Source: Flavobacteriales bacterium
GTDB taxonomy: Bacteria; Bacteroidota; Bacteroidia; Flavobacteriales_F; PHOS-HE28
Length of the DNA: 32,839 nucleotides
Assembly (NCBI GenBank): GCA_017998165.1
Contig: JAGODO010000004.1
Location: 1 to 32,839 of the forward strand
Reading direction: 5' to 3'
Below, piece by piece: positions 1 through 32,839 of the stretch. Below the pieces are notes generated by a model. It was not told the DNA's origin. It saw only the letters and a list, made by a program, of their open reading frames with translations, and did no database searches. How positions within the stretch are numbered: the stretch's first letter is position 1; every line of letters starts with the position of its first letter. The position numbers were made by a program, and so were the translations under genes.

Positions 1-155
1 TCACTCTGCGCAACGTGCAGGATCGGCAAAAGCGCGCTCTTGCTCCGGCCTTCGGGATAGCGGGCGATCAGGCGCTTGCATTCCGCCAGTCCTTCGGCGG
101 AAAAGCTGAAAGGCGGAGTGCCTTCGGATGTAGTGACTGCTTTCAGGGTGGCCAT
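1..155 (-). CDS. nuoE: NADH-quinone oxidoreductase subunit E, N-terminal part (partial)
   Basis: This is the 24 kDa [2Fe-2S] subunit of the NADH-oxidising arm of complex I, cut by the left edge of the window. Only 51 codons are present. The visible translation begins MATLKAVTTSEG and contains FSAEGLAECKRLIARYPEG followed by KSALLPILHVAQ, which is the classic NuoE N-terminal motif (a helix, then a YPEG-x-x-KSALLP stretch). The cysteines that bind the cluster lie beyond the window. The ATG at 155 shares its A with the TGA stop of nuoD (TGATG), so the two are probably translationally coupled. The reading frame is open to the window edge. Identification rests on this motif plus position directly after nuoD. 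Confidence 0.88.
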   Translation of the reverse strand, partial: MATLKAVTTSEGTPPFSFSAEGLAECKRLIARYPEGRSKSALLPILHVAQS

Positions 156-1429
156 CACGCGTCAAGTTCACCGGCGATCACGTTCATGCTGCTCATGGTG
201 AGGATCGCGTCGCTCAGCATGGTGCCCTTGATCATCTCGGGATAGGCTTGGTAATAGATGAAGCACGGGCGGCGGAAGTGCAGGCGTGCAGGTGTGCGGC
301 CGCCATCGCTCACGAGGTAGAAGCCGAGCTCACCGTTCGCGCCTTCCACGCAGTGGTACACTTCGCCGATGGGCACTTCGGTCTCACCCATCACGATCTT
401 GAAATGCCAGATCAGCGCTTCCATCTGGTTGTACACCTCGTCCTTCGGCGGCAGCACCCATGCGGGCACATCGGCGGTGAAGGACTTCTTGTCGGCCAGC
501 TTGTCGAGCTTGTCCAGGGCCTGTTTGATGATGCCGATGCTCTCCTTCATCTCTTGGTCACGCACCATGAAGCGGTCGTACGTATCACCGTTCTGGCCGA
601 TGGGGATGATGAAGTCGAAATCCTGGTAGCTGCTGTACGGGTCGGCCACGCGCACGTCGTAATCCACACCACAAGCGCGCAGGTTCGGACCGGTGAAGCC
701 ATAAGCCAATGCACGCTCGGAGCTGAACGGCCCGCAATTGATCGTGCGGTCCATGAAGATGCGGTTGCGCATGAGCAGCGCGTCGAACTCCTTGAGCGCG
801 GCGGGATAATTCTTCACGAAGTCGCGGATCAGCTGCCAGCACTTGGGGCTGAAGTCGCGCTCGAATCCGCCGATGCGACCCATATTGGTGGTGAGGCGGG
901 CACCGCAGATCTCCTCGTAGATGTCGTAGATCTTCTCGCGCTGCTGGAAGATGTAGGTAAAGCCCGTGAGCGCTCCGGTATCCACACCGATCACACTGTT
1001 GCAGATCAGGTGGTCCGCGATGCGCGCCAGCTCCATCACGATCACGCGCATGTACTCCACGCGCTTGGGCAGTTCGATCCCGCAGAGTTTCTCCACGGTC
1101 ATGTGCCAGCCCATGTTGTTGATCGGCGAACTGCAGTAGTTCATCCGGTCCGTGAGCGTTGTGATCTGGTAGAAGGGACGGCGCTCCGCCAACTTCTCGA
1201 ACGCGCGATGTATGTACCCGATGGTCTGCTCGGCGCTCTGGATCACCTCGCCGTCCAGGGTGAGCACGTTCTGGAAAATGCCGTGCGTGGCTGGGTGCGT
1301 GGGCCCGAGGTTCAGCGTGTTCAGGTCCTTGTGCTCCGTATTCGGCACCAGGTCATGCTGCCAGTAATCAGGCTTCACGATACCGGATACTGAGGGCTTG
1401 TCACCCTGAGCTTGTCGAAGGGTGCTCAT
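155..1429 (-). CDS. nuoD: NADH-quinone oxidoreductase subunit D (49 kDa)
   Basis: NuoD is the peripheral-arm subunit that helps form the quinone-binding site of complex I. The 424-residue length is normal for the family. The family core starts around residue 40 with LNLGPTHPATHG, carrying the conserved quinone-site histidines, and continues with DRMNYCSSPINNMG and PKRVEYMRVIVMEL. It ends in MSSMNVIAGELDA. The ATG at 1429 overlaps the nuoC stop as ATGA, supporting this start, and no other Met precedes the core. Residues 2 to 11 (STLRQAQGDK) are encoded by a short dispersed repeat that sits directly after the start codon, so this N-terminal extension is not part of the conserved family. See the repeat entry at 1402. 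Confidence 0.97.
   Translation of the reverse strand: MSTLRQAQGDKPSVSGIVKPDYWQHDLVPNTEHKDLNTLNLGPTHPATHGIFQNVLTLDGEVIQSAEQTIGYIHRAFEKLAERRPFYQITTLTDRMNYCSSPINNMGWHMTVEKLCGIELPKRVEYMRVIVMELARIADHLICNSVIGVDTGALTGFTYIFQQREKIYDIYEEICGARLTTNMGRIGGFERDFSPKCWQLIRDFVKNYPAALKEFDALLMRNRIFMDRTINCGPFSSERALAYGFTGPNLRACGVDYDVRVADPYSSYQDFDFIIPIGQNGDTYDRFMVRDQEMKESIGIIKQALDKLDKLADKKSFTADVPAWVLPPKDEVYNQMEALIWHFKIVMGETEVPIGEVYHCVEGANGELGFYLVSDGGRTPARLHFRRPCFIYYQAYPEMIKGTMLSDAILTMSSMNVIAGELDA
1402..1424. repeat. Short dispersed hairpin repeat inserted after the nuoD start codon
   Basis: The 23-base element has perfect 6-base arms, CACCCT and AGGGTG, around an 11-base centre. I recognise it as a short repeat that recurs in many unrelated environmental bacterial genomes, where its translation gives peptides such as LRQAQGD or LSLSKG. 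Here it lies just after the nuoD ATG and keeps the frame, adding about ten residues to NuoD. Only one copy is visible in this window. The recognition is from memory, not from a search. Confidence 0.6.
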
Positions 1430-1941
1430 CTTCCGAAGTAGCTATCGTCTTTGTCCTCGCGGGTGGGATCTTCCAACGGGTAATCCTTCCGCATGGGGAA
1501 GGCCGGGAAGTCCTCCATGTTGAGGATGCGTTTCAGGTTCGGGTGGCCGCTGAATTGGATGCCGAAGAAATCCCACGCCTCGCGCTCCATCCAATTGGTG
1601 GTGGGCCAGAGGTCGGTGAAGGTCGGGAACACCGGGTCCTTCATCGGCGTTTCCGTCTTCAAGCGGATACGGTGTCCGTTGCGCATGCTGTGCAGATGGA
1701 ACACCAGGCCGAGCGCGTCGCGGTCCGCGTAATGCATCCCGCCCATGGATGTGAGGAAGTTGAAATCGACCTCGTCGCGCAGGAATTTCAGCACGGCGTG
1801 GATCACCGGCTTCTTCACGGTGATCACCAACATGTCCGAAATACGCTCATGCGAAAGCACCCCATCGCCGAATGCGGCGAGGAGCTTGTCGATCGTCAAT
1901 TGATCGCGGTCCGTCTTGATGGCGAAGGCGGGAGCGGGCAT
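1426..1941 (-). CDS. nuoC: NADH-quinone oxidoreductase subunit C (30 kDa)
   Basis: NuoC is a structural subunit of the peripheral arm of complex I that packs against NuoD and NuoB. The 171 residues fit a stand-alone NuoC rather than the fused NuoCD of some proteobacteria. The signature is near the C-terminus: NWMEREAWDFFGIQFSGHP, then LKRIL, then FPMRKDYPLEDP. These match the ERE-x-x-D-x-FG-I-x-F-x-GHP and RKDYP motifs of the 30 kDa subunit. The start is the ATG at 1941. The stop overlaps the start of nuoD by 4 bases (ATGA). An 82-base gap separates it from nuoB, and that gap holds a degenerate GCAGAG-type repeat. Confidence 0.95.
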   Translation of the reverse strand: MPAPAFAIKTDRDQLTIDKLLAAFGDGVLSHERISDMLVITVKKPVIHAVLKFLRDEVDFNFLTSMGGMHYADRDALGLVFHLHSMRNGHRIRLKTETPMKDPVFPTFTDLWPTTNWMEREAWDFFGIQFSGHPNLKRILNMEDFPAFPMRKDYPLEDPTREDKDDSYFGR

Positions 1942-1980
1942 CAGCGTCTTTCTATCGGTTCATCGCGAAGGTTCAACATC

Positions 1981-2017
1981 TCTCTGCGGCCCCCAGCGCC
2001 ACTCAGCGGCTCTGCGT
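1981..2017. repeat. Degenerate GCAGAG-type tandem repeat between nuoB and nuoC
   Basis: Read on the minus strand, the gap contains four consecutive 9 to 10 base units close to CGCAGAGNN: CGCAGAGC, CGCTGAGTG, GCGCTGGGGG and CCGCAGAGAG. This resembles the ACGCAGAGnCGCAGAG repeats found between genes in many environmental bacteria. It adds unusual non-coding length inside an operon whose other junctions overlap or are under 20 bases. No hairpin with a T-tract is seen, so it is probably not a terminator. Confidence 0.4.
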
Positions 2018-2023
2018 TTCTCT

Positions 2024-2596
2024 TCAGTCGATCTTGTAGGTCTTGAGCAGGTGCTCGTAGTCCTTGCTGTACCGGCGGCGGAAGCCCTCGTTCGCCACCA
2101 GCTCCTGGATCTTCAGGATGCCGTCGATGATCTGCTCGGGGCGGGGCGGGCAACCCGGCACATACACGTCCACCGGTATGATACGGTCGATGCCTTGCAG
2201 CACGCTGTACGTGTCGAAAATGCCGCCACTGCTGGCGCACGCGCCTACGCTCAGCACCCACTTCGGCTCGGCCATCTGGGTGTACACGTCCCGCAGGACC
2301 GGCCCCATCTTCTTGGCGATCGTGCCCATCACCATCAGCAGGTCGCTTTGGCGCGGGCTGAAGCTCAGGCGTTCCATGCCGAAACGCGCGAGATCGTAGT
2401 TGCTGGCCATGGTAGCCATGAACTCGATGCCGCAGCAGCTCGTGGCGAAGGGCAACGGCCAGATGCTGTTCTTGCGCGCCAAGCCGATGACGTCCTCCAG
2501 CTTCGTGGTCATGAAACCGCTTCCCGAATAGCCCTTCGGCGGCGGCACAATGGTCGGCTTGCCAAGTGCGGGGCGTGGGGTGATCTCGTCGCTCAT
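2024..2596 (-). CDS. nuoB: NADH-quinone oxidoreductase subunit B (20 kDa, N2 cluster)
   Basis: NuoB binds the terminal [4Fe-4S] cluster N2, which passes electrons to quinone. At 190 residues the length is normal. The four cluster ligands are visible: tandem cysteines C54 and C55 in [10 protein letters not shown]120 in [10 protein letters not shown], and C149 in [10 protein letters not shown]. The ATG at 2596 lies 19 bases after the nuoA stop. A proline-rich N-terminal segment of about 25 residues precedes the conserved core, which begins near [19 protein letters not shown]. The order nuoA-B-C-D-E is canonical for a 14-gene complex I operon. Confidence 0.97.
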
Positions 2597-2615
2597 GACT
2601 GATGGTCTGCAAGGA

Positions 2616-2978
2616 TCATTCCCACTTCAGTGCGCCTTTCTTGATCACATAGAAGAAGCCCGCGAGCACAAAGGCGATGAACAGGACCATCTCCACAAAA
2701 CCAACAAGTCCGAGGGTCTTGAAGTTCACCGCCCAAGGATAAAGGAAGATGACCTCCACATCGAAAAGCACGAAGAGGATCGCGATGAGGAAGTACTTCA
2801 CACTGAAGGGCGAGCGAGCGTTGCCGTACTGCTCGATGCCGCACTCGAAGTTCTCGTCCTTCACCTTGCCTGCTTTCTTCGGCCCGAGCCAAGCGGCGAA
2901 GATCAAGCCGCCGAACACGAAGCCCAGCGCGATGAAGGTCTGGATGGCTATCGGGACGTAGTCGTGCGGGGTACTCAC
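2616..2978 (-). CDS. nuoA: NADH-quinone oxidoreductase subunit A
   Basis: NuoA is a small membrane subunit of complex I. The 120-residue product has three hydrophobic segments, near residues 9-31, 62-82 and 88-110. The family signature FECG is followed by [12 protein letters not shown] and then [17 protein letters not shown]. The start codon is GTG at 2978, because no in-frame ATG precedes the conserved region. A six-codon ATG reading frame at 2995-2975 ends in a TGA that overlaps this GTG, which could couple translation. The gene heads the operon, with a -7-like box about 40 bases upstream. Confidence 0.94.
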
Positions 2979-3016
2979 CTGCGGGCCGAAGCCATGAAAG
3001 GCATTCGGTATGCGGG

Positions 3017-3024
3017 CAAATGTA
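3017..3024 (-). promoter_or_regulatory. Probable -7 box for the nuo operon
   Basis: The minus strand reads TACATTTG, a perfect match to the Bacteroidota TAnnTTTG box, 38 bases before the nuoA GTG start. No clear TTG -33 element is seen at the usual distance. It lies in the 57-base gap after the upstream gene on the same strand. Confidence 0.45.
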
Positions 3025-3035
3025 TGCGCCGCTGC

Positions 3036-4628
3036 TTACGCCGCCTTACGGCCTGAGGACGTTGGTCTCGGGAGGACGCGCCCCTTGTCGGCGCGCTCCC
3101 TGGCCACTTCGCTCATGGAGCTTCCGCCCTGCTTGGCGAGGGCATAGCACAGCGGGTCCAAGTGGTCGAAAACGGCCTGCTCGCGCGGGTCCGTCTCCAA
3201 AGCGGAAAGCGCTGCGACGAGCGCGTTGTGGGCGGCCTGCACGCGCGTGGGGTCCTTTGTGCGAAGCCGCGCCTTCACGTAGGTCAGCATGGACCGTTCG
3301 AAGCGGAACTGGCGCCGGTGACTGCGCAGGAAGCGCTCCACATTGCGTACGGTGTAGTTCAACAGATCGGTCTTACCGGTCTCCAACAGGATGATGAGTT
3401 CGAGCAGGCGGCCCATGGCCAGGATCTCCTCGTGCTGTTCGATACCGCGCTCATTCAACAGATCACGACACCAATGGGCCGCCAGGTCATGACGCCCCGC
3501 ACTGAAGCATGCCCAAGCGGCCTGAAAGCGGATGCCCGCCTTGCGGATCACGCTGAGCCGTTCGTTGAACTTGTGCAATCCGGCCTCCAGCGCGGGAAGT
3601 TTTTCCACGGCCTTGGTGAACTCGCCGAGTCTGCACAAGGTCGCCAGTTCCAGGCTCACACCCATGGCGAAGACCTTCATCTCCAGGTCCTGCGAGGGAG
3701 CGTCGGGCAACATGGCAGGGATGCGCTTGAACCGCTTCAATCCTTCCAGCGCTTCGGTATAGCGGCCGGAGCGAAGTCGCACGTATGCCAGATTGCTCAG
3801 CACGCTCAGAACCAGGTTCGGCTCATCTTGGAAGTGTCGCCCCTGATCCTGCAACAGCCGGTCATTGCTTTCAAGGTGGTGTTCGCAGAGCGACATATCG
3901 TTCAGGGAGAAGGATATGGCACTCAGGATGTGGTGACGAAGGAACCGGGCTTTTGGAGAAGCTTTTCCACCGTCGTGCTGAAGGGCGGGATCATTCAATA
4001 TCCTGCGGAGGGCGGCCTCGCCATGTTCGCTCCGGGCCTTGCCTTGGCGATAAAGCAGCATGAACGAGCGACTCTTCAACTGCCAGAGTTGTTCCATGCG
4101 CCCGATCTCGTCGATCAGCGCACTGCCCCGGTCGGCCAGCACGCGCAGATCCTGTTCGCGCACCCCCTCATAGTTCATACGCTCCATCAGCCTGCGCTCC
4201 CAATCGGAGACATGCACGAGCACATGCGTCTTGCCGTGCTGTTCCGCGAGCAGGCGCGCGTTGCGCAGCGCCTTTTCGGCGTCCGGATAGAGGCCGCGCT
4301 GGTGGAGTATCTCCACGCGGTGCAACTGGCGGTTCAAACGCGAATCCACCGAACTGTCCGCATGGAAAGCCTCCAAGCTCGCGAGAATGGTGTCATATAG
4401 CCGGTGTTTGGTCACAGTGAAGCGCTTCAGGAACGCCTGGCCAGCGAACCGATCGTGCAATGCCCGTTCGTCATAGGTCTCCATCGCCGCGATCACATCG
4501 AACAGGAGCAGGCTCGTGTTCTTACCCCCGACCAGGTGACGACTGGCGAAAAGCTTGAAGTACCGCTTCTCCGGTCGTGTCATCGAACGGATCAACCGAT
4601 GGACGTGATCGTGCGCTTCACCCGGCAT
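3036..4628 (-). CDS. Conserved Bacteroidota helical-repeat (TPR-like) protein of unknown function
   Basis: I recognise the N-terminal pattern IRSMTRPEKRYFKLFASRH as that of a Bacteroidota-restricted family of cytoplasmic proteins whose members begin with a version of SLSKSEKRYFKL. Function is unknown to me. The 530-residue product is almost wholly helical, with degenerate TPR-like pairs (for example GLYPDAEKALRNARLLAEQ and GRYTEALEGLKRFKRI). There is no signal peptide or membrane segment, and the C-terminus is basic. The open frame extends upstream to 4805, but that extension crosses a transcription terminator and is proline-rich. The ATG at 4628, directly before the conserved start, is therefore preferred. 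The gene stands alone between the lipoprotein terminator and the nuo operon. A strong hairpin lies in its leader. Confidence 0.8.
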   Translation of the reverse strand: MPGEAHDHVHRLIRSMTRPEKRYFKLFASRHLVGGKNTSLLLFDVIAAMETYDERALHDRFAGQAFLKRFTVTKHRLYDTILASLEAFHADSSVDSRLNRQLHRVEILHQRGLYPDAEKALRNARLLAEQHGKTHVLVHVSDWERRLMERMNYEGVREQDLRVLADRGSALIDEIGRMEQLWQLKSRSFMLLYRQGKARSEHGEAALRRILNDPALQHDGGKASPKARFLRHHILSAISFSLNDMSLCEHHLESNDRLLQDQGRHFQDEPNLVLSVLSNLAYVRLRSGRYTEALEGLKRFKRIPAMLPDAPSQDLEMKVFAMGVSLELATLCRLGEFTKAVEKLPALEAGLHKFNERLSVIRKAGIRFQAAWACFSAGRHDLAAHWCRDLLNERGIEQHEEILAMGRLLELIILLETGKTDLLNYTVRNVERFLRSHRRQFRFERSMLTYVKARLRTKDPTRVQAAHNALVAALSALETDPREQAVFDHLDPLCYALAKQGGSSMSEVARERADKGRVLPRPTSSGRKAA

Positions 4629-4680
4629 GTTCAATGTGATACGTGGAAGCCCTGTGGCGTATTCGCGTCGAGAAATTAGA

Positions 4681-4715
4681 CCTCTTCGCGGTAGCTGGGA
4701 CGTTACCGCGCGAGG
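4681..4715. promoter_or_regulatory. Leader hairpin upstream of the helical-repeat protein
   Basis: The perfect arms CGCGGTA (4687-4693) and TACCGCG (4704-4710) flank a 10-base loop. An outer CCTC (4681-4684) pairs with GAGG (4712-4715) across a small internal loop. It sits 53 bases before the ATG at 4628 and after the upstream terminator, so it lies in the promoter or 5' leader of that gene. It could be an operator or a structured leader; no T-tract follows on the minus strand, so termination is unlikely. Confidence 0.45.
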
Positions 4716-4773
4716 AACGGCCGGGGGTGTTGGAGGAAAGGGCGGGGGAGTTCCGGGGCACCCGGGGAAAATG

Positions 4774-4794
4774 AAAAACCCTCCGGAAGGAGGG
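4774..4794 (-). terminator. Rho-independent terminator of the sensor kinase-lipoprotein operon
   Basis: On the minus strand the arms CCCTCC and GGAGGG enclose the loop TTCC and are followed by TTTTT. It starts 23 bases after the lipoprotein stop codon. This is the clearest intrinsic terminator on the minus strand and shows that the upstream extension of the next open frame is not coding. Confidence 0.8.
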
Positions 4795-4817
4795 CTTTCG
4801 TTCAATGCTCGAAAAGA

Positions 4818-5129
4818 TCAGTGCGCAGGTTTGGTCTTCTTGTTGCCTTCTCCGTCCGCCTCATCATCGCCATCATCGCTGATCCCGTCACCACCGGTTT
4901 CTCCTCCGACCGCTTCCGTGCCGCGAAGGCTGAGGCCCGAAGGCTTCCCGGTCTCCAGATCATTGTCACCCTGATCCCCGGATGCGCTACGTGTTGTCGC
5001 CTGTTGGTCTTTGCTCTCCGGTGCAGGGCAATCATCCTCATGCTTGGAGCAACCGGTCGCGAAAAGCAACATGATCAATACCACCGCCAAGGCGGAAACA
5101 CGACTTGCCAAGCAGAAGGCGCTTTTCAT
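4818..5129 (-). CDS. Small acidic lipoprotein, function unknown
   Basis: This 103-residue protein has a lipoprotein signal: a short basic N-terminus, a hydrophobic stretch, and the lipobox FATGC with the modified cysteine at residue 27. The mature part is low in complexity and strongly acidic (GDGISDDGDDEADGEG near the C-terminus), then ends in a short basic tail. I recognise no domain. Its ATG overlaps the TGA of the sensor kinase gene (ATGA at 5126-5129), so it is probably translated by coupling with the kinase, and a terminator follows 23 bases after its stop. It therefore looks like the last gene of the signalling operon. A role as an envelope accessory of the kinase is an inference from position only. 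Confidence 0.75.
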   Translation of the reverse strand: MKSAFCLASRVSALAVVLIMLLFATGCSKHEDDCPAPESKDQQATTRSASGDQGDNDLETGKPSGLSLRGTEAVGGETGGDGISDDGDDEADGEGNKKTKPAH

Positions 5130-8100
5130 GGACGTTCAAAAGTAATGCGGTCCCGGACTTTCTCCAAATGTCCGTTACCAGCCGTTGCGCCTTCCTTGGA
5201 AGGGAGTTCGATGGTGACGCGCGTGCCGGACGGTTCACCGGCGGGGGTGTGCAATTGCTCAGGACCGGAGATCCGAATGTCCGCAATGTCCAACCGCCGG
5301 AGCACATCCGCCCGCCCCTTGGTGATCTCTATCCCACGGGAAATGTGGTCAGAACCGTTGCTGGACTTGCGTTCCCTGCTTTCTTCCACACCGATCCCGT
5401 CATCCTGGATCGTGATCCTGACGTGGCCTGGAATACCGGGCCCCACACTGATCGAAACGGTCCCCGGGCGGGCCATGGGAAGGATGCCATGCCAGATGCT
5501 GTTCTCCACATAGGGCTGGAGCATCATGGCGGGGAGTTCGGTACGATGGGGGTCAACACCGGGGTCGACCTCGATCACGTAGCGGAATTTGTCCTTGAAC
5601 CGCATGTGTTCAAGTACGAGGTACAGGTCCAGCCGCTCGAGCTCCTCGGCCAGCGTGGTCGTGTCTGTCCGGCTGGCGTCGAGGTTCTTGCGGATGAGCT
5701 TGGCGAAGCTCGTTAGATACCGGTTGGCCGCGGTCCGATCCTGGCGGTTGATGTAGAACTGGATGCTGTTGAGCGCATTGAAGATGAAATGCCGGTTCAT
5801 GTTGGCGTTGAGGGCTTGCTGTTCCAGCTGCAACATCCTTGATCGCAGCATCAGTTGGCGCGTTTTCTCCTGCCGGGCGCGGCGGATGGACCGGAACCGC
5901 ATGACCGCGAATGCGATGGAGCCCGCCCCCAGCAGGCACAGTGCGAAGAACCACCAGCGCAACCAGAACGGTGGGGCGATGTGGAACGAAAAAGACGCCA
6001 GAGCTCCCCAGTGGTGGTCATCTCTCGACGCTCGCACTTGGAAGGTGTGATCACCCTGCGGAAGATTGGAGTACGAGGCGAAGCGGGCATCCGTGGGGGG
6101 CAGCCAATCGTTGTCGAAGCCCACCAGCCGATATTGGAACGTGACACGTTCGGCATCAGCCAAGGCCACAGCACTGTAGTCGAACGTCAGGTGGTTCTTG
6201 CGATAGTCGAGATCCAGCCCGATGGGCAACCCGGTGCGCGGATCGAGACTGTCGCATTGCCCTTTCCAGTTGACGGGCAACATGAAGGAGCGGATCCCCG
6301 TGATGCGCGTGACCGGCTCCCCATAGGCCACAGCGGCTGGTCCTCGCGCCGGGTCATGCATCACAAGCCCTGCGTTCGTTCCGAAGAACAGGCGGCCGGC
6401 GTGATCTCGGAAGCCGGCGTTCAGGTTGCACTCGGTGCCGCGGATGCCGTCCAGCGCCGTGAAATGCTCTTTGTTGGAGGGCTCGGCGAGCAGGCTATCG
6501 GGGTGGAAACGGAAAAGCCCGTTGTTCGTGCCCGCCCAGATGGTTCCGGTACCGTCATCCAGCAACAGGTCGATGAAATTCGAGCCGAAATCAACGCCAA
6601 GGCGGAAGTTGTTGAGCCGCGTTCCATCATGGCAGGCGAGGCCGTTGCTCGTGCCGATCCAGGCCCGGCCCCGATGATCGACGAGCAGGCATTGGATCGC
6701 ATTGTCGCATAGTCCCTCCGCAGTGGTCCACCGCTCGGTCACCCCATCGCGCATGCGCACCACTCCAAGGTCAGTGGCCAGCAAATGCCACCCGCCGGAT
6801 TCGACGATGGCCCTCACCGAACGCAGAAGTGTTTTTTCCTCGCGCGCCACCAGGCGAGGCGGCCCGGTGAGCGGCAGGATGGCGAGTCCCTCGCGGGTTC
6901 CGCACCAGAGCGTTCCATCCGCGTCACGATGCAGGGCCAGCACCCTAACGTCCCCCAAGCTTCGCGAACTGTCCAGGGGCAAGACAACCCCATTGCGGAT
7001 ATGGACCAGCCCGCTGGTCGTTCCGAACCACAAGCTGCTGTCAGGTGCCGATGCGGAGCACCATACGGTGTTGTTGGGCAGGCCGTCCGATGTGCTGAGC
7101 ACGGCCAGGTTGTCCAGTCGACACACCCCGCTGCCGTAGGTGCCCAGCCAGAGGTCTCCGTGCGCATCGGCCGCCATGGTCATGACCAGATCGCTGCATA
7201 GGCCGTTGGTCACCGTCCATGTAACAAAGCGGTCGCCCGCATATCGCAGGACGCCGGCCCCGTCCGTCCCCAACCAGATGCCGTCATCGCGGTCCTGGAA
7301 AAGACACCAGATGTTGTCGTTCGGCAATCCTTGGTGGATGGTGTAGGATCGCAAGCGCGACCCATCGAGCACGTTCACGCCGAACTTGGAGCCGATCCAA
7401 AGTCGCCCGCGGTCATCCGCAAGGAGGCTTCGCACGTTGTTCTGCATGAGCCCACTTTCCTCATCATGTTCCACCAGCGAGCCATCGGGGCGCATGCCGA
7501 AGAGCCCCTGCCCGAATGTGCCGTACCAGACCGTGCCGTCCCTGGTCCGTGCCAGCGCGCTGATGCTGCGGGCCCCGACTCCCAAGGGAATGGCCGATGC
7601 TTCGTTGTTCTTCCACCGATAGGCGCCAGAGCGTGTGCCGATGATCAACTCACCATCAGGGTTCGCGATCAAGGCCCGTACCGTACTGGCCGTATCGGAA
7701 GGGAAACCCGGGAGGGGGGCCACCACGTCGCCGTCCGACCGGAAAAGCCCCGAGCCGTCCGTGCCGATGAGGATCGCCCCTGAGGGGTCTTCAGCGAGCG
7801 AGAGGATCCGCGCATCGCGCGCTTCACCGGGCAGTACGGTGACCCGTGTCTGTTCCCCCCGGAATGCCACGAGCGACCCACCGGCCCCCAGCCAGACCGT
7901 ACCGTCCTTCGCGCACAGCAGAGCGTTCACCTGCGCGTCCGGAAGCCCTTCCTGCAAGGCGTAGTTCGTGAAGGCGTGGCCATCGAAACGGCTGACCCCG
8001 CCCAAGGTCCCGAGCCACAGGTAGCCTTCCGCATCCTGTGTGATGCATCGCACCTGGCTTTGGGCCAGACCTTCCTTCGGCGTGTATTGCGTGAAGCCGA

Positions 8101-8176
8101 ATTGCTGGGCCGCGGCCGAACAGGAATACAGCAGAAAGCCCGCTGCGCTGGACAACCGTCGACGGTAGGTGGGCAA
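5126..8176 (-). CDS. Propeller-sensor LytS-type histidine kinase
   Basis: A 1016-residue membrane sensor kinase. A signal-like N-terminus is followed by about 14 Reg_prop repeats of the form G-x-x-W-x-GT-x-x-G-L (residues 35-610), enough for two seven-bladed periplasmic propellers. Next comes a Y_Y_Y Ig-like domain (about 640-730) with FQYRLVGFDNDW. One transmembrane segment follows (about 735-757), then a coiled coil, then a His_kinase domain (PF06580 type). The phosphoacceptor is H796 in NRHFIFNALNSIQ; the N-box is LQPYVENSIWHG near residue 890 and the G-box includes DDGIGV. The architecture is that of Bacteroidota periplasmic signal sensors that phosphorylate LytTR regulators. Two such regulators lie directly upstream (gap of 2 bases). 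The ligand is unknown; no polysaccharide-use genes are nearby, so a sugar sensor is not supported. Confidence 0.93.
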   Translation of the reverse strand: MPTYRRRLSSAAGFLLYSCSAAAQQFGFTQYTPKEGLAQSQVRCITQDAEGYLWLGTLGGVSRFDGHAFTNYALQEGLPDAQVNALLCAKDGTVWLGAGGSLVAFRGEQTRVTVLPGEARDARILSLAEDPSGAILIGTDGSGLFRSDGDVVAPLPGFPSDTASTVRALIANPDGELIIGTRSGAYRWKNNEASAIPLGVGARSISALARTRDGTVWYGTFGQGLFGMRPDGSLVEHDEESGLMQNNVRSLLADDRGRLWIGSKFGVNVLDGSRLRSYTIHQGLPNDNIWCLFQDRDDGIWLGTDGAGVLRYAGDRFVTWTVTNGLCSDLVMTMAADAHGDLWLGTYGSGVCRLDNLAVLSTSDGLPNNTVWCSASAPDSSLWFGTTSGLVHIRNGVVLPLDSSRSLGDVRVLALHRDADGTLWCGTREGLAILPLTGPPRLVAREEKTLLRSVRAIVESGGWHLLATDLGVVRMRDGVTERWTTAEGLCDNAIQCLLVDHRGRAWIGTSNGLACHDGTRLNNFRLGVDFGSNFIDLLLDDGTGTIWAGTNNGLFRFHPDSLLAEPSNKEHFTALDGIRGTECNLNAGFRDHAGRLFFGTNAGLVMHDPARGPAAVAYGEPVTRITGIRSFMLPVNWKGQCDSLDPRTGLPIGLDLDYRKNHLTFDYSAVALADAERVTFQYRLVGFDNDWLPPTDARFASYSNLPQGDHTFQVRASRDDHHWGALASFSFHIAPPFWLRWWFFALCLLGAGSIAFAVMRFRSIRRARQEKTRQLMLRSRMLQLEQQALNANMNRHFIFNALNSIQFYINRQDRTAANRYLTSFAKLIRKNLDASRTDTTTLAEELERLDLYLVLEHMRFKDKFRYVIEVDPGVDPHRTELPAMMLQPYVENSIWHGILPMARPGTVSISVGPGIPGHVRITIQDDGIGVEESRERKSSNGSDHISRGIEITKGRADVLRRLDIADIRISGPEQLHTPAGEPSGTRVTIELPSKEGATAGNGHLEKVRDRITFERP

Positions 8177-8178
8177 AC

Positions 8179-8937
8179 TCAGAACGTATTGATCATCGAC
8201 AGGAAATCGGGCAACCGCCGCCGGCTCACCGGGATCAGCGCACCATTATCCAGCATCGCCATGTTGCCTTCTCCGCGACTGAAGCCTTTGAGGTGCTCCA
8301 GGTTGATGATGTAGCTCTTGTGTACACGGAAGAACTTCTTCGCATCGAGGTTCGTCTCGAACACGCGGATGTGCTTGCTGCTGATCACCTTTTTGCCATC
8401 GCGCGTGAAAACGGTCGTGTAGCTGTCGCTCGCTTCCAGATAGGTGATGTCGTCGTGCTTGATCAGAACAAGCCCATCGCGGCTGGGTACGGCCACCCGC
8501 GTGCTGAGCGGTGAGGCCGGATCGTTCATCAACGCTTCAAGGGCGCTCGCGTGCCGTGTGCCGGCGGCGGGGTCGGCGCTCAACTTGGCGAGCTTCCGCA
8601 CCGCGCGCTTGAGCTCCTCGGGGTCGATGGGCTTCTCCAGATAATCCAAGGCGTTCTGTTTGAACGCTTGCAGAGCAAACTCATCATACGCCGTCGTGAA
8701 AACCACGGGGATCTCAAGGTGCTTCACCGAACGCAACAAGGAAAAACCGTCCTCTCCGGGCATCTTGATGTCGAGGAAGAGCGCTTGGGGCTTGTGATCA
8801 TCGATCAATGCTCGTGCCTGTTCCGCGCTCGCGGCCTGCGCCACGACCTCCACCTCCGGGCAGTTGTCCTCGAGCATGATGCGCAGGTTCTCCCGGGCAT
8901 CGGACTCGTCATCGACGATCAAAGCGCGCAAACTCAT
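8179..8937 (-). CDS. LytTR-family response regulator (second of pair)
   Basis: This 252-residue protein has an N-terminal receiver domain (about 1-120) and a C-terminal LytTR DNA-binding domain (about 150-250). The acidic pocket is VDDE, the phospho-acceptor D56 lies in LFLDIKMPGEDG, and the conserved Thr and Lys occur in VFTTAY and LEKPIDPEEL. The LytTR part includes ITYLEASDSYTTVF, FFRVHKSYIINLEHL and PVSRRR. The ATG at 8937 directly precedes the receiver; the longer open frame to 9057 adds 40 unconserved residues. The stop lies 2 bases before the kinase start, so the two proteins are a likely cognate pair. It is a clear paralogue of the next gene upstream. Confidence 0.93.
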   Translation of the reverse strand: MSLRALIVDDESDARENLRIMLEDNCPEVEVVAQAASAEQARALIDDHKPQALFLDIKMPGEDGFSLLRSVKHLEIPVVFTTAYDEFALQAFKQNALDYLEKPIDPEELKRAVRKLAKLSADPAAGTRHASALEALMNDPASPLSTRVAVPSRDGLVLIKHDDITYLEASDSYTTVFTRDGKKVISSKHIRVFETNLDAKKFFRVHKSYIINLEHLKGFSRGEGNMAMLDNGALIPVSRRRLPDFLSMINTF

Positions 8938-9070
8938 GGCACAAGGGGTTTGATGCCCGGAAGCTATTTCCACGCGCGGATATGATGGTCGCCCGTCTTG
9001 TGGATCGTCATTCTGATCGAGCGAATGGAGGCCGCCCGGGTCGGTGATGGCCTGCACCGAAGAAGTCCGT

Positions 9071-9853
9071 TCACCCCCTGGTCGCTTCCACGAAAGCCTG
9101 CACCCGTTCCCGCGCGATCGGGACTCGCGCTCCGTCCTTCATCACAGCCCAGTGCCCATCCTCTCGCAGGTATTCGCGCAGCTGATCGACATTGATCAGG
9201 TGCGACCTGTGAACGCGCAAGAACTGTAACGGGTCCAGCATGTCCTCATACACTTTCAATGTGCGCGTGTCCAAGTAGCGGCTGCCATCGGTGAAGTGGA
9301 GCAATGTGCAGTTGCCATCGGCTTCCAGGTGAGCGATTGTGTGTGGCTCAAAGAGCTTGAACCCCTTCGAGTGGTCAATGGCCAGCCGAGAGGGGTTGCC
9401 GTGTTGCTTGATGCTCCGTACTGCCGCGTGCAGGTCGTCGCGGTACCGCCGGCTCTCGTCGTGTGCGCCGCGCATCAGGTCCCACCGGCGCAGCGCCTTG
9501 TCCACCGCAGCACCAAGCTCGTCGGGGTCTATCGGCTTCAGGATGTAGTCAACTGCGTTGCTATGGAAGGCCTGCACCGCATAGTCCTTGAAGGCCGTGA
9601 CAAAGATGACCATGAACCGGGCGTCGGGCAGTCCTTCCAGCAGGTCCAATCCTTCTGTGCCGCTGGGCATGCGTATGTCCAGGAAGACCAGGTCCGGATC
9701 GAGTTCCGCAATGCGCTGCCGCGCCGTCGCAAGTCCCTCGGCCGTGCCCACCACGCTCACCTGGGGGCGTTCATCGGCGAGCATCATACGCAAATTCTCA
9801 CGCGCGAGCTCTTCATCATCCACCAACAGGGCGCGCAGCCGCGGAGCTTCCAT
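9071..9853 (-). CDS. LytTR-family response regulator (first of pair)
   Basis: This 260-residue regulator consists of a receiver domain and a LytTR DNA-binding domain. The receiver shows VDDEELARENLRMML, phospho-acceptor D59 in LVFLDIRMP, then FVTAFKDYAVQAF and LKPIDPDEL. The LytTR domain shows HLEADGNCTLLHF, FLRVHRSHLINVDQL and VPIARERV. The ATG at 9853 precedes the conserved domain; a longer frame to 9925 runs through an interspersed hairpin repeat and is not coding. It heads the operon and lies 133 bases upstream of its paralogue. A promoter ends 6 bases before the start codon. Confidence 0.92.
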   Translation of the reverse strand: MEAPRLRALLVDDEELARENLRMMLADERPQVSVVGTAEGLATARQRIAELDPDLVFLDIRMPSGTEGLDLLEGLPDARFMVIFVTAFKDYAVQAFHSNAVDYILKPIDPDELGAAVDKALRRWDLMRGAHDESRRYRDDLHAAVRSIKQHGNPSRLAIDHSKGFKLFEPHTIAHLEADGNCTLLHFTDGSRYLDTRTLKVYEDMLDPLQFLRVHRSHLINVDQLREYLREDGHWAVMKDGARVPIARERVQAFVEATRG

Positions 9854-9859
9854 GCGGGT

Positions 9860-9888
9860 CGAAAGTAGTCGCGAGTGGTTCGTGACAA
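9860..9888 (-). promoter_or_regulatory. Probable promoter of the LytTR-kinase operon
   Basis: The minus strand has TTG at 9888-9886, an 18-base spacer and TACTTTCG at 9867-9860, one mismatch from TAnnTTTG. Only 6 bases separate this box from the ATG at 9853. The TTG lies at the outer edge of the hairpin repeat arm, so the repeat may supply the -33 element. Confidence 0.4.
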
Positions 9889-9947
9889 GTGGCGAGTGCT
9901 GCCTGTCGGAAGCAGCACTCGCCACTCATCACTCGAGACTCGCCACT
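9882..9947. repeat. Long inverted repeat built of ACTCGCCACT units
   Basis: Perfect 15-base arms at 9888-9902 and 9912-9926 enclose a 9-base loop. GTGA (9882-9885) and TCAC (9929-9932) extend the stem past a 2-by-2 mismatch. The 10-base core AGTGGCGAGT occurs once forward (9888-9897) and twice inverted (9917-9926 and 9938-9947). Related degenerate sequence continues to about 9866. This resembles the widespread CACTCGCCACTCG intergenic repeats whose translation gives SLVTRHS-like peptides. It is recognised by pattern, not by search. Confidence 0.65.
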
Positions 9948-9998
9948 TGGCATTCATCCGTTCCCTCATCATCCATCACCGTTGCTCGTTCACAGAAG

Positions 9999-10026
9999 TT
10001 GGCGACCTGTGGGTCAGGGTAGTTTG
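9999..10026 (+). promoter_or_regulatory. Possible promoter for the leader peptide and small protein
   Basis: TTG at 9999-10001, an 18-base spacer and TAGTTTG at 10020-10026 give a -33/-7 arrangement, the -7 box lacking one spacer base relative to TAnnTTTG. It would transcribe the 18-codon reading frame at 10057 and the CDS at 10195. The match is imperfect. Confidence 0.35.
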
Positions 10027-10056
10027 GCGTTGCATTCAACGAAACCCCTTGTCGCG

Positions 10057-10113
10057 ATGAACCCATTGAACCCCACGCTTGGCATCTGGATCTTCAACGA
10101 CCAGGGCAACTGA
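10057..10113 (+). CDS. Possible 18-codon leader peptide
   Basis: The frame encodes MNPLNPTLGIWIFNDQGN and a TGA stop. It lies 31 bases after a possible -7 box and is followed by 81 bases of GC-rich, hairpin-forming sequence before the next CDS. The text LGIWIFNDQG loosely resembles the strand-turn motif of T9SS C-terminal domains, as does the protein encoded next, so it could also be the remains of a duplicated gene. There is no run of a single amino acid codon as in classical attenuators. Whether it is translated cannot be told from sequence. Confidence 0.3.
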   Translation: MNPLNPTLGIWIFNDQGN

Positions 10114-10129
10114 ACACATAAGGCGAACG

Positions 10130-10190
10130 CGGCCCTGTAAGGCCGTAACCACAGGGGGTGTCGGGCCGTTGAAAAGCCCGTCATCCCCTG
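10130..10190 (+). promoter_or_regulatory. Competing hairpins directly before the small CDS
   Basis: The main hairpin pairs 10152-10166 with 10176-10190: CAGGGG, GTG and CGGGC on the left pair with GCCCG, CAT and CCCCTG on the right, with one T-T mismatch, one G-U pair and a 9-base loop. It ends 4 bases before the ATG at 10195 and would hide the ribosome entry site. A preceding segment, CCCTGT at 10133-10138, can pair instead with ACAGGG at 10151-10156, which would open the main hairpin. CGGCC at 10130-10134 can also fold onto GGCCG at 10141-10145. No T-tract follows, so any control would be on translation. Confidence 0.45.
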
Positions 10191-10194
10191 TTCC

Positions 10195-10455
10195 ATGTCC
10201 AGCCAGAACGCGCACGAGATCCGCATCCGCATCGACCAGATCGAACGGCTGCTCATGTTCGATTATGAACCCGGCACCGAGGATGCGCTGTTCGACATTT
10301 GCGACCCGCACGGCCATATCCTGAAGACCGGAGAGGTTCATGGACCTGTTACCCAGGTCCGGCTGACGGACGTGCATGGCGATGACCTGATCCTCATGGT
10401 GCTCGACGGGGAAACCTCCACGGTCCGGCCCATCCAGCTGCGCAAAGTCGCCTAG
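10195..10455 (+). CDS. Small protein resembling a T9SS C-terminal sandwich, function unknown
   Basis: The 86-residue product has no signal peptide. Its second half alternates in a way like the C-terminal sorting domain of T9SS cargo: FDICDPHGHILKTGEV, then TQVRLTDVHGDDLILMVLDG and a final basic RKVA. A normal cargo CTD has the pattern V-x-D-x-x-G-K-x-V, then L-x-x-G-x-Y-x-L and a terminal basic residue. The expected Gly-x-Tyr is replaced by GDDLIL, and no export signal precedes it. It may be a stand-alone or decayed CTD-like protein, or the likeness may be chance. It lies divergent from the LytTR operon and convergent with cvpA. A strong hairpin abuts its start codon. Confidence 0.5.
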   Translation: MSSQNAHEIRIRIDQIERLLMFDYEPGTEDALFDICDPHGHILKTGEVHGPVTQVRLTDVHGDDLILMVLDGETSTVRPIQLRKVA

Positions 10456-10475
10456 TCTGTCGATTTCTCCGGTTC

Positions 10476-10499
10476 CGCTGTCCCGCTTGAGGGACGGCG
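10476..10499. terminator. Hairpin between convergent genes, possible terminator
   Basis: CGCTGTCCC and GGGACGGCG form a perfect 9-pair stem (one G-U) with a 6-base loop. It lies 21 bases after the stop of the small CDS and 64 bases after the cvpA stop on the other strand. There is no T-tract on either strand, so it is a weak candidate for an intrinsic terminator and may act only as a 3'-end barrier. Confidence 0.35.
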
Positions 10500-10562
10500 C
10501 ATGAGCACGGTCCCGTCTCACAACGAACAGGGAAAACAGATGTGGCACTTACGAGGGTTGGG

Positions 10563-11072
10563 CTATTGAGCACGCCCGAGGTCATCCAACGCCTTCCTCA
10601 CCCACTTCGTCTCGCCCAGGGAGGGGATGACGGCCGGGGCGAATTCACGGAGCGGAGGGATAAGGACAGAATTCCTCATGGTTTCCAAGGGCGGCACCCA
10701 GCCGCTGTCTTGCTTGGCGAGCAGGATGTTCAGGAACACGCTCAACAGGAAGGCTGCCCGCAGGCTGCCCAGTAGCGCGCCACCAAGTTTGTTGGGCAGG
10801 CCCAGTTGCGCCGCATCCACGAGTTTGGTAAGTGCCACGCCGAGAACGTGCAGGGCCACGAGGATCAACAACACGGTGACCAGGAACGAAAGGGCCTCGT
10901 GGCGCTCCTCCAGCCCGAACCACAGCGCAACACGACCATTGAAATGGATGGCACCCCAGATCCCGAGTACGAGCCCCACCAACCCGCAGAGCTCCAGTAT
11001 GAAGCCCGTCATGAAACCGCGCATGGCCGCAAGGCCAACGGATAGGAGCAGGGCATAGTCCAGCCAGTTCAT
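10563..11072 (-). CDS. CvpA family membrane protein
   Basis: This 169-residue protein has four hydrophobic segments. It begins MNWLDYALLLSVGLAAMRGF, matching the CvpA start (a short N-terminus, then D-x-x-L-L-x-x-x-x-x-x-G-x-x-x-G). It continues LGIWGAIHF and then a long helix, LVTVLLILVALHVLG. The segment LPNKLGGALLGSLRAAFLLS matches the conserved L-N-R-L-L-G-G-x-x-G-x-x-x-G motif. CvpA proteins are inner-membrane proteins linked to colicin V production and to bile or envelope stress tolerance in Enterobacteria; the exact role is not settled. The ATG at 11072 is chosen because the 33 residues upstream are basic and unlike the family. The promoter region is shared with the divergent gene. Confidence 0.85.
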   Translation of the reverse strand: MNWLDYALLLSVGLAAMRGFMTGFILELCGLVGLVLGIWGAIHFNGRVALWFGLEERHEALSFLVTVLLILVALHVLGVALTKLVDAAQLGLPNKLGGALLGSLRAAFLLSVFLNILLAKQDSGWVPPLETMRNSVLIPPLREFAPAVIPSLGETKWVRKALDDLGRAQ

Positions 11073-11079
11073 GCGTCCG

Positions 11080-11104
11080 CAAGTGTACCCGTCAACTACA
11101 CTTG
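11080..11104. promoter_or_regulatory. 8-base inverted repeat between divergent genes, possible paired -7 boxes
   Basis: CAAGTGTA at 11080-11087 and its exact inverse TACACTTG at 11097-11104 are separated by 9 bases. On each strand the arm reads TACACTTG, one mismatch from TAnnTTTG, and ends 7 bases before the cvpA ATG (minus) and 5 bases before the GTG at 11110 (plus). It could be two opposed -7 boxes or a dimeric operator. Confidence 0.4.
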
Positions 11105-11109
11105 TGGCG

Positions 11110-11451
11110 GTGGATCTGACTTTCGAAAAGCGGTGGCGGGACCTGCTCAAACGCATGGAGGCCCGTTTCAATGGTCCCGTGGACCTGAACGGGTTGATCT
11201 TCCTGATAGGCGTGCAGGAACTTGGTCAGCACGCACGAGAGTTCAAGAAGGACGACAAGCTGGCGTTGATGCACATCGCCATCTGTGTGCTGTTGACCCC
11301 TTTTGGATACTACCGGGAGTTGGGGCGGGATGCTGATGGCTGGCCCCACTTCGAACGCATCAAAGACCTGCCCCCGCTGAACGCCAAGGAGCAGGAACGA
11401 TTGATGAAGGAGGCCATATTGGGCTACTTCGACGCGCCCGAAGCACGCTGA
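11110..11451 (+). CDS. Conserved Bacteroidota small protein, function unknown
   Basis: The 113-residue product is a soluble helical protein. I recognise the pattern LIFLIGVQELG, LALMHIAICVLL-x-PFGYY and DADGWPHFE from a Bacteroidota family of about 120 residues without known function. No signal peptide, membrane segment or catalytic motif is seen. The conserved part starts at FEKRWRDLLKRMEARF. Possible starts are ATG at 11071, GTG at 11104 or GTG at 11110; the last is preferred because the ATG overlaps the cvpA start on the other strand and leaves no room for a promoter. The gene is divergent from cvpA and convergent with the lipoprotein gene. Confidence 0.75.
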   Translation: MDLTFEKRWRDLLKRMEARFNGPVDLNGLIFLIGVQELGQHAREFKKDDKLALMHIAICVLLTPFGYYRELGRDADGWPHFERIKDLPPLNAKEQERLMKEAILGYFDAPEAR

Positions 11452-11484
11452 GCGGGGCTTCTGGGGAGCGGATCCCAACCCCGG

Positions 11485-11865
11485 TCAGTTCACCGGCGTC
11501 AATGTGATCGTTTCCTCGTTGGTCTCCTCTTCCAAGATCTTGATGATCCCTTCGCCGACCGCGCTGTCCTTGAAGCTGACGATGTCCAGCACGGCAAAAC
11601 CCGCCTGGCCTTGCTTGTACTGGTCCGTGTAATCGAACTCCACCTGACCGCTCCCGTCTGTGAGGCCTTCACGTAGCAGCCGGCTGGGATCACCGATCGG
11701 GTATGCCAGATTGGCGAAGAGCTTGACGTAGGCGCTGTCGACCGGATGTCCACCCGTGTCAACGACGGTGATGATGGCTACGGTGTCCTTCTCCTTGTTG
11801 CAGGAAGTGGCAACCGGTATGAGGGTCATGGCGATAAGCGAGCAGAGCAGGACCTTGCGGATCAT
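11485..11865 (-). CDS. Lipoprotein with an Ig-like or regulatory-like fold, function unknown
   Basis: This 126-residue protein begins MIRKVLLCSLIAMTLIPVATSC, with a lipobox TSC and the lipidated cysteine at residue 22. The mature part has a beta-rich pattern. It includes ITVVDTGGHPVDSAYVKLF, typical of carboxypeptidase-regulatory-like folds, followed by LTDGSGQVEFDYTDQYKQGQAGFAVLDI and GIIKILEEETNEETITL. I recall similar small lipoproteins in Flavobacteriales, also without known function. The ATG at 11865 is chosen because it starts the signal peptide; a longer frame to 12234 runs across the divergent cyclophilin gene. A TATTTTTG -7 box lies 57 bases upstream. Confidence 0.8.
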   Translation of the reverse strand: MIRKVLLCSLIAMTLIPVATSCNKEKDTVAIITVVDTGGHPVDSAYVKLFANLAYPIGDPSRLLREGLTDGSGQVEFDYTDQYKQGQAGFAVLDIVSFKDSAVGEGIIKILEEETNEETITLTPVN

Positions 11866-11888
11866 GGGAAGGCGGTTGGTTACTTTTG
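11855..11888 (+). promoter_or_regulatory. Promoter of the cyclophilin-pheS operon
   Basis: TACTTTTG at 11881-11888 is a perfect TAnnTTTG box, and a TTG lies at 11855-11857 with a 23-base spacer. It is 55 bases before the cyclophilin ATG. It lies back to back with the promoter of the lipoprotein gene. Confidence 0.55.
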
Positions 11889-11922
11889 GCCGCTCCGCGC
11901 GGCAGCCCTGGTAAGAGGCCCC

Positions 11923-11930
11923 CAAAAATA
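11923..11930 (-). promoter_or_regulatory. Promoter -7 box of the lipoprotein gene
   Basis: The minus strand reads TATTTTTG, a perfect TAnnTTTG match, 57 bases before the lipoprotein ATG at 11865. The nearest TTG on the minus strand, at 11959-11957, gives a long 26-base spacer. Confidence 0.45.
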
Positions 11931-11943
11931 GCAGCATCGGCCA

Positions 11944-12651
11944 ATGTCCGCACCCCCAAGGGTTCTCCCTCTGCTTGCCGGGCTGGTGATCCTGTTCATC
12001 CCCGTTCTCCTCTTGGGCCAGGCAACCGGCGCTCCGAAGCGGGTGCTGGTGGAAGTGAACACGACAATGGGACGAATGGTTATCGCCTTGAATAATGAAA
12101 CGCCCAAGCACCGCGATAATTTCCTGGCGCTCGTTCGCGAGCATTACTACGACAGCACACTTTTCCACCGCGTCGTACCCGGCGCGATGATCATCGGGGG
12201 GGATCCTGCCAGCCGGTTGGCGGATGATCGCCACCGCGCGTTGGGCAATGGGAGTATGATCCCGAGTTTACCGCCGGAGATCGACCACGCCCATGTTCAT
12301 GTGAAAGGGGCCCTCGGGGCCATTCGCGACGAATCGTTGCCGCAGGACCAGAAGCGCAGTCATGGCTCAGGCTTCTACATCATTCTGGGCCAGGATTGGA
12401 CGCCCAGCGAGTTGCGGATGGTCGAAATGAAGCGCACCACCGCGGATCCCACCTCGGCCTTCACCTATACCCCCGATCAAGTGCGCGCCTATGCGACGGA
12501 CGGCGGGTCTCCCCGGATGGATGGGGAGTACACGGTCTTCGGCCAGGTGCTGGAAGGATCGGATGTCCTCGACCGGATCGCCGCTTCGCCCTGCGATGAC
12601 CGTGATCGTCCTTTCACCGATGTACGCGTCTGGATGCGCATACTGCCATGA
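11944..12651 (+). CDS. Secreted cyclophilin-type peptidyl-prolyl isomerase
   Basis: The 235-residue product has a Sec-type signal peptide (hydrophobic residues about 7-25, ending LLGQA) and one cyclophilin domain. Recognisable pieces are VNTTMGRMVIAL, TPKHRDNFLAL, YYDSTLFHRVVPGAMIIGGDP, GSGFYIILG and YTVFGQVLEGSDVLDRI. The active-site FHRV is present, and the expected I-Q-x-GDP is replaced by I-I-GGDP. An insertion near SRLADDRHRALGNGS, and the long segment from about residue 150 to 185, are common in the Bacteroidota form. It would act on proteins in the periplasm. The stop overlaps the pheS start (ATGA at 12648-12651), which suggests translational coupling. Confidence 0.9.
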   Translation: MSAPPRVLPLLAGLVILFIPVLLLGQATGAPKRVLVEVNTTMGRMVIALNNETPKHRDNFLALVREHYYDSTLFHRVVPGAMIIGGDPASRLADDRHRALGNGSMIPSLPPEIDHAHVHVKGALGAIRDESLPQDQKRSHGSGFYIILGQDWTPSELRMVEMKRTTADPTSAFTYTPDQVRAYATDGGSPRMDGEYTVFGQVLEGSDVLDRIAASPCDDRDRPFTDVRVWMRILP

Positions 12652-13685
12652 GTCTACGAGAGAAGATCGAAGCCTTGGAGACCGAGGTGACCACTGTGGT
12701 GGCCAGGAGCGCGGAGGAGGTGGAACGTTTCCGCGTGGCAACCCTCGGTCGGAACGGTTCTGTCACCGCGCTCTTCGAGGAGTTCAAACAGGTCGCCTCA
12801 GAAGAGAAGCGCGAGTTCGGCCAGCGGATGAACAGGCTGAAGCAGGCCGCACAGGCGCGTTGGGAAGAGCTGAAGGCCTCTATTGATGCGATGCCGGCAT
12901 CGCGGATCGCGGCCGAGGACCTGACCCGGCCGGCGCTCACACAAGCGTCGGGCAGCCTTCACCCGATCAGCATCGTGCGCCAACGCATCGTCGACGTGTT
13001 CAAGCGTATCGGTTACTCGGTGAGCCAGGGTCCGGAGGTGGAGGACGACCACCACAATTTCAGTGCGCTGAACTTCGCTCCGGACCATCCAGCACGTGAT
13101 ATGCAGGACACATTCTTCGTGGATGCCGGGCGCGACATGGCGTTGCGCACGCACACCAGCAGCGTGCAGGTGAGGGTAATGGAAAATGGAGCACCACCCA
13201 TACGCACGATCTCACCGGGCCGTGTCTACCGCAACGAGGCGATCAGCGCGCGGGCCCATTGCATGTTCCACCAAGTGGAGGGCCTCTACGTGGACAAGGG
13301 GGTGAGCTTCGCGGAACTCAAGGGTACGCTTGACCATTTCGCCAAGAGCATCTTCGGTCCAGCGGTCACCATCCGCATGCGACCCAGTTATTTCCCGTTC
13401 ACGGAGCCGAGCGCGGAAGTGGACATGAGCTGCACCATCTGCGCTGGGAAGGGATGCAACGTCTGCAAGCACAGTGGCTGGGTGGAGATCATGGGGTGCG
13501 GCATGGTCGACCCCGCCGTGCTCGCCAATTGCGGTATCGACGCCGAGGTGTATTCCGGGTTCGCCTTCGGCATGGGGGTGGAGCGCATTACGCAGCTCAT
13601 TTATCGCGTTCCCGACCTGCGCCTGTATTGGGAGAATGATGTGCGCTTCTTGGAACAGTTCCGGGACGACGCCTTCCGTGCGTGA
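12648..13685 (+). CDS. pheS: Phenylalanine-tRNA ligase alpha subunit
   Basis: PheS is the catalytic subunit of the alpha2-beta2 enzyme that charges tRNA-Phe. The 345-residue length is normal. An N-terminal coiled coil (about 1-90) that binds tRNA is followed by the class II core. Motif 2 is RTISPGRVYRNEAISARAHC with FHQVEGLYVD after it, and motif 3 is FAFGMGVERITQL near the end. A CTICAGKGCNVC cysteine cluster (C-x2-C-x4-C-x2-C) precedes GWVEIMGCGMVDP, as in many Bacteroidota PheS proteins. The start overlaps the cyclophilin stop. The pheT gene is not next to it; the following gene is a flavoprotein. Confidence 0.96.
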   Translation: MSLREKIEALETEVTTVVARSAEEVERFRVATLGRNGSVTALFEEFKQVASEEKREFGQRMNRLKQAAQARWEELKASIDAMPASRIAAEDLTRPALTQASGSLHPISIVRQRIVDVFKRIGYSVSQGPEVEDDHHNFSALNFAPDHPARDMQDTFFVDAGRDMALRTHTSSVQVRVMENGAPPIRTISPGRVYRNEAISARAHCMFHQVEGLYVDKGVSFAELKGTLDHFAKSIFGPAVTIRMRPSYFPFTEPSAEVDMSCTICAGKGCNVCKHSGWVEIMGCGMVDPAVLANCGIDAEVYSGFAFGMGVERITQLIYRVPDLRLYWENDVRFLEQFRDDAFRA

Positions 13686-13724
13686 CAAGTCCTGAAGCCG
13701 GTTGAGCCAGGGACACCGAACGGT

Positions 13725-14969
13725 ATGAGCCAGCAGATCCGCACCGACGTGCTCATCGTAGGGGCGGGACCGGGCGGATGCGCGGCGGCCCTCTCGCTCG
13801 CCAAACACGGCACGAAGGCGCTTCTCGTCGACAAGGCCGCATTTCCCCGCGACAAGGTCTGCGGCGACGCGTTGAGCGGAAAGGTGATGCGTGTGTTGGA
13901 CCGTCTCGCCCCGGACGTTGGCGAACGATTGCGTGCGGATGCCCGACAGCAACCCAGTTGGGGCGTAACATTCACCGCACCGGGTGGGAGGTCGCTGCGG
14001 GTGCCGTTCGGCAGGGATACCGGCAGGGGAGATGCGCCCGGGGCGATCATGCCGCGCCTCGACTTTGATGAGTTGCTGGTGGAGAAGGTCCGGAAAGCAC
14101 CCGGCATCCAACTGATCGAAGGGACGACATTGAGGGATTTCGAACGGACGACATCCGGTTGGTGCGTCTCTGATGGAGCGAAGCGTTTAACGATCCACGC
14201 GCGTCTGGTGATCGCCGCGGATGGAGCCAATTCGCACTTCGCACGCCACGTTGCGGGGCTGGAACTGGAGCCGCGCCATCATTGTGCGGGCATACGCGCC
14301 TATTTCGAGAATGTCCAAGGTCTGGATCCCGATGGTTTCATAGAACTCATTTTCCTCAAAGAGCTGCTCCCCGGGTACCTGTGGATCTTCCCCCTGCCAG
14401 GTGGTCGGGCCAATGTGGGTCTCGGACTCCGGTCCGACATGGTGCGCGATCGCCGGCTGGACCTGAAGGCGAGGCTGAGAACCCTGCTCGCCGAACACCC
14501 GCGTCTGAAGGAACGGTTCAAGGAAGCGACCAACGCAGGAGGCATCCAGGGCTTGGGCCTTCCGCTCGCCAGCAGGCGGCGGGTGCTGAGTGGAGACGGG
14601 TACCTGCTGGTCGGGGACGCGGGCCACCTGATCGATCCGTTCACCGGGGAAGGCATCAGCCATGCGATGATTAGTGGATCGCATGCGGGCGAGGTGGCCG
14701 CCGAAGCCCTCATGCGGACGACGGTACGGCCGGCCGCGATCCTTCTTGGCGAGTACGACGTCCGGGTCTGGCGCAGGCTGGGAAAGGAGCTTTCGATCAG
14801 TACGAAGCTCCAACGCCTCGCCGCCTTCCCTTGGCTGTTCGACCTTGTTGTGGATCGCGCGACGAAGAATCCCGCACTCGCCGAGACCATCAGCAGCATG
14901 TTCAACGACCTGGATATGCGCGCTCGTCTGAGGAGCCCTTCCTTCTACGCGAAGGTGCTTTTCGGCTAA
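13725..14969 (+). CDS. Geranylgeranyl reductase family FAD-dependent oxidoreductase
   Basis: The 414-residue flavoprotein has a dinucleotide-binding motif at the N-terminus, VLIVGAGPGGCAAALSLAKHG, followed by DKAAFPRDKVCGDALSG, the family motif around FPR-x-K-x-CGD. The second FAD site is YLLVGDAGHLIDPFTGEGI. YLWIFPLPGGRANVGLG is also typical of the family. Members reduce isoprenoid double bonds or are other aromatic-ring hydroxylase-like enzymes. The true substrate cannot be read from sequence. It lies 39 bases after pheS on the same strand and may be co-transcribed. Its stop overlaps by 4 bases the convergent small gene at 14966. Confidence 0.87.
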   Translation: MSQQIRTDVLIVGAGPGGCAAALSLAKHGTKALLVDKAAFPRDKVCGDALSGKVMRVLDRLAPDVGERLRADARQQPSWGVTFTAPGGRSLRVPFGRDTGRGDAPGAIMPRLDFDELLVEKVRKAPGIQLIEGTTLRDFERTTSGWCVSDGAKRLTIHARLVIAADGANSHFARHVAGLELEPRHHCAGIRAYFENVQGLDPDGFIELIFLKELLPGYLWIFPLPGGRANVGLGLRSDMVRDRRLDLKARLRTLLAEHPRLKERFKEATNAGGIQGLGLPLASRRRVLSGDGYLLVGDAGHLIDPFTGEGISHAMISGSHAGEVAAEALMRTTVRPAAILLGEYDVRVWRRLGKELSISTKLQRLAAFPWLFDLVVDRATKNPALAETISSMFNDLDMRARLRSPSFYAKVLFG

Positions 14970-15382
14970 GCCTTTTGCCCGGCTTGGCGGACCTGCGCGA
15001 GCTGTTCCTGCAACCAGCTCCGGGCCTCTCCTTCCTGGTTGAACACTTCGAACCGGAACATCGGTGGGAAATAGGCCGCATAGAGCCGCGCCATGGTTTC
15101 CAGTGCCAGCGCTCCGCAAACGACGGCCACGGCCCTCAAGCCATCGGCGTTCGTGTTGTTCTTGTAGTGGTCCATGCCGACCACGTTGATGTCAAGCGCC
15201 GCATCCGAAGGCACCAGTACCAGCACACAGAGCGACACGTTGCCACACAAGCGCCGGCGTTCGGCCATGATGCCGGTGATAACGGCTTCGTCGATGTGAA
15301 CGGCAGACTTCAACCGGACCTCCAAGAGGTCAAGGGCAACGCGCTCGAACCGCGCGTTAACGGTCTCTGAGACGATCGTCAT
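14966..15382 (-). CDS. Small STAS/SpoIIAA-like protein, function unknown
   Basis: The 138-residue soluble protein has the layout of Bacteroidota proteins with a STAS/SpoIIAA-like fold (related to what is called DUF7793). A short strand region with VALDLLEVRLK precedes a helix with HIDEAVITGIMAERRRL, then CVLVLVPSDAALDINVVG, a helical segment with AVAVVCGALALETMARLYAAYF, and an end with PMFRFEVFNQEGEARSWLQEQL, where the sequence EA-x-x-WL closes the family. Assignment is by pattern, so it is moderate. The ATG at 15382 is preferred; the longer frame to 15583 adds 67 residues with no family likeness. It is divergent from the T9SS gene. A CACATTTG box lies 24 bases upstream. Confidence 0.65.
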   Translation of the reverse strand: MTIVSETVNARFERVALDLLEVRLKSAVHIDEAVITGIMAERRRLCGNVSLCVLVLVPSDAALDINVVGMDHYKNNTNADGLRAVAVVCGALALETMARLYAAYFPPMFRFEVFNQEGEARSWLQEQLAQVRQAGQKA

Positions 15383-15406
15383 CTCTCGGGAATGGGGAAG
15401 CCTGTT

Positions 15407-15438
15407 CAAATGTGGGATATCCTTTGAAGCTTGTCCAA
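15407..15438 (-). promoter_or_regulatory. Promoter of the STAS-like gene
   Basis: On the minus strand a TTG at 15438-15436, a 21-base spacer and CACATTTG at 15414-15407 (one mismatch to TAnnTTTG) precede the ATG at 15382 by 24 bases. Confidence 0.4.
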
Positions 15439-15544
15439 TACGGGTCAACCGCTGAGCCCGGGACCGCGCCGTTCGGCCTACCCCGTTCCACCGTGGACCA
15501 GGGTCGTCAACAGGACCTCGGTGAAGAAGCAGGTCGACGAACAG

Positions 15545-15575
15545 TTGACGACGTTCGATGGACCTGAATACTTTG
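15545..15575 (+). promoter_or_regulatory. Possible promoter of the T9SS cargo gene
   Basis: TTG at 15545-15547 is followed after about 21 bases by ATACTTTG at 15568-15575, a TAnnTTTG-like box with the T and A of the first pair shifted. The ATG of the T9SS gene is 22 bases further on. A partial match only. Confidence 0.35.
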
Positions 15576-15597
15576 CCGGCCAAATACGCCCCAGCCC

Positions 15598-18153
15598 ATG
15601 CTCCGAATCCCTACGCTCACACTCTCACTGGCACTGGCGGTCGTACTTCCCGCCCAGGTCCAGATCGGGGAGAACGAGATGCCCCATCAGAACGATGAGA
15701 TCCATCGCACACGCGCGAACCCGGATCCGACGATCGATTTCGCGACCACAGGTGCTGACCACCAATGGGACTTCATGGACCTCTCGACCGCTTCGGAAGA
15801 TGTCACCGCCTATCAGAGCGTGAGTTCGACCAACATCGTGTATGCGCTCATATACGCGGACATTTTCTTCAATGCCAATCGGGCCAATCACGCCAAGGAA
15901 GGGGTGGACATCCCGTTCAACCAGTTGCTGCCCATCACCAACCCGTTCACCTTCCTCTACCATAGCCCGACCGTTTACCGGAAGGTCGGGTTCGGCGTGG
16001 AGCTTTCCGGGATACCGGTGCCGATCATCTTCAATTCACCTGATGTCATCTACGAGCTTCCGATGGACTATGGCGACGTGAGCGCTTCGAGCTCAGGGTA
16101 TCAGCTGGACATCCCGACACTGGCCTACTACGGCTACGAACAGGAGCGATCCAATGAGGTGGACGGCTGGGGCACCATCGCCACCCCTGCAGGGTCTTTC
16201 GATGTGCTGCGGGTAAAGACCACGATCCTCGCGCATGATACGATCAACCTGGACACCCTGAGCCTTGGCTTCACGATCGACCGACCCGTCATTCGGGAGT
16301 ACAAGTGGCTCGCGCAGGACTTGCGGGTGCCGGTGCTGCAGATCAATACCACCGAGCTGTTCGGTACGGAGATCGCAACGGAGATCTTCTTCTACGACCT
16401 GCCGCATACCATCACCGTGGTACCGCCCCTGGCAGCCACGCTGTGCCCGGGTTCGGAATTCCAGCTGGCCTACGAGGCCACGGGCAGCTACAATGCCGGC
16501 GGGTTCTTCATTCCGTCCAACGAATTCATCGCCCAGCTATCGGACGCGAACGGTGATTTCTCCAACCCTGTTTTCCTGGGCCAGGTGACCGCCACCACAT
16601 CCGGAACGATCACGGTGACCATACCCATGGATACCCCGCTGGGAACGGGCTATCGCATCCGGGTCATCTCCAACAGCCCGGCCTATGTCGGAACGGACAA
16701 CGGCTTCGACCTGATGATCGATGACGCCCAACCTTCCGCTGTTATCTCGGCCAACGGCCCGACGGAGTTCTGTGGTGGCGGCTCCGTCATACTGAGCGCG
16801 GAACCGGTGTCCGGCACTTATCAGTGGCAGCAGGATGAAGTTGATATCGAGGGGGCTCAGAACACCACCTTGGAGGTGACCGTTTCCGGGAACTACTCGC
16901 TTGTAGTAACGAACGCCTGTGGCAGCGATGTCTCGGACCCCATCAGCGTGGTTGTCGGTGACGCCCCCATCTATGCCTTCGACCAACCCGCTTACCTCTC
17001 GTGTGATGGTTCGCCGATCACCATCACCGCAGTGGATATTTCCGGCCAAAGCGACCTCACCTACGAATGGTCGTTGAATAACGTGGTGCTTTCGGGCGAG
17101 AGCGGAACGAGCCTCTTGGCCGCTGAGGCGGGGGCGTATTCGCTCACGGTTATGAACACGGTCACGGGTTGCAGCTACACTGCGGACCCCGTAGAGGTCT
17201 CGATCGACCAGATCGCGACACCCGCAGTGAGCGCTGATGGTCCGGTCGCCTTCTGCGCTGGCGGCTCGGTCACGCTCAGCGTTGAGCCGGTACCGGGCAT
17301 CAGTTATCAGTGGGCGGTGGATGGCACGGACATCGATGGTGCCACAGGGCCGGAGCTTCCGGTGGATCAGGCCGGTTCCTACACGGTGGTCGCAGCGAGC
17401 ACCGGTTGCTCTTCAGCCGCCTCGACCTTCTTGGTGGTGACCGTGCATCCGCTCCCCGAAGTCCCGACCATCACAGGCGTTGCGGCTTTCTGTGCCGGCG
17501 GTTCTACGACGCTGGCCACCGACGACCTGCCCGGGCTTTCGTACGAGTGGAGCATGAACGGCGATTCGATCGATGGGGCGACCGGCACGCTGATCGATGT
17601 CGCCGCCGCCGGGAATTACTCCGTGACCGTTTCAACCACCGAGGGGTGCTCAGCATCCTCAGAGGCCACGACCGTCGTCGAGAACCCGTTGCCCGCCCAG
17701 CCGGTGATCATGCAGATGGATGATGAGTTGATAACCTCGGGAGATGGAACCTTCCAGTGGCTGCTCGAGGGGAACCTGATCGATGGGGCCACCGGAGAAA
17801 CCTATCTGCCCTCGGAGAACGGCAACTACAACGTGATGATCACGGATGCCAATGGGTGCTCGAGCACCTCGGACGCGTTCGCGTACATCAGCACGGCCGT
17901 CGTGGACAGCGATGTGATCGACTTCAGCTTCCATCCCAATCCTTCAAACGGCCAGGTCTTCATCGATCTGCCCTCCGGCATCACGAAGGGAGCGAGCCTG
18001 TTGTTGACCGATGCGGCCGGAAGGAAATTGTCGCAACGCAATGTGTCCGGAACAACGATGACCCTGGAACTCGGGGCCTTCGAAGCGGGGCTCTATTTCC
18101 TGCACCTGCTGAACAATGGAGCGGTCACGACCCATCGCCTGGTGAGGGACTGA
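15598..18153 (+). CDS. T9SS-exported protein with Ig-like repeats
   Basis: This 851-residue secreted protein begins with a signal peptide (about 1-19, ending LPAQ). An unassigned N-terminal region (about 20-280) is rich in beta structure. Ig-like repeats follow: four are clear (from about residues 384, 460, 545 and 622), each with a start like FCAGGSVTLS, a core like YQWAVDGTDIDGATG and an end like GSYTVVAASTGCS. A partial fifth (about 701-765) lacks its first part. The last 76 residues (776-851) are a type A sorting domain: FHPNPSNGQVFIDL, then LTDAAGRKL and LGAFEAGLYFLHLL with a basic end. T9SS should therefore move it across the outer membrane and release or anchor it at the surface. It probably has adhesive or surface functions; no catalytic motif is seen. 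Confidence 0.9.
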   Translation: MLRIPTLTLSLALAVVLPAQVQIGENEMPHQNDEIHRTRANPDPTIDFATTGADHQWDFMDLSTASEDVTAYQSVSSTNIVYALIYADIFFNANRANHAKEGVDIPFNQLLPITNPFTFLYHSPTVYRKVGFGVELSGIPVPIIFNSPDVIYELPMDYGDVSASSSGYQLDIPTLAYYGYEQERSNEVDGWGTIATPAGSFDVLRVKTTILAHDTINLDTLSLGFTIDRPVIREYKWLAQDLRVPVLQINTTELFGTEIATEIFFYDLPHTITVVPPLAATLCPGSEFQLAYEATGSYNAGGFFIPSNEFIAQLSDANGDFSNPVFLGQVTATTSGTITVTIPMDTPLGTGYRIRVISNSPAYVGTDNGFDLMIDDAQPSAVISANGPTEFCGGGSVILSAEPVSGTYQWQQDEVDIEGAQNTTLEVTVSGNYSLVVTNACGSDVSDPISVVVGDAPIYAFDQPAYLSCDGSPITITAVDISGQSDLTYEWSLNNVVLSGESGTSLLAAEAGAYSLTVMNTVTGCSYTADPVEVSIDQIATPAVSADGPVAFCAGGSVTLSVEPVPGISYQWAVDGTDIDGATGPELPVDQAGSYTVVAASTGCSSAASTFLVVTVHPLPEVPTITGVAAFCAGGSTTLATDDLPGLSYEWSMNGDSIDGATGTLIDVAAAGNYSVTVSTTEGCSASSEATTVVENPLPAQPVIMQMDDELITSGDGTFQWLLEGNLIDGATGETYLPSENGNYNVMITDANGCSSTSDAFAYISTAVVDSDVIDFSFHPNPSNGQVFIDLPSGITKGASLLLTDAAGRKLSQRNVSGTTMTLELGAFEAGLYFLHLLNNGAVTTHRLVRD

Positions 18154-18174
18154 CCCGAGCCGGTAGTCGCGGCC

Positions 18175-18214
18175 GAAGGCCGGTGCGCGACGCGTACCGG
18201 CCTTCCTTCTTCTC
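18175..18214 (+). terminator. Terminator of the T9SS gene
   Basis: GAAGGCCGGT (18175-18184) and ACCGGCCTTC (18196-18205) form a perfect 10-base stem around an 11-base loop. A pyrimidine tail, CTTCTTCTC, follows. It lies 22 bases after the T9SS gene stop and before the convergent SpoIIE gene. Confidence 0.7.
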
Positions 18215-18265
18215 ATATGTCGGTATCCCGTCCGATCCGCGGTCAGGATCACATGGGCATTCCCG

Positions 18266-20050
18266 TCACGCACGCATACCCATGACCAGGATATCGTCCA
18301 CTTGTTCCTGGGCCCCGCGCCACTTGTTCAGCTCTTCGAGCAACAGGCCTTTCTGGCGGTCCATCGGTTTGTCGTGGATGGCCACGAGCAGTTCGCGGAA
18401 ACGGCGATTGAGGAATTTCTTGCCTTTGGGACCGCCGAACTGGTCGGCGTACCCATCACTGAAAATGTAGATCACATCCCCCTTGTGCAGTTGGATGCGG
18501 TGGTCGGTGAATCCGTTCTCTCCGAGCTCGAAACCACCGATGGGACGTTTGTCCGGCGGAAACTGTTGAATGGCGTTGTCGCGGACCAGATAGAGCGGGC
18601 AGTTCGCCCCGGCGTATTCGAGCACCAGGCGATCCGGCTCAAGCGCACAAAGAGCCATGTCCATGCCGTCGCGAACGAACTGGTCGCGATCCTTGTGCAG
18701 CGCCTCGAAAGAAATGCGGTTGAGGTCGCGCAGCACGTCACTGGGCCGTGTATTACCGTGCTCCTTGATCGATTGGTTCAGTCCGTTGTGGCCCACAAGG
18801 CTCATGAACGCACCAGGCACACCATGGCCCGTGCAGTCGACGGCGGCGAAGATCACCTTGTTGTTCACCTTTTCAAGCCAGTAGAAATCACCGCTGACGA
18901 TGTCCTTGGGACGGTAGAGCACGAAGCTGTCCGGGAGCAGTTCCTTTATCCGCTTCTCGGGCGGAAGTATCGACTCCTGTAGACGTTTCGCGTAGCGGAT
19001 GCTGTCCGTCACGTTCTTGTACAGCTCAACGACCTTCCGGCTCTGCCGCTCGACCTCTTCCTTCTGTCGTACCACTTCTTCGGTACGTTCTTTCACTTTC
19101 GTCTCCAGCACGCGCTCGCGTTCGCCGAGTTCTGTGCGCATTTTGAGCAGGGCGTGCCCGAGCATGTCCTCTTCGCTCAACGGCTGGTAGTCCGCGTTGA
19201 AGTTGCCCGCGGCCACAGCGTGGCTGAACTCGGTGGTGCGCTTCAAGCCATCGATCAGACCCATCAATGCCTGCGACATTTCCCCGACCTCATCGTTCCG
19301 TGCATGGATCCGGGTGCGGGGGAACACGCCGCGGCCCAAAGAGAGCAGCACGGTGCGCAGTTTCTGGACCGGCGTGACGATGCTGCGGACGATGAGGAAG
19401 GCCACCACGATACCCACGACGACCAGGCCGGTCCCGAGATAGAGCACGAAGAATTTCAACGAGTCGAAACTGCGGATCATCCCGCCCCCCAGGCTCTGCC
19501 GCTTCGCATCCTGCATCTCGATGAGCTTGTCCACATCCGCGAGGAGAAGCCGGGTGCTCTCATCCAGCGGTCCGCCCTCCTCCGCCAACTCGCCGCGCTC
19601 TATCCACACCAACGGGTCCTTGTAGCTCTCCAAGGAGGGCAGCAGTTCCTTGATATGGTCGTGCATCTCGAAGACCTTGTCCATCTCCGTGAAGCACTTG
19701 TTCAACAGAGCCACTTCGTCTTTCTCCCAGCCCGCGCTCAGGGTGTCGACACGGTCCATCAGCCGCGGCAGGTCATGGTCGGTGAGCTTGATGAGCGCCG
19801 ATTTCTCAGGGGCATCGGGTATGCTCTCCGTGGTCGCCCAGAATTTTGCGAGCATGTGGGCGTTCACCAGCAGGTTCTTCAGACGGACCAGTGCGTCAAC
19901 GCTGGGGCCATAGACCTGCGTGATCTCGTCATTGATCGAGCGGCTGCGCTCCAATGTGCGGTTGGTGAGCAGCACTACAAGCAACGCGAAGAAGATGAAC
20001 AGACCGAAGCCCATTCCGATGCGGCGGCCGATGGTGAGCCTGAGACGCAT
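18266..20050 (-). CDS. Membrane sensor with HAMP and SpoIIE-type PP2C phosphatase domain
   Basis: The 594-residue protein has a transmembrane helix at about 10-29, a helical periplasmic sensor (about 30-200) that resembles four-helix-bundle chemoreceptor domains, a second helix at about 201-222, a HAMP domain (about 222-280), and a coiled coil (about 310-350). It ends in a PPM/SpoIIE serine phosphatase domain from about residue 365. The domain shows SIRYAKRLQESILPP, KDIVSGDFYWLE with the metal-binding Asp, VDCTGHGVPGAFMSLVG, FSDGYADQFGG and QVDDILVMG. Such proteins usually dephosphorylate an anti-sigma-antagonist or STAS partner; none is encoded in this operon. It is the last gene, 6 bases after the TPR gene. 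Confidence 0.9.
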   Translation of the reverse strand: MRLRLTIGRRIGMGFGLFIFFALLVVLLTNRTLERSRSINDEITQVYGPSVDALVRLKNLLVNAHMLAKFWATTESIPDAPEKSALIKLTDHDLPRLMDRVDTLSAGWEKDEVALLNKCFTEMDKVFEMHDHIKELLPSLESYKDPLVWIERGELAEEGGPLDESTRLLLADVDKLIEMQDAKRQSLGGGMIRSFDSLKFFVLYLGTGLVVVGIVVAFLIVRSIVTPVQKLRTVLLSLGRGVFPRTRIHARNDEVGEMSQALMGLIDGLKRTTEFSHAVAAGNFNADYQPLSEEDMLGHALLKMRTELGERERVLETKVKERTEEVVRQKEEVERQSRKVVELYKNVTDSIRYAKRLQESILPPEKRIKELLPDSFVLYRPKDIVSGDFYWLEKVNNKVIFAAVDCTGHGVPGAFMSLVGHNGLNQSIKEHGNTRPSDVLRDLNRISFEALHKDRDQFVRDGMDMALCALEPDRLVLEYAGANCPLYLVRDNAIQQFPPDKRPIGGFELGENGFTDHRIQLHKGDVIYIFSDGYADQFGGPKGKKFLNRRFRELLVAIHDKPMDRQKGLLLEELNKWRGAQEQVDDILVMGMRA

Positions 20051-20056
20051 GGGGCC

Positions 20057-21205
20057 TTACTTGTCCTTGGTCCGCTTGCCAACGCACCACGCCTGCCAGC
20101 GGGTGGATTGTTCCGGGGTGAGCACCGTGCGCAGTTCTTCGATCCGCGCACCGAGATCACCAGGGCCCCCCTTGCGGAAGCGTTCCTGGATGTCGCGTAC
20201 ACGCTCCAGTTGCTCGGAAGAGAGTCCCAGCCCTTTCCAGTCATCCGATGAAGCCATGAGACAGGCTTCATCGGTCCGTGCGTCCAACTGGGGCGAGTTC
20301 TGTCGCGGGGCTTCCGGCACGCCCCCTTCATCGAGCGCTTCGTATTTGTGGCGGTATTCCTCGCTCTTGTCCACGTCCTGCAGGCTGTAATGGATCCCCT
20401 CAAGTCCTAGCAGCGTCTCCCGTCGTTTCGGGTTCATCTCGTGCGCTTTCAACATGTACGGCAGGGCTTGCATGAAATACACCTTGCTCGCCTCCTGCAC
20501 CTGGCCTATCGTGGGCAGGTCGGTCCCCGCATTTATCCGCTGGATGTTGTAGACACCACGGTTGTAATAGAGCGTCGCCAGATTGTAGTTCGCGCCGTAG
20601 TTGTCAATATCCAACTCCAGTACGCGCTTGTACAGGGCGACGGCTTTCGCGAACCACGTGGTGTCTTCCCGGTCCTGGTTGAACCGCTTGGTGTAGACGG
20701 TACCGAGCGCGTTGTCGAACTCGATGTCGCGGGCGGAGAAGGAGTGCTTGGGATCCAGGCGCAGGACGCTTTCCTTGTATTTGGAATAGAGCGCGAGCGC
20801 GCGGGCATCATCCAGCTCATTGAGCGCGCGCGCGGCGTCGTTGTAAGTGGTCTTGCAGAGGTAGTCATAAGCCTGAAGGCTGCTCTGCGCGTATTCCTTC
20901 GCCGTGTCAACGACCGTGCTGGTAAAGAGACTGGCCAGCGCCTCGTCCCGCACCATGTCGGCCTCCGCGCCGCTCGTCATGGTCTTGAAAAGGTCCTTGT
21001 ACACGAAACCGCGCAGGACCCATGCCTCCGGACTGCGGGACAGTTCATCGCCCTTCACCGCCTCATCCAGCAATTTGCGGGCTCCGGCGAGGTCGCCCGA
21101 TTGGTAGAGCCGGTTGGCCTCCACCAACGCTTCCGGCTGGGCAAAAGCGGTGGTCGCGCTCGCGAGCATGACCAGCCACAGGGCGATATGTCGCAAGGTG
21201 CTCAT
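20057..21205 (-). CDS. Exported TPR protein with LTXXQ-like C-terminus
   Basis: The 382-residue protein begins with a signal peptide (MSTLRHIALWLVMLASATTAFAQ). TPR-like helical pairs follow, for example ALVEANRLYQSGDLAGARKLLDEAV, AKAVALYKRVLELDIDNYGANYNLATLYYNRG and MLKAHEMNPKRRETLLGLEGI. Such repeats bind other proteins or peptides. After a linker with a Pro-Gln rich stretch, the last 60 residues include LGLSSEQLERVRDIQERF and ELRTVLTPEQSTRWQAW, two copies of an L-[TS]-x-x-Q pattern as in the CpxP/Spy family of periplasmic stress proteins. The start overlaps the stop of the YfiR-like gene (ATGA at 21202-21205), and the phosphatase gene starts 6 bases after its stop. A periplasmic partner of both neighbours is likely but inferred. 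Confidence 0.82.
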   Translation of the reverse strand: MSTLRHIALWLVMLASATTAFAQPEALVEANRLYQSGDLAGARKLLDEAVKGDELSRSPEAWVLRGFVYKDLFKTMTSGAEADMVRDEALASLFTSTVVDTAKEYAQSSLQAYDYLCKTTYNDAARALNELDDARALALYSKYKESVLRLDPKHSFSARDIEFDNALGTVYTKRFNQDREDTTWFAKAVALYKRVLELDIDNYGANYNLATLYYNRGVYNIQRINAGTDLPTIGQVQEASKVYFMQALPYMLKAHEMNPKRRETLLGLEGIHYSLQDVDKSEEYRHKYEALDEGGVPEAPRQNSPQLDARTDEACLMASSDDWKGLGLSSEQLERVRDIQERFRKGGPGDLGARIEELRTVLTPEQSTRWQAWCVGKRTKDK

Positions 21206-21759
21206 TGCACGGAGGCATATGCGAGCTGCACGAGCGTGCTTCCCACTTCCAATTTGTGCTTTCGCGCGTTCACCAGGCTGATCTCGTACTTCACCGTGTT
21301 GTCGACCCGTACGAAGTTCACCACGGACCCGTCCTCCAGTGCGTCCGGATATTCCGTGATCACCAAGGTGCTTTTCTTGTCCAGGTTCTTGTAGATGGCC
21401 GGGAGAAGGGCCAATTCACCATGCGCAACGAACAGGACATGGCACTGCTCGATGTCGGCGCTCTTGGGCAATTTCCGCACCTCGATGGGTTGTTTGCCGA
21501 TGGACTTCTCGGCGTACTTCTTCACCAGCTCCTGGTACAGATTGCTGCTGCCCAGCACACTGATGATGAAGGGCCCGTTCTTCAGGGAGGGCTCCTTCCA
21601 TTCGACCAGCTTCGATATGTTGTAGATGTAACTGGCCTGTACGATGGCCGTGGTGTCCTTGTCGGCTTCCCGTGGGTCCGTGGCTGCCGAGGCGGTGAGG
21701 AGCAGTAGCAGCAACGCCAGTACTTTCGGTCCGCGGGCGACCGCCACGAAGGGGAGCAT
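21202..21759 (-). CDS. YfiR/DUF4154-family periplasmic protein
   Basis: The 185-residue protein has a signal peptide (about 1-25) and a YfiR (DUF4154) domain. Its marks are YIYNISKLVEWKE, the start of the family fold, PFIISVLGSSNLYQEL, IEVRKLPKSADIEQCHVLFVAHGE with C106 at the family-conserved place, STLVITEYPDALEDGSVVNFV, and ISLVNARKHKLEVGSTLVQLA at the end. In Pseudomonas, YfiR holds the diguanylate cyclase YfiN off in the periplasm. Here no GGDEF gene is nearby; the following genes encode an exported TPR protein and a HAMP-SpoIIE sensor. The ATG at 21759 fits the signal peptide; an ATG at 21789 is possible. It is divergent from the M28 peptidase gene. Confidence 0.87.
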   Translation of the reverse strand: MLPFVAVARGPKVLALLLLLLTASAATDPREADKDTTAIVQASYIYNISKLVEWKEPSLKNGPFIISVLGSSNLYQELVKKYAEKSIGKQPIEVRKLPKSADIEQCHVLFVAHGELALLPAIYKNLDKKSTLVITEYPDALEDGSVVNFVRVDNTVKYEISLVNARKHKLEVGSTLVQLAYASVQ

Positions 21760-21766
21760 AGTTTTG
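21759..21766 (+). promoter_or_regulatory. -7 box of the M28 peptidase gene
   Basis: TAGTTTTG is a perfect TAnnTTTG match on the plus strand and ends 6 bases before the GTG at 21773. No TTG is found at the usual -33 distance. It supports a nearly leaderless mRNA. Confidence 0.5.
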
Positions 21767-21772
21767 GCGCGC

Positions 21773-23269
21773 GTGGAGTACAAAGGCATCCGGACAGGTC
21801 GACGACAAAGTAGAAGCCTACGATGGCTGGGCTGTTTGGCCGCTGCGGTCATCTGTTCACAACTCCCTGTTCGTTCACAATCAACGGATACGGTGACGTT
21901 GCGGTCGATCGATCGTGAGGCGGTGCGTGCTCCGATGGGCTTCACCTGGCTGGAGTGGAGCACGCGCACCATCGGGCACCGGCTCACCGGAACAGCCAAT
22001 GGCCGCCGCGCGGAGGAAAGCGCCGACAGCCTGTTCCGTGTCGCTGGCATGCGCGATGTCGCCCTCTTCCCGTTCGAGGCGCCTGCCTGGCAACGCCGCT
22101 CCGTGCATGTGTCCGTCTCCGGCCTGCCTGATACGGTGGTGACCTACGCGTCGGTCGCGTTGGCGATGACGCCCGACTCGTCGCAGGTCAACGCGCCCAT
22201 CGTGGACGTGGGCAATGGCCTGGCCGCCGATTTCGCCGCGAAGAGCGCGGAGGTGCGCGGTTCGGTGGTGCTCATGAACCTGCAACTGGTGAACGCCCCG
22301 GCCGGAGCCGACAACCTGCACCGCAGCGAGAAGACCGCGCTGGCGATCAAGCATGGCGCGGCGGGGGTCCTCTTCATCAACAACGTGGACGGACATGTGC
22401 TGCTCACCGGTACGGCGTCCGTCACGCGTGAGCCCATCGCGATCCCCGCCGCCTGCATCGGCAAGGAGGACGGCGTTGAGTTGCGCGCATGGGTCGGGCA
22501 CGATAAGTCCCTGCTCGGCTCGATCACCATGCGCAACAGCAACGCGCCCGTCACCGCGCGCAATGTGATAGCGACCATCCCCGGAACGGACCTGAAGAAC
22601 GAGGTGGTCGTGGTCGGTGGCCATCTGGATAGCTGGGACCTTGCTACCGGAGCGACCGACAATGGTCTCGGTTCTTACTCCATCATCGACATCGCGCGTT
22701 GTTATGCGGCACTGGGCTTGAAGCCGCGCCGCACGATCAAGCTCATACTGTTCATGGGCGAGGAACAGGGTCTGCTCGGAAGCCATGCCTTGGTGGAAGC
22801 CTGGAAGACCTCCGGCGAGCTCGACCGGGTGCGCTGCATGATCAATCTCGACATGAGCGGCCACCCCAGCGGGTTCAACGCCTTCGGCCCGGAGCCACTG
22901 GGGGCCCGGGTGACCGAGGCACAAAGATCGATGCGGTCGTTGGACACCACGTTCGCAGGAAACTTCTCGCAAGCCCCCGGTCTGCACAGCGACCATCAAT
23001 CGTTCATGATGATGGGCGTTCCTACGATGGCCCCCATCTGCGACCTGGGAGACCACGTGTACCATTGCTACCATAGCAGTTGCGATGATGTAGGGCTCGT
23101 GGATCCCGAAGCGATGACCGACAACGTGCGGCGTGTGGGCCAGATGCTCTGGGCCTTGGCGAACGCGGAAACGTTGGCCGCGCATTTCACGGACGAGCAA
23201 CTTCGTGACCGGCTGAGAGCCGAAGGGCTGGAAGAGAAACTGCGCCTGCAGAACGAGTGGCGCTGGTAG
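21773..23269 (+). CDS. Secreted M28 family aminopeptidase
   Basis: The 498-residue protein is a zinc peptidase of family M28 with a PA insert, exported by a signal peptide (basic GRRQSRSLR, then LGCLAAAVICSQLP). The zinc-ligand motifs are all present: GGHLDSWD, TGATDNGLGS, FMGEEQGLLGS (catalytic and ligand glutamates), INLDMSG and LHSDHQS. The PA region lies around residues 90-240. The likely role is release of N-terminal amino acids from peptides outside the cytoplasm. There is no ATG in the proper place; the GTG at 21773 lies right after a perfect -7 box and gives a normal signal peptide. An ATG-started open frame reaches back to 21644, but it runs into the YfiR gene. Its stop is 4 bases from the ferritin stop. 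Confidence 0.9.
   Translation: MEYKGIRTGRRQSRSLRWLGCLAAAVICSQLPVRSQSTDTVTLRSIDREAVRAPMGFTWLEWSTRTIGHRLTGTANGRRAEESADSLFRVAGMRDVALFPFEAPAWQRRSVHVSVSGLPDTVVTYASVALAMTPDSSQVNAPIVDVGNGLAADFAAKSAEVRGSVVLMNLQLVNAPAGADNLHRSEKTALAIKHGAAGVLFINNVDGHVLLTGTASVTREPIAIPAACIGKEDGVELRAWVGHDKSLLGSITMRNSNAPVTARNVIATIPGTDLKNEVVVVGGHLDSWDLATGATDNGLGSYSIIDIARCYAALGLKPRRTIKLILFMGEEQGLLGSHALVEAWKTSGELDRVRCMINLDMSGHPSGFNAFGPEPLGARVTEAQRSMRSLDTTFAGNFSQAPGLHSDHQSFMMMGVPTMAPICDLGDHVYHCYHSSCDDVGLVDPEAMTDNVRRVGQMLWALANAETLAAHFTDEQLRDRLRAEGLEEKLRLQNEWRW
21806..21812 (-). promoter_or_regulatory. Possible -7 box of the YfiR-TPR-SpoIIE operon
   Basis: The minus strand reads TACTTTG, a TAnnTTTG box with one spacer base missing, 46 bases before the ATG at 21759 or 16 bases before the alternative ATG at 21789. 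It overlaps the coding start of the divergent peptidase gene. Confidence 0.3.
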
Positions 23270-23273
23270 TGCG

Positions 23274-23795
23274 TCAGCCTTGACGCTCGCCACCCCCGGC
23301 GGATGCGGCGGTCATGCCTTGGAGGTCACGGTCGAAGAGGTAGAGACCGCCCTTATCGCTACCGATCAGCTTCAACTTGTCGATGAGCGTGCGCGCCAAG
23401 GTCTCCTCCTCGATCTGCTCGCTCACGTACCACTGCATGAAGTTGTGCGTGGTGTAGTCCTTTTCCTTCAAGCACAGGTCCACAACCTTGTTGATGCTGG
23501 CAGTCACATGCGTCTCATGGTCCAGTAGGGTCTGGAAAATGTCCGTGATGGACTTGTATTCCTTCTGCGGTTGTTTCAGCGCTGGCACCACCGCTTTTCC
23601 GCCGCGATCGTTCACGAACTTGATGAGTTTCAACATATGGATCCGTTCCTCGTCGCTGTGACGATACAGGAACGCCGAGGTACCCATGAGGCCGTTCGTC
23701 TCCGCCCAACTGGCCATGGCCAGATAGGACTGACTGCTGCTGGCTTCGATCTCGATCTGTGCGTTCAGGGCGGCTTCGATCTTCTTGGGGAGCAT
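23274..23795 (-). CDS. Bacterial non-haem ferritin
   Basis: The 173-residue protein is a ferritin that stores iron in a 24-mer cage in the cytoplasm. The ferroxidase residues match the E. coli FtnA positions: E17, E50, H53, E94, Q127 and E130. Glutamates E49, E126 and E129 of the third site are also present. Sequence pieces such as ASSSQSYLAMASWAE, HSDEERIHMLKL and WYVSEQIEEETLA confirm the family, and the C-terminal tail (TAASAGGGERQG) is glycine-rich and short. The ATG at 23795 lies 20 bases after a perfect TAGCTTTG box. It is convergent with the M28 gene; a 6-base hairpin (23271-23286) spans its stop. It diverges from the metal operon at 24022. Confidence 0.95.
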   Translation of the reverse strand: MLPKKIEAALNAQIEIEASSSQSYLAMASWAETNGLMGTSAFLYRHSDEERIHMLKLIKFVNDRGGKAVVPALKQPQKEYKSITDIFQTLLDHETHVTASINKVVDLCLKEKDYTTHNFMQWYVSEQIEEETLARTLIDKLKLIGSDKGGLYLFDRDLQGMTAASAGGGERQG

Positions 23796-23815
23796 GGAAC
23801 GGTAGGTGTTGGGGA

Positions 23816-23823
23816 CAAAGCTA
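23816..23823 (-). promoter_or_regulatory. -7 box of the ferritin gene
   Basis: The minus strand reads TAGCTTTG, a perfect match to TAnnTTTG, 20 bases before the ferritin ATG at 23795. No clear -33 TTG is seen. The rest of the 226-base gap up to 24022 holds a 10-base palindrome (TTCCCGGGAA at 23970-23979) and no other gene. Confidence 0.5.
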
Positions 23824-24005
23824 AGCCGAGGACATCGAGCGATCCCCGCAGTATCCAGCGGGTCCGAGCGCTACGGTACTCGCGGGGAGAAGCACGCAAC
23901 ACACGGTAGGATCCTGTGCCGGGAATGCGGCTCTTGACATGGTGGGTTCACAAGACTTGGCGGTGATCGTTCCCGGGAATGATGGCCGGTGCCCCGCTGC
24001 TCCTC

Positions 24006-24013
24006 TATTTTCG
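24006..24013 (+). promoter_or_regulatory. Possible -7 box for the metal operon
   Basis: TATTTTCG (one mismatch to TAnnTTTG) ends 8 bases before the ATG at 24022. The same TTCG variant is seen before the LytTR regulator gene. No -33 box at proper distance. Confidence 0.35.
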
Positions 24014-24021
24014 CAGCATTG

Positions 24022-24426
24022 ATGGAGGCATTTCGAGCGAATAGAGGGTTCTCCGTTTTGGTGGCGGTGTTGCTGCTGCTGACCACGGCCGCGCCAGCGT
24101 TGGTGCGCATGAGCTGCTTGAGCGGTGGCCACTCCGTGCTGAGCATCGGGCAGGCTGATGATTGCTGCCCCCAGGAGGATCACCATGGCGATGGACCCCA
24201 GTTGCGGGCCCGTTGTTGTGAAATGGAACGCACCGCTCCGGTGCATGCGGCGTTCACCATGGAGAATGGCCATTCGACCCTGGCGGTCGTGACCCCGGCG
24301 CCGGAGGTACACATCGACCCGGTCCCGCGTTCGGCCTGCCCCGTACCGGGATATGGCTTCGTTCCGCGTCCACCGCCCCTCCTCACCGCGCAGCGCCTGA
24401 GCCGGGTCGGCAGCTTCCTGATCTAG
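24022..24426 (+). CDS. HYC_CC_PP-like small exported protein
   Basis: This 134-residue protein has an N-terminal hydrophobic signal (VLVAVLLLLTTAAPAL). It carries the cysteine and proline marks of the Bacteroidota HYC_CC_PP family: RMSCLSGGHSVLSI, then DDCCPQEDHHGD, then RCCEMER, and near the end VPRPPPLL. In this member the first motif is SCLSGG rather than HYC. Such proteins are regularly encoded directly before a heavy-metal TonB receptor, as here, which suggests metal binding outside the cytoplasm. The paired cysteines and the HH would suit a soft metal such as copper. The ATG at 24022 is the start just before the signal. The TonB receptor starts 95 bases after the stop. Confidence 0.65.
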   Translation: MEAFRANRGFSVLVAVLLLLTTAAPALVRMSCLSGGHSVLSIGQADDCCPQEDHHGDGPQLRARCCEMERTAPVHAAFTMENGHSTLAVVTPAPEVHIDPVPRSACPVPGYGFVPRPPPLLTAQRLSRVGSFLI

Positions 24427-24505
24427 CAGAGGTCTTTCTCGTCGTGGCGGCGGCCTCTGCCGCGCCCGTATTCGCTCCTGTTCAACGGAAAGATCCGCCC
24501 ATTTT

Positions 24506-24513
24506 GAAATTTG
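24506..24513 (+). promoter_or_regulatory. Possible internal -7 box before the TonB receptor
   Basis: GAAATTTG, one mismatch to TAnnTTTG, ends 8 bases before the ATG of the receptor at 24522. The spacing repeats the nearly leaderless arrangement seen elsewhere in the window. Confidence 0.3.
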
Positions 24514-24521
24514 TACCTCAC

Positions 24522-26765
24522 ATGCGGAATCGATTGATGTTGGTCGTGCCGCTGCTCGGTCTGCAAGGGCGGGTCGATGCGCAAACGCAAGAACGTTTGA
24601 CGGGTACGGTGTATGTACGGGAGGACCCCGGTACCCGTACGCCGATCCCCTTCGCTCACCTCTCCGTGGTCGACCGACCCATCTCCGTCTCGGCCGATCA
24701 ACTCGGCCATTTCGAGATCCGGGGGGCGCTCATCTTTCCGTTGCGATTGGCCGCCTCGGCGACAGGGTTCGCGACGGATACCGTTGTCGTACAGAACGGA
24801 CGGGCCGGAGTGGTCGTGGAACTGGCCGCAGTGACCGAGCTCAGGCCGACAGAGGTCATCCAGCGACAGGCCGGCACCACGTTGAGCCTGCGCAACACGC
24901 AGAGTTCGGAGCGCATCGGTGCGAAGGAATTGAAGCGTGCGGCCTGCTGCGATCTGAGCGAAAGCTTTGAGAGCAACGCGACGGTCGACGTCAGCTACAG
25001 CGATGCGGTGAGCGGTGCCAAGCAGATCCGCATGCTCGGATTGGACGGCAAGTACGCGCAGATCAGCCTGGAGAACATACCGTTCATCCGAGGCCTGAGC
25101 GGCAACTATGGACTTACCCTCGTTCCCGGCCCGTGGATCAATGCGATCAATGTGAGCAAAGGGATCGGGACCGCGGTGAACGGCCCGAACGCCATGACCG
25201 GCCAGATCGATCTCTGTTTGGCAGACCCGCGCGAAGCGCCGCCGTTTTTCACCAATCTGTACGTGAACAACCAGGGCCGAACAGAATTGAACGTGAACAC
25301 GGCGCAGCACTGGGGCAAGGCCGGGGACAACCTGGTCATGCTGCAAGGCAGCCTGAACCAACGCGACATGGACGACAACAACGACGGCTTCCGCGACCAG
25401 CCTCTGAGCCGCCGTTTCAACATCATGGACAGGTGGTTGCAGCGCACCGCGCGCCGCACCACCCAGATCATCGCGCGCTATGTGACCGATGTACGGGACG
25501 GGGGGAATACGGATGCGCATGTGCCGAGCGAAGGACCCGGCGGTCGGCATTATACCGTGCATGTGGCCAATGAAATGGGTGATGTGCTCGCCAAGAACGG
25601 CTGGATACTGAGGGACAGCACGAAGAGCATTGGCATCCTCGCTTCGTTCAGGAACCACACCGCAGCTTCCTCCTTCGGCGACAGGGGATATGAAGGAACA
25701 CAACTGAGCGGCTACGCCAATGTGGTATACCAGCAGACGCTGTCCGGTGGCAACGACCAGTTCAAGACCGGTGCGGGATTCCAGTACGACGCGTACGACG
25801 AATCGTTCCTAGACTCGGCTTTCAGCCGGATCGAGCGTATGCCGGGTGTTTTCGCGGAGTATACCCGCTCCAGGAACCGCTTTACGATGGTGGCGGGTGT
25901 GCGTGCGGACTTCAACAGTGTTTACGGCGACGCTGTTTCTCCACGCGTGCATGTGAAATATGATCTGGGTCCGCTCACGACGATCAGGTTATCGATGGGT
26001 CATGGCTTCCGGAGCGCCAACCCGCTCGTGGAGAATGCGGGGGCATTGGCGAGTTCGAGGAAGGTCGTTGTGGAAGGGCCCCTCAGGATGGAGCGTTCCT
26101 GGAATTTCGGGGCTTCATTCCTGCACAAGTGGAAGTGGGCCGGCAAGAAGTGGGCCTTGGGCATCGATGCGTACCGCAGCGAATTCACCGATCAAGTGGT
26201 GGCCGACCTGGACCGCAGTCCGCGAACACTGGCGATCTACATGATGCGGGGCGTGAGCTATGCGAACAGCATGCTCGTGGATGTACAGGTGGAACTGTCC
26301 CGCAGCCTGCTGGCCAAGGCGAGCTATCGCTGGTACGATGTGCGAACGACTTACGATGGTGTTCTTCGCGAGCGACCATTCACGCCGGAGCATCGCGGCC
26401 TCGTGGACCTGGCCTACGAGAGCCGCAACGACCGGTGGCGCATGGATGTCTTCACGAACCTTTACGGCACAGCACGCCTTCCGGACACATCGAAGAACCC
26501 CGAGACTTTCCGATTGCCTGAGCGCTCACCGGCCTATGCCACGCTCAATGCGCAAGTGACCTGTGTGCTGGGCCAGCTGGAATTGTACGTGGGCGGGGAG
26601 AACCTCGCGAGCAGCACCCAAGACACCCAGATCCTGGCGCCCGAAGATCCCTTTGGCCCTTACTTTGACGCGTCCCTGATCTGGGGGCCTACGCAAGGTG
26701 CCATGATCTACGGCGGCTTCCGGCACACATTCAAGCAGAAAGAACACGACAACGGGACGAAATGA
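24522..26765 (+). CDS. TonB-dependent receptor, heavy-metal type
   Basis: The 747-residue outer-membrane receptor starts with a signal peptide (about 1-21), then a carboxypeptidase-like beta domain (about 25-110). The plug domain contains AKELKRAACCDLSESFESNATVDVSYSDAVSGAKQ, cut here into the marks AACCDLSESFESN and VSYSDAVSGAKQIRMLGL. ISLENIPFIRGLSGNYGLTLVPG leads into the start of the barrel. The CC pair in the plug is shared by receptors next to HMA-domain genes. It probably imports a metal or metal chelate. The ATG at 24522 is preferred over the longer frame (from 24444) because it begins the signal peptide. The stop overlaps the HMA gene start (ATGA at 26762-26765). The substrate, possibly copper, is an inference. 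Confidence 0.9.
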   Translation: MRNRLMLVVPLLGLQGRVDAQTQERLTGTVYVREDPGTRTPIPFAHLSVVDRPISVSADQLGHFEIRGALIFPLRLAASATGFATDTVVVQNGRAGVVVELAAVTELRPTEVIQRQAGTTLSLRNTQSSERIGAKELKRAACCDLSESFESNATVDVSYSDAVSGAKQIRMLGLDGKYAQISLENIPFIRGLSGNYGLTLVPGPWINAINVSKGIGTAVNGPNAMTGQIDLCLADPREAPPFFTNLYVNNQGRTELNVNTAQHWGKAGDNLVMLQGSLNQRDMDDNNDGFRDQPLSRRFNIMDRWLQRTARRTTQIIARYVTDVRDGGNTDAHVPSEGPGGRHYTVHVANEMGDVLAKNGWILRDSTKSIGILASFRNHTAASSFGDRGYEGTQLSGYANVVYQQTLSGGNDQFKTGAGFQYDAYDESFLDSAFSRIERMPGVFAEYTRSRNRFTMVAGVRADFNSVYGDAVSPRVHVKYDLGPLTTIRLSMGHGFRSANPLVENAGALASSRKVVVEGPLRMERSWNFGASFLHKWKWAGKKWALGIDAYRSEFTDQVVADLDRSPRTLAIYMMRGVSYANSMLVDVQVELSRSLLAKASYRWYDVRTTYDGVLRERPFTPEHRGLVDLAYESRNDRWRMDVFTNLYGTARLPDTSKNPETFRLPERSPAYATLNAQVTCVLGQLELYVGGENLASSTQDTQILAPEDPFGPYFDASLIWGPTQGAMIYGGFRHTFKQKEHDNGTK

Positions 26766-27142
26766 CAATGAAGAAGCTCTTTCTACTTGCCTTCCTGCTC
26801 GTGGGCTCCGCAGCCCGGTCGCAGGACACCAAGGGCAGCGACACGTTGCTCATCCACACCAACGCCGTTTGCGATATGTGCGAAAAGACCATCGAGACGG
26901 AGCTGGTTTATGAACGGGGCGTGAAAGCCGTGGACGTCGATCTGGAGCAGAACACGATCATGGTCTCCATCGACCCGAAAAAAACGGACCGGGAAAAGGT
27001 CCGAACGGCGGTGACCAAACTGGGCTATTCGGCGGATGGCAAGCTGCCCGATATGGCCGCGCGCGAGAAACTCCCGGATTGCTGCAAGAAGGAGGGTTGC
27101 GGATTGCCTGCGCATCCCGCTCATCCTGAACAGAAGAACTGA
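26762..27142 (+). CDS. Exported HMA-domain metal-binding protein
   Basis: This 126-residue protein has a signal peptide (KKLFLLAFLLVGSAARSQ), then one heavy-metal-associated domain with the metal site C37-D-M-C40 in TNAVCDMCEKTIE. VYERGVKAVDVDLEQNTIMVSID and VRTAVTKLGYSADGK complete the ferredoxin-like fold. The C-terminal tail has CC at 107-108, C113 and a HPAHPEHP-like pair of histidines, so a second metal site is likely. It would carry soft metals in the periplasm after uptake through the receptor. ATG at 26762 overlaps the receptor stop; ATG at 26768 is an alternative. The gamma-carbonic anhydrase gene follows after 2 bases. Confidence 0.9.
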   Translation: MTMKKLFLLAFLLVGSAARSQDTKGSDTLLIHTNAVCDMCEKTIETELVYERGVKAVDVDLEQNTIMVSIDPKKTDREKVRTAVTKLGYSADGKLPDMAAREKLPDCCKKEGCGLPAHPAHPEQKN

Positions 27143-27144
27143 GC

Positions 27145-27663
27145 ATGGCGCTCGTGCGCACGTTGAAGGGCATCACGCCCGCTTTCGGGCGTGATGTGTT
27201 CCTGGCCGAAACCGCCGTGGTGATCGGGGATGTAGCGATGGGCGATGAATGCAGCGTGTGGTACAATGCGGTGGTGCGCGGCGATGTGAACACGATCCGC
27301 ATCGGCGACCGCGTGAACATCCAGGACGGTGCCGTGTTGCACTGCACCTACCAACGCTGTGGGTTGACGATCGGCAGCGACGTCAGCATCGGGCATAATG
27401 CGATCGTTCACGGATGCACCATCGCGGACAAGGTGCTTGTCGGCATGGGTGCCATCGTCATGGATCATGTGGAGATCGGCGAGGGGAGTGTGATCGCGGC
27501 GGGGGCGGTCGTCACCCAGAACACCAAGGTGGCCGCCGGAAGCCTGATGGCGGGTGTTCCTGCGAAGCTTATCGGACCAGTAACACCTGACCTCTCGGCC
27601 AATGAGATCGGCCGCATCGCGCAGAACTACTTGATGTACGCCGGCTGGTTCAAGGAAGAGTGA
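27145..27663 (+). CDS. Gamma-carbonic anhydrase family protein
   Basis: The 172-residue protein is a left-handed beta-helix of hexapeptide repeats, for example IGDVAMGDECSVWYNAVVRGDVNTIRIGD in short pieces IGDRVNIQDG and VSIGHNAIVHG. The three zinc ligands are H66 (GAVLHC), H84 (IGHN) and H89 (IVHG). R45 and D47 in VVRGDVNTI are the usual partners. A trimer that turns CO2 and bicarbonate over is expected, though many family members lack measured activity. The gene lies 2 bases after the HMA gene and its end overlaps murI by 14 bases on the other strand. A strong hairpin lies inside its first 50 bases. Confidence 0.93.
   Translation: MALVRTLKGITPAFGRDVFLAETAVVIGDVAMGDECSVWYNAVVRGDVNTIRIGDRVNIQDGAVLHCTYQRCGLTIGSDVSIGHNAIVHGCTIADKVLVGMGAIVMDHVEIGEGSVIAAGAVVTQNTKVAAGSLMAGVPAKLIGPVTPDLSANEIGRIAQNYLMYAGWFKEE
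27171..27196. repeat. Perfect hairpin inside the start of the carbonic anhydrase gene
   Basis: CATCACGCCCG (27171-27181) and CGGGCGTGATG (27186-27196) are exact inverse copies with the 4-base loop CTTT. The stem covers codons 9 to 17 of the gene and lies 24 to 49 bases after the HMA stop. There is no T-tract after it. Confidence 0.6.
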
Positions 27664-28468
27664 GGGCTCCTACCTGCCAATTGGCCAGGGCGATGGCATC
27701 CTTCGGAAGCCGGAGCAGATCGAGCACCACAGGCAGTTCTTCCGTGATGCGGCTGGTCCAGAGCTGGAAGCTTCCGGGGCCATCGGTGGCGAGCAGGCCC
27801 ATTTCCCCGAGGATCCGCTTGATCTGTCGGGCCACTGCCGGAGCCGGATCGATGACCTCCACCCCGGACCCGCAAATGCGCTCGATGAGCGGTCTTACAA
27901 GGGGATAGTGCGTGCAGGCAAGAACCAGTTCGTCCATTCCTTCGGCGAGCATCGGCTCGAGCCAGGCGCGCAACAGGCGCTCGGTTCCTGGTGTGTCGAG
28001 GTCCCCCGCTTCAATGGCTTGGACAAGTCCCGGACAGGGCTGTTCGATGACGCGCACTCCTTGGGCGAACCGCTCGACGACCGAGGCGAAGAGCTCTCCT
28101 TGGAACGTGGCCCGTGTGGCGATGACCCCGACGACCTGGCTGCGCGAGCGCTCGGCCGCGGGCTTCACGGCCGGCTCCATGCCGATGAACGGGAAACGCG
28201 GGTAGGCTTCGCGCAACTCCTTCAGCGCGGCGGCCGAGGCCGTGTTGCACGCGATCACGATCATCTTGCAGCCCTTTCCCATCAAGGCACGCACGATGCC
28301 GGCGCTGAATGCCCGAACCTCACGCAGGCTCCGATCGCCATAGGGGATGTGGGCCGTATCTCCGAAATACAGCAGGCGCTCCGACGGGAGCGCCTGCTGT
28401 ACCGCTGCGGCCACGGTGAGGCCACCGAGGCCGCTGTCAAAGATGCCGATCGGCGCGCGGGCCACCAC
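27650..28468 (-). CDS. murI: Glutamate racemase
   Basis: MurI converts L- to D-glutamate for peptidoglycan precursors in the cytoplasm. The 272-residue length is normal. D11 in IGIFDSGLGGLT, FGDTAHIPYGDRS, the catalytic C74 in IACNTASA and C185 in LACTHYPL are all visible. The start is GTG (two GTG codons in a row, at 28468 and 28465); there is no ATG in place. It lies 11 bases after the ompH stop. The end overlaps the carbonic anhydrase gene by 14 bases. The order bamA-ompH-ompH-murI is a common Bacteroidota arrangement. Confidence 0.95.
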   Translation of the reverse strand: MVARAPIGIFDSGLGGLTVAAAVQQALPSERLLYFGDTAHIPYGDRSLREVRAFSAGIVRALMGKGCKMIVIACNTASAAALKELREAYPRFPFIGMEPAVKPAAERSRSQVVGVIATRATFQGELFASVVERFAQGVRVIEQPCPGLVQAIEAGDLDTPGTERLLRAWLEPMLAEGMDELVLACTHYPLVRPLIERICGSGVEVIDPAPAVARQIKRILGEMGLLATDGPGSFQLWTSRITEELPVVLDLLRLPKDAIALANWQVGALTLP

Positions 28469-28479
28469 GGCTTGCGGGT

Positions 28480-28989
28480 TCAGGGGGTGGTGATGCCGAG
28501 CGACTTCTTCACCAAGGGCAGGATGTCCTCGCCCTTGTCGTAGAACAGCACCATGCCGGTGCTACTATCGAAAATGTAGGTGAAGTTGTTCGTGTTCGCC
28601 ACTTCCTTGATCGCCTTGTCCGTTCGCTCCACCATGGGTGCCAATAGCTCCTGCTCCTGCTTGGCAAGGTCCTCCTTGGCGTTCTCCTGCGCGGTCTGGA
28701 TGCGCTGCTCCATCTCCCCGAGTTCACGCTGTGCGGCGTCCTTCTGCGTTTGGGTCATCGCGTCCCAGCCCGCCTGTATCTCGGCGGCCTTGGCCTTGTA
28801 CTCTTCGGCCATCGCCTTCAGCTTGTCATCGAGCTGCTTGGCGAAGGCCTGCATTTTGGCTTCGGCTTCTTTGCGCTCGGGGAGTGCGAGCATCAACCCT
28901 TGTCGGTCGATATGTCCGAGCTTGGTCTGGGCATTGGCCCCGTAGGCGCTTGTCAACAGCACGCAAAGGGCTATCAGGAACTTCTTCAT
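28480..28989 (-). CDS. OmpH/Skp-family periplasmic chaperone
   Basis: The 169-residue protein has a signal peptide (about 1-20, ending GANAQ), followed by KLGHIDRQGLMLALPERKEAEAKMQAFAKQL, with the family start of a beta strand and a LP-x-x-x-x-A motif. A long helical coiled coil (about 40-125) follows, then VANTNNFTYIFDSSTGMVLFYDKGEDI, the C-terminal strands of the body. Skp trimers hold unfolded outer-membrane proteins for BamA. It is the second of two tandem ompH genes, with a 69-base gap from the first. Confidence 0.92.
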   Translation of the reverse strand: MKKFLIALCVLLTSAYGANAQTKLGHIDRQGLMLALPERKEAEAKMQAFAKQLDDKLKAMAEEYKAKAAEIQAGWDAMTQTQKDAAQRELGEMEQRIQTAQENAKEDLAKQEQELLAPMVERTDKAIKEVANTNNFTYIFDSSTGMVLFYDKGEDILPLVKKSLGITTP

Positions 28990-29058
28990 GCATGGGCGCC
29001 AAAGCCTGGCGTAGGCATTGTCATGATTGGTGGTGTCCCGTGGTAAGCGGGTGAATGT

Positions 29059-29742
29059 TCAGTTCTTCGGTTTCACGGGTTGGGCGCCGTCGCCGTTGTC
29101 CCGGGCGCCGTCGTTATCGGGGGCCTTCTGCCCATCGTCACGCCCGCCGCCTTTGTCGTCGGGCGAAGGCTCTTCCTCCTCATCGCCGCGCACGTTGCCG
29201 GCGTTGCCGCCGCCCGCCTTGCCCGGCTTGATGCCGAGCTTCTTGAGCACAGCGTCGCTCTTGTCCAGTTTGGGATTGGCGAACATCACGTTGTTGCCTG
29301 GCCCGCCCGTATCGAAAATGGCCGTGTAGTTGGTGCCCGCCACCTCCGTCACGGCTTGGAAGATCCGGTCTTGGATGGGCTGGATCAGTTCCTGCCGCTT
29401 CTTGAAGAGGTCGCCTTCCACACCGAAACGTTTCTTCTGCAGTTCCCGGGCCTCGGTCTCCTTCTTCGCCATCTCATCGAGGCGGGAGGTCTTCATGTCC
29501 TCGGTGAGCAGGATGGCTTCGGCGTTGTAGGCATCACGCATGCGCTTGATCTGGTTCCAGCGCTCGTCGATCTCCTTCTGCCAGACACCGCTCTGATGGT
29601 CCAGCTCCGCCTGTGCCGCAGCGTAATCAGGCATCTGTTCCAGGATGTACTTCGTGTCCACGAAGGCGATCTTCTGGGCGGACGCGGCCAAGGGCAGCGA
29701 GAACGCCAGTGCGAGCAGGTGTCGGAAGAGCGGTCGGGTCAT
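29059..29742 (-). CDS. OmpH/Skp-family protein with acidic tail
   Basis: The 227-residue protein has a signal peptide (about 1-22, ending ASAQ) and an OmpH domain starting with KIAFVDTKYILEQMPDYAAAQ, with a coiled coil from about 40 to 125. VTEVAGTNYTAIFDTGGPGNNVMFANPKLDKSD closes the domain. The last 56 residues (172-227) are low in complexity and rich in Gly, Asp, Glu, Asn and Pro, and resemble no domain known to me. It lies 33 bases after bamA, with a possible internal promoter (TAATTTCG at 29762-29755). Confidence 0.92.
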   Translation of the reverse strand: MTRPLFRHLLALAFSLPLAASAQKIAFVDTKYILEQMPDYAAAQAELDHQSGVWQKEIDERWNQIKRMRDAYNAEAILLTEDMKTSRLDEMAKKETEARELQKKRFGVEGDLFKKRQELIQPIQDRIFQAVTEVAGTNYTAIFDTGGPGNNVMFANPKLDKSDAVLKKLGIKPGKAGGGNAGNVRGDEEEEPSPDDKGGGRDDGQKAPDNDGARDNGDGAQPVKPKN

Positions 29743-29754
29743 GATAAAAGCCGT

Positions 29755-29762
29755 CGAAATTA
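29755..29762 (-). promoter_or_regulatory. Possible -7 box before the first ompH gene
   Basis: On the minus strand TAATTTCG, one mismatch to TAnnTTTG, ends 12 bases before the ATG at 29742. The nearest TTG (29789-29787) gives a 24-base spacer, slightly long. Confidence 0.3.
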
Positions 29763-29775
29763 GGCGATCATCGGG

Positions 29776-32334
29776 TCATAGCTCCCCAAGATCGATGCCA
29801 ATAGTGAAGTGGAACTGGCTCTTGGCCATGCTGGGCGCATTGGGCACGTCGTCGAAACGCCAGGCGTAGTCAAGCCCCATGGGCCCGAACATGGGCAGGA
29901 AAAGCCGTAGACCTATACCGGCGCTGCGGTAAAGACGGAAGGGGTCGTACCGCCTGATGTCGTTCCATGCGTTCGCCCCTTCCACGAACGTGGTGGCGAA
30001 GATGGTGGCCGAAGGATTGAGGGAGACCGGGAACCTGATCTCGGCGGTGAATTTGTTCACGTAGAAGCTCCCGGTGCTGGGCGTGAGCGAGAGGTCGTCG
30101 TACCCCCGCAGAGCGATGATCTCCCGACCGTCGAGCTGGAAGCCGGTAAGACCGCTGCCCCCCAGATAGAAGCGCTCGAACGGCGAATCCCCTTTGCGCG
30201 CCGTGTAGCGCCCCAAGAACCCGAAGCCAGCGCGCGCCATGAAGACGAAGTCGTGTTTGGTCTTGCTGCGGGTCAGCTTGGTGAACCATTGCGTGGTGAA
30301 CTTCCATTTGTGGAACTCGGCCAGCTTGTACTGTTCGGCCGGCGTCAGGTCCGTGTAGATCACTTCGGGACGGAAGACGGAGAAGGGGGGGGTGGCCTTC
30401 ACGCTGAGGCTCATCTCCGAACCTTGCGTGATCCAGAAAGGCTCCTGGATGCTGCGGCGGGCGAACCGGGCCTGCAGCGCATAAACGTTGCTCGTACCGT
30501 CCGAGAAGGAGAACAGCGCGGAACTGCCCGAACTGGTCGCCCAGTTGTTGAGGCGGTATTGCTGGTAGCTGGCGGTGAGGTTCACGAAGAAGTAGTCGTC
30601 AGGCCACTTCAACCGTTTTCCCAAGCCGATCGAGGTGCCGAGAATGCCCAGTTCGGCGAAGGCCGAGGATCCGTCCGAGCGGAGATCCCCGCGACTCGCT
30701 CCGTTCGTCTGCCGGGTGTAATAGCCCGAGACGCTGAGCGAGGTGGGTTTGCGACCGCCCAGCCAGGGCTCAACGAACGAAAGGCTGTAGCTCTGGTAGT
30801 ATTTGCCGTTGGTCTGCGCACGGAGGTTCAGGGTCTGCCCATCGCCCGCGGGCAGCGGGCTCCACGCCTTGCCATCGAAGATCTTGCGCAGGCTGAAGTT
30901 GGTGAAGGACAGGCCGAGCGAGAGCAGCAGACGTCCCGCGCCGTAGCCGCCGCTCAACTCCAAGCGGTCGCTCGGTTTCTCCTCGACCGTGTAATTCAGG
31001 TCCACCAGGCCGGTCCGGGGATCGGGGGTCGGATTCACTCCCACTTTTTCGGGATCGAAAAAGCCCAGACCGATCAACTGTTGCTGGGAGCGGATCACTT
31101 CGCTGCGGTCGAACAGGTCACCGGGCAGCGTCCGGATCTCGCGCCGGATCACGTGGTCGAAGGTCTTGGTATTACCGCTGATCGTTACGTTCCGCACCCT
31201 GTACTGGCGGCCCTCGCGGATGCGGATCTCCAGATCGATGCTGTCGCCCTCCACGCGCTCGACCGGATCGGGATAGAAGCTCAGGTAGCCGCGGTCCATG
31301 TAGAGCGAACTGATATCGGCCCCGCTCGGATTCTGGTACAATCGCGTTTCAAGCAGCCGCTTGTTGTAGATGTCGCCCTTTTTGATGCGCAGCACGGTTT
31401 GCAGCGTGTCGGAGCTGTATTTCGTGTTCCCCACGAAATCGATGTCGCGGAAATAGAACTGGTTCCCTTCGTCGACCCAGATGTCCAGTTGGATCTTCTT
31501 CTTGCTCACGAAGCCCATGGTGTCCTTCACCACCGTGGCATTGCGGAACCCCTTCTCGTTGTAGAGCGCCACGATGCCCTGTTGGTCGTCGCGGAAGTCA
31601 CTGCTTTTGAATTTGCTCGATCCGAACACGTTGTACCAGCGCTTGCGCTTCGTGTTCTTCAGGGCGCGACGCAACCGCGCGCTCTTCACATGCGCATTGC
31701 CGTGGAAGAAGATGTCCTTGATCCGCACGCGCGGCCCGGGGTCTACCAGTACGGTGAGCGAGACCTTGTTCTGGTCGGCCGTGTCGGCGACCTGTTTGAC
31801 CTGCGCGTCGGCCTTCAGGTGCCCCTTGTCCGTGAAATAGCGGCGGATGGTGGAGCGGATGTGCGCGATCAAAGCGTCGTTCACCTGCATACCGCCTTCG
31901 AGGCGCAGTTCCTCGCGCAGCTTGTCCCCCTCATTCCGCGAAACCGTGCCCCCGAAACCGTAACCGGCCAGTTGCGGGTTCTCCTGGACAGCGATGTTCA
32001 GGAAGATCGTCGTGCCCTGCACCCTGGTCGCTTCGATCCTTACGTCGGTGAACAGGTGCTGGTCCCAGATCGCCTGGATGGCTCGGCCGATGCGCTCGCC
32101 GGGAACGGTGATCTTGTCACCCACCTGCAGCCCGCTGAAAAGCTCCACCGCCTTGGTATCACGGGTGACACAACCACTCACGGTGATGCCCCCGATAGTG
32201 TACTCCTTCGCGACAGCGTACTCCATGGCGCCGCTGAGGTACTGCGCGTTGGCAAGCACCAACGGCAGCGTGGCGATCACCGTGGAGAACGTGCGCATCA
32301 GGCCGCGCAGACCATCCCGCAGGGCCAAGGTCAT
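29776..32334 (-). CDS. bamA: Outer membrane protein assembly factor BamA
   Basis: BamA folds and inserts outer-membrane beta-barrel proteins. The 852-residue product has a signal peptide (around residues 13-31, ending LANAQ), five POTRA domains (about 40-430) and a 16-strand barrel. POTRA domains show the repeating IKDIFFHGNAHVKSARLRRAL and FRDIDFVGNTKYSSDTLQTVL pattern. In the barrel, FYLGGSGLTGFQ and IALRGYDD (the conserved RGY/F of loop 6) are visible. The last strand is FHFTIGIDLGEL, which ends in Leu rather than the usual Phe. The ATG at 32334 overlaps the uppS stop (ATGA), so this start is chosen over a longer open frame to 32451. It heads the group bamA-ompH-ompH-murI. Confidence 0.96.
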   Translation of the reverse strand: MTLALRDGLRGLMRTFSTVIATLPLVLANAQYLSGAMEYAVAKEYTIGGITVSGCVTRDTKAVELFSGLQVGDKITVPGERIGRAIQAIWDQHLFTDVRIEATRVQGTTIFLNIAVQENPQLAGYGFGGTVSRNEGDKLREELRLEGGMQVNDALIAHIRSTIRRYFTDKGHLKADAQVKQVADTADQNKVSLTVLVDPGPRVRIKDIFFHGNAHVKSARLRRALKNTKRKRWYNVFGSSKFKSSDFRDDQQGIVALYNEKGFRNATVVKDTMGFVSKKKIQLDIWVDEGNQFYFRDIDFVGNTKYSSDTLQTVLRIKKGDIYNKRLLETRLYQNPSGADISSLYMDRGYLSFYPDPVERVEGDSIDLEIRIREGRQYRVRNVTISGNTKTFDHVIRREIRTLPGDLFDRSEVIRSQQQLIGLGFFDPEKVGVNPTPDPRTGLVDLNYTVEEKPSDRLELSGGYGAGRLLLSLGLSFTNFSLRKIFDGKAWSPLPAGDGQTLNLRAQTNGKYYQSYSLSFVEPWLGGRKPTSLSVSGYYTRQTNGASRGDLRSDGSSAFAELGILGTSIGLGKRLKWPDDYFFVNLTASYQQYRLNNWATSSGSSALFSFSDGTSNVYALQARFARRSIQEPFWITQGSEMSLSVKATPPFSVFRPEVIYTDLTPAEQYKLAEFHKWKFTTQWFTKLTRSKTKHDFVFMARAGFGFLGRYTARKGDSPFERFYLGGSGLTGFQLDGREIIALRGYDDLSLTPSTGSFYVNKFTAEIRFPVSLNPSATIFATTFVEGANAWNDIRRYDPFRLYRSAGIGLRLFLPMFGPMGLDYAWRFDDVPNAPSMAKSQFHFTIGIDLGEL

Positions 32335-32839
32335 GCGATGGTGACTTGATCGCCGGTAAGACCGAAGCGCCGTTCGCGGTTCTGGAAATCGAGCACGGCC
32401 TGGAAGAAGTGCTCCTTCCTGAAATCGGGCCAGAGCACCGGGGTGAACCAAAGTTCAGCGTACGCTATCTGCCAAAGGAGGAAGTTGCTGATGCGCTGTT
32501 CTCCACTGGTGCGGATCATCAACTCCGGATCGGGCATGCCCTTGGTGCTCAGGCGGTCCGCGATCAAGGTCTCGTTCACATCGTGCATCCCGATGCGCCC
32601 GTCCTTCACGTCCTGCGCGATGGAACGGGTAGCACGGAGAAGCTCCCAGCGCGCGCTGTAGCTCAAGGCCAGCGTGAGGGTCACCCGGTCGTTGTGGGCG
32701 GTCTGCTGGATGGCCTTGAGCAGGGTCGTGCGGCAATAGGGTGGCAAGCTGTCGGTGTCGCCGATGGTGTGCAGCCGCACACCGTTCTCGTGCAGGCTCT
32801 CCATCTCGCTCATCAAGGTGTTCACGAGCAGGTCCATCA
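32331..32839 (-). CDS. uppS: Isoprenyl transferase (undecaprenyl diphosphate synthase), C-terminal part (partial)
   Basis: This cytoplasmic cis-prenyltransferase makes undecaprenyl diphosphate, the lipid carrier for cell-wall units. About 169 C-terminal residues are present; the N-terminal catalytic Asp region lies outside the window. Motifs seen are LTLALSYSARWEL, DPELMIRTSGEQRISNFLLWQIAYAELWF (in pieces: MIRTSGEQRISNFLLWQ, then AYAELWF) and WPDFRKEHFFQAVLDFQNRERRFG at the end. The frame stays open to the right edge. The ATG at 32837 is an internal Met, not a start. The stop overlaps the bamA start by 4 bases. Confidence 0.93.
   Translation of the reverse strand, partial: MDLLVNTLMSEMESLHENGVRLHTIGDTDSLPPYCRTTLLKAIQQTAHNDRVTLTLALSYSARWELLRATRSIAQDVKDGRIGMHDVNETLIADRLSTKGMPDPELMIRTSGEQRISNFLLWQIAYAELWFTPVLWPDFRKEHFFQAVLDFQNRERRFGLTGDQVTIA

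Follow-up and report, generated by a model that had tools for sequence, protein, structure and literature searches.

A YfiR-like periplasmic protein encoded with a SiaA-like membrane phosphatase in Bacteroidia

In many free-living Bacteroidia, a YfiR-type protein appears to serve as the input of a membrane phosphatase rather than as a brake on c-di-GMP. The latter is the role known from Pseudomonas, where YfiR restrains a c-di-GMP enzyme. In the window analyzed here (the whole stretch of 32,839 nucleotides from a Flavobacteriales bacterium), a YfiR-like protein is encoded together with an exported TPR protein and a membrane phosphatase, and sequence comparisons indicate that the probable target of the phosphatase is the SiaB/SiaC phosphorylation switch; nearly all of these bacteria are without c-di-GMP synthases. 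A literature search found no paper joining YfiR and SpoIIE, and for DUF4154 it returned only the structure of P. aeruginosa YfiR.

Results

The three genes form a tight operon on the minus strand, in the order YfiR (DUF4154), exported TPR protein, and phosphatase with a TM–helical sensor–TM–HAMP–SpoIIE architecture. The YfiR gene (21202..21759) encodes a periplasmic protein of 185 residues including the signal peptide; position 21759 is the likely, though unproven, signal-peptide start, and the reading frame stays open upstream to 22050. The TPR gene (20057..21205; 382 residues) overlaps the YfiR gene by 4 nt (ATGA), and the phosphatase gene (18266..20050; 594 residues) follows after a gap of 6 nt. 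The gene order, the overlap and gap, and the Pfam domains all bear out the arrangement described in the initial annotation. A ferritin gene (23274..23795, minus strand) is a conserved neighbor upstream of the trio and lies outside the operon here; 31 of 34 loci of the same genus have ferritin at this place, as do 4 of 48 class trio loci (families f32, f18, and f50).

The first gene product matched DUF4154 (Pfam PF13689, E = 4.8e-33) with 114.7 bits against a gathering score of 24.9. The nearest named subfamily was NCBIfam NF053591 (TOL_0243 family YfiR-like; E = 2.5e-33), for which the score of 115.2 bits falls just below the cut-off of 125. The AF2 model (pLDDT 89.7) gave target TM values of 0.68–0.77 to P. 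aeruginosa YfiR structures, and each of its best 15 PDB structure matches was a P. aeruginosa YfiR chain or YfiR complex. The conserved positions of the protein include W54, G62, N148-F149, and E159. It had been suggested that C106 of this protein senses redox or envelope stress and thereby sets the phosphatase activity. C106 is invariant in all 33 YfiRs of the genus, and P. aeruginosa YfiR requires its Cys145–Cys152 disulfide for stability (PMC4655355), both of which speak for such a role. The present protein, however, has no counterpart of that disulfide: no internal disulfide can form, because the mature region contains no cysteine besides C106. Moreover, 14 of the 48 class trio YfiRs are cysteine-free and 19 of the 48 have no cysteine at the C106 position. 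We consider redox sensing by C106 very improbable, and as a general mechanism it lacks support.

The phosphatase consists of TM1, a helical sensor, TM2, HAMP, a coiled coil, and the SpoIIE/PP2C domain. The AF2 model of residues 1–345, which include TM1, the helical bundle, TM2, and HAMP, was all helical (pLDDT 87.6), and a PAS domain as the sensor was therefore rejected. The modeled periplasmic sensor (residues about 28–205; 19436..19969, minus strand) is conserved across the class, and its best Foldseek matches were the NarQ sensor and the ligand domains of Vc1313 and MCP2201 (E = 0.005–0.1). The HAMP domain (residues 219–262; 19265..19396, minus strand; PF00672, E = 3.4e-5) scored 0.5 bit below the Pfam cut-off. 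The catalytic domain (residues 397–593; 18272..18862, minus strand; PF07228, E = 6.4e-21) possesses the metal-binding aspartates; D383, D388, D405, D461, D464, D532, D585, and D586 were each invariant among the aligned trio proteins with a residue at the position (80/80). The SiaA model NF038263 covered residues 266–593 with 237 bits (E = 4e-70), below its equivalog cut-off of 700 bits, and the sole PDB sequence match was 6k4e (E = 3.8e-36), which we take to be SiaA-PP2C. Another phosphatase of the genome, a GAF-SpoIIE protein, reached 27 bits with the SiaA model, and its PDB matches were Rv1364c and B. subtilis SpoIIE. By these sequence criteria, the trio phosphatase is SiaA-like and not RsbU-like.

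The trio is kept in relatives. A survey of the neighborhoods of DUF4154 with SpoIIE/HAMP genes, as proposed in the initial annotation, found it in 34 of 34 same-genus neighborhoods read and in 48 further genomes of a class-wide sample of 197, together covering 21 families counting the genus. Among the class-sample DUF4154 genes whose surroundings were read, 48 of 103 belonged to a trio, and named Bacteroidota records contained 16 complete or near-complete trios. This arrangement is far beyond chance. When 247 genomes of the phylum were searched, full-length matches to the sensor were confined to the class; the other matches involved mainly HAMP and the C-terminal part.

Twelve further DUF4154 genes of the class encode natural DUF4154–TM–SpoIIE fusions. 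These fusions have neither the helical sensor nor HAMP, and they therefore support the coupling of YfiR with SpoIIE but not a docking site. In one gene the fusion partner of DUF4154 is a histidine kinase and in another a class III cyclase, and the same helical sensor adjoins YfiR in loci where the output is a hybrid histidine kinase or GAF/PAS. The YfiR-to-phosphatase coupling is well supported by this genomic evidence. Conceivably, the proteins share an operon without contact between YfiR and the sensor, YfiR and the TPR protein serving an envelope or outer-membrane process while the phosphatase senses another ligand. Consistent with this alternative, the mirror-tree signal was unspecific (partial r of 0.20–0.33 for YfiR and the sensor, and an equally high 0.34 for YfiR and PP2C), and the sensor is a helical bundle of a generic kind, similar to sensors of nitrate and amino acids. 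The fusions of DUF4154 to three kinds of output domains and the persistence of the YfiR–sensor pairing when the output domain is exchanged argue against it, and we regard the alternative as unlikely.

The TPR protein contains TPR-S (PF20308, E = 4.9e-9) and TPR_19 domains, and its ortholog adjoins every trio YfiR in the genus and class loci read. Its C-terminal extension of approximately 85 residues (20060..20317, minus strand) carries two LTxxQ-like motifs (LSSEQ and LTPEQ), has no Pfam match, and was seen only in this species; elsewhere in the genus and class, the TPR proteins stop near residue 297. No TPR protein is present where YfiR pairs with the same sensor bearing a histidine-kinase or GAF/PAS output, nor in the DUF4154–SpoIIE fusion versions and one YfiR–sensor–SpoIIE locus (L207). 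The protein looks specific to the SpoIIE version of the YfiR–sensor loci. The earlier idea that it is the physical link replacing YfiB does not hold as stated, and a general YfiB substitute was rejected on the basis of these absences.

GGDEF was not detected in the genome itself, which is 73% complete. In the class sample, in which 188 of the 197 genomes are at least 90% complete, GGDEF was found in four genomes and was absent from 193, with the controls of the search matched in 8 of 14 genomes. A c-di-GMP output of the trio was rejected because GGDEF is nearly absent from both the genome and the class. The incompleteness of the genome might still accommodate a remnant c-di-GMP control system whose GGDEF enzymes lie elsewhere; the class-wide scarcity of GGDEF largely refutes this notion, leaving it a negligible probability. 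The view that YfiR works here with SpoIIE and not with GGDEF, on the other hand, is upheld by the spread of the trio, the fusions, and the absence of GGDEF.

The same genome encodes SiaB (DUF6272, PF19788, E = 1.8e-37) adjoining SiaC (PF09345, E = 2.1e-42) on contig C275 of G000, outside the trio operon. SiaB is the kinase that places the phosphate on SiaC. The phosphosite motif of this SiaC, LEYFNTSSSK, matches by eye the T68 phosphopeptide of P. aeruginosa SiaC, LLYLNTSSIK (PMC7647112). Across the class, SiaB adjoins SiaC in 28 of 30 loci. At one trio locus (L319), a SiaB–SiaC pair 3.5 kb upstream was rejected as operonic, with opposite-strand genes lying between. At locus L116, a SiaC gene (PF09345, E = 2.1e-33) begins 10 nt past the stop codon of a DUF4154–TM–SpoIIE fusion. 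Every one of the 56 trio genomes contained SiaC, compared to 60 of the 141 others (p = 1e-16, not corrected for the tree). The numbers of SpoIIE and SiaC per genome were correlated (rho = 0.88), and 111 of the 113 genomes with at least three SpoIIE possessed SiaC. The association of the trio with SiaC follows from this broader connection of SiaA-like phosphatases with SiaC, and thus does not single out this phosphatase. In Bacteroidia, the number of SpoIIE domains per genome can reach 15 or more.

STAS proteins are the classical substrates of SpoIIE-family phosphatases. The target of the YfiR-controlled phosphatase might accordingly be an RsbV-like STAS anti-antisigma factor with an anti-sigma kinase, and the output a sigma factor; a search of the genome did find one free STAS protein (PF01740, E = 4.2e-13), a possible alternative substrate. 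Several observations make this rather unlikely. The GAF-SpoIIE protein, given its low SiaA score and its PDB matches, would be a better STAS partner than the SiaA-like trio phosphatase. Most genomes with only one or two SpoIIE (42/47) are without SiaC. In addition, a fusion adjoins SiaC, whereas none was noticed beside STAS in an unsystematic look. Of the partner switching originally proposed, the pairing of YfiR with SpoIIE in place of GGDEF stands, but the generic STAS/anti-sigma target probably gives way to SiaC and SiaB, to which the SiaA-like phosphatase points. The phosphatase is likely to target the phospho-switch of SiaC, with no coupling to c-di-GMP.

Discussion

We favor, as the probable explanation, that the operon is an envelope-to-cytoplasm unit, with YfiR as the input, a SiaA-like phosphatase acting on phosphorylated SiaC, and an output other than diguanylate cyclase. 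The explanation builds on the linkage, domains, catalytic residues, fusions, and SiaC beside one fusion; from docking onward, we infer the steps. In the periplasm, YfiR would act as a detachable input domain; docked on the helical sensor, it would set the activity of the SiaA-like PP2C domain through TM2 and HAMP. In YfiBNR, YfiR binds and inhibits its enzyme at the periplasmic domain, and by analogy it may inhibit the phosphatase here. The phosphatase would strip from SiaC the phosphate added by SiaB, so that the ratio of SiaC to its phosphorylated form would be set by the envelope state. SiaD is the one SiaC effector known from Pseudomonas; in these Bacteroidia, SiaC would act on a target other than diguanylate cyclase, since almost none of them have one. 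The TPR protein would be an accessory of the phosphatase version alone and might act as a scaffold or provide a second input.

The unit resembles P. aeruginosa YfiBNR (TpbB) in that a periplasmic YfiR-fold protein is encoded with an inner-membrane TM-HAMP signaling enzyme. That enzyme is a PAS-HAMP-GGDEF cyclase, whereas here it is a SiaA-like phosphatase with an all-helical sensor model and no periplasmic PAS; furthermore, the OmpA-like lipoprotein YfiB is absent from the operon, a TPR protein is added, and YfiR has no disulfide pairs. With P. aeruginosa SiaABCD, the system shares a SiaA-type membrane HAMP-PP2C phosphatase; the genome likewise encodes a SiaB-like kinase and SiaC, which keeps the NTSS phosphosite motif. 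It differs in that no SiaD/GGDEF was detected, siaBC lies outside the phosphatase operon, a YfiR protein provides the input, and the SiaA model is matched below its equivalog cut-off, with the sensor half uncovered. XylFII-LytS (5xsj) and QseG-QseE (9m08), in which, according to the PDB titles, separate envelope proteins are bound to histidine-kinase sensor domains, were among the helical-bundle matches of the sensor; their outputs are histidine kinases and the matches are weak (E of about 0.3) and generic, so they offer a mechanistic precedent only.

We tentatively suggest that YfiR-type proteins might be interchangeable, detachable periplasmic inputs driving a SiaA/SiaB/SiaC threonine-phosphorylation network of Bacteroidia, with many SpoIIE, no c-di-GMP, and possibly a new SiaC effector. 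The finding places YfiR, known for the control of c-di-GMP synthesis, before a protein phosphatase; related loci have histidine kinases and a nucleotide cyclase in that position. It would make YfiR a periplasmic input protein of general use and draws attention to the little-studied SiaB/SiaC network of Bacteroidia, in which SiaC is found without SiaD.

Results

In the window, the trio lies on the minus strand and comprises the genes for the YfiR/DUF4154 protein (21759–21202; Pfam DUF4154, 4.8e-33), the exported TPR protein (21205–20057; Pfam TPR-S, 4.9e-9), and the 594-aa membrane phosphatase (20050–18266; Pfam SpoIIE, 6.4e-21; Pfam HAMP, 3.4e-5, slightly below the cut-off). The coordinates, the 4-nt overlap of the first two genes, the 6-nt gap between the second and third, and the Pfam domains all agree with the three-gene anatomy of the initial annotation. 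The TPR protein carries an in-frame C-terminal extension (20060–20317) that is confined to this species, contains two LTxxQ-like motifs reminiscent of Spy/CpxP, and had no match in Pfam. Downstream of the trio, and convergent with it, lies a gene (15598–18153) for a secreted protein of 851 aa that has Ig-like/PKD domains and bears a C-terminal signal for type IX secretion. A ferritin gene (23274–23795) lies upstream, as in 31 of the 34 same-genus loci and 4 of the 48 class trio loci, the latter from three other families. This adjacency is above chance expectation, and its recurrence is a possible hint of a link to iron or oxidative stress.

The gene-neighbourhood survey proposed in the initial annotation showed that the trio is kept in relatives: it was present in all 34 same-genus neighbourhoods read, and the trio genomes of the class sample and genus span 21 families. 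DUF4154 was found in 81 of the 197 class genomes, and among the 103 class genes whose surroundings were read, 48 were in a trio and 14 were fused to an output domain. Named records added 16 complete or near-complete trios, all from Bacteroidota and many from Flavobacteriales. When 127 YfiR domains were placed on a tree, trio membership required 3 changes, versus 42.6 for shuffled labels, indicating that the YfiRs of trios belong for the most part to a single subfamily by descent; the fusion label required 1 change.

Twelve of the fusions consist of a signal peptide, DUF4154, a coiled coil, a TM helix, and SpoIIE, while the other two carry a class III nucleotide cyclase and, by eye, a PAS/GAF histidine kinase. 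The cyclase fusion is the second DUF4154 gene of locus L109 and directly adjoins a DUF4154-SpoIIE fusion; a TM helix links its DUF4154 with the adenylate/guanylate cyclase domain (PF00211, E=3.3e-55). The kinase fusion, at locus L118, is a 1072-aa protein that appears by eye to be a PAS/GAF histidine kinase (motif SHELRTPLN). Moreover, YfiR adjoins the same helical sensor and HAMP with a hybrid kinase output at four loci (L139, L149, L155, and L159; kinase by eye) and with a GAF/PAS output at loci from named records (Pfam, applied to five of them). The constant unit is thus YfiR plus the helical sensor, with the output domain exchanged. The TPR protein accompanies the SpoIIE version and is absent beside the pairs with hybrid kinase or GAF/PAS outputs; YfiR and the sensor can thus be paired without it, which argues against its proposed role as a physical link replacing YfiB.

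The PDB entries ranking highest against the AlphaFold2 model of YfiR (pLDDT 89.7) were structures of P. aeruginosa YfiR (target TM-scores 0.68–0.77), and substrate-binding-protein folds came next. C106, suggested initially as a redox sensor, is invariant in the genus and is the sole cysteine of the mature region, whereas P. aeruginosa YfiR depends on a disulfide (PMC4655355). The lone cysteine and the lack of any cysteine in 14 of the 48 class trio YfiRs do not support that role as a general one. The model of phosphatase residues 1–345 (pLDDT 87.6) is all helical, with TM1 continuing into a helical bundle, followed by TM2, HAMP, and a coiled coil. The trio sensor is thus predicted to be a helical bundle, unlike the PAS domain of YfiN. 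Its top structural matches were the NarQ sensor and ligand domains of chemoreceptors, and it also matched XylFII-LytS and QseG-QseE, by their PDB titles kinase sensors in complex with other envelope proteins; all E-values were weak. A mirror-tree test of the trio proteins gave no signal specific to contact between YfiR and the sensor.

The phosphatase scored 237 bits against the SiaA model, below the equivalog cut-off of 700. Two further SpoIIE proteins of the genome are SiaA-like (189 and 151 bits); the fourth, a GAF-SpoIIE protein (27 bits), resembles SpoIIE and Rv1364c. A free-standing STAS protein, encoded beside a ribonuclease Z-like gene (locus L040, 4019–4465, minus strand), could be what the GAF-SpoIIE phosphatase, encoded on contig C60, partners with. 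The genome encodes SiaB (DUF6272) adjacent to SiaC, and a second SiaC. In P. aeruginosa, SiaB phosphorylates SiaC and SiaA removes the phosphate (PMC7647112); the site motif there, LLYLNTSSIK, is kept as LEYFNTSSSK in the SiaC of the present genome. Of 30 class loci, 28 have SiaB next to SiaC, and at locus L116 a SiaC gene starts 10 nt past a DUF4154-SpoIIE fusion. SiaC was present in all 56 trio genomes, versus 60 of the 141 others in the class sample (relatedness ignored). This reflects a wider rule, in which SpoIIE and SiaC numbers per genome are correlated (rho 0.88, 197 class genomes, relatedness ignored; SpoIIE counts near 15 are lower bounds) and SiaC occurs in 111 of the 113 genomes with at least three SpoIIE. 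Numerous Bacteroidia carry several SiaC copies and up to at least 15 SpoIIE domains.

Discussion

The genomic evidence strongly supports a putative coupling of YfiR to the phosphatase, and supports SiaC as its probable substrate. Most likely, YfiR would be a detachable periplasmic input that docks onto the helical sensor and, via HAMP, sets the activity of the SiaA-like phosphatase, which would act on phosphorylated SiaC. The trio combines parts of two systems, YfiR from YfiBNR and the SiaA-like phosphatase from SiaABCD, and we found no earlier description of such a combination. In the literature searched, which lay mostly outside subscription journals, YfiR together with SpoIIE was not found and DUF4154 was mentioned in one paper.

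GGDEF was not detected in the genome (73% complete) and occurred in only 4 of the 197 class genomes, with control genomes giving matches as expected; SiaC here therefore probably does not act via a SiaD-like cyclase. The correlated SpoIIE and SiaC counts suggest a large network of SiaA-like phosphatases that converges on SiaC without c-di-GMP.
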